NCBI RefSeq assembly: GCF_016901575.1 | Contig: NZ_JACJKQ010000015.1 | Coordinates: 1-54,283, forward strand | Reading direction: 5' to 3' | Length of the DNA stretch: 54,283 bases | From: Enorma phocaeensis | Lineage (GTDB): Bacteria > Actinomycetota > Coriobacteriia > Coriobacteriales > Coriobacteriaceae | Shown here: in pieces, positions 1 through 54,283 of the stretch | How the letters are laid out: each line of letters starts with the position of its first letter | How positions within the stretch are numbered: position 1 is the stretch's first letter | Notes under the pieces: model-generated | What the model saw: only the letters and a program-made list of their open reading frames with translations | Databases searched by the model: none | Told to the model about the DNA's origin: nothing | Position numbers and translations under genes: made by a program

Positions 1-23
1 GATCGGAGTAGGACGCGCCGACC

Positions 24-96
24 GGTACCGATGGGAAACGCCGGCGGTATCGTCTCGCGATGCCGCCGGTATCAATTCGCAATAACGGGCGGTATC
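24..96. repeat. Periodic GGTATC-type direct repeats, possible mobile-element end
   Basis: GGTACC at 24-29 and GGTATC at 46-51, 68-73 and 91-96 are spaced 22, 22 and 23 bases apart, close to two helical turns. Most are preceded by a GCCG or GGCG-like stretch. Ends of IS21-family elements are known to carry several repeated transposase-binding sites, so this could be the end of such an element lying left of the window. No transposase reading frame is visible here, so the assignment is inference. Confidence 0.45.
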
Positions 97-119
97 AAAA
101 GGGGCAAATACTCAGGTCT

Positions 120-145
120 GAACCCCCTAACGCCAAAGGGGGTTC
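120..145. terminator. Short GC hairpin, weak terminator candidate
   Basis: GAACCCCC (120-127) pairs with GGGGGTTC (138-145) around a 10-base loop. The next bases on the plus strand are ATTTGT, a poor U tract. It sits just before a stronger terminator and may be an accessory stop for a transcript entering from the left edge. Confidence 0.35.
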
Positions 146-182
146 ATTTGTATCACAATTAGAGCCATTTTCCAAATCTTAC

Positions 183-219
183 ATGCAGGTAGAAATGTGT
201 TTCTACCTGCATTTTTCTT
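183..219 (+). terminator. Strong rho-independent terminator
   Basis: A 13-bp perfect stem (183-195 with 200-212) closes a TGTG loop and is followed by TTTTCTT on the plus strand. The minus strand lacks a U tract, so it stops rightward transcription entering from the left edge, presumably from a gene or mobile element outside the window. Confidence 0.8.
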
Positions 220-233
220 ATCTTGAGGGACAA

Positions 234-316
234 GGCCCATGTTCTCGCGGGTACGACTAGACTCCCATCTGGGTTGCATGTGCTGTCACACAGGGGTCCA
301 TGCTCTCGCGGGCACG
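234..316. repeat. Pair of 22-bp imperfect direct repeats
   Basis: The segments at 234-255 and 295-316 match at 19 of 22 positions, around the shared stretch TCTCGCGGG. They lie in the noncoding left margin, 61 bases apart start to start. No function is assigned. Apart from these repeats and the hairpins at 120-219, I see nothing in bases 1-384. Confidence 0.5.
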
Positions 317-384
317 GACCCGGCGGGACGCCGAGGCGCGACCCGCCGGTGCGTGCGCGCGGAAGAGCTTCCGCGCCGCGCCCG

Positions 385-663
385 TCACAACAAGCGTTCG
401 CGGACGAGAGCCGCGGCGAGCAGCCCCGCCACAAGCACGAAAAGCACCGCCGAGCAGAGGAAAAACGCGCCGACGGTGTCCGCGACGCTCGACCAATCTC
501 CGTCCATCGCCATCATTTCCAGGCTACGCACCACGCTCACCAGCGAGCCCATGCCGCATGCGATGGACCCCACGGTGAGCCAGCTTGCGAAGTGCCGCCT
601 GATGAGGACCACTCCGGCAAGCACCGTTGCCGCGATCCCCAACACAAGTGCGAGTCCAGGCAT
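385..663 (-). CDS. Small membrane protein, unknown function
   Basis: A 92-residue protein with three hydrophobic stretches, at about residues 2-20, 29-45 and 66-87, consistent with a small polytopic inner-membrane protein. Only the short loops, such as the one near residues 50-60, carry charge. The start ATG at 663 is preceded on the minus strand by GGGAGGGG, a good ribosome-binding site. It lies 90 bases downstream of the AlbA-type ATPase gene on the same strand and could be co-transcribed. I recognise no family. Confidence 0.6.
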   Translation of the reverse strand: MPGLALVLGIAATVLAGVVLIRRHFASWLTVGSIACGMGSLVSVVRSLEMMAMDGDWSSVADTVGAFFLCSAVLFVLVAGLLAAALVRERLL

Positions 664-753
664 ATGCCCCTCCCATCGTCTCCCGCATCCGTCCGGATTC
701 CCTTCCGTCGGGCCATCCCGTCCGACCCACTCGGCGACCCGTGCCCAAAGCCT

Positions 754-2025
754 CTACGAGGCAAGGCGACCCGATTCCTTTCCCCGTGGCCGCTCGGTGC
801 GCAGGAGCGCATCGACCAAGCGGTTGTCCAGCTCGTCGGGCGAGCCCAGAGGCAGGCCGCACGCCTCGAAGAAGTGGCTCCCCGCAAACTGGCGGGCGCG
901 GAACGAGTCATGCTCGCCGTCATCGAGATAGCGCACACGGCTGCGACAATCGGTCGTTCCGCAAAAGAGCGGGCCGCGGTCGCGCGCATAGGAGAGGTAG
1001 AGCGGGTCGTCCGACCACAGCAGCACGCCCTCCATGTTCTCGAGCTCGTAGGCCGCCGCATACTGCTGCCAGGCACCCTGGCGCTCGCGGATGTAGCGGT
1101 CGAGCAGCGAAGCCACGCGCGTGACGCGCCGCAGGGTGTCGGGCGCAGACATCACGCGCATGCCGTCGTCGGGCGTAAAGGAGCACACGTCTCCCAAGGA
1201 GCCCAGCGCACGGAGGCGCTCGCCGCCTGCCAGCAGCACCGCCGGCACCGACAGCTTGATGGATTCATCCGGAAACAGCTCGATCGCCGAATGAGGCACC
1301 ATCCCGTCAAACGCGATCGAGGCGCGAAAGATGAGCGAGTCGTGCGCATGCTGGACATAGCAGGTGAGCCCTTGGGCCTCGAAGCACGCGCGCATGGCAT
1401 CCGCGCGCGCGTTGACCTCCTCGCGCGACGGAACCTCGTCATGCATGGAGCCGAGCCGGTAGAGGTAGAGGTCGAACAGAGGCACCGGGCGCTGGTAATA
1501 GACCGTCCTGCGACAGAACTCTGAGATCTGCTCGCGCCGGCGCGTCGCCTTCCCGTAGAGCTCTACGAGCGCCGCCCCGGTTGCCGGGCCCGACGTCGAG
1601 CCTTCCCGAATCTCGACCACTCCGTCCGCGACGTAGGGTGGAAAGCGCCCCTCCTCCACCCGGATGACCACCACCCCCTGTCCGTCGTCGGCGGGGTCTG
1701 TGATAAAGCGCATGTCGAACGGAGGCGCGGGGGACACATGCCGACGGCACAGCTCGCCGATCATCTGGCTGTAATCTGCCGAGAGACGAGGCACCGGGCA
1801 GACGGCGTGGTCGTCGTCGGCGATGCCGATCACCAGCCAGCCCCCTCCCGAATTGGCAAACGACGCGATGATCTTGGGCACCTTGGCACGCACGCCCGCG
1901 GTGAACGAGCGCTTGAATTCGAGCACGTAGCCCTCGTCCATATCGACAAGCTGGGAGAGGTCGTCATAGGTGACCTCGGAAAGTCCTTTGGGATTGCCCC
2001 GGTCGTCGCGAAACGGGCTGAACAT
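754..2025 (-). CDS. AlbA/Schlafen-type ATP-binding protein
   Basis: About 423 residues. The N-terminal 120 residues match the AlbA_2 (Schlafen AAA-like) putative DNA-binding/ATP-binding domain: a LEFKRSF segment near residue 36, then ASFANSGGGWLVIGI, the glycine-rich motif typical of this family. The remaining two thirds shows no motif I know. Such proteins are often annotated as transcriptional regulators or helicase-like ATP-binding proteins; the role here is unknown. I chose ATG 2025 over GTG 2034 because GGGGGTG sits about six bases before it. The gene lies downstream of gatCAB but is separated by a terminator-like hairpin, so it is probably its own unit. Confidence 0.75.
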   Translation of the reverse strand: MFSPFRDDRGNPKGLSEVTYDDLSQLVDMDEGYVLEFKRSFTAGVRAKVPKIIASFANSGGGWLVIGIADDDHAVCPVPRLSADYSQMIGELCRRHVSPAPPFDMRFITDPADDGQGVVVIRVEEGRFPPYVADGVVEIREGSTSGPATGAALVELYGKATRRREQISEFCRRTVYYQRPVPLFDLYLYRLGSMHDEVPSREEVNARADAMRACFEAQGLTCYVQHAHDSLIFRASIAFDGMVPHSAIELFPDESIKLSVPAVLLAGGERLRALGSLGDVCSFTPDDGMRVMSAPDTLRRVTRVASLLDRYIRERQGAWQQYAAAYELENMEGVLLWSDDPLYLSYARDRGPLFCGTTDCRSRVRYLDDGEHDSFRARQFAGSHFFEACGLPLGSPDELDNRLVDALLRTERPRGKESGRLAS

Positions 2026-2130
2026 CAAAAACACCCCCGTCGCCGCAGGTCGCGTATCGATATGTATACCCGAAACCCCAAGAAGCTAGTTTCCCTGGCC
2101 CAGCTGCCTGCAGCGCGGGCGGGACCGCTT

Positions 2131-2174
2131 GAAAGAAGGCCGCGGCAGCGCCCTCATCCGGCACCGCCGCGGCC
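2131..2174 (-). terminator. Terminator downstream of gatB
   Basis: GGCCGCGGC and GCCGCGGCC (2138-2146 with 2166-2174) form a 9-bp stem. Read on the minus strand it is followed by TTCTTTC. It lies 36 bases beyond the gatB stop and would end the gatCAB transcript. Confidence 0.6.
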
Positions 2175-2209
2175 ATGGACCTCTATGGGCTCCGCTAGGG
2201 GAAGCCTCG

Positions 2210-3934
2210 CTACGAAAGCGCTTTGCGCAGCAGCTCGTTGAAGAGCTTGGGGTTGCCGGTGCCGCGGCTCGCCTTCATGCACTGGCCAACCAGAAAGCCG
2301 ATGACCTTCTGGTTGCCGTCCCGGTACTGCTGGGCCTGGTCGCTGCAGCGCGCCAGCACCTCGTCTACCGTTGCCTGCAGGGCATCCGTGTCGTTCACCT
2401 GGCGCATGCCGCGCGCGTCCACGATCTGCTCGGGGTCCTCCCCCGTCTCGGCCATGGCGACGAAGACCTCGTGGCCCTGGTTGGAGGAGATGGCGTCGGA
2501 GGCCAGCAGCTTCGCCAGGCTGCGCAGCTGCTCGGGCGCGATGCCGCAGTCCTCGACCGCAGCACCCGTCGCCTTCAGGTGCGCCGGCAGCTCGTTCACC
2601 ACGAGGTTCGCGACCGTCTGCGCCTCCTTGCCTGCGAGCCCGGACGCAGCCTCCTCGAACAGCTCAGCCACCGCCGGGTCTCCGGCGATCTGCTCGGCAT
2701 CCGCGCGCTTGATGCCAAAGTCATGCTCATAGCGGTCGCGCTTGGCATCCGGCAACTCGGGAATCTCGGCGCGGCAATGCTCGATGAACTCATCGGTGAG
2801 GTCGAACGGAGCGAGGTCGGGATCGGGGAAGAAGCGGTAGTCGTCGGCCGTCTCCTTCACGCGCATGACCACCGTGCGCTTGCGGCTCGGCTCCCAGTGG
2901 CGCGTCTCCTGATAGATGATGCCGCCCTCCTCGAGCACCTCGGCCTGGCGGCAGATCTCGTAGGCGAGGCCGTCGTGCAGAGCCTTGAACGAGTTGAGGT
3001 TCTTGAGCTCGGTCTTGGTGCCGAGGCGGGTGTCTCCGCGGCGGCGCAGGCTCACGTTGCCGTCGCAGCGCATGGAGCCCTTCTCCATGGAGCAGTCGGA
3101 GATGCCGAGCGTCATGAAGATGCGACGGAGCTTCTCCATGAACAGGCGCGCCTCCTCCGGCGTGCGCAGGTCGGGCTCGGTCACGAGCTCGATGAGCGGC
3201 GTGCCGCAGCGGTTGTAGTCGATGAGGCTCTCTGCGGCACCGCCGATGCGGCCCTCCTCTCCGCCCACGTGCACCATCTTGGCGGCGTCCTCCTCCATAT
3301 GGATGCGCAGGATGCGGATAGGCACGGTGTAGGAACCGTCTTCATGGCGCTCCGGCAGCGCGAAGGCCGCGGTGTCGTAGCCCGAAAGGGCCGCCAGCGC
3401 CCCCTCAGACGCCGCGGCGGGGACGGATGGGGACGGGTTCGTTTCATCCCATGCGCCCTCTCCCGCCATGCGGGACAGGTCGGCAGAAAGACCCACGGCC
3501 CCTGCGCTCGCGCTGGCAAGGCTTGCAGCCTCCGCCTCACCGAAGGCGCACTCCGGGCGCTCGGCGGCGCCGCGCCCCGTCACCTCCAAATCGAGGTGCC
3601 CATGCATGGCAAACGCCACCGGACCCTGCGTGGTCTGGAAGTTCTTCGCCATATCGGGATAGAAATAGTGCTTGCGGTAGAACATCGAGTGCTTTTGGAT
3701 CTCGCAGTTGGTGGCGATACCCGCCTTCACGATGTACTCGATGGCGCGCTTGTTGGGCACCGGAAGGGCGCCGGGCAGGCCGAGGCACACGGGGCACACG
3801 TTTGTGTTGGGCTCGTCGTCGTGGCTCAGCTTGCAGCCGCAGAACATCTTGGTGTCGAGCGTGGTGAGCTCGGTATGAATCTCGAGACCGATCACGGCCT
3901 CCCAGTCGCGCAAGACCTCTGTGAGCTCTTTCAT
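2210..3934 (-). CDS. gatB: Asp/Glu-tRNA amidotransferase subunit B with an internal insertion
   Basis: GatB binds mischarged Glu-tRNA(Gln) or Asp-tRNA(Asn) and activates it for amidation in the GatCAB complex. The N terminus (VIGLEIHTEL) and the cysteine pairs FCGC (residues 32-34) and CPVC (47-50), a likely zinc site, are family hallmarks. The yeast-type linker and C-terminal YqeY-like domain follow normally. At 574 residues it exceeds the usual ~480. The excess is an Ala/Gly/Ser-rich insertion at about residues 119-204, after HGHLDLEV and before PIRILR. Within it, residues 163-171 (DETNPSPSV) are encoded by a dispersed DNA repeat. The start overlaps the gatA stop (ATGA), so translation is probably coupled. 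Confidence 0.95.
   Translation of the reverse strand: MKELTEVLRDWEAVIGLEIHTELTTLDTKMFCGCKLSHDDEPNTNVCPVCLGLPGALPVPNKRAIEYIVKAGIATNCEIQKHSMFYRKHYFYPDMAKNFQTTQGPVAFAMHGHLDLEVTGRGAAERPECAFGEAEAASLASASAGAVGLSADLSRMAGEGAWDETNPSPSVPAAASEGALAALSGYDTAAFALPERHEDGSYTVPIRILRIHMEEDAAKMVHVGGEEGRIGGAAESLIDYNRCGTPLIELVTEPDLRTPEEARLFMEKLRRIFMTLGISDCSMEKGSMRCDGNVSLRRRGDTRLGTKTELKNLNSFKALHDGLAYEICRQAEVLEEGGIIYQETRHWEPSRKRTVVMRVKETADDYRFFPDPDLAPFDLTDEFIEHCRAEIPELPDAKRDRYEHDFGIKRADAEQIAGDPAVAELFEEAASGLAGKEAQTVANLVVNELPAHLKATGAAVEDCGIAPEQLRSLAKLLASDAISSNQGHEVFVAMAETGEDPEQIVDARGMRQVNDTDALQATVDEVLARCSDQAQQYRDGNQKVIGFLVGQCMKASRGTGNPKLFNELLRKALS
3426..3449 (+). repeat. Dispersed GGGGACGGGTTC repeat inside gatB
   Basis: GATGGGGACGGGTTCGTTTC plus ATCC is identical to copies at 15633-15656 and, inverted, 29317-29340; a variant lies at 15666-15690. 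Here it sits in the reading frame of gatB and encodes part of the insertion absent from typical GatB. All other copies are intergenic. Confidence 0.85.
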
Positions 3935-5445
3935 GCAAGCTCACCTCCCTTCCCGGCACATGCGGGCGCGACGCCCAGCACCGGCGCCGAAAAATCCGCA
4001 CCGGAGAAGGCGCGCTCCACCGCGGCGCCAAACGTGATGAGGCGCTCATCCTTGAACGCCGGGGCAACCAGCTGGGCGGCCACCGGCAGGCCCGAGCTCT
4101 CGCCCAAACCGACGGGCACGGTGATGCCGCCGTTGCCGGCGATGTTGATGGAGATCGTATACATGTCCGACAGGTACATCTGGGTGGGGTCGGAGATGGC
4201 TCCATGCTCAAAGGCGACCATCGGACTCGCCGGCATGATGATGACGTCGACCCTCTCGTAAGCCGCGGCATAGTCCGCCGTGATGAGCGTGCGGGCCTTT
4301 TGCGCCGCGTAATAATACTTGTCATAGATGCCGCTCGAGAGCAGATACGCGCCGAGCATTTGACGGCGCTTCGCCTCGGCGCCAAAGCCGTGAGCGCGCG
4401 AGCGGGCGCTCTGCTCGGCAAGGTTGCGGCAGTCGGGCTCTTGGTATCCATAGCGGATGCCGTCGAAACGCGCCAGGTTGGAGAACGCCTCGGCGGGTCC
4501 GATCACATAGTACGCCGAGATCGCCGCGTCGAGATGCGGCAGGTCGACGTCCACGAGCTCGGCGCCGGCCTCTTCGAGGGCGCGAGCCGCCGACTCGACG
4601 CCCCGGCGCACCTCAGACGTCAAGCCATCCGCCTCCATAAAGGACGGGATGATTCCCACGCGGCAGCCCTTCACGCTTCCGGAAAGCGCCCGGGCAAAGA
4701 CGGGCTCCACCTCTTGGGAGGTCGAGTCGCAGCGGTCGTGGCCGCCGGAAACGAGCGCGTCCATGGCGAGTGCGACGTCCTCGACCGTGCGTCCGAACGG
4801 CCCTACCTGGTCGAGCGAGCTGCCGAAGGCGACTACGCCGTAGCGGCTGACGGCGCCATAGGTGGGCTTCATGCCCACGACGCCGCAGAGCGCCGCCGGC
4901 TGACGAATGGAGCCTCCGGTGTCGGACCCCAGTGAAATCGGGACCTCGCCCGCAGCGACCGCCGCCGCTGAACCGCCCGAAGAGCCGCCGGGCACGCGCA
5001 TGACGTCCCACGGGTTGTTTGTGGGATGGAACGCCGAGGTATCGGTCGAGGAGCCGAAGGCGAACTCGTCCATATTGGTCTTGCCGACCGGCACGCAGCC
5101 CGCATCGAGCATGCGTTGCACGCACGTGGCCGTGTAGGGGGATTCATAGGACTCGAGCATGCGCGATGCGCAGGTGGTGCGCGTCCCCTGGAGGTTCATG
5201 TTGTCCTTCACGGCAACCGGCACGCCGGCGAGCGGAGGCAGGACGTCGCCGGCGGCGCGGGCAGCGTCCACGCGGTCCGCAGCCTCAAGCGCAAGCTCGG
5301 GCGTTACCTGCAAAAAAGCCTGGACTTCGCTCTCGCGGGCAGAGATGGCCTCAAGCGAGGCCTCGGCGACCTCGCGAGCGGAGAGGTCGCCGGCGGAAAT
5401 GGCGGCGGCGAGCTCGCGTGCAGAAAGGCTGTCGAATGCTGCCAT
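3931..5445 (-). CDS. gatA: Asp/Glu-tRNA amidotransferase subunit A
   Basis: GatA is the amidase-signature subunit that hydrolyses glutamine to supply ammonia to GatB. The sequence shows the Lys of the catalytic triad in PVAVKDNMN (about residue 82) and the Ser-rich core PGGSSGGSAAAVAAG followed by SDTGGSIRQPA, which contains the cis-Ser and nucleophilic Ser. At 504 residues it is close to family length. ATG 5445 overlaps the gatC stop in a TGATG arrangement; GTG 5448 is an alternative start. Middle gene of the gatCAB operon. Confidence 0.96.
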   Translation of the reverse strand: MAAFDSLSARELAAAISAGDLSAREVAEASLEAISARESEVQAFLQVTPELALEAADRVDAARAAGDVLPPLAGVPVAVKDNMNLQGTRTTCASRMLESYESPYTATCVQRMLDAGCVPVGKTNMDEFAFGSSTDTSAFHPTNNPWDVMRVPGGSSGGSAAAVAAGEVPISLGSDTGGSIRQPAALCGVVGMKPTYGAVSRYGVVAFGSSLDQVGPFGRTVEDVALAMDALVSGGHDRCDSTSQEVEPVFARALSGSVKGCRVGIIPSFMEADGLTSEVRRGVESAARALEEAGAELVDVDLPHLDAAISAYYVIGPAEAFSNLARFDGIRYGYQEPDCRNLAEQSARSRAHGFGAEAKRRQMLGAYLLSSGIYDKYYYAAQKARTLITADYAAAYERVDVIIMPASPMVAFEHGAISDPTQMYLSDMYTISINIAGNGGITVPVGLGESSGLPVAAQLVAPAFKDERLITFGAAVERAFSGADFSAPVLGVAPACAGKGGELA

Positions 5446-5756
5446 CACGCATCATCCCCCTCTCCCAAGATGGACGGCACGCGGAAGTAACGGTCGCGCG
5501 AGCTCCCGGCGTTATCGAGAGCCGCATCGATGGATAGCCCTCGGCCCGTGTCGCACGCGTCCTCGCGCATGACGTTGGAAAGGTCTCCGATGGGATGGAA
5601 CGTGGGATCCACGTCGGGCAGGTTATAGGCAAGAATGGGCTCGAGCATCGCAACGGCATCGTTCATGTACGCCGTCATCTGCGATAGCTCCTCCCCCTCA
5701 AGCGCGATGCGTGCGTAATCGGCTATGCCGCGCACGTCTGACTCGGTGAGTGCCAT
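5445..5756 (-). CDS. gatC: Asp/Glu-tRNA amidotransferase subunit C
   Basis: GatC, 103 residues, is the small subunit that stabilises the GatA-GatB complex. The conserved pattern is visible: MALTESDVRGIADYARIAL at the start, then a middle LEPILAYNLPDVDPTFHP and the DxGxxxDAAL-like end. ATG 5756 is preceded by AAAGGAG on the minus strand; an upstream in-frame extension to 5912 has no such site and is rejected. First gene of the operon; a promoter should lie in 5757-6090. Confidence 0.93.
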   Translation of the reverse strand: MALTESDVRGIADYARIALEGEELSQMTAYMNDAVAMLEPILAYNLPDVDPTFHPIGDLSNVMREDACDTGRGLSIDAALDNAGSSRDRYFRVPSILGEGDDA

Positions 5757-6446
5757 GGGCGCTCCTTTCGCCCGCAGCGCACGGGCGCGGCGGACCTGCA
5801 TGCTATGTGGCGCGCCGCCACGCCTGCTGCGCGGAGCCCGCCATCTGACCAGAATGTCCACCATTATACGCAGCGCGCCCGCACCTCCGGTAGGAGGAGT
5901 GGGCCGCAACAAGCATGTTATGTTCTGCCACCGGGGACGCGGGAGATGCCCCGGGATGCGGCGCGGGGAGCCGCCCGCGGAGCGCGTCGGGCACGGGCCC
6001 GGACCGAGGCGCCTCCGCCTGGGCGCGGGCCGCCCCTCCCGGCGTGCGCGCCGGACACGGGGCCGGAGTTGGGGCTAGGCGGGGGCAGGGCGGGAACTTC
6101 TTGTGCAGAATGGACGCCCCCGAGCGTCCTCTTATGCAAAACGGCCGCTAAGGCCCCGAAAAGGGGGTCTTAGCGGCCAAAACGCATAAGAAGTTCTTCG
6201 GGGGCGTCCATTCTGCATAAGAAGTTCTCTGATGTGGCGCGGCGTGGGACCGCCCGGGTTGGACCGCCCGGGTGGGACAGCCCTGACGAGACAGCCCCGC
6301 TGCCCGTGAAGACCCAGACGCGGCGGGACGCGGGGCAACCGATCAACCTGGCCGACAGACGCCCACTGCGGATGCTCGACCCACTACCACGCCAGGTCCA
6401 TACGTTATGGATGCCTTTGACGCCCCTATGACAAGTCGCCCTGCTG
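5757..6446. other. 690-bp intergenic gap upstream of gatC
   Basis: No credible gene is visible. The gap is very GC-rich near 5940-6090 and contains the 134-bp palindrome at 6094-6227. The gatC promoter should be here, but I see no clear -35/-10 pair. Confidence 0.6.
6094..6227. repeat. 134-bp near-perfect palindrome
   Basis: Outer arms at 6094-6123 and 6198-6227 match at 29 of 30 positions. Inner arms pair through CTTATGC and GGCCGCTAAG, interrupted by a 5-base block in which both strands read AAAAC, and close on a GAAAAG loop. Each arm carries TTATGCA followed by RAAYGGMCGC twice, so it looks like a nested duplicated module. It may be a MITE-like element or a large structured RNA. Related cores occur in other gaps of the window. 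Confidence 0.85.
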
Positions 6447-7838
6447 TTAAGCCGAAACCGTCAGAGCCCTGCCGTGGTCAAGAAGATAGGGACGCAAATA
6501 ACCGACCGTGGAGCACATGGGAAGAACGTCGGGGGAAAGATTGATTCCCAAGACATCCGTCAGATAGGAGCGGCGTCGCTGCATGCGCTCCCACAACTCG
6601 GGATACTCCGCCCGAATCTCGTCGCACAGCGACTCGTCTGCAAGCGCCACGGTGCTCTCGGCGCTTACGCCGCCAAAGCCTTCGACCGACGGAATGATAT
6701 CGATTTGAAAAATCATGCCGCTGCGCAGAACCTCGTCTGACCCCTCATATACCGGCGAGGAAAGCCACTCCTCTTCTGCTGTAAGGTGTCCCGGACAGAG
6801 CGTCCAGCCATATTCCGAGCGAGGCAGCATGCGCTCGACCTCGTCGAACAGCTCCCCACCTGTCAGCCCGACACGAATTGTCCTGAGCCAGTGCGCATAC
6901 GCCGCGAAATACGGCTTCGCCACGCGATCGAGCCAACTCCGCTGGCCTTCAGGCATATCGTTGGAGTCACCAACCGCATAGCCCGCGCGGCTGGAAAGCC
7001 CGCCCGCATACCCGACAGTCAGCGAGATGGTGTCGCCCAGACCCACCACATGGGCCGTGGGGAACATATTTGCCTTCACGAAGCGCGGCCCGCTCGCCGC
7101 GATGGTGACCACATTCGTATGCTGGCCGTAGCGCACCAGCTTGTCACCAAGCTGCATCTCAGTCACCCCGAGCTCAAGCGCATCCATCGCATCCAACATG
7201 CAATCTGACGCAAGCGAGGCTCCGAACTCGTAGTGCGCGATCTCGTTCGCATTGTTGGTGGTACGAGCACCGCCCTCGCCGATAAAGATATCAGAGGCGG
7301 CAACAAGCTCGCCCCGGCTGCCCACAGCAGAGCGCAACGCCGCCATGATGAACTCGGGCACATCAAAGGTATGGTGGGCATCCATGGCAGGAGAGGTGAA
7401 ATGCTTCCAGCCCACGACTCCCGTGCGCGCACCGGCAGCAAGGCCGGCCTCCCGCAACAGCTCGTCAAGCGGGCGCATGACCGCATCTGGCTGGTTGGGC
7501 AGCGAGAGCACCGGCGCATGGATTGCCGAGGCTTGCACGCGTGCCTTTGACGCCTTGTTGAGGTTCTCGTTACCCAGCACGAAGGACATCGTGCCGTCGG
7601 CCCGAATGACGAGCAGGGACTCCTCAAACCGGGAGAAGAACCCCGCAAGGTAGGCGAAGTTACCGGAGTGCTCCACATCGCAGTACACGACGAGCTGCTC
7701 AAGCTCGCGCTCATGCATGCCTGCAAGCACCTTCTGAACGCGACAGCCCATGGTTTCGTCGGTGAGCATCACCGGCACACCCGTGCAGTCACGCGTAGGC
7801 TCCGCGACCTCCCTCAGCTCAACGTTGTACGCGTCCAT
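6447..7838 (-). CDS. M24-peptidase-fold protein, probably not a standard metallopeptidase
   Basis: 463 residues with the creatinase-like N-terminal and pita-bread C-terminal layout of the Xaa-Pro aminopeptidase (M24) family. Canonical M24 enzymes bind two metals through Asp, Asp, His, Glu and Glu. Here the region holding both Asp residues reads TVG (274-276) and LSSR (281-284), so both ligands appear lost. His351 and Glu394 remain, and the first Glu is replaced by Asp380. It may be a pseudo-enzyme or use another mechanism. The start at 7838 has AAAGGA upstream. It is a single gene flanked on both sides by palindromic elements. Confidence 0.8.
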   Translation of the reverse strand: MDAYNVELREVAEPTRDCTGVPVMLTDETMGCRVQKVLAGMHERELEQLVVYCDVEHSGNFAYLAGFFSRFEESLLVIRADGTMSFVLGNENLNKASKARVQASAIHAPVLSLPNQPDAVMRPLDELLREAGLAAGARTGVVGWKHFTSPAMDAHHTFDVPEFIMAALRSAVGSRGELVAASDIFIGEGGARTTNNANEIAHYEFGASLASDCMLDAMDALELGVTEMQLGDKLVRYGQHTNVVTIAASGPRFVKANMFPTAHVVGLGDTISLTVGYAGGLSSRAGYAVGDSNDMPEGQRSWLDRVAKPYFAAYAHWLRTIRVGLTGGELFDEVERMLPRSEYGWTLCPGHLTAEEEWLSSPVYEGSDEVLRSGMIFQIDIIPSVEGFGGVSAESTVALADESLCDEIRAEYPELWERMQRRRSYLTDVLGINLSPDVLPMCSTVGYLRPYLLDHGRALTVSA

Positions 7839-8186
7839 GTTTCGTTCCTTTCGTTGTGAATCTCGCTGGCGCTACACGTTCGCTTCGGTTTTATGCAGAT
7901 ATTGAGCGACGTCGAAAGTATACTTTCGTTAGCTAAAGTACTTATCAGGCATTTTAATGCGAAAAACGCCCGCAAATGAGCGGGCTACTCGCAAGGTCCG
8001 AAAAAATCTGCATAAAACCGAAGCGAATGTTTTCTCGTAGCCCAATGCCCGCCGCCGGAAGCCCCCAGCAGAAGCCGAAACCCCGGCTGCGCGCCGAAAG
8101 CCCGCCGTCGATCGCCTTCGCATGCGCCGAAGGCGTCGGGACAGGCAGGGCGCGCAGCACGTCCCGTTTCGTGTGCGCCTGTCTGC
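7839..8186. other. 348-bp gap between mfd and the M24 gene
   Basis: No gene is supported. The gap is mostly the inverted-repeat element 7877-8029. Short minus-strand frames here merely translate the element arms. Confidence 0.6.
7877..8029. repeat. 153-bp inverted-repeat element
   Basis: Arms at 7878-7900 and 8006-8028 match at 22 of 23 positions and contain GCTTCGGTTTTATGCAG. The interior holds AAAGTATACTTT and a hairpin CCCGC/GCGGG followed, on the minus strand, by CGTTTTT, which could act as a terminator. The same arm sequence bounds the element at 21389-21532. It lies between the end of mfd and the start of the M24 gene. Confidence 0.85.
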
Positions 8187-11100
8187 CTAATCATCGTCAC
8201 CGGAAGCGCCCAGTTGTTCGAGCACCATGAGCGCCGCCGCCACGGGGCCGCGCTCGTCGCGCGCGTCCAGGCCACGGCCCACTCCGGAACCCCCGCCAGC
8301 ACCCGCTTTGTATGGAATCGAAATCTTCCTCGTCTTGGGGAAGTTCACCGCTCCGAGACGGTCGCGCAGCTCGAAGGCGACCTTCTTGGGCACGTCGATG
8401 CCCTGGAACACCAGACGTCCCCCCGTGAGCACGACGCTCTCCAGACCGAGACGTCCGCCGCGGATGCGGATGCGAGCGCGATCGAAGAGGTTCTGCGCCG
8501 CACGAGGCAGCTGCCCCGCCGACTGCTCGAGCTCCTCCTGCGCCTCGTCCACTTGTGCCAGGTCCTCCGCAGTCGCGAGTTTACGGTACACCAGCACGCG
8601 CTTGTCTACCGAAGGCAGATACTCTTCGTCCAAGAAGAAGTCGGCCGGCAGGTTGATGGTCACGCCAGATTCCTCGACATCGTTTCCGACCTCTCCACGC
8701 GCCTCGGCGACCGCCTGCCCCAGCATCTGGGTGAACAGGTCGAAGCCCACGCTCGACAGGTTGCCGTGCTGCTCTGCGCCCACAAGCGACCCCGCTCCGC
8801 GAATCTCGAGGTCGCGCATGGCGATGCGCATGCCGCTTCCCAGGTCTTGGAACTCCGACAGCGCCGTCAGACGCTCGGTAGCCTCCGGGGTGAGCGGAAT
8901 CTCGCCGGGGAACATGAAGTAGGCGTAGGCCTGCGTGGCCGAACGTCCGACACGCCCCTTGAGCTGATAGAGCTGGGCCAGTCCAAGGCGCTGCGAGTCC
9001 TCGATGATGAGCGTGTTGGTATGGGGGTTGTCGATGCCGCTCTCGATGATGGTCGTGGCGACGAGCACGTCCACCTTGCCGGTGGCAAACTGCACCATGA
9101 CATCCTCGACTTCGCGCGGGCTCATCTTGCCGTGCGCCACCGCGACGCGCGCCTCGGGCGCAGCCTCGTGTACGCGGTCCACCGCGTCGTCGATGGTCTT
9201 CACGCGGTTCGACACGTAGTACACCTGGCCGCCGCGCCCCAGCTCAAGACGGATCGCCGCGCTCACCACGTCTGGATCGTACTCGCCCACATGCACCGCC
9301 ACCGGGCGCCTGCCCGTGGGAGGCGTGGTGATGAGGCTCATGTCGCGCACGCCCGATATCGCCATCTGCATGGTGCGCGGAATAGGCGTCGCCGAGAGCG
9401 TGAGCACGTCGATCTGCTCGCGCAGGTTCTTCAGCTGTTCCTTGTGCTGCACGCCGAAGCGCTGCTCCTCGTCGATGATGACAAGTCCCAGGTTGGCCGG
9501 GTTGACGTCCGAAGACAGCAGGCGGTGCGTTCCCACCAACACATCGAGCTTGCCCTCGGCAAACGCGGCGAGGGCACGCTTCTGCTGGCCCGCGGTGCGA
9601 AAACGGCTGAGCACCTCCACCTCCACACCGAAGGGGGCGAAGCGCTCGAAGAACGTCTCGTAGTGCTGCTGCGCGAGGATCGTCGTGGGACACAGCACCA
9701 TCACCTGGCGCCCCGAGTCCACGCACTTAAAGGCGGCGCGCAGGGCGACCTCGGTCTTGCCGAAGCCCACGTCTCCGCACAGCAGGCGGTCCATGGGCTT
9801 GGGCGCTTCCATGTCGGCCTTGATGTCTCCAATCGCATCGAGCTGGTCGCGCGTCGGCTCGTAGGGGAAGCTCTCCTCCATCTCGATCTGCTCAGGCGTA
9901 TCCGGGGGACAGGCGTATCCGGTAATAGAGCTGCGACGCGTATAGAGATCGACCAGGTCGAATGCAAGTTTCTTAGCACTCTTGCGAGCCTTTTTGGTCG
10001 CACGAGACCAATCTGCCGTGTTGAGCCGCGTGAGGCGGGGATTCTCGCCGTCGGGCCCCACGTAGCGCGTGATGCGATCGACCTGCTCGAGCGGCACGTA
10101 GAGCTTGTCTCCGTCGGCATACTCCAACAGGAAGTAATCGCGCTCGCGGCCGGCGACCTCCTGACGCACGATATCGGTAAAGTGCGCGATGCCGTGCGTC
10201 GCATGCACGACATAGTCCCCTGGCTTGAAGGGGAACGTCACCTCGGTGACGTCCACGCGGCGGCGCGTCTTGCGTCCGCGCCGCGCATCCATCCTCGCGT
10301 TGAGGTCGGCGATGGAGAAGACCGCGAGATGAGCCTCTGGGACCACCACGCCCGAAGCGATGGGCGCGTCCACAAAGGTCACGCGCCCGCGCGTGATCGT
10401 CGGCACCGTAATAGGGGCTTTGGAGCCGTCTTCGATGAAACGGGCATTCAAGCGGTCGACATCGCGCTTGAGAAGCGCCACCCTCACCTCCGCCTCGCCC
10501 ACGGCGCCGGCATTTTCCGTCGCCACGGACAGCGACTCCTCAAAGGGGATGGACTCGTCGGTGAACGAAAGCTCGAGCGACTCGCGCGCACCGCGGTCGG
10601 GCGCGGCGAACACGCAGGCAAAGCGGTTCGCGGTCACCTCTTGTATGCGTGAGATGAAGCGCGCATCGGACCCGGCGATGGCAGGCTGCTCAATTTTGAG
10701 CTCGGCGGTCACCGCTCCGCCGGCGCGGATGAGCGATACGAAGTTGAGGCGCTGCTGCCGACCAAAGTCCAGCTGCTGCGGACGCACGTACAACCCGTCG
10801 AGGCGAGCGACCTTGGCCTCGCCCGCGCGACGCTCAAGGTCCTCGTAGGCACGCATGCAGTCGTCGAAGAGCGAGCGGGGCTCGGAGAGCACCACGAGCG
10901 TGTTGTCGCTTACATGTGCGAGCGGGCTTGCCGTGCCGTCGTAGAGCAGCGGCAGATAGCGGTCGAGCTCGGGTGTGACGACGCGCGCCTCGACAAGCTC
11001 GAGCAGCGCCGCAAGCTCGGTGTCGTTTTTCGCGGGCTGGTAGAGCGCCGCCTTGATGCGCCGCACCGCGTCGTCGGTGAGAGCGAGCTCTCGCACCGGG

Positions 11101-11771
11101 TATATCTCGATCGCATCCTCGTCGCCGATGGTCTGGCCCGTAGAGACCACCATCCGGCGAATGCGATCGATCTCGTCGCCGAAGAACTCGATACGGACCG
11201 GCGAGGCCGCCTGCGCGGGATAGACGTCCACCGCATCGCCGTGCACGCGGAACATGCCCGGAGCATCGGCAGCATCGGCGTTGGTATACCCCATGCCCAC
11301 GAGGCGTCGGGGAACGTCCTCAAAGGGGATCTCTTGCCCCACCGCAAGCGGAAGCTGCTGCCAGTAGCGGCTCTCGCGCGGCGGCACGCACCTCAGCAGC
11401 GAGCGGGCCGACGCCACCATGATGCAGGCCTCCCCCTGCGCGATGCGGCCCAACGCCGCACAACGCTGGGCGACCACGGCGTCATCGGGCTGCACGTCAC
11501 GCCAAGGATGGTCGCTTCGCTCGGGATAGCGCGCCACATGTTCAAGCCCCACGTAGGCGGCGAGCGACCGCGCGGCACGATCAGCCGCCTCCTCGCCCGA
11601 AACCACATACACCGTGGGGCGGGGCCTGCGCGCAAACTGCGCCGCCAGCAGCAGGGTGCGACCAGACTGCGACACGGCGAGCGTGGCGTCCTTCCCCTCG
11701 TCGAGCGCCTCCTCGATAACGCGAGGCCCCTCGGCGGTATAAAGCTGTGCAGCTATGCGGTGGATGAGCAT
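8187..11771 (-). CDS. mfd: Transcription-repair coupling factor Mfd
   Basis: Mfd removes RNA polymerase stalled at DNA lesions and recruits UvrA for nucleotide excision repair. At 1194 residues it is full length. Visible in order: an N-terminal UvrB-like module, the CarD-type RNAP-interacting domain (FKPGDYVVHATHGIAHF), a RecG-like helicase core with Walker A GDVGFGKTE and Walker B DEEQRFG, motif SATPIPRTMQ, and the TRG/C-terminal domain. ATG 11771 follows GAGAGGA. The gene is 184 bases downstream of nth on the same strand, giving a small repair cluster with nth and rmuC. Confidence 0.97.
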   Translation of the reverse strand: MLIHRIAAQLYTAEGPRVIEEALDEGKDATLAVSQSGRTLLLAAQFARRPRPTVYVVSGEEAADRAARSLAAYVGLEHVARYPERSDHPWRDVQPDDAVVAQRCAALGRIAQGEACIMVASARSLLRCVPPRESRYWQQLPLAVGQEIPFEDVPRRLVGMGYTNADAADAPGMFRVHGDAVDVYPAQAASPVRIEFFGDEIDRIRRMVVSTGQTIGDEDAIEIYPVRELALTDDAVRRIKAALYQPAKNDTELAALLELVEARVVTPELDRYLPLLYDGTASPLAHVSDNTLVVLSEPRSLFDDCMRAYEDLERRAGEAKVARLDGLYVRPQQLDFGRQQRLNFVSLIRAGGAVTAELKIEQPAIAGSDARFISRIQEVTANRFACVFAAPDRGARESLELSFTDESIPFEESLSVATENAGAVGEAEVRVALLKRDVDRLNARFIEDGSKAPITVPTITRGRVTFVDAPIASGVVVPEAHLAVFSIADLNARMDARRGRKTRRRVDVTEVTFPFKPGDYVVHATHGIAHFTDIVRQEVAGRERDYFLLEYADGDKLYVPLEQVDRITRYVGPDGENPRLTRLNTADWSRATKKARKSAKKLAFDLVDLYTRRSSITGYACPPDTPEQIEMEESFPYEPTRDQLDAIGDIKADMEAPKPMDRLLCGDVGFGKTEVALRAAFKCVDSGRQVMVLCPTTILAQQHYETFFERFAPFGVEVEVLSRFRTAGQQKRALAAFAEGKLDVLVGTHRLLSSDVNPANLGLVIIDEEQRFGVQHKEQLKNLREQIDVLTLSATPIPRTMQMAISGVRDMSLITTPPTGRRPVAVHVGEYDPDVVSAAIRLELGRGGQVYYVSNRVKTIDDAVDRVHEAAPEARVAVAHGKMSPREVEDVMVQFATGKVDVLVATTIIESGIDNPHTNTLIIEDSQRLGLAQLYQLKGRVGRSATQAYAYFMFPGEIPLTPEATERLTALSEFQDLGSGMRIAMRDLEIRGAGSLVGAEQHGNLSSVGFDLFTQMLGQAVAEARGEVGNDVEESGVTINLPADFFLDEEYLPSVDKRVLVYRKLATAEDLAQVDEAQEELEQSAGQLPRAAQNLFDRARIRIRGGRLGLESVVLTGGRLVFQGIDVPKKVAFELRDRLGAVNFPKTRKISIPYKAGAGGGSGVGRGLDARDERGPVAAALMVLEQLGASGDDD

Positions 11772-11955
11772 GTGGTCCTCTCCGGTTTCACGCCAAAAGC
11801 CCGTCCGGGCAGGCCGAACGGGTCAAACAAAACAGGCTGTCCCTGTATCGTATCGCAATCGGGCAATGCCAAACGGGAGTTCACAAGGAACGCCCGACCA
11901 TCTTCCCTGCAACGTGAACACTTTGAGGGAGCTGCTGCCGAGACGACCTTCCGCC

Positions 11956-12618
11956 TTATGACACCTTGCAGCTGGGACAGATGTCTGCAAGCGGGCATTC
12001 GCCGCACAGGGGCTTGCGCGCGTCGCAGATTTCGCGGCCAAGCATGATCCACTGATGGTTGACGTCGTTCCAATACTCACGCGGCAGAATCTTCAAGAGG
12101 TCCTGCTCGGTCTTGAGCGGCTCCTTCTCATGCGTCTTGGGCGAGAGGCGCAGCCGATGGGCGATGCGGTTGACATGTGTATCGACCGCGATGCCCTCCA
12201 CGATGCCATATCCCACATTGAGCACGATGTTCGCCGTCTTGCGGCCAACGCCGGGCAGCCTCACGAGCTCCTTCATGTCGGCGGGAACCTTGCCGCCATA
12301 GTCGGCGACGAGCATCTGGGCGCATTCGACGCAATGCTTCGCCTTGGTCTTGTAGAAACCGAGCGATTTGATGACCTCGGCGACCTCTGCCGGCGTGGCG
12401 CCCGCCATCGCCTCAGGGGTTGGCCAACGGTGAAAGAGCTCAGGGGTGACTTTGTTGACCTGGGCATCGGTCGTCTGGGCAGAAAGCAGGACCGAGATCA
12501 CCAAACGAAACGGATTCTCATGGTCCAAAAAGCACTCGACCGGCCCATATCGCCTATTCAGGCGCTCGCATACCTCAATGGCCCGTTCGCGCTTCGCGGC
12601 GTTGGTCTCTCGTGGCAT
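11956..12618 (-). CDS. nth: Endonuclease III, DNA glycosylase/AP lyase
   Basis: Nth excises oxidised pyrimidines and nicks the abasic site. The 220-residue protein carries the helix-hairpin-helix LPGVGRKTANIVLN with the catalytic Lys (GRKTA) and the catalytic Asp in AVDTHVNR. It ends in the [4Fe-4S] loop C-x6-C-x2-C-x5-C (CDARKPLCGECPLADICPSC). The start ATG overlaps the stop of rmuC by ATGA, so the two are translationally coupled. Confidence 0.96.
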   Translation of the reverse strand: MPRETNAAKRERAIEVCERLNRRYGPVECFLDHENPFRLVISVLLSAQTTDAQVNKVTPELFHRWPTPEAMAGATPAEVAEVIKSLGFYKTKAKHCVECAQMLVADYGGKVPADMKELVRLPGVGRKTANIVLNVGYGIVEGIAVDTHVNRIAHRLRLSPKTHEKEPLKTEQDLLKILPREYWNDVNHQWIMLGREICDARKPLCGECPLADICPSCKVS

Positions 12619-14036
12619 CAGGCATCGCCCTCCTCGTCGTTCCCATGCTCTACGTCTGCCTGCACGGCAAGCGGCTCCCCCGCGCCAAGGCCGCCATCGC
12701 CTGTCGCGCCATCCAACTCGAGGCCCAGCACCTGCTCCGCCTCGGCAGCATCGTCAAGCGCCGTCACCGAACGCAGCTTGCGTTCCATCGCACGGGTTCT
12801 GGTCGTCATAATCGACTCGACCGTCGACCCCGCCCGGTTGATCTGGTCATAGGCCTTCTGCAGTGCCGCCTGGTAGCGCGGAAGCTCCGCCTTGACCGCA
12901 GCGAGCACGCGCTGGATCTCGTCGGCCTGACGCTGAAAGGCAAAGGTCTGGTAGCTCATCTGCAGGCTGTTCAATATGGCAGCCATGGTCGATGGCCCCG
13001 CGACGCTGACCCGATACTCGCGCTGAAGGCTCTCAAGAAGGCCGGGCATGTTGACGACCTCGGCATAGAGCCCCTCGAACGGCAGGAAGAGTATGGCGAG
13101 GTTCGTGGTCTCGGGCACCGAGATGTATTTCTGCTCGATGTCGCGCGCCTCCTGCTTGATGCGCTGCTCCAAGGCCCGCCGGGCGGCAGAGGCCCCGTCG
13201 GCATCGGCCGCCTCGGCCGCAGCCCGCAGGCGCTCGTAGGTATCGCCTGGAAACTTGGCGTCTATCGGCAGAAGCACCGGCTCGCTGTCCGCGACGGGAA
13301 TCCGGACCGCATATTCCACGCGCTCGGCGCTGCCCGGCTTGGTCGCCACGTTTTGCAGGTACTGGTCGGGCGCCAAAACGTCTGAGAGCAGCGCCCCCAG
13401 CTGGACCTCGCCCAATATGCCGCGCGTCTTCACGTTGCCGAGCACCCGCTTCAGGTCGCCCACGCCGGCGGCAAGCCCTTGCATGTCTCCCAGCCCGCGA
13501 TAGACCGCCTCAAGCTGGTCGCTCACCTGCTTGAAAGACCGCGCGATGCGGCTCTCCAGCGTCGCCTGAAGCTTTTCGTCGACCGTGGCACGCATGCGGT
13601 CGAGCTGCTGGCTGTTGTCTTGGCGAATGGCCCCCAGCTGGCTATCCACCGCAGAGCGCATCTCAGCCAGGCGGGCGTCGACCGACTCGCGGCTCCGACC
13701 AAGCTGCGCCTGGACCTCGCGCCGGACGTCGTCGAGCTTTGCGTCGGTACGGGAGAACTCGCGCGACAGGGCATCAAAACGTTCCTGGTCCACGGCGGAG
13801 GCGCCTGCGGCATGACGCGAAAGCACAGCCAGCGAGGTCTGCGCCTGGGCCTGGGCAGACATGACCGCGGAAAGCGACGCCTCCGCCCGGGCCGCCGCGG
13901 CGGCAGCATGGGACGCCTGCTCGGAGGCCGCCCCGGCATCTCGTCCAAGGCGATAGGCAAGCACTGCCGACACGACCGCCGCGACCGCAGCGACCAGCGC
14001 CGCCACGGCGACGATTCCCAGCAGCACAGCATCCAT
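12618..14036 (-). CDS. rmuC: RmuC family DNA recombination protein
   Basis: About 472 residues. The N-terminal membrane anchor (residues 1-25, alternating Val/Ala) is followed by a long Gln/Ala/Arg-rich coiled coil to about residue 200. The conserved RmuC nuclease-like domain then contains LPIDAKFPGD, LFLPFEGLYAEV and the PSTMAAILNSL segment. RmuC limits inversions and recombination at repeats; it has a predicted restriction-endonuclease-like fold. I chose ATG 14036 because GGAGGACGCTC precedes it and the hydrophobic anchor follows at once; the longer frame to 14198 has no such support. Couples to nth. Confidence 0.92.
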   Translation of the reverse strand: MDAVLLGIVAVAALVAAVAAVVSAVLAYRLGRDAGAASEQASHAAAAAARAEASLSAVMSAQAQAQTSLAVLSRHAAGASAVDQERFDALSREFSRTDAKLDDVRREVQAQLGRSRESVDARLAEMRSAVDSQLGAIRQDNSQQLDRMRATVDEKLQATLESRIARSFKQVSDQLEAVYRGLGDMQGLAAGVGDLKRVLGNVKTRGILGEVQLGALLSDVLAPDQYLQNVATKPGSAERVEYAVRIPVADSEPVLLPIDAKFPGDTYERLRAAAEAADADGASAARRALEQRIKQEARDIEQKYISVPETTNLAILFLPFEGLYAEVVNMPGLLESLQREYRVSVAGPSTMAAILNSLQMSYQTFAFQRQADEIQRVLAAVKAELPRYQAALQKAYDQINRAGSTVESIMTTRTRAMERKLRSVTALDDAAEAEQVLGLELDGATGDGGLGAGEPLAVQADVEHGNDEEGDA

Positions 14037-14121
14037 GAGCGTCCTCCACCCGTCGCGTATCATGCATATGGGGGCGCACGCGACGCCCCATCTGGGCGAC
14101 ATTATATCCGCCGGCGTCACA

Positions 14122-14547
14122 TCAAAGGCCAGAGAGCGCCTCGTGCACGAACCCTTCCACGCGCGCCCACAAGCCCTGAAGCAGCCCCGCCACCTCATCG
14201 GGCGTCGCCCCGTTCATGATGCAGGTGAGCACATACGACGCGACAAACACCGCGACGAGCACCAGCGGCACAAGCACCACGAGACACGCCACGCGCGCGG
14301 CGGAGGCGAGCTTGCGCCTTCGCGCGCGGCCGCGGTGGAAGGCGAGCTCCTCTCGATATGACTCCTGCTCAAGGGAATAGGCCTCGTCCCGCCACGCGGC
14401 CGGCACCGGATACGACGAGCAGGCGTCCTTCGCACGCACGCCTCCACATGGCTCCGACGGCGCAGCAGACGCCCCGCGCGAGCTCACCACACGGGAGCGC
14501 CCTTGCCACTCATAGCTATTCTGTTGGGGTTCGATAAACAGGTCCAT
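14122..14547 (-). CDS. Hypothetical single-pass membrane protein
   Basis: 141 residues: a hydrophilic N-terminal part of about 85 residues, a basic stretch HRGRARRRK near residue 92, one strong transmembrane segment (about residues 100-122, VACLVVLVPLVLVAVFVAS) and a short amphipathic tail. Topology by the positive-inside rule puts the N terminus in the cytoplasm. No family is recognised. It lies 85 bases upstream of rmuC on the same strand and might be co-transcribed with the repair genes. Confidence 0.65.
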   Translation of the reverse strand: MDLFIEPQQNSYEWQGRSRVVSSRGASAAPSEPCGGVRAKDACSSYPVPAAWRDEAYSLEQESYREELAFHRGRARRRKLASAARVACLVVLVPLVLVAVFVASYVLTCIMNGATPDEVAGLLQGLWARVEGFVHEALSGL

Positions 14548-14607
14548 CCGTCACCTCATATCTTTGAGGCTTGCATGGATGGGAGATGATGCCAGTATTG
14601 AATGATT

Positions 14608-14641
14608 CGCCGCACCTGTCAAGCTCTTGGCAGGTGCGGCG
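14608..14641. terminator. Hairpin between a pseudogene and a membrane-protein gene
   Basis: CGCCGCACCTG pairs with CAGGTGCGGCG in an 11-bp perfect stem with a 12-base loop. Neither side has a U tract. It could be the old terminator of the truncated membrane gene ending at 14730. Confidence 0.45.
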
Positions 14642-14729
14642 TGTCTGGCAGCCTCAACTGCGCGTTCCGGACGTGCGGCGCCTGCCGGCCGTGCGACGAG
14701 CCACGCGGCGCGAAGCCCGCGTAACCCCG

Positions 14730-15705
<976 letters not shown>

Positions 15706-15821
15706 CGAGATCTCTCGAATGGAGAGGGGCGGCACCGAAGGAATAGAGTCGGGGAGGCGGGCCGCCCCACAGGAGGGAGCGTGTGCCTGGCGGCACGTTG
15801 GAGACAGCCCGGCCTGAGCCG

Positions 15822-17411
15822 CTACATCAGCTTCTCGAACTCGTCGCGGACCTTGGGAACCTTGAGACCGATGATGATCTGGACGGACTTGCCCTTCTTC
15901 ATGCATCCGCTCGTACCGATAGACTTGAAGTCTTTGTCGTCGGCGACAAGGGTCTCGTCCTTCACGTTCAGGCGCAGACGGGTGACGCAGTTCGTCACGT
16001 CGACGATGTTGTCGGGGCCGCCCACGAGCTCCATGCACGCAGCCGCGGTGACGGCATAGGGATTCTCCTCGACGCCCGCTTCCAGAGCCGCGGCGCCGCC
16101 GCCCTGCTTGGCCGCACGGTACTCGGCCTTGCTGTGGAACTTGATCTCTTCCTCGTCATCCTCGCGACCGGGGGTCTTGAAGTCGAACTTCACGATGAGG
16201 AAGCGGAAGACGACAAACCAGATGCCGGTGAACACGAGGCCGACGACCAAGCCGACGAGATAGGTCATCCAATGGTTTGCCCACAGCGGAATCAGGTTCA
16301 GTGAGCTGATCTCGATGAGGCCGCCCGCGAAGACACCCACGACACCAACCGCGTTCATAGCCGTGGCAAGGCACGCGGCGAGCGCGCAGTGCACGATGAA
16401 CAGGCCAGGGGCGATGAACAGGAACGTGAACTCGATGGGCTCGGTCACGCCGCAGAAGATGGCGGTCAACGTGATTGGGATGAGCAGGCCCAAAAGCTCC
16501 TGGCGCTTCTCGGGCTTGGCGGTGAAGTAGAAGGCCAACGCGATGCCGGGGCAGCCGAACATCTTGGACCACGTAGAGCACGTGAAGGCGGCGTAGGGAG
16601 CCAGCTCGGTGAGGGGAGCGGAAGAAGCGGCAATCTCGGGAAGCTGCTTGGCGAAGGCCGCATAGATGCCGCCGTTCACCACGGCGTTGTCATAATAGAA
16701 CGGGCTGTACAGCAGGTGATGCAGACCGAAGGGAATGAGGGCGCGCTCAAGGAAGGCGAAAATCCACACGCCGGGCAGGCCGACCGTGGCCACGAAGCCC
16801 TGGAACGCGCGGATGCCATCCTGGACATGCGGCCACACCAAGCACGCTGCAAGCGCGGTGGGAAGCATCACGAAGAACGCAATCATGTAGACGAAGGTGG
16901 AGCCGGAGAATACCCCGAGCCACTCCGGAAGCTCAGTCTCAAAGAACTTGTTGTGCAGCGCGATGACGATACCGGAGATGGCAAGGGCACCGATCATGCC
17001 CATGTCGAGCGTCTTGATGCTCGCCACCATGGCAAGACCGCTGGAGCCGCCCACCTCGGCGGAGAAGTCAACACCAAAGGTCGGGCCCCACTGAGACAAC
17101 ATGGTGGATACGAAGTAGTTGAAGGTGAGGTGGGCAACAAGCACCTCCATGCAGCAGCGCGCATTCTGCTTGTTTGCCAGACCGATAGGAAGCGATACCG
17201 CGAACAGCAGCGGCAACTGGTTGAACACCGTCCAACCGCCCTGCAGGATCACGTTCCACACGCCGTACCACAGGGTGTCGGAAGCCGCCAGCGGACCAAA
17301 AATGACCTCGGTGGTGAAGAGCGTGCCCAATCCAATTACCACGCCCGCGAAGGCGAAGAGAAGCACCGGCGTGAACATGGCGCCGCCGAACTTCTGGATC
17401 TTTTGCATCAT
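15822..17411 (-). CDS. PTS alpha-glucoside transporter, EIICB
   Basis: About 529 residues of the glucose/glucoside PTS family (MalX/GlvC/AglA-like). The EIIC membrane domain covers residues 1 to about 400 with around ten hydrophobic segments and the family motif GVTEPIEFTFLF. The EIIB domain at the C terminus carries the phosphorylated Cys in DVTNCVTRLRL. No EIIA is present, so the phosphate must come from an EIIA encoded elsewhere. ATG 17411 follows AAAGGAGG. It imports and phosphorylates a glucoside for the adjacent GH4, which here is broken, so the imported product may no longer be hydrolysed by this locus. Substrate is inferred, not proven. Confidence 0.9.
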   Translation of the reverse strand: MMQKIQKFGGAMFTPVLLFAFAGVVIGLGTLFTTEVIFGPLAASDTLWYGVWNVILQGGWTVFNQLPLLFAVSLPIGLANKQNARCCMEVLVAHLTFNYFVSTMLSQWGPTFGVDFSAEVGGSSGLAMVASIKTLDMGMIGALAISGIVIALHNKFFETELPEWLGVFSGSTFVYMIAFFVMLPTALAACLVWPHVQDGIRAFQGFVATVGLPGVWIFAFLERALIPFGLHHLLYSPFYYDNAVVNGGIYAAFAKQLPEIAASSAPLTELAPYAAFTCSTWSKMFGCPGIALAFYFTAKPEKRQELLGLLIPITLTAIFCGVTEPIEFTFLFIAPGLFIVHCALAACLATAMNAVGVVGVFAGGLIEISSLNLIPLWANHWMTYLVGLVVGLVFTGIWFVVFRFLIVKFDFKTPGREDDEEEIKFHSKAEYRAAKQGGGAAALEAGVEENPYAVTAAACMELVGGPDNIVDVTNCVTRLRLNVKDETLVADDKDFKSIGTSGCMKKGKSVQIIIGLKVPKVRDEFEKLM

Positions 17412-17530
17412 GCGTGCTCTCCTCCTTTCAGGAAAATGTACGCGCAAGCAGGCGATACTTGCACATGCCGTTATACATAACCTGTATCTCCCCTGCTCAG
17501 AAGCACCGCCGGCGTTGCACTACCCAACAT

Positions 17531-17543
17531 GTTCGTACAAGTT
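17531..17543. promoter_or_regulatory. Candidate GntR operator 1
   Basis: GTTCGTACAAGTT lies 120 bases upstream of the PTS gene. It resembles GTTCGAACAAACT at 17625 and, inverted, TTGTACGTAC at 17711. Three related sites in the divergent PTS-GntR gap suggest binding by the adjacent regulator. Confidence 0.45.
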
Positions 17544-17624
17544 ATCTTTTTTCGCCTAAGAGGGTACGACTGCCCCCGATGTCCCGCCGCGCGCTCCCGC
17601 CCGCTGTCGTCGGACAAGGCTGCC

Positions 17625-17637
17625 GTTCGAACAAACT
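17625..17637. promoter_or_regulatory. Candidate GntR operator 2
   Basis: GTTCGAACAAACT shares GTTCG(T/A)ACAA with the site at 17531. It lies in the middle of the 323-bp divergent gap. A TTGACA hexamer at 17673-17678 could be a -35 box for the plus-strand regulator, but I find no convincing -10 at normal spacing. Confidence 0.35.
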
Positions 17638-17707
17638 GTTACATACCTACCGCATATTTGGAGATATACCGATTGACATAGTCCAAACGTTAGCGCACAC
17701 TCGAACA

Positions 17708-17722
17708 TAGTTGTACGTACAG
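17708..17722. promoter_or_regulatory. Candidate GntR operator 3
   Basis: AGTTGTACGTAC, just upstream of the GntR start, matches the reverse complement of the 17531 site at 12 of 16 positions including flanks. A site so close to the start codon would allow autorepression. Confidence 0.4.
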
Positions 17723-17734
17723 GATGGAACGCAT

Positions 17735-18460
17735 ATGCCTAAATCTGTCTTTCAGGATATCTATCGCGAACTTAAGCTCAAGATCGAGAACGGATCCTAC
17801 CCGTATCAGTCGTTTTTGCCCTCCGAAGCCGAGCTCACCGACGAGTATGCCTGCTCGCGCAGCTCGATTCGCCGCGCGCTCGGCTTGCTCGCCAGAGACG
17901 GCTATGTGCAGTCGCAGCAGGGCAAAGGGGTTCGCGTGATCCGCAATCCGCAGCTTCTCGATCATACGGGCTATAACGGACTCGAGACATTCAACGAGCT
18001 CGCCGCGCGCTGCGGCTTCACGCCACACACCAAGCTTGTCACTTTCGAGGAGGTCATAGCTGACGAAAAGCTCTCCGAGACGACCGGCTTTGCCGAAGGC
18101 AGCCGCCTGACGCACATCATGCGCGCGCGCTCGGCTGACGGCATGTATATCTCGACGGACGAGAGCTTCTATCTCTCTGACAAGGTGCCGGGACTCACCC
18201 CCGATGTGGTCCGCGACTCGGTATATGCCTACCTAGAGGGCACCCTCGGCATAAAAATCGTGACGAGCAAACGGACCATCACGACCGAGGCCGCCACAGA
18301 ATCTGACGCGTGCTATATCAATCTAGGAAAATTCAACGCGGTCGGCGTCATGCGCTCGCACACCTTTGATGCCGATGGGGTGATGATCGAGTACACCGAG
18401 TCGCGCCAGCGCCCGGGGTTCTTCGCGTTTCACGAGACCGCCATCCGCAGGAACTATTAG
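17735..18460 (+). CDS. GntR-family (HutC/TreR-type) sugar regulator
   Basis: About 241 residues. The winged helix is at the N terminus (residues 1-70) with the GntR signature LPSEAELTDEYACSRSSIRRAL. A UTRA effector-binding domain fills the rest; such domains bind sugar phosphates in TreR-like repressors. It is transcribed divergently from the alpha-glucoside PTS gene, so it probably represses that operon and responds to the phosphorylated glucoside. ATG 17735 is preceded by AGGATGG; an in-frame ATG-like start at 17711 is weaker. One of only three plus-strand genes in the window. Confidence 0.9.
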   Translation: MPKSVFQDIYRELKLKIENGSYPYQSFLPSEAELTDEYACSRSSIRRALGLLARDGYVQSQQGKGVRVIRNPQLLDHTGYNGLETFNELAARCGFTPHTKLVTFEEVIADEKLSETTGFAEGSRLTHIMRARSADGMYISTDESFYLSDKVPGLTPDVVRDSVYAYLEGTLGIKIVTSKRTITTEAATESDACYINLGKFNAVGVMRSHTFDADGVMIEYTESRQRPGFFAFHETAIRRNY

Positions 18461-18600
18461 CCAAGACGTGCCGAGTTGCGGGCCAGGCCTCGGCAGTGCC
18501 GCGGCAGACAGGAGGTCCCGCATCCCCGGCGCTGCGGCAGACGAGGGGCCGGCATCCTCAACACCGTCGTAAAAGAGAAGGCTGGCATCCCGTCGACTCC

Positions 18601-18638
18601 AAAAACAAAAAAGGGGCCTCATCAGAAGATGAGACCCC
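18601..18638 (-). terminator. Rho-independent terminator of rubrerythrin
   Basis: GGGGTCTCATC pairs with GATGAGGCCCC around a TTCT loop on the minus strand, with one mismatch. It is followed by TTTTTTGTTTTT. It ends the transcript of the rubrerythrin gene 44 bases upstream. Confidence 0.9.
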
Positions 18639-18681
18639 CGCGCCCCTGCGACACAGGCGAACAAGACGTTCTCGAAGTCGC

Positions 18682-19221
18682 CTAGTAGTTGACGACCTGC
18701 TCCTCGAAGTAGCTCTGCGGATGGTTGCAGACCGGGCACAGCTGCGGGGCAGCCGGACCGACATGCAGGTGACCGCAGTTCAGGCACTTCCACACCTTGA
18801 CGCCCTCGCGATCGAAGACCTCGCCCTTCTCGACGCGCTCGGCGAGCTTGAGATAGCGCTCCTCGTGGGCCTTCTCGACAGCGCCGACACCGCGGAACTT
18901 GGCGGCGATCTCCTTGAAGCCCTCCTCCTCAGCGGTCTGGGCAAACTCGGCGTACATGGTGGTCCACTCGTAGTTCTCGCCCGCGGCGGCATCCTTCAGG
19001 TTGTCGAGGGTTCCGGGAACCGCACCGCCATGCAGGTACTTGAACCACAGCTTGGCATGCTCGGACTCGTTCAGAGCGGTCTCCATGAAGATGTTCTGAA
19101 TCTGAACGTACCCGTCCTTCTTGGCCTGGGACGCGTAATAGCGATACTTGGTGTGGGCCTGAGACTCGCCGGCGAACGCGGTCTCGAGGTTCTTCTTGGT
19201 TTGGGAGTTCTCAAAATCCAT
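18682..19221 (-). CDS. rbr: Rubrerythrin
   Basis: Rubrerythrin is a non-haem iron peroxidase protecting anaerobes from H2O2. The N-terminal four-helix bundle has the diiron motifs around [12 protein letters not shown] (residue ~18), [13 protein letters not shown] and [11 protein letters not shown]. The C-terminal rubredoxin-like domain binds iron through CLNCGH and CPVCNHP. At 179 residues it is standard length. It is a monocistronic gene with its own terminator. Its upstream gap of about 120 bases should hold the promoter; no operator is recognised. Confidence 0.96.
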
Positions 19222-19342
19222 GGGTATCCCTTCCCTTCTGCCCCAAGGGGCACAGCGTGAGTGTCGCGAACGGCAGGCAACTGCCGCGCGTGCTCACCTT
19301 ATACCCAATCCGACCCGGATTTCATTCCTTATTAGGACACCG

Positions 19343-20389
19343 TCAACTTTCCGTAATTAGCCATGTGCCACTTTTTTCTGTGCAGAACCCCTCACGGACA
19401 AGGTCGGACAGAATCGATGACACCAGGTCGCGATCGACCGTAGGACGCCCCGCCGCTCGCTCGAGCTCGTCCACGCCGCGCGCGATGTCCTCAAGGCGCA
19501 GGCCCGACGGGGCCTCCGAGCGGGCATCAAGCAGCATACGCACGATATGGGCGCGTTTCTGGCGCCGAGAGCCTTCGAAGCGCGACTGGCGCGTATACCC
19601 AGCCGAGCGACGAGAGGGGTTGGGGATGGTTTTCTTGAGGTAGGCGCCATAATCGAGCAGCGCATAGTACCAGGCGCGCGGGGTGTCATGCCCATCCTGC
19701 GGACTCGCATACGCCTGCCCGCCCTCGCCAGCACCTAAACGCCCCGCTTGGCGCCCGCCGCCACGCTCCGTCGGAAGCGCAGCGCATCCAAGGGCAGCCT
19801 CGTCCGGCACCGCCAGATTCTCCGCCTCGTCCGCTGCTCCCGCCGGGGCATCAGGACAGGTCGCCTCGATCAGGGGCACGAGCTCTCGGTCGGGCACTGC
19901 GGGGACATCGGGGAAAAAATGGTGCAAGAACACCGTACGGACGTTGGTTTCCAGATAAACCCCCGGCAGATCAAAAGCAAAGGCGCGAATGCCTTGTGCC
20001 GTTGCCGGGCCGATGCCCGGGAGCACCACCAGCTGCTTCGTATCGCGCGGAAATACGCCGTCGTATTCCTGCACGATCGTCTGAGCCGCACGATGAAGCG
20101 CCAGCGCGCGCCGGTTATATCCCATCCCCTGCCAAGCCGCGAGCACCTCTGAAGAGGGCGCCTCGGCAAGCGCCTCAAGCGATGGGAATCGATCGAGCCA
20201 TGCAGGCATGCGCGACTCGACGCGCGGCACCTGGGTCTGCTGCAACATGACCTCGGAGAGCCACACCACATAGGGGTCCCTCGTCCGACGCCACGGAAGA
20301 TCGCGGTAGAGACGTTCTCCCTCAGAACGAATCAGGTTACGGAATGCCTCAAGAGACGCCCCCTGAGCTGGGGCGGCGGGGTCATCCAT
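19343..20389 (-). CDS. MutY-like HhH-GPD DNA glycosylase without Fe-S motif
   Basis: About 348 residues. The N-terminal part matches adenine glycosylases: LPWRRTRDPYVVWLSEVMLQQTQV, with the catalytic Glu, and the helix-hairpin-helix LPGIGPATAQGI. The site that holds catalytic Asp in MutY (D-G-N-V) reads LETNVR, a Glu. The usual C-x6-C-x2-C-x5-C cluster is absent; instead NPSRRSAGYTRQSRFEGS follows, a feature of a cluster-less subgroup. An Ala/Gly-rich loop of about 50 residues is inserted before it, and no MutT-like C domain is seen. The start is uncertain: 20389, 20425 and 20440 are all possible, none with a strong ribosome site. It follows the Rrf2 gene closely. Confidence 0.75.
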   Translation of the reverse strand: MDDPAAPAQGASLEAFRNLIRSEGERLYRDLPWRRTRDPYVVWLSEVMLQQTQVPRVESRMPAWLDRFPSLEALAEAPSSEVLAAWQGMGYNRRALALHRAAQTIVQEYDGVFPRDTKQLVVLPGIGPATAQGIRAFAFDLPGVYLETNVRTVFLHHFFPDVPAVPDRELVPLIEATCPDAPAGAADEAENLAVPDEAALGCAALPTERGGGRQAGRLGAGEGGQAYASPQDGHDTPRAWYYALLDYGAYLKKTIPNPSRRSAGYTRQSRFEGSRRQKRAHIVRMLLDARSEAPSGLRLEDIARGVDELERAAGRPTVDRDLVSSILSDLVREGFCTEKSGTWLITES

Positions 20390-20415
20390 GAGATGGGAAG
20401 ACGGGGACACGGGAC

Positions 20416-20898
20416 CTACCGGCATTCCGAGCAGGAGCACTCGGCGTAGGAGGGGAAGGCGTCGCGGTCCACAAATACGGGATCGACCGCAGGGTTCCTG
20501 CGATGGTTGACAACGTCATCGAGCGTAACGGAGTCGAGGTAGTTGCGCAGGAGCGCCTGAGCACCGCTCCAGATGGCGTGGTAGCAGCAATCGGTCATGC
20601 GGGCACAGGTGCCACCTGGCGCCGTGCAATCGTTGACGATGAGGGGACCTTGGACCGCCTCGACGATCTGTCGAATGGTGATGTCAACGGGATCGACCTT
20701 GAGCCGCATGCCGCCGTGGACGCCTCGCAGGCTCTCGATGATTCCTGCCTGCACCAGGCCGTGCTGGATGGAACGAGCAAACGAATAGGGAACATCGACC
20801 TGCTCCGCTGCGGTGCGCACCGAAAGCAGACCCCCCTCTTGTTCGACCAAGATCGACAGGATGCGCAATGCATAGTCGGTCTTCCTAGAAATATCCAT
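20416..20898 (-). CDS. Rrf2-family transcriptional regulator with Fe-S-type cysteines
   Basis: 160 residues. The winged helix begins MDISRKTDYALRIL, as in IscR/NsrR proteins, and the recognition helix lies near residues 38-60. Cysteines at 91, 98 and 104/105 match the ligand cluster of Fe-S-sensing Rrf2 regulators. A second set, C154, C156 and C159 at the very C terminus, is unusual. It probably senses redox, iron or nitrosative stress. It precedes the MutY-like gene on the same strand, suggesting an oxidative-damage unit. Candidate palindromes lie upstream at 20997-21058. Confidence 0.88.
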   Translation of the reverse strand: MDISRKTDYALRILSILVEQEGGLLSVRTAAEQVDVPYSFARSIQHGLVQAGIIESLRGVHGGMRLKVDPVDITIRQIVEAVQGPLIVNDCTAPGGTCARMTDCCYHAIWSGAQALLRNYLDSVTLDDVVNHRRNPAVDPVFVDRDAFPSYAECSCSECR

Positions 20899-20996
20899 CC
20901 ATCCCCCTCGGGCCTGCCTAGCGACGAGCCCGTCAGGCGAGAACGGGACAACGCGGCTAGGTGCGTTAATTGACCTTACGCCAGCGACATACTATA

Positions 20997-21058
20997 CCAT
21001 CTTGATATGGAGAGGCCGTCTACCATACCCAACCACATCGGTGGAATATACAGTATTC
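20997..21058. promoter_or_regulatory. Palindromes that may be Rrf2 operators
   Basis: CCAT-CTTGAT-ATGG (20997-21010) and GAATA-TACAG-TATTC (21044-21058) are short AT-rich dyads about 100-160 bases upstream of the Rrf2 start. Members of that family often autoregulate through such dyads. No consensus match can be claimed. Confidence 0.25.
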
Positions 21059-21236
21059 GCCCCGAATGATTCATTGCACTGTGCGTTGCGCTCCTTTGTT
21101 CAAATCACCTGGGCAGCCTGATGACCTTGCGCCTCACGCCGCGTCGCAACATCCAACCCTATGCCCTGCCCACGCTCCCCCATCTCTTCCATGACCGTAG
21201 TGATTGCCGTCCAACCGTGTGCGTCTGCAGACGCTA

Positions 21237-21287
21237 AACATGCAATTATTTACGTTTTTGCCTCACAAACGTAAATAATTGCATGTT
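21237..21287. repeat. Perfect 21-bp AT-rich inverted repeat
   Basis: The arms 21237-21257 and 21267-21287 are exact reverse complements (AACATGCAATTATTTACG then TTT) around a 9-base loop TTGCCTCAC. They are strikingly AT-rich for this genome. There is no U tract, and neighbours are noncoding. It could be an operator, a cruciform-type recombination site or the remnant of a mobile element. Confidence 0.85.
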
Positions 21288-21388
21288 AACTACTATCGAG
21301 CACGACGACACATCAGACCTTGCGCTGAAGCTCCTCATATGGTGCCCAGCATCATCCATAATCGTGTCGCCGAAAGGCCCCATGCCTA

Positions 21389-21532
21389 CGTTCGTTTCGG
21401 TTTTATGCAGCCTTTTTCGAAACAGCCGAGTAGACAGAGATTTCTGACAGCAAAACCGCAGATCAAAGGATTGAGGGGGGACAAGGTGTACTCGACCATG
21501 CCGGAATTATCTGCATAAATCCGAAGCGAATG
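21389..21532. repeat. 144-bp inverted-repeat element
   Basis: Arms at 21389-21410 and 21511-21532 match at 19 of 22 positions and contain TTCGGTTTTATGCAG or its variant. They are the same arms as in the element at 7877-8029. The interior is largely unrelated, but a GAGTA motif about 20 bases inside the arm and a TGATCTGCG-like motif recur. It lies between tRNA-Asp and the Rrf2 gene. Confidence 0.8.
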
Positions 21533-21772
21533 CGGTTGCGAGTCGCCGCATATAGGGTTAACGGTCTTGCGGGGCACGATTTGGACTCAAGACGGCATGC
21601 GCGTCCGGCTCGCCCCGGCCATCTTGTCCATGCGCCTCGCTCTTGGAGGCGCAGCGCCCCAAGAGGCGCTCTTGAATACAGGCCCCGCAATGGGACCCTT
21701 GGAACATGGTGCCGCAGAGGGCAAAGTCAAAGCGAGGCTGTGAGGCGAGATTCACGCAGAAGACGCGTATAG

Positions 21773-21803
21773 CAAAACAGCCCGCTAGGAAACCTAACGG
21801 GCT
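21773..21803 (-). terminator. Terminator of tRNA-Asp
   Basis: On the minus strand AGCCCGTTAGG pairs with CCTAGCGGGCT (one G-T type mismatch) around TTT and is followed by GTTTTG. It begins 13 bases after the tRNA 3' end. Confidence 0.85.
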
Positions 21804-21815
21804 GCTCCAATGCAG

Positions 21816-21893
<78 letters not shown>

Positions 21894-22113
21894 TCAGCAG
21901 TTGCTGCGAGGAGTATTATACGCAGAGGTTCTCGAACGATGCAAGCACTTTTTTGAAAAAAGTATTTCGCACATCCTCAAATACGCCTTCTGCTGCCTTA
22001 GGCACGGCAACTACCTGCAGATATAACCAAGGAAGCGCTGTCATCGAAGCGCGGAGGCCTATCGGCGACGGACCGAGTGCGCAAAAAAGTCGGCCACGTC
22101 ACCCGGAAGAAAG

Positions 22114-22581
22114 CTATAGGTCGACAATCTCGGTCGAAAGCACCTTGCCGTCTCGGACGAGCATCCGAGCCATGGTCGGCCCCCTGCGGCCGCGCGGCAT
22201 CGACGGCGAGCCGGGATTCACCACCGTGCAGCGCCCCAGCTCATCCACGCGGGCACGATGCGTATGCCCGCAGATGCCGACATCCACCATGCCCACCGGC
22301 AAATCCTCGCGATAGTGCGACACGGCAAAGGAAAGGCCCTCGTAGTCGAACAGATTCAACCGTTCGACCTCGGGGCCATAGTCGTAATAAAAATCGTTGT
22401 TGCCAAGAACCGCCTTTATCTGCGGGCCCAGCGCACACAGGAGCGCCCAGTCAGACTCGGAGGTGATGTCGCCCGCATGAACGATCAGATCCGCCCCCTC
22501 GAGCTGCCCCAGCAACTCATCGGTCAGATGCCCATGGGTGTCGGAAATGATGTCGATACGCTTCGTGCGGGAGGTGTCCAC
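22114..22581 (-). CDS. YfcE/MJ0936-type metallophosphoesterase
   Basis: 155 residues, a compact calcineurin-like phosphodiesterase. The metal-binding motifs are all present: DTHGH (residues ~14-18), AGDI, GNND and GHTH, with the intervening His in VSHYRED. This small class hydrolyses phosphodiesters such as bis-pNPP in vitro; natural substrates are poorly known. It follows the LytTR regulator gene by 22 bases on the same strand and may be the last gene of that transcript. Confidence 0.9.
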   Translation of the reverse strand: MDTSRTKRIDIISDTHGHLTDELLGQLEGADLIVHAGDITSESDWALLCALGPQIKAVLGNNDFYYDYGPEVERLNLFDYEGLSFAVSHYREDLPVGMVDVGICGHTHRARVDELGRCTVVNPGSPSMPRGRRGPTMARMLVRDGKVLSTEIVDL

Positions 22582-22603
22582 TGGCAGCCTTTCTGTCGTC
22601 TTT

Positions 22604-23320
22604 CTATAGGCTCAACGCCTTCTTGAGGGGCACCACGCGGCGACGCGACACCGGAATGCGCTCATCCACACCGGTGACCCCAAGCTGGATGGCGCCCGAA
22701 GGAACGGTCTCGACGTCCTCCACGCAGGCCAGGTTGACAATATAGCGACGATGGACCCGGAAGAACCCGAAATCGCACAGCTTCGACTCAAACTGCGCAA
22801 GCGACGTCGTAGACAAGAACCGGTCGTCGTCGGTGAAGATGCAGGAATAGTCGTCCTTCGCCATGATGTAGCGAATTTGATCGACCGGGATGAGCACCTT
22901 GCGCCCACCCTTTTCCACAGGGATGCGCTCGATGGTGACCTTGCTCTCGGTCGCAGGCTTCACGCGGGCGAGGACCTTGTTCAAGGCCTGGTCGAGACGC
23001 TCTTCCTCGACGGGCTTCAACAGATAGTCCACCGCGTCGACCTCAAAGGCCTCCACGGCATGGTCGCTATAGGCGGTCACAAATACAATCGCCGGCGGGT
23101 TCTTGAGCTTGTGCAGCGCCTCGGCGAGCTGAAGGCCGGAAGCGCCGGGCATGGAGATGTCCAAAAAGACCACGTCGACGCGGTTCTCCATCAGCGTCTC
23201 GATAGCCGCGCGAACGCTCGAAGCCTCGGTGATGGAGCTCATCTTGCCCGTCTGCTCTAGCAGGAAGCGCAGCTCGGAACGGGCAGGCGCCTCATCATCG
23301 ACGATCATCGCACGTAGCAT
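22604..23320 (-). CDS. LytTR-family response regulator (system 1)
   Basis: 238 residues. The receiver domain (residues 1-120) has the acidic pair DDEAPAR, the phospho-acceptor Asp in VVFLDISMPG, the Thr in FVTAY and the Lys in LLKPVEE. The C-terminal LytTR DNA-binding domain carries the I-x-Y-I-M-A-K-D strand and FFRVHRRYIVN. It lies 81 bases downstream of the LytS-like kinase, its evident partner. LytTR regulators commonly control surface, autolysis or pyruvate-responsive genes; the target here is unknown. Confidence 0.93.
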   Translation of the reverse strand: MLRAMIVDDEAPARSELRFLLEQTGKMSSITEASSVRAAIETLMENRVDVVFLDISMPGASGLQLAEALHKLKNPPAIVFVTAYSDHAVEAFEVDAVDYLLKPVEEERLDQALNKVLARVKPATESKVTIERIPVEKGGRKVLIPVDQIRYIMAKDDYSCIFTDDDRFLSTTSLAQFESKLCDFGFFRVHRRYIVNLACVEDVETVPSGAIQLGVTGVDERIPVSRRRVVPLKKALSL

Positions 23321-23401
23321 ATCCCGAATAACCCTTTCCTCGGCGTTGTAGCTCCCGCAGCGAGCGGACCTGTCGGCACACCCTGCGCGGGAACTTCTAT
23401 T

Positions 23402-24745
23402 CTACCCCTCTGTGAAGATACTCTCCACTAAGTCAAGATGCAACGTGACCGTAGTTCCCACGTCGGGCCTCGAAGAGACCCGGGCAAAGGAGTTTGGCCC
23501 GTAGAAGCGTTTGATGCGCTCATAGATGTTCCGCGTCGCCACGCCGGCGCCGCCGCCCTGCGGAAGGCTCGTGTCGACGGGCAGCGACCGCTCGCTAAAG
23601 AGACGGGCCGCGGTCTCGTCGTCCATGCCGACGCCGTCATCGGACACCTCGATGTCGAGCGCCTCGTCGCCCGCCGGGCGAATGGACACCCAGATGTGGA
23701 GCGGCGCCTCGTCGCGCATGGCGTGGCGGACGGCGTTCTCAACCAGCGGCTGCACGATAAAGGCAGGCACCGGCGTGTCCTCCACCTCGGGCTCCACGTC
23801 GAAGTCGGCCATGATGCGCTCCTCGCCAAACCGGGCACGCTCAAAGACAAGGTAGCGGCGGGTCTGGGCGATCTCGCGCGACAGCGGGATGAGCGACCCG
23901 GAGTTGTCGAGCGTCGAGCGGTAAAACGAGGCGAACTCGCGCAGCAGCTCGCGGGCTCGGGCCGGGTCGGTACGGGTAAACGAGGCGATGGTGTTGAGCG
24001 TGTTGAACAGGAAATGCGGGTTGATCTGAGCTTGGAGCGCACGCACCTCGGCGCGGGCGGTGAGCTCCTCCTGCTGCTCGAGCGCATGGATTGCCAGCTG
24101 GGTGGAGAGCAGCTCCGAAAAACCCGACACGAGCGCATACTGCGTACGGTTCACCGCGCGAGGACTCGAGAAATAGAACTTGAGCGCGCCCACTGTGCGT
24201 TCGCGCACCTTGAGCGGGGCCACGATGCCCGCCGGGATCTGCCGGGGGCGGCCCAGCTCGCTTGGGACCTCGATGGCCTGCGTGAACGACTGGACGATGC
24301 CGTGTTTGAGCACGTAGCGCGTGGCGGGGTTATGGACGGGAGAGCCCGGCGGGAAGTCGTCGGCCATGTCGCCCACGCAGGAAAGCACCACCGACGTGTC
24401 GGTGATCGCGATACTGCTCGCATGGGTCTCGGGCAGAAGGCGCAGGCAGATCTTTTCGGCGCTCTCGCGCGTGAGGCCGTCCTTGAGGTCGTCGAGCATG
24501 TTCGAGGCGACATACAGTGTCTCTTCGGTATAGCGCGACCGCAGCGCATCGGGGTTGATCCCCAGATAGACGAACAGGATGAAAAACAGGCAGAGCAGCA
24601 CGCAGGCGACGAGCGTGTAGAGCGCGCCGAAATCAGACGAGAGGATATGGATAATGCCGACAGACACCACCAGCAGGCAGATGCCCACCAAGGCCCTCAC
24701 GAGCACGATGTTGTCCGTCCTGAACCTATCAGGGCGATTGATCAT
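23402..24745 (-). CDS. LytS-like sensor histidine kinase (system 1)
   Basis: About 447 residues. Two hydrophobic segments near residues 10-60 anchor it in the membrane. A GAF-like middle domain (SAIAITDTSVVLSCVGDM onward) resembles LytS. The His-kinase part has the phosphorylated His in INPHFLFNTLNTIASF, the N box FIVQPLVENAVRHAM and the G box DDGVGMDD. ATG 24745 follows AAAGGA and overlaps the stop of the glycosyltransferase gene (ATGA), so the two are coupled. The upstream in-frame extension is rejected. The coupling hints at a role in envelope glycan control. Confidence 0.92.
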   Translation of the reverse strand: MINRPDRFRTDNIVLVRALVGICLLVVSVGIIHILSSDFGALYTLVACVLLCLFFILFVYLGINPDALRSRYTEETLYVASNMLDDLKDGLTRESAEKICLRLLPETHASSIAITDTSVVLSCVGDMADDFPPGSPVHNPATRYVLKHGIVQSFTQAIEVPSELGRPRQIPAGIVAPLKVRERTVGALKFYFSSPRAVNRTQYALVSGFSELLSTQLAIHALEQQEELTARAEVRALQAQINPHFLFNTLNTIASFTRTDPARARELLREFASFYRSTLDNSGSLIPLSREIAQTRRYLVFERARFGEERIMADFDVEPEVEDTPVPAFIVQPLVENAVRHAMRDEAPLHIWVSIRPAGDEALDIEVSDDGVGMDDETAARLFSERSLPVDTSLPQGGGAGVATRNIYERIKRFYGPNSFARVSSRPDVGTTVTLHLDLVESIFTEG

Positions 24746-25929
24746 CGACGTCCTTTCAACATCACGGCGAGCTCGGGATCGCGCCACAGCCCGTCCATGA
24801 TGCTGGGCCAGAAGCTCTGGAACTTAAGATAGCTGTTCTCGTTGTCGCGTGCATAGCGCAGCGCGTCCGAGCGTCCGTGACGCCAGATCTGCCAGTAGCC
24901 TTTATGCTCGCGGGTGAAGAGGGCGCGGACAAGCGCCGTCCGGCGCACTCGGTCGTCAAGCTGGCTCGAGATCCACGGCCCCGGATAGGGCATGAGCGAG
25001 GCGGCGGTCACTGAATTGAGGTCGTTGCGGCGGTTGGCGGCAGCAAGCTTGACGCGCTCGTAGTACCAGCGATATACGTCCTGCATGAAACGCGGAGAGC
25101 GCTGCTCGGACTCGGGAGGCAGGTGCTTCACCGCCCACTCGTTGTCAAACCACACGTCAAGGCCGAAGAGGCGCATGTTGAAAAGGTAGTCGAGATCCTC
25201 GCCGCGCGTGATGAACGGGTCGAAGGGAACGCGGGAGAAGGCGCGGGCATGCAGCGCCAGAAGTCCGCCGCAAACATAGTTGGAGCGCGAGATGCGGGTG
25301 CCCGACAGGGCCCGCTTCATCCACCGATTGAACTCCAGGCGCTTGGTCCACCACTTATGGCAAATCCCCGCCTTGGACGTATCCGCCAGCGGAGAGCCGG
25401 AGCGGTCAAAGAAGTAGCCGCTCTTGGCCAGGATGGGGAGCCGGGTCCTCGTCTCCTGGCCAAGGGCATAGAGCGCTTTCGTCATAAAGTCAGGGCGCAG
25501 GACCACCTCGTCGTCGTCCAGGAAGATGACGACGTCGCGCCCCATGATCGCGGCAACCGCAAGGCCCATGTTTCGGATGGCGCCGTAGCCGCGCAGCGAG
25601 ACGCACTCTCCGGTGCCCCCCGGCGCGATTCGACCCACGCGGTCCATGACCTGCGTCGCCTCGAGATTGGTGACGACCGTCACCGAAAGCGTGGGATGTG
25701 CCTCGACGATCTGGCGCACACGGCGCGAGACCTCGACCGTGGCGGAAACCGGGCAGACGACGAGCAGCACAATGGGCGCCACGTCGGCTACCTGCTCGAG
25801 CGAGGCGAGGCAGCGGTCGAGCTCGGGCGTGGGGCTGTGCAGCTCGGTCGAATGGTCGTAGGTGCCAGGAACATAGGCGCCGGTATGCTCACCCGCCCAA
25901 TAGGTTGGAATCACGATCGCGGCGTTCAT
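24742..25929 (-). CDS. GT2-type glycosyltransferase
   Basis: 395 residues with a GT-A fold. It begins AAIVIPTYWAG, carries the metal-binding LDDDE at residues 137-141 after VVIFL, a GGLLALHARAF segment, and RGEDLDYLFNM, which corresponds to the acidic acceptor motif. No membrane segments are evident, so it is cytoplasmic or peripheral. The sugar and acceptor are unknown; cell-wall or capsule polysaccharide is the usual role. First gene of a probable operon: glycosyltransferase, kinase, response regulator, perhaps phosphodiesterase. The length suggests a complete gene. Confidence 0.8.
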   Translation of the reverse strand: MNAAIVIPTYWAGEHTGAYVPGTYDHSTELHSPTPELDRCLASLEQVADVAPIVLLVVCPVSATVEVSRRVRQIVEAHPTLSVTVVTNLEATQVMDRVGRIAPGGTGECVSLRGYGAIRNMGLAVAAIMGRDVVIFLDDDEVVLRPDFMTKALYALGQETRTRLPILAKSGYFFDRSGSPLADTSKAGICHKWWTKRLEFNRWMKRALSGTRISRSNYVCGGLLALHARAFSRVPFDPFITRGEDLDYLFNMRLFGLDVWFDNEWAVKHLPPESEQRSPRFMQDVYRWYYERVKLAAANRRNDLNSVTAASLMPYPGPWISSQLDDRVRRTALVRALFTREHKGYWQIWRHGRSDALRYARDNENSYLKFQSFWPSIMDGLWRDPELAVMLKGRR

Positions 25930-26003
25930 GAACGTACACTTCCCGTCCCCGGGTCGCGCCCGGCAACAACAGACCTGGCCTATCGAGGCATCCCCCGACA
26001 GTT

Positions 26004-26594
26004 CTAGCGGCTCGTCTGCTGCGCCTTAACGTCGAAGGGCGAAAGCTCCCTGAAATACGGGGCGCGGGCGAGCGAGCGTGCGAGGGGGTACCCCAACACA
26101 TACATGATAACCGCTTCTCCCACACCCGTGCTCACCAGACCGAAGAGATACATGAGCGGCCAGGCGCCATCGAGCGAGATGGACGTGAAGGGAATGGTAT
26201 AAAAACCGGTCGCCTGCAAAAGGATGGGGAGATATGCAGGGACGATGAGTGCGTTGGCGAGCACGGGGCCCGCAAGCGCCACGAGCGGATGACGGCGCAT
26301 CTTCCAGGTGAACAGCGCTCCCGCAAACGTGGCGGCAGACCCAAAGACCACGTCGAGCAGGCCCAGCATGCCCGTACCCGATAGAGCGATGTTCGCCACA
26401 TTGGCAATGGCGCAGCCCAGGGTAAGGCCGGGAACCGCGGCGGGCGTAAACAGCGCGAGGGCGCAGAGCGCCTCCGATACGCGGAACTGCACCGGGCCCC
26501 AGGCGAGGTTGCCCAGCACGAGCATGGTCACCAGCGTACACGCCGCATAGAGTGCGGCGATGACGCCCATGCGAGCGATGTCATTCGATTTCAT
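26004..26594 (-). CDS. queT: QueT-family transporter (putative queuosine-precursor uptake)
   Basis: 196 residues with five or six hydrophobic segments. It matches the COG4708/QueT family: IARMGVIAALYAACTLVTML at the N terminus, then GPVQFRVSEALCALALFTP and a glycine-rich middle. QueT proteins are S components of energy-coupling-factor transporters thought to import queuosine precursors, and need ECF A and T subunits encoded elsewhere. ATG 26594 has AGAAGGTGA upstream. A 10-bp hairpin precedes it at 26617-26647. Substrate is inferred from the family. Confidence 0.85.
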   Translation of the reverse strand: MKSNDIARMGVIAALYAACTLVTMLVLGNLAWGPVQFRVSEALCALALFTPAAVPGLTLGCAIANVANIALSGTGMLGLLDVVFGSAATFAGALFTWKMRRHPLVALAGPVLANALIVPAYLPILLQATGFYTIPFTSISLDGAWPLMYLFGLVSTGVGEAVIMYVLGYPLARSLARAPYFRELSPFDVKAQQTSR

Positions 26595-26616
26595 AAGTCG
26601 ATCACCTTCTATGATT

Positions 26617-26647
26617 GGAGGGCTTTACTGATGCAGCAAAGCCCTCC
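26617..26647. promoter_or_regulatory. Leader hairpin upstream of queT
   Basis: GGAGGGCTTT and AAAGCCCTCC form a perfect 10-bp stem with an 11-base loop, ending 22 bases before the queT start. There is no U tract. QueT genes elsewhere sit behind preQ1 riboswitches, but the tail needed for a preQ1-I or preQ1-II fold is not recognisable. It may be a terminator for the upstream MFS gene or an unclassified leader. Confidence 0.5.
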
Positions 26648-26781
26648 AGCAGGCGCGGGCGCGGTGGGACGCCCGCTCATAGGTAGAAGATGCATCGACG
26701 AGGACCTGCCACCGCTCCCGGCGCGGTGCCTGCACGAACCCCAAAGCGTCCGGCGCCGTGCTCCCCGCACGAGGCCAGATG

Positions 26782-28032
26782 CTAGGCGATGCCCCTCATG
26801 CGGGAAAGCTTTGCCAGCATGACAAAGCCCACGACCAGCAGGACCCCGATGGAAAGCACTCCTAAAGAAGGGTCGCCCGTGAGCGATGTCACGACAGATA
26901 CTAGCAGAGTTCCCATGACGCTCGCATAGCGCCCAAAGATATCAAAGAAGCCATAGTACTCGTTGGCGTGCTCCTTGGGGATGAGCTTGCCGAAATAGCT
27001 GCGAGACAAGGCCTGGATACCGCCCTGGAACATGCCCACCAGAATTGCGAGGATCCAGAACTCGAACGCCTCCTTCAAGAAGAAGGCCGCGAACAGCACG
27101 ATCGCCACGTAGGCGGCAACCGCGATGATGATCATGCGGAGCGTGCCGAACCTGCCCGCAAGCCTGCCATAGGCAATCGCCGAGGGAAACGCCACGAACT
27201 GCGTGACGAGCAGGGCGAGGATGAGCTGGGTGGAATCGATGCCGAGCGAGGTGCCATAGGTGGTCGCCATCGAGATGACGGTATGCACGCCGTCGATGTA
27301 GAAGAAGAAGGCGATCATAAAGATGAGCAGCGCCTTGTCGCGCGCGATGCGGCGCATGGTGGCGACGAGCCCGCGGAAGGTGTTCGCGACGGTAGAGGCC
27401 ATGGTCTCGCCGGGTGCAAGCTCCTTGGCATAGCGCTGCTTATAGGTGCGCAGCAGCGGAATGGTGAACAGCAGCCACCATACGCCGGTAATGATGAAGG
27501 ACATGCGGGTGGCGAACATCATGTCGAGGCCGAGCATCGAGGGACCCAGCATGATCAGCGCGATGCACACGATAAACGGCACGCAGGAGCCCACATAGCC
27601 CCAGGCATACCCCGAGGAGCTCACGCTGTCCATGCGCTCGTCGGTGGTGACATCCGGAAGCATCGCGTCGTAGAACGTCATGGACGAGTTGAGGCCGATG
27701 GTGCAGAGCACGTAGACCACCAAAAACGGCATCGCACCCATGGGGATGGCCTGCGCCAGGCAGAGCACCAGCCCGGTCAAGAAGAATCCCAAGAAGAATT
27801 TGATCTTGTTGCCCGCGAAGTCGGCGAGCGATCCCAAGATGGGCATGAGCAGCGCCACCACCAGCGAGGCGACCGTCTGGGCATTTGCCCACGCCGTAAC
27901 GAGCTCGGCTGAGTTGGCGGCGGTGTTGATGGCGTCGAAATAGATAGGCACCACCGAGGTGTTCAAGAGCACGAGAGCGGAGTTGCCCACGTCATACATG
28001 ACCCAGTTCCGCTCGAGATCGGTGTATTTCAT
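26782..28032 (-). CDS. MFS transporter, UMF1/Atg22-like
   Basis: 416 residues with about 12 transmembrane helices. It begins LERNWVMYDVGNSAL, the hallmark of the UMF1 family related to the yeast vacuole effluxer Atg22. The loop between helices 2 and 3 is GSLADFAGNKIKF, and the mid-protein motif GGIQALSRSYFGKLIP is also characteristic. Bacterial members have no firmly assigned substrate. The gene is isolated; the 123-bp upstream gap should contain its promoter. Confidence 0.88.
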   Translation of the reverse strand: MKYTDLERNWVMYDVGNSALVLLNTSVVPIYFDAINTAANSAELVTAWANAQTVASLVVALLMPILGSLADFAGNKIKFFLGFFLTGLVLCLAQAIPMGAMPFLVVYVLCTIGLNSSMTFYDAMLPDVTTDERMDSVSSSGYAWGYVGSCVPFIVCIALIMLGPSMLGLDMMFATRMSFIITGVWWLLFTIPLLRTYKQRYAKELAPGETMASTVANTFRGLVATMRRIARDKALLIFMIAFFFYIDGVHTVISMATTYGTSLGIDSTQLILALLVTQFVAFPSAIAYGRLAGRFGTLRMIIIAVAAYVAIVLFAAFFLKEAFEFWILAILVGMFQGGIQALSRSYFGKLIPKEHANEYYGFFDIFGRYASVMGTLLVSVVTSLTGDPSLGVLSIGVLLVVGFVMLAKLSRMRGIA

Positions 28033-28155
28033 ACGGTTCCTCCCCCTCGCCGCGCGTCCGCACCCAGGCGACGGGGCGACGCGGTCACACGAAGCATATC
28101 CGCATTATGGTACGGCAGCGAACGCGCGATAGGGGTCAGCATTCTGTAAAGGGGC

Positions 28156-29100
28156 CTACTCCTCGCGGCCGAACTCCTCGTCCCCGTCGAGAGGGCGGCC
28201 CGAGTAGTTCACGTGACGGGTAACCTGGGCCATATCGCCCGCCTCGACAAAGCAAGCGGCCGCACGCGCATAGTCGGCAAGCGCGCGGTCGAAGACCTCC
28301 GGGAAGCTCTCGCAGGACTCCGCATGCGTAAAGGGGTCGCTCCACGGCCGATGTGCCAGGTTGCCCGCGCCGGCAGGGGGAGTCGTCGTGCTCCTATGCG
28401 CAAGCGACCCCAAGAGCGACCAGTCATGCAGCACGCCCTCGGCAAGCGAGATGAGCGACGACGCCGGCGAGCCCGCGGGCTCGATCAGCTTGTAGACGAC
28501 CTTCATGTCTGCCACCGCGCCGCCGTACTCGTTGGCGCCGACCTCGAGCCCATAGACGCTATGCGCCACGTAGCTGGTCAGCGCGCCGGCGACCTTGTTC
28601 ACGCGTTCGTTGGTGGTGAGCACCGACTCGGGCGGATACGACGCCACGGTGGCGCCGTCGCGCTTGCGCTGGAGCATGAGCACGTCGAGGTCCGCCTCGA
28701 TGACCGCATGGACCACAGACCCAGCATCGGCAAGGTCGGGGTCGGCGGCCTGGATGCCCCACTGCTGCGCATAGACAAACGGATGGGCGTTGCGGTCGAG
28801 AACATAGTGCGAAAGCAGGCCGAGCACGAACGCGCGCCCGACACCGGCATCGTGGCGATTCAGATGGCCCGCCCCGTCGCGCAAGGCGGCAAACTGGCGG
28901 GACATGCGACAGCGGTGCATGCAGCGACCGAACTCCATGCACTCCCCCATATGCGGCGTGCGGACGCGGAAGAAGAACGGGTCGGGCCCCTGGTTGGCGA
29001 TGAGAAACGCGATGCGCTCGTCCTCGCTGGTGACGATGCCCTCGGGCAGGCGGCCGATACTTTCCTCGCCAAACAGGCGGTGTGTGATGAGTGCAGGCAT
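28156..29100 (-). CDS. Zinc-dependent phospholipase C family protein
   Basis: 314 residues of the PF00882 zinc-dependent PLC/S1-P1 nuclease fold. Histidines and acids typical of the trinuclear zinc site are seen in PALITHRLFG, NQGPDPFFF and LGLLSHYVLDRNAHPF. No signal peptide is present, so a cytoplasmic role is likely, unlike secreted clostridial alpha-toxins. ATG 29100 is preceded by AAAGGATCACC; the long upstream extension of the frame to 29610 overlaps the next gene and is rejected. Substrate unknown. Confidence 0.85.
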   Translation of the reverse strand: MPALITHRLFGEESIGRLPEGIVTSEDERIAFLIANQGPDPFFFRVRTPHMGECMEFGRCMHRCRMSRQFAALRDGAGHLNRHDAGVGRAFVLGLLSHYVLDRNAHPFVYAQQWGIQAADPDLADAGSVVHAVIEADLDVLMLQRKRDGATVASYPPESVLTTNERVNKVAGALTSYVAHSVYGLEVGANEYGGAVADMKVVYKLIEPAGSPASSLISLAEGVLHDWSLLGSLAHRSTTTPPAGAGNLAHRPWSDPFTHAESCESFPEVFDRALADYARAAACFVEAGDMAQVTRHVNYSGRPLDGDEEFGREE

Positions 29101-29316
29101 GGTGATCCTTTCGCTTGCGCCGCAGCTCGCGGCACGCGGCAACGTTGCTCGACCTCCATTATTCCCAACCGGGCGCGTCAGAACCCCTCCGCGACAAAAC
29201 GCGCCCGAAGGCGGGCAGGCGCCTGCGACGGCCCTGAGAATACGGGGGCGGACACAGGGTCGATGCGGGTCCAGGGGGTCTGCCCGGATCCCCTGCAGCC
29301 CGGCGCGGCATATGCA

Positions 29317-29340
29317 GATGAAACGAACCCGTCCCCATCC
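29317..29340 (-). repeat. Dispersed GGGGACGGGTTC repeat, inverted copy
   Basis: The same 24 bases as at 3426-3449, in the opposite orientation, followed by ATCCCATCCATCC. It ends just short of the stop codon of the second LytTR regulator, so it lies at the very start of that gene's 3' untranslated region. Confidence 0.85.
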
Positions 29341-29354
29341 ATCCCATCCATCCG

Positions 29355-30089
29355 CTACAAGCCGAGCCGCTCCTTCACCGCCGCGACGCGCCGGCGCGAA
29401 ACCGGAACCGCCGCGTCGACATGCTCGAGCCGCAGCTCCAAAAGTCCCGGGCGGGAAACCACCACATCGTGCACTTCGTCCACATTGACCAGGTAGCTGC
29501 GATGCACGCGCAGGAACCCCTCTTTGGCCAGACGTTCCTCCAGAGAAGAGATGGACTCGCACACCAGATAGGTGCCGTTCGGCGTGACGGCATGGGTATA
29601 GTCGGCGCACGCCTCGACGTAGCAGATATCGGACACGGGGATGAACAGACGCTTGCCGCCGCGCTCGACCGCAAGCCGCATCGGCACGCCCTCGCGCGTT
29701 GCGGAGCGACGGGCATCGAGCTGTACGCCCAACTTGTCCAACGTGCGCGCCAGACGCGCCTCTTCTACGGGTTTGAGCACGTAATCGACGGCATTGAGAT
29801 CAAAGGCGTCCGCCGCAAACTGATTGAAGGCGGTCACGAAGACCAGAAGCGGCGGGTTCTTCAGACCAGAAAGCGTCTCTGCAATACGCATGCCGTTGGT
29901 GCCGGGCATCTGGATGTCCAAAAACAGGACGTCGGGACGGCTCGCCAGGATCTTCTGCACGGCCTCCCCGCCGCTACCCGCCTCATCGATCTCGCCGATG
30001 CGCGCATCGCGCCCCAGCAGATAGCGCAGCTCCGCCCGAATGGGCGGCTCGTCGTCCACGATCAGCACGCTCCACGGACTTGCTTCCAT
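29355..30089 (-). CDS. LytTR-family response regulator (system 2)
   Basis: 244 residues, a paralogue of the regulator at 22604. The receiver has DDEPPIR, the phospho-Asp in VLFLDIQMPG and the Lys in VLKPVEE. The LytTR domain shows ISDICYVEACADYTHA and FLRVHRSYLVN. It is 47 bases downstream of the second LytS-like kinase and surely pairs with it. The gene ends next to a copy of the dispersed repeat. Its targets are unknown. Confidence 0.93.
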   Translation of the reverse strand: MEASPWSVLIVDDEPPIRAELRYLLGRDARIGEIDEAGSGGEAVQKILASRPDVLFLDIQMPGTNGMRIAETLSGLKNPPLLVFVTAFNQFAADAFDLNAVDYVLKPVEEARLARTLDKLGVQLDARRSATREGVPMRLAVERGGKRLFIPVSDICYVEACADYTHAVTPNGTYLVCESISSLEERLAKEGFLRVHRSYLVNVDEVHDVVVSRPGLLELRLEHVDAAVPVSRRRVAAVKERLGL

Positions 30090-30136
30090 TGCGTCCCCTC
30101 TCTTGTTTGCGTCCTCGGCATACCCTGCGCGCAGCG

Positions 30137-31540
30137 CTATGCCAGCGCGAGCGGCGCTGCGGGCTCAAGCTCGCGCGGCTCCCCCACCAAGCACACCGTG
30201 GCGCGCGTGCCCAGCCCCAGCTTAGATTCGATATGGATGCCCGAATCGCCGCCGAAGAAAAACTTGATGCGCATCAGCACGTTGACCAGTGCCAGCCCGC
30301 AGCCGCGCGGGTTGGAGCCGTCGGCAGCCATGTCGTCGCTGTCCTCCAGGGCGGCATCGCGCTCCTCGAACAGATGGGCGAGCGTCGCCTCGTCCATGCC
30401 GGCGCCGTTGTCCTCGACCACGACTTCAACGCGGTCGTCGGCGCGGCGCGCGCTGATGCAGATCGACAGCGGCTCGACCTCGCGCATCGCGTGCTTGATG
30501 CAGTTCTCCAAAAGCGGCTGCAGGATGAATGGAGGCACGCGACACGAAAGCACGTCGGGATCGATCGCCTGCCGCACGCGCAGGCGCTCGCCGCCAAACC
30601 GCGCCTGCATGAGGTTGATGTAGCGCATGCCCTGGTCGAGCTCCGACTCGAGCGTGGTGAGCTCCTCGGAGTTCGAAAGGGTCTGCCGATAATAGTTGGA
30701 AAAGTCGATCAGTAGCGACCGCGCGAGCTCGGGGTCGGTGCGCACAAGCGAGGCGATGGTTCCGATGGTGTTGAACAGGAAGTGGGGATCGACCTGAGAC
30801 TGCAGGGCGCGCAGCTCGCTTCGCGCCGCAAACTGGTCTTGGCGCTCCAGCTCAAAGCTTGCAAGCTGAGTCGAGATGAGCTCTGCAAAGCCCGTCGCGA
30901 GCGCCGTCTGGCGCATATCGATCGCACTAGCCCGCGGATAGAAAAGCCCGAGCGTGCCCATGCAGCGGTCTCGCACCTTCAGCGGGGCGACGATGCCCGC
31001 CCGCAGGTGCGGAAACGGGCTGCCCTCGCCGGAGTCCCCGTCGCGCGCGAACACGCTCATGGTGCCCGAGGCCATGACGCGAGCGGTGGTCTCGAGCGCG
31101 ACCGGGGTTCCCGGCGGACATTGCTCGGAGCCCACGCCCCAGCTGGCCAGGATCTGCTTCCCATCGGTGATGCAGATCGCCGACGCCAGCGTCTCCGGCA
31201 AGATGATGCGGCAGGCGCCCAGCGTCGCCTCGGGGGTCATGCCCTGACGGGTGTGGGCGAAGATCTTGGAGGCGATGGAGAGCGTGCGGTCGGTGGCGCT
31301 CGACGTGAGGTCATCGGGCACCACGAAGACATACGAGAAGAAGAAGCACAGCAGCACCAGCCCCGCGATGGTGATCACCGCGGGAACAGGGTTGGGATCT
31401 GCCACGAGCTCCACGATGAGCAGGATGATGAGCATGGGCACGCACAGCCCCAGCAGCACCGTCATGATCACCTGGCTCGACCGCAGCACTTTGGTGGGAT
31501 TCATGCGTCGCGACCGCTCGATTACGCCCGGAACCCTCAC
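30137..31540 (-). CDS. LytS-like sensor histidine kinase (system 2)
   Basis: About 467 residues, paralogous to the kinase at 23402. Two membrane segments (MTVLLGLCVPMLIILLIVEL and a second near residue 60) precede a GAF-like domain (LASAICITDGKQILASWG). The kinase core has VDPHFLFNTIGTIASL with the phospho-His, PPFILQPLLENCIKHAM and DNGAGMDE. I prefer GTG 31540, with AAGGGG before it, to ATG 31504, which lacks a ribosome site; the longer frame to 31591 has no support. It pairs with the regulator at 29355. Confidence 0.9.
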   Translation of the reverse strand: MRVPGVIERSRRMNPTKVLRSSQVIMTVLLGLCVPMLIILLIVELVADPNPVPAVITIAGLVLLCFFFSYVFVVPDDLTSSATDRTLSIASKIFAHTRQGMTPEATLGACRIILPETLASAICITDGKQILASWGVGSEQCPPGTPVALETTARVMASGTMSVFARDGDSGEGSPFPHLRAGIVAPLKVRDRCMGTLGLFYPRASAIDMRQTALATGFAELISTQLASFELERQDQFAARSELRALQSQVDPHFLFNTIGTIASLVRTDPELARSLLIDFSNYYRQTLSNSEELTTLESELDQGMRYINLMQARFGGERLRVRQAIDPDVLSCRVPPFILQPLLENCIKHAMREVEPLSICISARRADDRVEVVVEDNGAGMDEATLAHLFEERDAALEDSDDMAADGSNPRGCGLALVNVLMRIKFFFGGDSGIHIESKLGLGTRATVCLVGEPRELEPAAPLALA

Positions 31541-31747
31541 GCCATCCCCTTCTTCCGAAGCATCAAACCAACAAAAGGCCTTTCGGCCCAAAACATCCCC
31601 TATCCTACCTGTTCTGTCGCCATGTGAGCGACCGCCTGCCGCAGAAACTCGACGCGCGGGGGCGTGCCCCGCATCTTCCCGAGCACCGCCTCAGGCCGAA
31701 AGCCATGAGTCGGCGGGAAGATGGGAGCACGCCCTTGGTGTCACGCG

Positions 31748-33031
31748 CTACGCGGAGTACTTGTTGCGATCGCCGAAGGTGCCGGAGACGACGATGTTGC
31801 CGTCCTTCATGATCACGTCCATGTTCTCGGGCGTGAGGTCATGGATGTCGGCCGCGGGATCGCCGTTCACCACGAGCAGGTCGGCGAACTTGCCGGCCTC
31901 GAGCGAACCGGTCTCGTCCTCGCAGTGGGCCATCTTGGCGCCGTTCAGGGTCGCACAGGTGATGGTCTCGAGCGGCGAGATGCCGACCTTGTCGACGAAG
32001 TCGTACATCTCGTCGATGGTGACGTAGCCATACGGCGTCACGAAGGAGAAGGAGTCGGAGCCGATCGTGAAGATCACGCCACGCTTCTTGGCCTCGCGCA
32101 GGCAGTCGTAGTTGCGCTGGAGCTCCTGCTCGACGAGCGTGCCCTCGTACTTGTCGTGGATCTCGGGCACGTAGACCGGCGGATAGGTGGAGTACCAGGT
32201 GGGCAAAAAGCCGATGGTGGGCGTGAAGAAGGTGCCCTGCTCGGCCATGAGGTCCATGGTGCGCTCGTCGATGTCGAAGCCATGGATCAGCTGCTCGCAG
32301 CCAAAGCGGACCGAATCGTACGCCGCGGAATGCGAGTTGTAGCAGTGGCTCCACACGGGGATGCCGACCATCTTGGCCTCATCGACCACGGCCTTGATCT
32401 CCTCGGCGCAGTAGTGCTGGTCGCGACCGGAGTCCCAGCGCCAAATGCCGCCGCCGGTTGCCCAGATCTTGATGGCGTCGGGGTTCTCGCGCAGGCGCTG
32501 GCGAACGGCCTTGCGCAGGTCCCACGGACCGTCTACCTGGTCGCCCCAGGGGTGGGACTGCTTGTTCTCGAGCTGGCTGCAGTGGTGGGAGTCACCGTGG
32601 CCGGCGGTGCGGCAGAAGCCCAGGCCCGTGGCATAGATGCGGGGGCCGGGGAACACGCCGTTGTTCACGCAGTCGCGAACATGGATGCCGAAGCGTCCGA
32701 TCTCGCACACGGTGGTGAGGCCGTGGGTGAGGCAGTCGTAGGCCTGCTTGACGGCGACGGCCTGCTTCTCCAGCAGCGGCTGCATGACCCAATCGGTGTC
32801 ATCGTCGGTGAGGTTGCCCGAGAAGTGCAGGTGGGTGTCGATCAGGCCGGGCATGACGGTCTTGCCGGTGGCGTCGATGACCTCGTAGCCCTTATCGGCG
32901 GGAACGTCCTCGTGAACGCCGGCGTAGCTGATCTTGCCGTCCTCCTCGACGAGCACGAGGGAGTTCTCGATCGGCTGGGCGCCGGTGCCGTCGACGAGCT
33001 TGCCACCGACGATCGCGTACTTCTTGTTCAT
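31748..33031 (-). CDS. Amidohydrolase, prolidase/imidazolonepropionase-like
   Basis: 427 residues of the amidohydrolase superfamily. Metal ligands are intact: HLHFSG (after MPGLIDT), the carbamylated-Lys position in AIKIWATGGG, His in WSHCYN and IHGFD, and Asp in TIGSDSF. The flanking beta-sandwich (VVGG..LVDGTG and ADLLVVNGDPAADI) is typical of the family subgroup that includes dipeptide-cleaving (Xaa-Arg/Xaa-Pro) enzymes. It follows an APC permease gene by 124 bases, suggesting a pair that imports and hydrolyses an N-acyl amino acid or dipeptide. The exact substrate is not deducible. Confidence 0.88.
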   Translation of the reverse strand: MNKKYAIVGGKLVDGTGAQPIENSLVLVEEDGKISYAGVHEDVPADKGYEVIDATGKTVMPGLIDTHLHFSGNLTDDDTDWVMQPLLEKQAVAVKQAYDCLTHGLTTVCEIGRFGIHVRDCVNNGVFPGPRIYATGLGFCRTAGHGDSHHCSQLENKQSHPWGDQVDGPWDLRKAVRQRLRENPDAIKIWATGGGIWRWDSGRDQHYCAEEIKAVVDEAKMVGIPVWSHCYNSHSAAYDSVRFGCEQLIHGFDIDERTMDLMAEQGTFFTPTIGFLPTWYSTYPPVYVPEIHDKYEGTLVEQELQRNYDCLREAKKRGVIFTIGSDSFSFVTPYGYVTIDEMYDFVDKVGISPLETITCATLNGAKMAHCEDETGSLEAGKFADLLVVNGDPAADIHDLTPENMDVIMKDGNIVVSGTFGDRNKYSA

Positions 33032-33155
33032 GGTTCCTCCTTAGGAGAAGTTCTTACGAGGCCGCCGACCGGCCCCGATAAATCCAGTGGTTCGGCCGAG
33101 CCACCGAGGGCAACCCGGCCAGACTTGGGTGCCGCGCATGGCAACCCGCCAGGCG

Positions 33156-34634
33156 TCACCGTCTTTGCGGCCGCGCCTTGCTTCTGCTGCCGGTCACCGC
33201 CATGAGGACGAGTCCCAGGACCAGCCAGCCGATCACGATGGCCCAGCCCGTAAGGTCAAGCGACTCGGAGGTGATGGGCAGCACGATCAGCGCGATGATG
33301 ATGAGGCCTGCGGCCACCGCAAGCGCGATGCCGAACTTGCCACCCGGGACCTTGTACGGACGCGGCAGGTCGGGCTCGGTGAAGCGCATCTTGAGGCAGG
33401 CGAGCGACACCATGGTGCAGGAGAAGATAAAGGCAAGCGCCGAAACCTTCGTGAGCGGGATGAGCATGTTCTTGCCCAGGAACGGACCGACGAGGGTGAT
33501 GACCGCAAGCACGACGCAGGCGAGCTTGGGCGCGCCGGACTTCTCGTCGACCTCGGCAAACTGCTCGGGCAGCTGGCCCTTGCGGCCCATGGCGAGCATG
33601 ATGCGGCTCGTGGCTCCATAGAAGGAGTTCATGGGGCCCATGGGGCCGAGCGTGGCGATGGCCAGCATGATGATGTAGAAGATGAAGTTGATGTTCTTCA
33701 GGCAGGCGAGCGCGGGCACCGGGGCCTCGACGAAGGAGTGCCAGTCGATGATGGTGCCGAAGGAGTAGATGCACACCACGTAGAAGCCACCAGCCGCAAG
33801 CAGGGCGAGGGAGATGATCTTGCCAAACTTGTTCCAGTTAAGGCCCTCGGCAGCCTCCTCGGCCTGCTGGGGAATGGTGTCAAAGCCTGCATAGAAGAAG
33901 GGCGTCAGCAGCAGCACCGAAAGGATGCCGCCGAAGATGTCGGTAGCGCCGGTCTCGGCAACTCCACCGCCGGCGTTGGTGACCTGCGAGAACACCTGGC
34001 CGTCAAACAGCGCGTTGGCGGGAGATCCGGTGAAGATGGAGATTCCCATGGCGAGCAGCATGCCGCACAGGAGCGCCTTCGTAAGGAATGCCTGCAGCTT
34101 TGCCGCAGACGATGCGCCGCGGAAGTTGAGGAAGATCACGTAGGCGGCGATGGCAAGCGAGATGAGCGTGGGGAACAGATAGACCTTGGCCCCAAGGATC
34201 TCGTACAGCTCGATGGCGCGCAGCCACTCAAGACCGGGAATGGTGCCAAACATGTCGGATACGAGCGTGGAGATCGCGATCGCCTCCCACGGGCAAAGAA
34301 TGCCGTTGCCCAGCGCCAGCAGCCAGCCGGTGATGTAGGACGGGACGCGCCCGAACGTGCGGTCGACATATTCCACGATGCCGCCGGAAATGGGGATGGC
34401 TGCCGTAAGCTCGCCAAAGACCGCGCCGATAGGAACCAAGAAGATGGCTCCCAGCAAAAACGCGATCATTGCCGGAACGGGGCCGCCGCCCACGACCATC
34501 CAGTCGCCCACCTGCAGCACCCAGCCGGTGCCGATGATGGCGCCAAATCCGATGGTGAAGAAGTTCCATAGCGAAAGGGTCTTCTTCATGCCACCCTTCT
34601 CGGCAACCGCTGCCGTCTTGTTGGAGTCTGCCAC
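33156..34634 (-). CDS. APC-family amino acid permease
   Basis: About 492 residues with 12 or more hydrophobic segments. TM1 carries the unwound substrate-binding motif FGAIIGTGWV, and TM6 has TPFFYAGFDTIPQQAEEA, both diagnostic of APC transporters. GTG 34634 is chosen because AAAGGAGG lies seven bases before it; an upstream ATG is weaker. It is the first gene of a probable operon with the amidohydrolase at 31748. The amino acid carried is not evident. Confidence 0.92.
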   Translation of the reverse strand: MADSNKTAAVAEKGGMKKTLSLWNFFTIGFGAIIGTGWVLQVGDWMVVGGGPVPAMIAFLLGAIFLVPIGAVFGELTAAIPISGGIVEYVDRTFGRVPSYITGWLLALGNGILCPWEAIAISTLVSDMFGTIPGLEWLRAIELYEILGAKVYLFPTLISLAIAAYVIFLNFRGASSAAKLQAFLTKALLCGMLLAMGISIFTGSPANALFDGQVFSQVTNAGGGVAETGATDIFGGILSVLLLTPFFYAGFDTIPQQAEEAAEGLNWNKFGKIISLALLAAGGFYVVCIYSFGTIIDWHSFVEAPVPALACLKNINFIFYIIMLAIATLGPMGPMNSFYGATSRIMLAMGRKGQLPEQFAEVDEKSGAPKLACVVLAVITLVGPFLGKNMLIPLTKVSALAFIFSCTMVSLACLKMRFTEPDLPRPYKVPGGKFGIALAVAAGLIIIALIVLPITSESLDLTGWAIVIGWLVLGLVLMAVTGSRSKARPQRR

Positions 34635-35427
34635 GACGTGCCTCCTTTCATGTGTCGGGGGCGCGACCATCCGCGCCCGGTTGTCTGCGACCCGAAGGGT
34701 CGTCTCTCGCCAGTGACTACCTTACGGTGGCCTGCGGCAGAACCACCGTTCATTCCGATTGACGGACAGACGGGGATACGAGCGGACGCGATTTGCCGAC
34801 GAGCGGGGCCAGCGGTAGCGAACCTTGCTGCCGATTGCCGGCATCACGCGACGGAAACTTCGATGATTCCCCTTGGAGGAAACGCGTTGCCGTGGCCCTT
34901 GCCCAACGAGCTCTCTTTCCAGAGAAGTTTTTTCTTCAGATATCGTTATTCTGGCCATTTTTGATACATACGCGCGATTTGGCCCTGTGCAAGCGTACTA
35001 GCAACATGGTATGTCGGTTGGCTTCCATCTTCCCCTTTTATTGATATGCCCATCTAACTGCAATTTCTCCAAACACAGCACGTCTGGCCAAAATCGTCGT
35101 GAAAGCCAACCGCTCAGAAGAAGGCCCCATGCAGACGCAAATCGTTCGTATGTGGCAATAATGGCCAGAATAGTTGGATTGCATCAAAAAATGTTCGTCA
35201 CCGGCGCTCTCCGCGGAACCAAACCCGCCGGCTCTAGCCCTCGCCCGCCCGGCATGGGCGATTTTGCCCTAGATAACGCATCCTTGACGTCAGCTGCCGC
35301 ACGACGCTGCGATATCTTTGTCCTGTGGCAAGAAACATCGGCAGATGGTATGGGTAAACGAATACCATTGACTACAGGGCGACACGGCGCACCAGGTTGG
35401 TTTTCAGCACGCATGATGGGAGGGCTC
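34635..35427. other. Divergent gap between APC permease and C39 peptidase
   Basis: About 790 bases with no convincing gene. It holds the inverted-repeat element 34947-35172 and must contain the promoters of both flanking genes. A plus-strand frame from 35011 reads into the peptidase gene, but the part before 35428 lacks coding character and overlaps the repeat arm. Confidence 0.55.
34947..35172. repeat. 226-bp inverted-repeat element
   Basis: Arms at 34947-34976 and 35143-35172 match at 25 of 30 positions; the outer 13 bases TATTCTGGCCATT are perfect, and a further ATTTG pairs inside. The arm read inward-out contains CAAAAATGGCC, similar to the core of the other elements. It lies between two divergently transcribed genes. 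Confidence 0.8.
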
Positions 35428-36804
35428 ATGACACGGGACACCTCACGTCCTCGCGCATCCCACACGAGCGGCAACGATGGCACGCGCGCCCCTGAGCCCT
35501 CAATGCATCAGGGGCGGCCAAATCTGCGTCAAATCGCCCCCGACCACCCAGAACAGGGCCAGAGATCTCAAGGCGCGCGGAGAGCCGGCGAAGAACGTGC
35601 TGGGAGCCGCCCCTCACTTGGTACAGCTCCATCCGGTGCCTCCACGCCGCCCAACCGCTCGGCACGGCTTGCCTCCTGGCGCCCCAACACCGACATGGGT
35701 GACATCAACGAAGGCCGCGCGCACCGCCCCACCCCCCGCTCTCGGTCAAGTCGCGAAGGCGACGAACGAGCGAGGACCCGCGGGGTTCGCACCGACACCT
35801 TTGATGGTGCTGCCCTCGGAAGCCGTCGCCGCGGCACGCGCCCCTCCAGCGAAGACGTCAGGCGCCATGACGGGCAGGCCCGCGCGCGCGACGCCGGCGC
35901 GCGCACCGATCGCCGACAGCCAGCAATGCGAGGCGGCAACCCCCGCCAACGGCAGCGCAACGCCACTCCCGATGGCCAGGGGCGCATCGGTGCACCGAAC
36001 AACAGGCAGCGCCCGATGCCCCCAAACGCCACCATGAGGGGGACGCGGGACAGCCGGTCGGGCACGGGGCCGCGAAACCTGCGTGTCCCCGGGAGACGCG
36101 CCGACCGGCAACTTCCGAGAGATGCCGCCCGGCGCATGCTTACCCCCATGCGAATCGCGAAGGCCCTTCTTTGCGGGGCAGGCATCGCACTGGTTGGAAC
36201 CATCGCATTCGCCTCGCCTGCAGGCATGACGCCGGAATACGAGCAGACGCTCTTTGACATGCCGCTCCTCGACGGCACGCGGCTCATGGTCTCGACGCCC
36301 CGCTCTCAGTGGCGCCAAGGCGAGATACCCTATCTCTTCCAGACAGATCCCCTCTGGTCCGAAAAGCCCTATGCGGGCGACACGGTACGGGCAAACGGAT
36401 GCGGTCCTACCTGCCTCACCATGGTGTACATCTATCTCACGGGCGACACATCGATCGACCCCGGCCAGATGTGCGCAATCGCCGACGCCGGCAACTACGC
36501 GCCGACCGGCGCCACCGAATGGCGCTTCATGACCCAAGGCGCCGCGAGCCTGGGCATAACCGGCCGAGCGATCAGCGTGGCAGAATCCACCGTCACCGCC
36601 GCACTCGAAGCCGGCCAGCCCGTTATCTGCAGCATGCGGCCGGGCGACTTCACCTCAATAGGCCACTATATCGTGCTCGAAAGCGTCGACGAGCGCGGCA
36701 TGGTCGGCGTGCATGACCCCAACAGCAGCCTGCGCAGCGCCCAGGCGTGGCGCCTCGACTGGGTGCTGTCGCAAGCAACCAATTGCTGGACGTTCACCGC
36801 ATAA
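35428..36804 (+). CDS. C39-like cysteine peptidase with Arg-rich N-terminal region
   Basis: About 458 residues. Residues 1-240 are low-complexity, rich in Arg, Pro and Gly, and predicted disordered. A transmembrane segment follows (about 245-262, ALLCGAGIALVGTIAFA). The outside part is a peptidase_C39-like domain: Cys325 in NGCGPTC, His in SIGHYIVLE and Asp in VHDPN form the papain-like triad. No partner transporter or substrate is nearby. ATG 35428 has GGGAGGG just before it. A paralogue follows at 36998; together they form a tandem pair. Confidence 0.8.
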   Translation: MTRDTSRPRASHTSGNDGTRAPEPSMHQGRPNLRQIAPDHPEQGQRSQGARRAGEERAGSRPSLGTAPSGASTPPNRSARLASWRPNTDMGDINEGRAHRPTPRSRSSREGDERARTRGVRTDTFDGAALGSRRRGTRPSSEDVRRHDGQARARDAGARTDRRQPAMRGGNPRQRQRNATPDGQGRIGAPNNRQRPMPPNATMRGTRDSRSGTGPRNLRVPGRRADRQLPRDAARRMLTPMRIAKALLCGAGIALVGTIAFASPAGMTPEYEQTLFDMPLLDGTRLMVSTPRSQWRQGEIPYLFQTDPLWSEKPYAGDTVRANGCGPTCLTMVYIYLTGDTSIDPGQMCAIADAGNYAPTGATEWRFMTQGAASLGITGRAISVAESTVTAALEAGQPVICSMRPGDFTSIGHYIVLESVDERGMVGVHDPNSSLRSAQAWRLDWVLSQATNCWTFTA

Positions 36805-36997
36805 GCGGCCGCCCCCATTGCCTGGTGCTGCGCGCCCCGCCCTGTTGGCCGCCGCGCCACCTTCCCGCTGGCAACCGTGCCGCCAGCCCGCCAGCTGCCG
36901 CGCCGCGCTTTAAGCAAAGGCTCAGCCGCCCTTTAAGTTTTGTTAATCGGTGCACCCCTATGCTCTGGGCAGACGCCCAGAGAAAGGATGACGCACC

Positions 36998-37891
36998 ATG
37001 ACTCAAACACGCCCAGCGCGGCCCGTCCCCTACCGCCCGTCCCAGCCTTCCTACGCAGAGGCCCCCTCCGCATATCGCGTCGCCCAGACGGGACACGCTC
37101 CCGCACCCGGCTCCGCGTCGCTGCCAAGACGGACGTGTTCCTTCACGACCCCGGGCTCCCCTTTTCCGCGTCCCGGCGAGACGCGGGTCTTCACCGGAGG
37201 CGTTACGGGGCGGAGGCGCACCCGCCGCCCACGGTCGCGCGCCATCTTTTTCCTCGCGTTGGCCCTTATCGCTTCGGCGGCAGCCACCCTTCCTGGGCTC
37301 GCGTCCTCCCTGCTTGACACGTTTGCGCCGCCGTCAGGTCCGCTCAGCGCAATCCTGGGTGCAGGAGGCAGCCCCGCATCGACGCCGATATCCGAATGGA
37401 AGCGCGGAGAGGTTCCCTTTCTGTATCAAACAGACCCCCAATGGGCCGAAGAGCCGTATGCCGGAGGCACGATAGCGGAAAACGGATGCGGCCCCACATG
37501 CCTGGCAATGGCATATGTGTGCACGACCGGCAAGACGGACCTCGACCCGGCGGCTGCGGCGGCCTTCAGCGAGCGCAACGGATATGTCTCGGGCAACATG
37601 ACCGCATGGCTGCTCATGACCGAAGGAGCCTCCCAACTCGGCATGACCTCAGAGGAGCTGCCTGCCGACGCCAGCCGCGTACTTGCCGCACTCGAATCGG
37701 GCAGGCCCGTCATCTGCAGCGTTCGCCCGGGAGACTTCACCACGACAGGGCACTTCATCGTGCTCGCCGGCGTCGCCGATGACGGGACGGTCGTCGTACA
37801 CGACCCCAACAGCCCAGACCGAAGCGCTCAGACATGGGATGTGCAGCGCGTCATCGACCAGTGCAACAACCTCTGGGCGTTCTCGGCATAG
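36998..37891 (+). CDS. C39-like cysteine peptidase, paralogue
   Basis: 297 residues with the same plan as the upstream gene but a shorter basic N terminus of about 80 residues. A membrane segment (about 81-103) precedes the C39-like domain with Cys164 in NGCGPTC, His in TTGHFIVLA and Asp in VHDPNSP. The two catalytic domains share patterns such as YLFQTDP/YLYQTDP and RPGDFT, so they arose by duplication. AGAAAGGATGACGCACC precedes ATG 36998. They probably act outside the membrane; substrate unknown. Confidence 0.85.
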   Translation: MTQTRPARPVPYRPSQPSYAEAPSAYRVAQTGHAPAPGSASLPRRTCSFTTPGSPFPRPGETRVFTGGVTGRRRTRRPRSRAIFFLALALIASAAATLPGLASSLLDTFAPPSGPLSAILGAGGSPASTPISEWKRGEVPFLYQTDPQWAEEPYAGGTIAENGCGPTCLAMAYVCTTGKTDLDPAAAAAFSERNGYVSGNMTAWLLMTEGASQLGMTSEELPADASRVLAALESGRPVICSVRPGDFTTTGHFIVLAGVADDGTVVVHDPNSPDRSAQTWDVQRVIDQCNNLWAFSA

Positions 37892-37963
37892 CCGCTGCCA
37901 CGGGGTATCACGCCCCTCGGTCGGCGCCCGGTGCTCGGCAGCCTGGCTGCGCCGGCCACAAGA

Positions 37964-38019
37964 AAGACCCCGGCTGCCGGATACCGCAACGTGGCAGGTA
38001 TCCGACATGCCGGGGTCTT
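37964..38019. terminator. Large hairpin after the C39 pair
   Basis: AAGACCCCGGC (37964-37974) pairs perfectly with GCCGGGGTCTT (38009-38019), and GGATACC with GGTATCC inside. It lies between the convergent C39 and arcC genes. No good U tract follows on either strand; a CTTTCTTG run on the minus strand makes it a possible arcC terminator. Confidence 0.6.
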
Positions 38020-38183
38020 CCCGAAAGGAGCGGCAATATATGACGCGAGCGCCTCACACGAAGCGACGGCGCATCCGCGGCGCGAACCCGGGGTTCACGC
38101 AGGGAGAGGCAGAGGGGCCCGTCATGCGCGGCGGCCGCAAAGAGGGCTGGGGCGTCACGCCTTCACATAGCCAGCCGGGGCCC

Positions 38184-39146
38184 CTACGCGTAGATGCGGG
38201 TGCCGGAGAGGCCGGCCATGGTCTCGGCAGCCTTGTCGAGGGCGCCGATGATGCACACGCGGCCCTTGCGGGAGCGGGCGAACTTGATGGCGGCGCGGAC
38301 CTTCGGCTCCATGGAGCCCTTGCCGAACTGGCCCTCGTCGGCGAGCCTCTCCGCCTCGTCGGCCGAGATCTCGTCGAGGTCGCGCTGGTCGGGCTTCCCG
38401 AAGTTCACGGCCACGTGCTCGACGGCGGTGAGCAGGAAGAGCACCTGGGCGTCGCAGTCCTCGGCGAGCAGCTCGCCGCCCATGTCCTTGTCGATGACGG
38501 CCGCGACCCCCTTGTAGCATCCCTTGTTGGAGTAGTCGCGCACCACGGGGATCCCGCCGCCGCCGCAGGCGATGACGATGAACTCGTTGTCGAGGAGGTT
38601 GAGGATCGAGTCGGCCTCGACGATCTTCTTGGGCTCGGGCGACGCCACGACGCGCCTCCAGCCGCGGCCGGAGTCCTCGACGAACGTCATCTCCGGGTTC
38701 TCCTCCATGATCTGCCTGGCCTGCTCCTCGGTGTAGAACGGGCCGATGGGCTTCGTGGGGTTCTGGAAGGCGGGGTCGTCCGGGTCGCACTCGATCTGGG
38801 TCACGACCGTGGCGGCGTGCCAGCGCTTGTAGCGGCGGTGCATCTCGCGGCCGATGCCCTGCTGCAGGTGGTAGCCGATGTAGCCCTGGCTCATGGCGCC
38901 GCACTCGGGCAGGTCCATGGAGGGGGTGCCGATGGCGTCGTGCGCGGCGGCGAAGGCGTTTTGGATCATGCCGACCTGCGGGCCGTTGCCGTGGGTGATG
39001 ATGATCTCGTTGCCCTGCTCGATGAGGCCGAGCAGCGCGTGGGCGGCGTGGCCGACCTTCTCGATCTGCTCGGCGGGGGTGTCGCCGAGGGCGTTGCCGC
39101 CGAGAGCGACGACGATGCGGTCGGGCTTGCCGATGGGCTTGGACAT
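38184..39146 (-). CDS. arcC: Carbamate kinase
   Basis: ArcC transfers phosphate from carbamoyl phosphate to ADP, making ATP, ammonia and CO2, the last step of the arginine deiminase or related agmatine/purine routes. The 320-residue protein shows RIVVALGGNALG, THGNGPQVG with the ribose/phosphate-binding residues, VVASPEPKKIVE, IACGGGGIPV and GSMEPKVRAAIKF, all family hallmarks. No arcA, arcB or arcD gene lies beside it, so the source of carbamoyl phosphate must be encoded elsewhere. Codon use is very GC-biased, suggesting high expression. Confidence 0.95.
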   Translation of the reverse strand: MSKPIGKPDRIVVALGGNALGDTPAEQIEKVGHAAHALLGLIEQGNEIIITHGNGPQVGMIQNAFAAAHDAIGTPSMDLPECGAMSQGYIGYHLQQGIGREMHRRYKRWHAATVVTQIECDPDDPAFQNPTKPIGPFYTEEQARQIMEENPEMTFVEDSGRGWRRVVASPEPKKIVEADSILNLLDNEFIVIACGGGGIPVVRDYSNKGCYKGVAAVIDKDMGGELLAEDCDAQVLFLLTAVEHVAVNFGKPDQRDLDEISADEAERLADEGQFGKGSMEPKVRAAIKFARSRKGRVCIIGALDKAAETMAGLSGTRIYA

Positions 39147-39530
39147 GGCTCATCCTCTCGTTCGAAGGGTACCGTGCATACATCTCTTGCGCGACGTGCG
39201 CGCGATGCAGGAGAGTATATTCTCGTTTGATCAAGTTTTATTCATTTCTATCGCACGCAACTGGGTGAACGGTAGCTATTTGACGGCAGGCGTATTTCGC
39301 CACATAAGTATCATTTTCCCACGTTATTAGGCTAAAGTGTCCACCTGTGGCATGAAAGGAGACCCGATTTTCGCCCCTGTGTATCTCAGGCCACACAGAA
39401 CCATTCTTATGCATATGTGTGTCAATTCATTCCAATCTCGGAATGAATAGGGGCCGTCTCTTCCGATCAGGCACCCAGCAGCCGTCTCCTGCGGGCAGAA
39501 CCTCCGGACCTCACGTCCGCCACATATACA
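39147..39530. other. Gap upstream of arcC
   Basis: Noncoding, with an AT-rich patch near 39215-39260 that may hold the arcC promoter. A short inverted repeat lies at 39425-39448. No gene is supported. Confidence 0.5.
39425..39448. promoter_or_regulatory. Short inverted repeat, operator candidate
   Basis: ATTCATTCC and GGAATGAAT are perfect 9-bp inverted repeats separated by AATCTC. They lie about 280 bases upstream of arcC. The form suits a dimeric regulator's site, but no regulator can be named. Confidence 0.35.
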
Positions 39531-39562
39531 AAGGAGGCCCCGGATTGCTCCGGGGCCTCCTT
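39531..39562 (-). terminator. Terminator of nifJ
   Basis: AAGGAGGCCCCGG pairs perfectly with CCGGGGCCTCCTT around a 6-base loop. It lies 40 bases after the nifJ stop. The U tract is short on both strands (TTTG or TTG), but the 13-bp GC stem is very stable. Confidence 0.8.
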
Positions 39563-39601
39563 GTTGCTACGGGATCACCGCAACCGTAAAGCTGCTACGG
39601 C

Positions 39602-43141
<3,540 letters not shown>

Positions 43142-43554
43142 ATACCCTCTCCTCTCGTGTAGGTATACAGTTCCCGAAGGCGCCATGCCCCCGGGCGATC
43201 TACGGCGCTTGTGGCGTTGCCTGGCCTTTTGGCTGAGCCGGTCGGGCGATGTCGTCGGCCTGCCTGGGCGCGCGGCACGCTCTGAGCGGTGGCGCCGCAC
43301 CCTTTGCAGCCATAAGTCAGAAAACCCACATGCGATGTAATTGTAGCGCGTTTGGGGGGCCGATATACGTGAATCTGCATCGCCCCGCCAACCTGATTTT
43401 GTCCCGACGAATACCTGCCTGTTAGCGCCCCTAGCTGCGACAAAAGTTACCCTAGGGCAACGTTGAAGATACCGTACGGGCGCTCCCGAAGACCGAGGGT
43501 CGCGAGACGTCCCTCGGACCCCGCGACCCTCGAGCCGACCCCATATGTAAACTG
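43142..43554. other. Gap upstream of nifJ
   Basis: 413 bases with no gene. The nifJ promoter should be here; TACAAT near 43340 on the minus strand is a possible -10 box without a clear -35. The far end holds the terminator hairpin of the LPXTG gene and a small dyad (TTTTGTC near 43400, GACAAAA near 43440). Confidence 0.45.
43494..43532 (-). terminator. Hairpin downstream of the LPXTG gene
   Basis: CGAGGGTCGCG pairs perfectly with CGCGACCCTCG. It starts 23 bases after the stop codon at 43555. No U tract follows on the minus strand (GTCTTCGGG), so termination would be weak or rho-dependent. Confidence 0.55.
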
Positions 43555-44688
43555 CTAGCGATAAGGTCGCCGCCACGAGCACCAGGCACGGCGGCGCCCG
43601 GCGCGACGCCCGCCCCGCCTTGCCGCCACGACGCCCGACCCCGCGGCGAGGGCGCCCGCGCCCCCGATAAGCGCCACCCAAGCCGAAGGGTCCCCTGTCT
43701 TGGGCAAGCTGCCGCCAGCCGCATCGGCGGCTCCCTGGCCAGCTGAGCCTTGTCCCACGCTCGGCCCCGACGCATCCGGAGACTCAGGCGAAGCGGGCGT
43801 GGAGGGCTCCTCCGAATCACCGGCCGCAACGTATTCGACCGTGCCCGTCAGACCCCGCATCCGCTCTTCCCAACCGGTCTCGGACACGAGCGCACGCAAC
43901 GCCTCCTCGCACGTTCCCCACTTCTGAACAAGCACCATGCTTGCAAACGCCGGATACTCGTCAGCGAGGCCGGGGAGATAGCTATTCATGGCCACGCTAT
44001 AGACGCGGTCGCCATCAAGCGGCTCGCCGCCAATCGCGATCGAGCGGATGCGCTCGCCCGAAGGCGCGCCCCATGCGACCTGCATCGTTGCGCCGCCCAC
44101 GACGATGACCGAGCCCGAATTGTCGGGCCAGCTGTACTGCATGGGGTCCTCGCCCGCCTCGATGGCCGCAATCTGCCCGGCGAGAACGTCGCGGCATGCT
44201 GCCGAAATGCCCAGCGACCGCTCAAGCGTCTCGAGGATCTGCGCTCCGGTAAGCTCATAGGTGGCAAGCGTGTTTCCGTACGGCGAGATTGAAATGAGGT
44301 CGCCGGCGGTCACCTCTCCGGCAGGAACGCCCGCCCGGATGCCGCCAGCGTTCTCGAAAGCAAGGTCGGCGCCGGTCAGCGCCAGATACGAACCGGTCAC
44401 CACATGGCCGATCGGCGTGTCCTCGGTACGCACGCGCTCCCAACCGCCAGGCTCGGTTCCCTGGGTGACGCCATAGGGATATGCCTGGTCGCTATAGCCG
44501 ATCACGGCATTCAACATCGTGCTGTTCTCCGAGACGATCTGCTCGGTCAACGAGACGATGGCGTCGTCCTCGCCTCCGCACGTCGTCGTTGGGACCTGAG
44601 ATTCGGTATGCGACGCCACCGCAAGCGCCGCCGCGCCCCAACGGCGGACCGACCGCGGCACGCCGCGCAGCACATCCCTACATCCCAT
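43555..44688 (-). CDS. LPXTG-anchored protein with a lone 5'-nucleotidase C-terminal domain
   Basis: About 377 residues. The 5'-nucleotidase C-terminal (substrate-binding) domain covers residues ~60-270, with ENAGGIRAG and ISPYGNTLATYELTG. The usual N-terminal metallophosphoesterase domain with DxH and GNHE motifs is absent. Instead a short basic and hydrophobic leader (RSVRRWGAAALAVA) is joined directly to it. The C terminus has a Ser/Pro/Gly spacer, LPKTG, a hydrophobic segment and an Arg-rich tail, the signal for sortase anchoring. It may be an internal-deletion derivative of a surface 5'-nucleotidase. ATG 44688 follows GGAAGG. Without the catalytic domain, hydrolysis is unlikely. Confidence 0.75.
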   Translation of the reverse strand: MGCRDVLRGVPRSVRRWGAAALAVASHTESQVPTTTCGGEDDAIVSLTEQIVSENSTMLNAVIGYSDQAYPYGVTQGTEPGGWERVRTEDTPIGHVVTGSYLALTGADLAFENAGGIRAGVPAGEVTAGDLISISPYGNTLATYELTGAQILETLERSLGISAACRDVLAGQIAAIEAGEDPMQYSWPDNSGSVIVVGGATMQVAWGAPSGERIRSIAIGGEPLDGDRVYSVAMNSYLPGLADEYPAFASMVLVQKWGTCEEALRALVSETGWEERMRGLTGTVEYVAAGDSEEPSTPASPESPDASGPSVGQGSAGQGAADAAGGSLPKTGDPSAWVALIGGAGALAAGSGVVAARRGGRRAGRRRAWCSWRRPYR

Positions 44689-44869
44689 GCAGCATCCTTC
44701 CACCCGCGGCGTGCACCCGCGACATCCGTCGCAGATGGAGCCGGCTCCGACATCACGATCTCGTCACTCTACCTGACGCAGGTGGAAGCAAATGCCGGCA
44801 CAACCAACCAAAGCGTTTGCCGAAACGAACGTCGCGCATGGGGGCGCGAAAGGCTTATGAAAAGGAACT

Positions 44870-45466
44870 CTAGAGGGCGCGACGGGCCTCGATGGCACGC
44901 CCAAGGGTCAGCTCGTCGGCATACTCCAGATCGCCGCCCACGGGCAGACCGCTTGCCAGGCGGGTCACGACGACGCCGAGCGGCTTGATGGTCCGCGCAA
45001 GGTAGCTCGCCGTGGTCTCTCCCTCGATATTGGGGTTGGTGGCGATGATGACTTCCTGGATCTCCTCGGACCCCAGACGGCTCAGCAGCTCGCGCACGTG
45101 CAGCTGCTCGGGGCCGATCTTGTCCATGGGGCTGATCACGCCGCCAAGCACATGGTAGAGGCCGTGGTAAGAACCGGTGCGCTCGATGGCGGTGACGTCG
45201 CGCGGCTCCGAGACCACGCATACGCGAGTGCGGTCGCGCGTGGAATCTTGGCAGATGGGACACTCGTCGGCGGTGGCATAGTTGAAGCAGCGGCTGCAGA
45301 AATGCACGTGCTCCTTGACGTCGAGAATCGCCTGCGCCAGGCGACGCGCCTCCTCGGCATCGGCCTCAAGCAGGTAGTATGCGATGCGCTGCGCGCTCTT
45401 GGGCCCAATGCCCGGCAGACGCCCCAGCTCATCGAGCAGCCTTTGCAGATCGCGCTCGGTGCCCAT
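44870..45466 (-). CDS. recR: Recombination mediator RecR
   Basis: RecR acts with RecF/RecO in loading RecA at gaps. The 198-residue protein has the N-terminal helix-hairpin-helix [19 protein letters not shown], the zinc finger [16 protein letters not shown], and the Toprim domain with VCVVSEPRD and the [14 protein letters not shown] motif. ATG 45466 is the family start; the longer frame overlaps the inverted-repeat element and is rejected. Normally coupled to ybaB; here a 317-bp gap with an inverted-repeat element separates them. Confidence 0.95.
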
Positions 45467-45783
45467 GTCGCCCCATCTTCCCGTTTTCCGCCCCTCGCGA
45501 CGCTTTGAGGGACGGGTCAGATCAATTCGTTTCGCTTTTCCGACATTTTGGTGTCCCCAGCCAAGTAGAAAGCCTCCTTGGCTCAAAGAACACGCAGGTC
45601 AGAGCGTTGCGCCATATCGGTCTACTTCGAGCGTGCGGCTTAAATGTCGGAAAAGCGAATCCATTTTCTCGAGCCGCTCCGGCGGCACCCCCAAACAGAG
45701 CACAGACCGCTTTGCGGCGCGCCCCGCATGCCGTCGCATAGCCATCTTCGCCGACACGCGGGCGCGCATCGCTATTTCTTGCG
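45467..45783. other. Gap between ybaB and recR
   Basis: Mostly the inverted-repeat element 45531-45659. No gene. The stretch GGGACGGGT ... TTCGTTTC near 45511-45533 faintly recalls the dispersed repeat but is split by eight bases. Confidence 0.45.
45531..45659. repeat. 129-bp inverted-repeat element between ybaB and recR
   Basis: TTCGCTTTTCCGACATTT at 45531-45548 is perfectly inverted at 45642-45659. The interior has AAGTAGA about 15-20 bases inside each arm and a small hairpin AGCCAAG/CTTGGCT. The arm resembles in form, not sequence, those at 7877 and 21389. Confidence 0.8.
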
Positions 45784-46104
45784 CTAGAACGGCATACCCG
45801 GGATGTTGAGCCCGCCGGTGATGGCGCCCATCTGCTTGTTCGCGACATCATTGATGCCGCGGATTGCCTCGTTCACCGCAGCCATGATCATGTCCTCGAG
45901 CATCTCGACGTCCTCGGGGTCGACGGCCTCGGGATCGATCTTGAGCGAAGTGATCTGCATGTCGCCGCGAGCGGTGACCTTCACCATGCCGCCGCCCGCA
46001 GAAGCGTCGACCGTGGTCTCGGCAAGGCTCTCCTGGGCGGCGGCGAGCTGCTCCTGCATCTTGCGGGCCTGCTTCATCATCTGCTGCATGTTCATACCGG
46101 CCAT
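45784..46104 (-). CDS. YbaB/EbfC nucleoid-associated protein
   Basis: 106 residues. The pattern MNMQQMMKQARKMQEQLAAAQ at the start, the GGGMVKVTARGDMQITSLKIDP core and the C-terminal glycine-rich tail identify the YbaB/EbfC DNA-binding family. It forms dimers that bind DNA and is often encoded with recR, as here. ATG 46104 follows AAGGGA; ATG 46095 is an alternative. Its upstream region contains the repeat cluster at 46284-46454. Confidence 0.93.
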   Translation of the reverse strand: MAGMNMQQMMKQARKMQEQLAAAQESLAETTVDASAGGGMVKVTARGDMQITSLKIDPEAVDPEDVEMLEDMIMAAVNEAIRGINDVANKQMGAITGGLNIPGMPF

Positions 46105-46283
46105 GGGTGAAATCCCTTCGTGTAACGGCGCAGCGACGGCGCCTGTGACAAACGCTTTCAACAACGCGGCATGTCGCCGCAAGCATCCCACATAATACCC
46201 GATGCCGAGACACTCTTGGCAAGATGCGGCTCCATAACACGCCATGTCGATTTATGCCGGGCAAGACGCCCCGCGTCGCACGT

Positions 46284-46384
46284 CTCCCTGCGTCGCGCAC
46301 CCTCCTGGCCAGCCCTCGTCGGAGCCACGTATTCTCACAGGCCCACGCCGAAGCTACGTCTTTTTACAAAACTGGCCCCGAAAA
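46284..46384. repeat. 101-bp direct repeat, left copy
   Basis: Identical over 101 bases to 54069-54169, with weaker similarity further left. The two copies bracket the PTS operon and its regulator, 7.7 kb apart. The right part contains the CAAAACTGGCCCC core also seen near 52950 in a diverged form. Confidence 0.95.
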
Positions 46385-46407
46385 CGAAGAAAAACCGAGC
46401 TTCGGCG

Positions 46408-46454
46408 AAAAAGAGGGGCGCCGTCGCTCGAAGAAGACCGAGCGACGGCGCCCC
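46408..46454 (-). terminator. Terminator of the mannose-family PTS operon
   Basis: GGGGCGCCGTCGCTCG and its complement form a 16-bp perfect stem with an 8-base loop, followed on the minus strand by TCTTTTTC. It lies about 200 bases after btpA, the last operon gene. A close relative of this hairpin ends the GntR gene at 52993-53037. Confidence 0.85.
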
Positions 46455-46657
46455 GTGCGCCACGCAGCCTGGCGCGGCGCAACGCGCGTTCGCCCCGGGA
46501 CCTCGCGCACCGCGGGAGCATTGCCGCACGCCGCGCACAAACAGCAGCGAGCGGCCCGCCTGCGCGGAACCGCTCGCCACCTGGGGAAGCATATGTCGGT
46601 CGAAGGGCTCATCCCCGCTGCCTCGAGGCGAAGCCCGTTCAACAACATATCCGTTGT

Positions 46658-47455
46658 CTAGCCCTTGGCCTGCTCTAAGAAGATCCGGGCTCGGTCGGGG
46701 TCGATGGGGTTTTTCATGTCGCCGTTTTTAATCCACGTGGCAACCGAAACGCCGTCGTAGTAGCGCATGAGCTCGCGCACGTTGTCTCCCGTGGCGCCCC
46801 CACCGAGGAAGATGGGGGTGTCGGGCACCCGGCGCCTGGCCTCTTGCACCATCTGGATGCTCTCGGCGGGCGTCTTTCCCGACATGAACAGGCCGTCTGC
46901 AAACGCCTCGTGCACGCACTCCCATGCGGCGTCGCCCACCGGCTTGGGGCACAGCGGCACGCCGTGCACCTCGTAGACGTCGGCAAACACGGGGACCGTA
47001 GAGCCGGTGCGCTTGCGCAGCTGGGCGATTTCGACGCACTGGGCCTCGAGGATGCCGGCGCTTGTGACGTTGGCCCCGGTAAACAGGTGCTCGACGCGAA
47101 CAAAGTCGGCCCCCACCGCGTCGGCGACCGAGAGGCCCGCCACGCCGTCCCAATTCATAAGGATGCCCATCACGAGCTCGGGAAAGCGGACGCGGATCTC
47201 ATGGGCGATGCGCGTCATATAGGCGATGGCCTCGGGGTTTGCTATCTGCTTCACCGGCATGTCGTTCATGTTCTGAACGATGATGCCGTCAAAGCCGTTT
47301 CTCGCCACCATCTCGGTCTCGCGCAGCGCTCGGTCGACGATCTCTGCGATCTTCATGTCGCGATGGCGATAGCTGCCCGGAAGTGGGTCGGGCTGAATCA
47401 TCGAGAAGATGAGCTTCTCTGAGCGGGAGAGCACCCGCGATGCTGCTGCAGCCAT
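46658..47455 (-). CDS. BtpA/SgcQ family protein
   Basis: 265 residues of the BtpA family, TIM-barrel proteins including E. coli SgcQ. Seen are SMIQPDPLPGS at the start, GFDGIIVQNMNDMPVKQ, ILMNWDGVAGL, FVRVEHLFTGANVT and the phosphate-binding-like GGGATGDNVRELM near the end. Biochemical function is unproven for the family; SgcQ occurs with PTS genes. Last gene of this PTS operon, one base after the eIF2B-like gene, so it probably acts on a phosphorylated intermediate. Confidence 0.85.
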   Translation of the reverse strand: MAAAASRVLSRSEKLIFSMIQPDPLPGSYRHRDMKIAEIVDRALRETEMVARNGFDGIIVQNMNDMPVKQIANPEAIAYMTRIAHEIRVRFPELVMGILMNWDGVAGLSVADAVGADFVRVEHLFTGANVTSAGILEAQCVEIAQLRKRTGSTVPVFADVYEVHGVPLCPKPVGDAAWECVHEAFADGLFMSGKTPAESIQMVQEARRRVPDTPIFLGGGATGDNVRELMRYYDGVSVATWIKNGDMKNPIDPDRARIFLEQAKG

Positions 47456-47456
47456 G

Positions 47457-48461
47457 TCAGTCGGCTCCTTCCTGGTCGTTTGTGCCCATGCCTTCGTGCA
47501 GATAGGCGCTATAGCTCATCGCCGTATCAAACATCTGCATCGCGGGGATGACGCCCCGCTCGGTGACGAACGCGCGAATCTGCTCAGGCGGCACGCCGAT
47601 GAGCTCGGGCACCGTGAAGTTCACGCCGTCGGTCGCAAGGTCGCTCCCCCAGCCGGCGCTCAGCTTGTGCGTCAGGTCGTCGTACACCAGGCGCTTGCCC
47701 CCGCCATAGACGGGACGCGTGTCGAGCTTGATGAGCGGCGTCAAGAAATAGAGCGGGACGCCGAGGTGGGCGCAGAGCACCCCCACGATATCCGAGCCTG
47801 TGGTGTTAAAGCCGGTCCCATCGGGATAGAACGTCTCAGCCCCCATGAAGGCGGCGTCGCAATCCTTGAGGAAATACATCATCGCCGCCTCGGGGATGAA
47901 GGTGACCGCATGTCCGCACTCTTGGCACGCACGCACGAAAGGCTTGCCGCCGTCGATGATGCGGCTCTCGGGAATCACCACCTCGCGAGGACCGCCCTCG
48001 GCGATGCCGCGCAAAAACTTCTCGACCGTACTCGAATAGTCGTAGACGAAGACCCTCTTCATGGGGCTCGCCAGCGCCACGGCGTAGCTGACGCAGGTCG
48101 AGATCGCTCGGGCCGCCTCGGCGGCATAGGCGTCTTTCGCCTCGATGATTCGCGCCGCGGCCTCGTCGGAACCGAGCCGCGCACAGGCATCGATGCCGCG
48201 GATCATGATAAGGACCGCGTTGCTCACCGCCTGGCTCGCCTCGCCGCGCGTATCGATGAAGAACTGGGCGACCGCCTTGACATCGCCCACGATGTCTTCG
48301 GCTGGACGCGCCTGCTCGGCACCGCGGCGAGCGACGGCCTCGATCATCTCCCCGATGAGGGAGATGTGCTTGCTTGCCCCCAGGATGCTCTGGTCGACGA
48401 TGCCGTCGAACGACGCGCGCACGCTCTCGGGCAGAAGCGCCCTCACCTCGTCGCTTCTCAT
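47457..48461 (-). CDS. eIF2B-like sugar-phosphate isomerase
   Basis: About 334 residues of the eIF2B alpha/beta/delta family, which includes MtnA and ribose-1,5-bisphosphate isomerase. The C-terminal half shows the Rossmann-like core: KRVFVYDYSSTVEK, VIPESRIIDGG and GFNTTGSDIVG. The position of the catalytic Asp (GAD) reads GAE here, so activity is less certain. These enzymes convert aldose-1-phosphates to ketoses, which would suit a sugar pathway. ATG 48461 overlaps the upstream amidohydrolase stop (ATGA); the longer frame is not used. Confidence 0.82.
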   Translation of the reverse strand: MRSDEVRALLPESVRASFDGIVDQSILGASKHISLIGEMIEAVARRGAEQARPAEDIVGDVKAVAQFFIDTRGEASQAVSNAVLIMIRGIDACARLGSDEAAARIIEAKDAYAAEAARAISTCVSYAVALASPMKRVFVYDYSSTVEKFLRGIAEGGPREVVIPESRIIDGGKPFVRACQECGHAVTFIPEAAMMYFLKDCDAAFMGAETFYPDGTGFNTTGSDIVGVLCAHLGVPLYFLTPLIKLDTRPVYGGGKRLVYDDLTHKLSAGWGSDLATDGVNFTVPELIGVPPEQIRAFVTERGVIPAMQMFDTAMSYSAYLHEGMGTNDQEGAD

Positions 48462-49219
48462 GAGACGACCTCCCTCGAAGCCGCGGCCTCCCGCGCCTGG
48501 CGGGCCAACACGGCGCCGTTCTCCTCGAACGTGAGGCGCCGGAACTCGTCGTCCACCCCGATCGTGTCGAACACGTCGAGCGAGCACTTTGTCAGGCGCT
48601 CGGGCCACATGGACCCAAATACCAGCCTGTCGCGAGGTGCCGCGTTCACCGCCTTGCGCAGGATCTGCAGCTCGTACTGGTTGGACGTCTCAAGGTAGAG
48701 ATTGGGAACCTCGCTCGCCAAGTCGATGCAGCCATAGCCGTAGTCAAAGCACCCCATATGCAGGAAGACGAAGGGGATGGAGGGATGGCGGCGAACGTGC
48801 CCCATCCACTGCTGGGGCATGGATCGAGACCCGATGCCGCAGAACACCTTCACCGGCACGCCGCGGCGCTCCGCCACGTCAAGGACCCCCTCGACGCCGG
48901 GGCAGCTGTCGGGATAGTAGCCGTCCTCAAGCGAGTTGAGCTCGAGCATGCCCATGCCGGGAAGGGAGAGCGCCCGCTCCGCAGCCTCGGCCGCGCCCTT
49001 CGCCTTGGCGTTTACCACCGCGCAGCCCAGCAACGCGTCAGGATGGCGCCCGACGAGATCCGACACATAGGCATTGCCCTCGTCGTAGTCCCAGCCGTCC
49101 AGCGCCGAGACCACGCGCAGCCCGATGCCGTTGCGCTCCATGTCGCGGAGCAGCGCCTCCTCCTCGGCATGCTGGTCAGCCGGGTTGCACCGGATGTGGG
49201 CGTGAATGTCGATAATCAT
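48458..49219 (-). CDS. Amidohydrolase_2 family protein with degenerate metal site
   Basis: 253 residues of the PF04909 TIM-barrel family (decarboxylases and lactonases). HxH is present (DIHAHI, His6 and His8), and His154 lies in FVFLHMG. But the second-sphere His is replaced: VFCG at 125-128 stands where its paralogue has MHVG, and FGSMWP at 201-206 replaces FGTDWP, so the key Asp is Met204. It may be inactive, or use fewer metals. It is the paralogue of the intact enzyme at 51909 in the same operon. Coupled to the eIF2B-like gene by overlap. Confidence 0.8.
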   Translation of the reverse strand: MIIDIHAHIRCNPADQHAEEEALLRDMERNGIGLRVVSALDGWDYDEGNAYVSDLVGRHPDALLGCAVVNAKAKGAAEAAERALSLPGMGMLELNSLEDGYYPDSCPGVEGVLDVAERRGVPVKVFCGIGSRSMPQQWMGHVRRHPSIPFVFLHMGCFDYGYGCIDLASEVPNLYLETSNQYELQILRKAVNAAPRDRLVFGSMWPERLTKCSLDVFDTIGVDDEFRRLTFEENGAVLARQAREAAASREVVS

Positions 49220-49230
49220 CTTGCCCGCTC

Positions 49231-50082
49231 CTAGCCCAAAATGCCCAGATACACGCCGGCGATGCCAATGACCATGGTGATGAGGATGAGCTTGACCGCC
49301 GAGATCTTCTTCTTGGTGATGAGCACGTACATGAGCAGCGTGTAGAGCACGCCCAGAAGGCCGGGGACAAGCCCGTCGAGGGTCTGCTGGATGTTCAGGA
49401 CCGAGTCGCCGCTACCGATCTCGATGGGGATGTTGATGATTACCAAGCCGGGGATGAAGCCGCCCACGATGGTATAGGCCGCGATCGCGGCGAGGTCGGA
49501 GATCTTGTCGATCAGACCGCTCGACTGAATCTTGGCAACGAGCTTGACGCCCTGCTTGTAGCCCTGGAACACGCCGAAGTAGCGCACGCCCAGCGAGACG
49601 ATGCTCATGCCGATCACGAAGAAGAGCACGCCGAACCAGCCCAGGCCGGCCTGGATAAAGGAGATGGCAAGGCCAGCAAGAATGGGGCGGGCGGTGCCGT
49701 TGAGCAGCGAGTCGCCGATGCCGGCGAGCGGGCCCATGAGGGCGGTCTTCACCGCATTGATCGAATCGGGGTCGATATCGCGCTGCGTGGCATAGCGCTC
49801 TTCCATAGCGGCGGCGACGCCCACGGGGATGGCGGACGTGATGTCGTTGGTGAGGAAGTACTCCATATGGCGCTCGTACGCCTCGCGCTTTTCCTCGGGA
49901 TCGTCGTAGTACTTCTCGACGACCGGCATCATGGCCTGCGTGAAGCCGGCATTCTGCTGGCGCTCGTAGTTGTTGGCGCAACGGATGGTGAGCTGGTTGC
50001 GAAATACCTTCCACAGCTCCTTGTTGGTAAGCTTCGGGGTCTCCTCGGCCTGGACCTCGGAAGTGGTGACCTGGTCAGACAT
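49231..50082 (-). CDS. PTS mannose-family EIID
   Basis: 283 residues. It begins with an acidic leader, then TNKELWKVFRNQLTIRCANNYERQQNAGF, typical of EIID. The core has GIGDSLLNGTARPILAGLA and three or four membrane segments. With EIIC it forms the membrane channel of mannose/fructose/sorbose-type PTS. It lies 18 bases after EIIC in the minus-strand operon. Confidence 0.94.
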   Translation of the reverse strand: MSDQVTTSEVQAEETPKLTNKELWKVFRNQLTIRCANNYERQQNAGFTQAMMPVVEKYYDDPEEKREAYERHMEYFLTNDITSAIPVGVAAAMEERYATQRDIDPDSINAVKTALMGPLAGIGDSLLNGTARPILAGLAISFIQAGLGWFGVLFFVIGMSIVSLGVRYFGVFQGYKQGVKLVAKIQSSGLIDKISDLAAIAAYTIVGGFIPGLVIINIPIEIGSGDSVLNIQQTLDGLVPGLLGVLYTLLMYVLITKKKISAVKLILITMVIGIAGVYLGILG

Positions 50083-50100
50083 ATCGATCGACTCCCCTCT

Positions 50101-50847
50101 CTAGTTCCTGTCGTCGGCGAGGACGAAGTAGTAGTACATGGCGACGCCCACCACGGCGACGAGCGCGATGCCCACCATGTTCATGCCGAAGTAGGATGCG
50201 AAGATGAAGCCCAGCAGGAAGAAGGGCCAGAACTTGCGCGCCTTGATGGACGAGAGCAGCAGCGCAAAGCCCACGGCGCCGATCATGTTGCCGCCCACGG
50301 AAAGGCCGGTGATGATCTGGTCGGGAATGGCGTCGATGATCGCCTGGACATAGTCGGCGCCCAGATAGATGGCCAGGAACGTGGGCAGGCCATAGAGCAG
50401 CGCGTTGAACGCCATGGGCAGGATCGTGTTGTTGAGCACGATGCCGTGCCTGTCGATCTTCTCGACCGCCGCCTCGACGCGATGCATGAAGAACACGTTG
50501 ATGATGGAGTTCTGGAACGTGGTGGCCATCTGGCCGATCACCGATACGGCAAGGGCCGTGGCAACGGCGGTCTCGGTTCCGCCGCCGCCGAGGATGGCGA
50601 TGCCCGTAGCGATTGCCGTCGAAATGGTGGGATCGGGCGGATTCGCCGTACCGACGAAGATGACCGCAAGGAACATCATCTCGACCTGCACGCCTACGGT
50701 GAAGCCGGTGGCGACGTCGCCCATGATGAGGCCGACCACGGGACCGACGACGATGGGCCTGAAGATATGGGTTTGGGCCGTATGGGAATCGATGAAGGCG
50801 ATGGTCACGAAAGCCGCGACGAGCAGCGCCTGTACCAATAAACTCAT
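50101..50847 (-). CDS. PTS mannose-family EIIC
   Basis: 248 residues with about eight hydrophobic segments, from MSLLVQALLVAAFVTIAFID. The family motif RPIVVGPVVGLIMGDVATG and the IGTANPPDP-like loop place it in the EIIC sorbose/mannose group. Works with EIID, EIIB and EIIA of the same operon to import a sugar or sugar derivative. The gap to EIIB is 42 bases. Confidence 0.94.
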   Translation of the reverse strand: MSLLVQALLVAAFVTIAFIDSHTAQTHIFRPIVVGPVVGLIMGDVATGFTVGVQVEMMFLAVIFVGTANPPDPTISTAIATGIAILGGGGTETAVATALAVSVIGQMATTFQNSIINVFFMHRVEAAVEKIDRHGIVLNNTILPMAFNALLYGLPTFLAIYLGADYVQAIIDAIPDQIITGLSVGGNMIGAVGFALLLSSIKARKFWPFFLLGFIFASYFGMNMVGIALVAVVGVAMYYYFVLADDRN

Positions 50848-50889
50848 GTCACACCTCCATATGGTGAACGTAATCTAGGAGAGACGCCG

Positions 50890-51378
50890 TTAGACGAGGC
50901 CGTTCTTCTTAAGCAGGTCCATGACGTCCTGGCTGCGCTCGTTGGGCACGGCGCGAACCTCGGCGGTGACGCCTTCGGCGTAGAGCTCCTTGAAGGTCTC
51001 AACGTCCTCGGGGAAGACCCAGAAGTTGCCCAGGACCTTGGTCTTGCCCTTTTTCATGTTCATGTTGCCCACGTTGATGGTGTGGTCCTTAAGGCCCGAG
51101 CGCACCAGCTCGAGCGCCTGCTGCGGACCGCGCACGAGAAGGAGCGCGCGACCGGCGGCATCCGGATTGGCGATGAGCGCCTTGGCGTCCTCGACCGGAA
51201 GCACCTCGAGCTTGACGGTGTTCGGCGTCGCCATTTGCAGCAGCGTGCGCTGGAACTCATCGGAGGCGGCCTTGTCGTCTGCCACCACGACGGTATCGGC
51301 ATCGGCGTTGGCGATCCACGCGGTCACAACCTGGCCATGAATCAAGCGGTCATCGATGCGAAAGACTCCTACCTGCAT
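50890..51378 (-). CDS. PTS mannose-family EIIB
   Basis: 162 residues. The phosphorylated His is in FRIDDRLIHGQVVTAW, the family signature. VRGPQQALELVRSG and the NVGNMNMKKGK segment follow. ATG 51378 follows GGAAAGGATGG; the upstream extension has no support. A 135-bp gap with three hairpins separates it from EIIA. Confidence 0.94.
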   Translation of the reverse strand: MQVGVFRIDDRLIHGQVVTAWIANADADTVVVADDKAASDEFQRTLLQMATPNTVKLEVLPVEDAKALIANPDAAGRALLLVRGPQQALELVRSGLKDHTINVGNMNMKKGKTKVLGNFWVFPEDVETFKELYAEGVTAEVRAVPNERSQDVMDLLKKNGLV

Positions 51379-51394
51379 TTCTTCCATCCTTTCC

Positions 51395-51468
51395 CGGGGC
51401 GCTCGCCCCGCACCGCCCGCCGGTACCACCGGCAGGCATCCCCTTGCGCCCCCGAGGCGCCGCAAGGG
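51395..51468. promoter_or_regulatory. Cluster of hairpins between EIIA and EIIB genes
   Basis: Three stems are seen: CGGGGC/GCCCCG (51395-51410), GCCGGT/ACCGGC (51419-51433) and CCCTTGCG/CGCAAGGG (51441-51468). They lie within the operon's only long internal gap. They may set relative amounts of EIIA and EIIB by processing or partial termination. Confidence 0.45.
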
Positions 51469-51513
51469 TCCAACCTATCCGACGGCGGACCCGCCGCCGG
51501 GCATTCCGGCCGT

Positions 51514-51909
51514 CTAGATCTCGCTCAACCCGATGCTCTCCGCCGTCTTGCCGACGATGTCGTCTACCAGCTCATTCAAAGAGAGCTCCTGGGGAGCAGA
51601 GAGGACCAGCGCCTCGATGACCACGGGAAGGTTCATCCCGTAGATCACCGCGACGTTCTCGTTCTTAAAGGAGAACTTCGAGACCACGTTGAACGGAGTG
51701 CCGCCCTTGAGGTCGCAGAACACGAGCCACTGGTTGTCGTCCGAGGTGTCGGACAGCTTCTGGGCGTAGAGCTCCTCCAGCTCCTCGGCGCCCATTTCCT
51801 CGGCGAAGGTAACCACCTCGAGATGCTCTTGCTCGCCAATGAGCATCTTCACCGACTGCACCATGCCCTCTGCCATGGTGCCGTGGGACGTGAGCAGAAT
51901 CTTGATCAT
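51514..51909 (-). CDS. PTS mannose-family EIIA
   Basis: About 131 residues. The N terminus IKILLTSHGTMAEGM carries the phosphorylated His10-type residue of the EIIA-Man fold. WLVFCDLKGGTPFNV is the second conserved segment. ATG 51909 overlaps the amidohydrolase stop (TGATG), so expression is coupled. It receives phosphate from HPr and passes it to EIIB. Confidence 0.94.
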   Translation of the reverse strand: MIKILLTSHGTMAEGMVQSVKMLIGEQEHLEVVTFAEEMGAEELEELYAQKLSDTSDDNQWLVFCDLKGGTPFNVVSKFSFKNENVAVIYGMNLPVVIEALVLSAPQELSLNELVDDIVGKTAESIGLSEI

Positions 51910-52655
51910 CAGCCCTCCATTCTCCATAGGTACTCTGCGTTGCGATGAAAGATGAACTCGAGCTTGTCGCTCGGAATCTCCAGCTCAAAGAACTTCTCGA
52001 CCTCGATGTTTACCGGCTTGTACGGCCAATCGGTGCCGAAGCACACCCGGCGCTCGCCCAGCACGTCGATTGCACGAAGAAGCACGTCGACGTCCATCTG
52101 GCCGGACGTCTCGACCCACACGTTGGAAAGGTCGCGAACCGCCTCGATGGTCGACTGGCCAAACTCGTAGTAGCCGATATGGGTAAACAGGAAGTCGATC
52201 TTGGGGAAGCGCTTCGCCCAGACCGCCCAGGTATACGGCGTCGAGAACGGGGCGGTTCCCACATGCATCTGCACATGGACGCCATAGGGCTCGATCGCCT
52301 CGAAGATCTCTTGGAGGGCGGGCGTGTTGTCGGGATAGTATCCATGCTTCCATGAGTGGAACTTCACGCCGTCCATCTTGAGCTCGCCCAGGCAGCGATG
52401 CACCTCGTCGATGGCATCCGGCGCCTTGGGATTGATGAAGGCATAGTTTTTGATCTGATCGGGATGCGCCTGCTTGGCACGGTGCACCAGATCGTTCTGA
52501 GCCCGCATCGAGGTGCCGGAAAGGCTGCTGATGCCCACCTTGCTGATTCCATACGCGTCCAGGTCGGCGAGCATCTCCTCCGGCGTGTTCTCCTCTCCCG
52601 AACTGGTCTTGCCCAGATGGGAGTGGATGTCGTAGATGAGATAGTCCTTGCCCAT
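51909..52655 (-). CDS. Amidohydrolase_2 family metal-dependent hydrolase
   Basis: 248 residues of PF04909. The metal site is complete: His11 and His13 in DIHSHLG, His131 in QMHVG, His159 in FTHIG and Asp209 in FGTDWP. Family members include lactonases and decarboxylases. As first gene of the PTS operon it may open a ring or remove an acyl group from the imported compound. AAAAAGGAGG precedes ATG 52655. A degenerate paralogue is encoded at 48458. Confidence 0.88.
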   Translation of the reverse strand: MGKDYLIYDIHSHLGKTSSGEENTPEEMLADLDAYGISKVGISSLSGTSMRAQNDLVHRAKQAHPDQIKNYAFINPKAPDAIDEVHRCLGELKMDGVKFHSWKHGYYPDNTPALQEIFEAIEPYGVHVQMHVGTAPFSTPYTWAVWAKRFPKIDFLFTHIGYYEFGQSTIEAVRDLSNVWVETSGQMDVDVLLRAIDVLGERRVCFGTDWPYKPVNIEVEKFFELEIPSDKLEFIFHRNAEYLWRMEG

Positions 52656-52684
52656 GCTCCCTCCTTTTTCGTCATTTAATTATT

Positions 52685-52697
52685 ACGTTATAACTTT
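52685..52697. promoter_or_regulatory. Candidate GntR operator before the PTS operon
   Basis: ACGTTATAACTTT matches ACATTATAACCTT, upstream of the GntR gene, at 11 of 13 positions. It lies 30 bases before the first operon gene, in an AT-rich promoter-like stretch. Confidence 0.5.
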
Positions 52698-52933
52698 AAT
52701 ATGTTTAATTCAGAGAACCGTCAATATTCAGCTGGCAAATGAGCCGCAGCCGGTTGGTTTTTGCTGGTGAACGGCATGGATTTGACGGCGCTCGCGCCCG
52801 CGCGCCCACCCGAGTGGCCGTGAGTCCATGGAACGCCCGAGAAGACGTTGCGCAAACATCCGGGCAGGTAGCGCCAGAAAACGCCCCGCCTCAGCACTTT
52901 CACCCTACCGGCCCGGACCCGGCGGCGCCGCAC

Positions 52934-52992
52934 CAAAGCTACGTCTCTTTACAGAATTGACCCCAGAAACGAACAATTACCGAGCTTCGGCG
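52934..52992. repeat. Diverged palindromic repeat next to the GntR terminator
   Basis: AAAGCTACGTCTCTTTACAG and the following bases to ACCGAGCTTCGG resemble 46349-46404. Both copies directly abut a near-identical terminator. It is a third, diverged member of the repeat seen at 46284 and 54069. Confidence 0.75.
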
Positions 52993-53037
52993 AAAAAAAG
53001 GGCGCCGTCGCTCCAACGTTCGTGAGCAACGGCGCCC
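52993..53037 (-). terminator. Terminator of the GntR gene
   Basis: GGGCGCCGTCGCTC pairs with GAGCAACGGCGCCC (one mismatch) and is followed on the minus strand by seven T residues. It lies 124 bases after the GntR stop. It shares its stem with the terminator at 46408-46454. Confidence 0.88.
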
Positions 53038-53161
53038 TGGGGGCAACACATGATGATGGAGGGCGACAAAGGGGCCGCATGCCGTGCGGGAACGATCGCG
53101 CTCGCTGGCCCCCGGCCCATGCCATGCTGGCTGCCGCACGCCGCCCGGGAGCGGACGTGCC

Positions 53162-53899
53162 CTATGCGAGCACGAGTTCGACCTTGTATCGGTAGTACTC
53201 GGGGTTGTAGAACATCTCGACGTATTCAAACGGCTTGCCGTCCGAGGTGCGCGTCACCCGCTCTTTGTAGAAGATGGCCTGGCCGTGCGGCATCCCGAGC
53301 TCGTCCATGACATCCCCCTCGGGCTCGCGCACCTCGAGGACTTCCGAGGCGGAGCCCGGCACCACGCCGCGAATCTTGAGCAGCTCGTAGAGCGAGGCGT
53401 CGGGCGTGAACTCCTCGGCTGAAAGAGAGAGCCCGTCGATGCGACGAATGTAGGCGCGATGGAAGCCGACCACCACGTTGGTGCGGAAGCGCTTGCGCTC
53501 GATAAGGTATACGCGCTCGTCACGCTTGATGTGCAGCAGGCCCGCGATGTGCTCGGTCGGCTCGATCTCGGCGAAGCCCACGAGCTCTGCGCTGGGTCGG
53601 TCGCCGTACAGCTGAGCGTCATCGGTAAAGCTCGTCAGCTTCGCAATGTCGTAGTCGTGCTTGGAACCAGAGATGATCGTGCCGCGCTTGCCGCGGTGCT
53701 TCTCAACCAAACCCTCCTGGGCGAGCATCTCCACCGCTCGGCGAACCGTGATGCGGCTCACGTCATAAATCTTTTCAAGCTGAGGCTCGGGAGGGAGCCT
53801 GTCTCCCGGGGCAAGCGCTCCAGACTGAATGCGCTTGAGCAGGTCAAGGTACATCTGATAGTGCAAAGGGACTTTGATGTTGCGATCGATCAGGGCCAT
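53162..53899 (-). CDS. GntR/UTRA regulator of the PTS operon
   Basis: 245 residues. The winged helix (residues 8-75) has RLPPEPQLEKIYDVSRITVRRAVEML, and the UTRA domain follows, with ERVYLIERKRFRTN and the C-terminal FEYVEMFYNPEYYRYKVEL. UTRA proteins sense phosphorylated sugars. It is the gene directly upstream of the PTS operon and shares an operator-like sequence with it, so it probably represses both. ATG 53899 is the first start in frame. Confidence 0.9.
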   Translation of the reverse strand: MALIDRNIKVPLHYQMYLDLLKRIQSGALAPGDRLPPEPQLEKIYDVSRITVRRAVEMLAQEGLVEKHRGKRGTIISGSKHDYDIAKLTSFTDDAQLYGDRPSAELVGFAEIEPTEHIAGLLHIKRDERVYLIERKRFRTNVVVGFHRAYIRRIDGLSLSAEEFTPDASLYELLKIRGVVPGSASEVLEVREPEGDVMDELGMPHGQAIFYKERVTRTSDGKPFEYVEMFYNPEYYRYKVELVLA

Positions 53900-53929
53900 G
53901 ACGCCATCCTATATGATGAATACTTCTAA

Positions 53930-53942
53930 ACATTATAACCTT
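53930..53942. promoter_or_regulatory. Candidate GntR autoregulatory operator
   Basis: ACATTATAACCTT is 31 bases upstream of the GntR start and matches the site at 52685 at 11 of 13 positions. Suggests autorepression. Confidence 0.5.
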
Positions 53943-54068
53943 ACGGCATTTCATCATAATCTAGCACGATTGCCTGCGGGTAGATACCCATCTGCCCGGG
54001 ATGATTCAAAATATGTGACCCCTACGCCATATCGGTCGATGCCAGCCCGGATACCGCGCGCCGCACAC

Positions 54069-54169
54069 CTCCCTGCGTCGCGCACCCTCCTGGCCAGCCC
54101 TCGTCGGAGCCACGTATTCTCACAGGCCCACGCCGAAGCTACGTCTTTTTACAAAACTGGCCCCGAAAA
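54069..54169. repeat. 101-bp direct repeat, right copy
   Basis: Identical to 46284-46384. Similarity ends abruptly after CCCCGAAAA at 54169, where the left copy continues into the palindrome and terminator. The following TGTTGAAG suggests insertion of a mobile element at this point. Confidence 0.95.
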
Positions 54170-54283
54170 TGTTGAAGTTTTTTGAAAATGTCACCCCCAG
54201 AGACGTCGCGCCGCGTCATCCGCGCATCTTCCTGAGCAGGTCCTGCAGCTCCCTCTGGTTCCCCACGAGGTCGCTCTTCCTGT
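54170..54283. mobile_element. Probable end of an insertion element
   Basis: Starting TGTTGAAGTTTTTTGAAAAT and then GTCACCCCCAG, this sequence interrupts the 101-bp repeat family and leads to the 3' end of a minus-strand reading frame at the window edge. TG-starting termini are usual for IS21-type and related elements. The rest lies outside the window, so the family is not settled. Confidence 0.45.
54216..54283 (-). CDS. 3' end of a reading frame, possible transposition gene
   Basis: Reading leftward from the edge, one frame gives about 21 residues ending VGNQRELQDLLRKMRG and TGA at 54216-54218. It is partial, too short to identify, and placed just inside the presumed element end, where a transposase or helper gene would be expected. 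Confidence 0.35.
   Translation of the reverse strand, partial: RKSDLVGNQRELQDLLRKMRG

Follow-up and report, generated by a model that had tools for sequence, protein, structure and literature searches.

We found in Enorma phocaeensis a conserved catabolic operon that joins a mannose-family phosphotransferase system (PTS) to two proteins of the PF04909 family (AH1 and AH2), an eIF2B-like protein (IF2B) and a member of the BtpA/SgcQ family (BtpA). The operon is real and apparently undescribed: gut bacteria unrelated to each other carry this set, which therefore very probably represents a genuine pathway not described so far. From its gene content, we consider it reasonably probable that this is an inducible, PTS-fed operon for the breakdown of a carbohydrate-like compound, perhaps a C1-substituted sugar. 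PTS-fed operons set which compounds gut bacteria can eat, and two members of this one, AH2 and IF2B, no longer have the catalytic residues typical of their families, although selection on both remains strong.

Gene organization and regulatory signals

The window analyzed here spans positions 1 to 54,283 of contig NZ_JACJKQ010000015.1. All nine ORFs of the region 46658-53899 are intact and lie on the minus strand (Table 1), and their family assignments are all above the Pfam gathering cut-offs (BtpA, 183.8 bits; IF-2B, 70.6 bits; Amidohydro_2 twice, 62 and 116 bits; as well as EIID-AGA, EII-Sor, PTSIIB_sorb, EIIA-man and GntR plus UTRA), which confirms the gene set that had been read from the DNA alone. 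The gene coding for a GntR/UTRA regulator is followed by AH1-IIA-IIB-IIC-IID-AH2-IF2B-BtpA. The proposal that these last eight genes form a single operon is upheld by their tight junctions, a unique operator-like site upstream, and a terminator after BtpA: the stop of AH1 overlaps the probable start of IIA (TGATGATCAAG), AH2 and IF2B overlap by 4 nt, and 1 nt separates IF2B from BtpA. Comparison of close homologs gave dN/dS values of 0.01-0.21 for the operon genes, indicating purifying selection on every one of them.

Table 1. Features of the operon and its surroundings in the window
Feature	Coordinates	Strand	Remarks
GntR/UTRA transcriptional regulator	53162..53899	-	PF00392 + PF07702
Candidate promoter TTGACG-17-TATTAA	52696..52724	-	Read from sequence; equal spacing in L007 and L008
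Candidate GntR operator TTATAACGTAATAA, 14 nt	52680..52693	-	Directly downstream of promoter, just upstream of AH1
AH1, PF04909 metal-dependent hydrolase, complete metal site	51909..52655	-	Pfam
PTS IIA, mannose family	51514..51927	-	PF03610; true start probably the ATG overlapping the AH1 stop; TSHG His present
PTS IIB	50890..51378	-	PF03830; start trimmed to 51378 (MQVGV); His of RIDDRLIHGQ present in 8/8 loci
PTS IIC	50101..50847	-	PF03609
PTS IID	49231..50082	-	PF03613
AH2, PF04909 paralog, metal site degraded (Phe for beta5 His, Met for beta8 Asp)	48458..49219	-	
IF2B, eIF2B/MtnA/R15Pi-family protein, altered catalytic pair (Asp141, Glu209)	47457..48461	-	Start trimmed to 48461 (MRSDEV)
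BtpA/SgcQ-family protein, predicted phosphate-binding-type TIM barrel	46658..47455	-	PF03437 + TIGR00259 above cut-off
Intrinsic terminator, strong, 17-bp stem + T-run	46415..46454	-	3' of BtpA

Concerning regulation, the candidate operator is the sole site with at most one mismatch in the genome, and exact copies occur at the equivalent position in two related genomes (G018 and G064), while the corresponding site in a Coriobacteriaceae MAG (L008) is a perfect palindrome, TTATAACGTTATAA. The candidate promoter was not listed by a consensus scan because the final base of its TATTAA is not T. Among the seven other IF2B-bearing loci, six have a GntR ortholog next to the set, and the seventh (L009) is on a contig that begins at AH1. 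A T-rich hairpin is present downstream of the GntR gene, around 53003-53037, and suggests that the regulator is a separate transcription unit. An Rfam search over the whole window returned a tRNA as its sole match, and therefore no riboswitch of a known family.

Taxonomic distribution and variants

The seven other loci carrying an IF2B ortholog belong to Coriobacteriia and Lachnospirales, i.e. to two phyla, and all of them have AH1, AH2, PTS IIB, IIC and IID, and BtpA. Such presence of the same set in other genera and in another phylum settles in the affirmative the question of co-occurrence raised with the original prediction. Four loci, from Collinsella sp. An2 (L007), the Coriobacteriaceae MAG, Lachnospiraceae IMSAGC_002 (L009) and a further member of the order of L009 (L022), form a clade A with a gene order identical to that of the window and identities of 56-97%. 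The remaining three form a second clade (clade B), with identities of about 34-58% and lower for IIA. Two of them (L012 and L013) have the same genes with IIA relocated behind BtpA, and in the third (L023) IIB, IIC and IID lie across GntR on its other side and IIA was not found nearby. The gene trees broadly agree in setting the two clades apart.

The set is rare, being present in 5/396 Coriobacteriia genomes, in 3/392 genomes of the order of L009, and in 1/398 of the sample of its phylum, which is L009's own genome. AH2 orthologs (E < 1e-100) occur in exactly the five IF2B-bearing Coriobacteriia among about 392 genomes of this class. A weaker IF2B match in another genome (E 7e-31) sits in a different cluster and was left out of the ortholog count. 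One scan of genome contigs, with a single protein instead of an alignment as query, retrieved three loci only and thus understates the spread of the set.

In L007 as in L008, dnaX flanks the operon on one side and ybaB-recR on the other; these flanking genes are close neighbours in four genomes (G239, G195, G048 and G163) that yielded no IF2B ortholog. The window shares the ybaB-recR side with L007 and L008, but its contig ends ahead of dnaX. The high identity of AH1 (78-80%) and IID (82%) to their Lachnospirales counterparts suggests that the genes may have been transferred between phyla. A 153-nt direct repeat lies on either side of the operon, in the window only.

We also identified a minimal form in three genomes, two from Coriobacteriia (G194 and G303) and one from the Lachnospirales sample (G419), consisting of IIB-IIC-IID, an AH1 that is 46-51% identical, and a BtpA-family gene. 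In G303 the latter was seen only as an ORF resembling the G194 protein, and the BtpA of the window did not match it; in G419, where a IIA was also seen, the contig stops about 180 nt past the BtpA match. A further variant is carried by the Klebsiella pneumoniae plasmid pC708_1 (CP067510.1), which has AH1-IIA-IIB-IIC-IID-AH2 in identical order but then, where IF2B and BtpA would stand, an ADP-ribosylglycohydrolase followed by a GntR/UTRA regulator. A search of plasmids with the IF2B protein retrieved no relative. E. coli genomes contained neither the DNA of the minimal AH1-BtpA form nor that of the Klebsiella variant.

The PTS and AH1 are thus the constant part of the system and BtpA is frequent, if not universal, since no BtpA is annotated near the Klebsiella cluster, while AH2 together with either IF2B or ADP-ribosylglycohydrolase is an extension. 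The existence of minimal and extended variants makes these roles separable. Moreover, since some genomes have the PTS, AH1 and BtpA only, AH2 and IF2B seem to be supplementary and not steps that every such cluster requires, which weakens the linear route from import through hydrolysis to isomerization that had been proposed at the outset. The ADP-ribosylglycohydrolase and IF2B families both work at the anomeric carbon. The replacement of IF2B and BtpA by the former, known from one plasmid and read through generalities of the two families, suggests chemistry at this carbon and hints that the imported compound is perhaps a C1-substituted sugar.

Predicted activities of AH1, AH2, IF2B and BtpA

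In AH1, H11, H13, K98, H131, H159 and D209 are kept in 10/10 loci, and the HxH motif, beta5 His, beta6 His and beta8 Asp of active-type PF04909 enzymes are all present. That the reaction is a hydrolysis is not certain, because the nearest solved structures are decarboxylases.

AH2 lacks this complement, and the idea of two hydrolases is unsupported in that form, as metal ligands of AH2 are lost in every ortholog. At the aligned columns, which we take from knowledge of the PF04909 fold to be the metal ligands, the beta5 His is gone in 9/9 loci (Phe in eight, Thr in one) and the beta8 Asp in 8/9. On account of these losses, AH2 is probably a pseudoenzyme partner of AH1 or a substrate binder. It is nonetheless still under purifying selection, with dN/dS values of 0.08 and 0.14 (the stop codon of the L008 copy was skipped).

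The model of IF2B (pLDDT 84.4) has ribose-1,5-bisphosphate isomerase (R15Pi) and eIF2B subunits as nearest folds, R15Pi being the best match (TM 0.68-0.72), but the sequence scores only 46.6 bits against TIGR00511, far under the cut-off of 314 bits. We take C135 and D204 of R15Pi to be catalytic from knowledge of the family. In the alignment to the Pyrococcus horikoshii enzyme, IF2B has Asp141 and Glu209 at these two positions, invariant in 8/8 loci, and therefore neither the catalytic Cys nor the catalytic Asp. The same positions are marked by the PDB titles of the C135S (5yfs) and D204N (5yft) mutants. Canonical MtnA/R15Pi activity is thus disfavoured, and the label of isomerase given to IF2B in the original prediction loses its footing.

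BtpA scores 186.3 bits against TIGR00259 (cut-off 153.4), which places it in the BtpA/SgcQ family, and 149.6 bits against the model for the BtpA of photosystem I biogenesis (NF045918), under its cut-off of 400. Its structural model (pLDDT 81.5) is a TIM barrel whose Foldseek neighbours are phosphoribosylanthranilate isomerase, ribulose-5-phosphate epimerase and tryptophan synthase alpha (TrpA). Since these are all generic TIM barrels at TM 0.5-0.6, the fold is consistent with phosphate binding and indicates no particular reaction. By sequence, the search for solved relatives gave only a marginal, fragmentary TrpA-like match.

A possible pathway and known systems

The window codes for all four components of a mannose-family PTS, with the phosphorylation-site His present in both IIA and IIB. 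PTS of this family phosphorylate the imported sugar on a primary hydroxyl. We infer that GntR would repress the operon through the single operator-like site until an inducer occupies its UTRA domain, and that the PTS would then import the compound and phosphorylate it on a primary hydroxyl. AH1, with its intact metal site, would hydrolyze or, less likely, decarboxylate the phosphorylated compound, AH2 most likely serving as its non-catalytic partner or as a substrate binder. IF2B would bind the resulting sugar phosphate and probably rearrange it at C1/C2 with an Asp/Glu rather than a Cys/Asp pair, and BtpA would carry out the last step, yielding an intermediate of glycolysis or of the pentose-phosphate pathway. 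That the corresponding pocket of eIF2B-alpha can take sugar 6-phosphates (PMC8187479) would fit a PTS product as the ligand of IF2B. PTS, AH1 and BtpA would form the core of this pathway, and AH2 and IF2B its extension. A more specific version, in which an active metal hydrolase requires its inactive paralog and IF2B, with its Asp/Glu pair, catalyzes a novel conversion of a C1-substituted sugar 6-phosphate in a PTS pathway spread across phyla, is tentative and possible rather than probable.

AH2 and IF2B might instead be true enzymes with altered chemistry, AH2 relying on a smaller or otherwise changed metal site (His-x-His plus beta6 His), with IF2B as an Asp/Glu isomerase, which would restore two hydrolytic steps and an isomerization as originally predicted. 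We regard this as rather unlikely: although HxH and the beta6 His are kept in 8/9 AH2 loci, the beta8 position, which is His in three clade B proteins, has no constant replacement (Met, Ser or His), and in the Klebsiella AH2 other residues (N, T, T and G) occupy each of the four His positions. Likewise, the invariant Asp141 and Glu209 could serve acid-base chemistry, and all genes are under purifying selection, but Asp and Glu at these positions differ from the pair that R15Pi uses for catalysis.

Still less likely is that IF2B is a non-enzymatic sugar-phosphate sensor or scaffold tuning AH1/AH2 or the PTS, like eIF2B-alpha. The latter is a relative without enzymatic activity, and its ancestral catalytic pocket accommodates sugar phosphates, fructose 6-phosphate among them, with phosphate contacts that have diverged from MtnA (PMC8187479). 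The changed catalytic pair and the minimal variant devoid of IF2B go in the same direction, but sensing is already expected of GntR/UTRA, and it is an enzyme family that takes the place of IF2B in Klebsiella.

Finally, we reject a known PTS operon of the N-acetylgalactosamine/galactosamine type with hitch-hiking genes as very improbable, since, although AgaF and AgaW are the best NCBIfam matches of IIA and IIC, all scores miss the equivalog cut-offs (AgaF, 97.6 against 130; AgaW, 171.8 against 300; AgaE, 135.8 against 500), the operon has no Aga deacetylase, isomerase, kinase or aldolase, and IID shares 56% identity with the AH1-linked IID of Klebsiella, while none of the other IIDs in the plasmid matches listed exceeds 39%.

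The earlier statement that no described pathway is known to have this set is supported. In the searchable literature, where subscription papers are thinly covered and absence is weak evidence, we found no pathway matching the gene combination, BtpA/SgcQ, or PF04909 with a PTS, and no settled enzymatic function for the BtpA/SgcQ family. In the DHAP shunt for 5-deoxypentoses (MtnK-MtnA-Ald2), an eIF2B-family protein also acts on a sugar phosphate within a catabolic cluster (PMC10986504), but MtnA is a canonical, kinase-fed isomerase and the shunt has no PTS, PF04909 protein or BtpA, whereas IF2B lacks the catalytic pair. Naming the substrate of the operon would test whether the eIF2B-like protein of bacteria acts as an enzyme or binds sugar phosphates instead. 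E. coli sgcABCEQX likewise combines PTS genes with the BtpA-family SgcQ and a putative zinc-dependent hydrolase; it had no substrate assigned as of 2026, and its deletion mutants show no growth phenotype (PMC13343008). It differs in having no PF04909 or eIF2B-like protein, and in possessing the epimerase-like SgcE and the putative zinc hydrolase SgcX, neither family being represented among the proteins of the operon. The substrate would at the same time give a function to BtpA, which shares its family with E. coli SgcQ.

Chromosomal setting of the operon

At two related loci with the same operon order, from Collinsella sp. An2 (L007) and a Coriobacteriaceae MAG (L008), dnaX lies on one side of the operon and ybaB-recR on the other, and these genes adjoin each other in the operon-less relatives G239, G195, G048 and G163 (loci L034-L037). 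In the window, the operon is bracketed by a 153-nt direct repeat, whose copies are 89% identical to each other and are the only two full copies in the genome; a search of L007 and L008 turned up neither. This pair may be a trace of operon insertion or duplication.

Variant and separate clusters

Our search of plasmid records found a cluster of AH1, PTS, AH2 and ADP-ribosylglycohydrolase in CP067510.1 only, where all four His ligands are gone from AH2. At L050 and L051, which carry the minimal variant of PTS, AH1 and BtpA, an RpiR-type regulator is found on the far side of the gene read as purN.

Features at the operon and at compared loci
Feature	Location	Remarks
153-nt direct repeat, two copies	window 46239-46391 and 54024-54176	one on each side of the operon
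AH1-IIA-IIB-IIC-IID-AH2-ADP-ribosylglycohydrolase-GntR (variant)	L056 9013-14736	Klebsiella pneumoniae plasmid CP067510.1
IIB-IIC-IID-AH1-BtpA (minimal variant)	L050 8580-12388	flanks read as purM and purN
IIB-IIC-IID-AH1-BtpA (minimal variant)	L051 8242-12007	flanks read as purM and purN
eIF2B-like cluster	L027 7353-9359 and 15039-17988	separate, different from the operon
BtpA/SgcQ gene region	L057 7068-9460	Pantoea dispersa plasmid
BtpA/SgcQ gene region	L058 6974-9270	Rhizobium plasmid

In L027, the eIF2B-like protein keeps GADT and does not keep the Cys; the cluster also includes a PfkB-like kinase, a protein whose sequence reads as a PsuG-like pseudouridine glycosidase, an ADP-ribosylglycohydrolase (Pfam), a nucleoside-type ABC transporter and a GntR regulator.

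BtpA beside other phosphorylating systems

In the Pantoea and Rhizobium plasmids, BtpA/SgcQ genes adjoin carbohydrate kinases (PfkB, FGGY) and ABC transporters; BtpA therefore recurs near differing phosphorylating systems.
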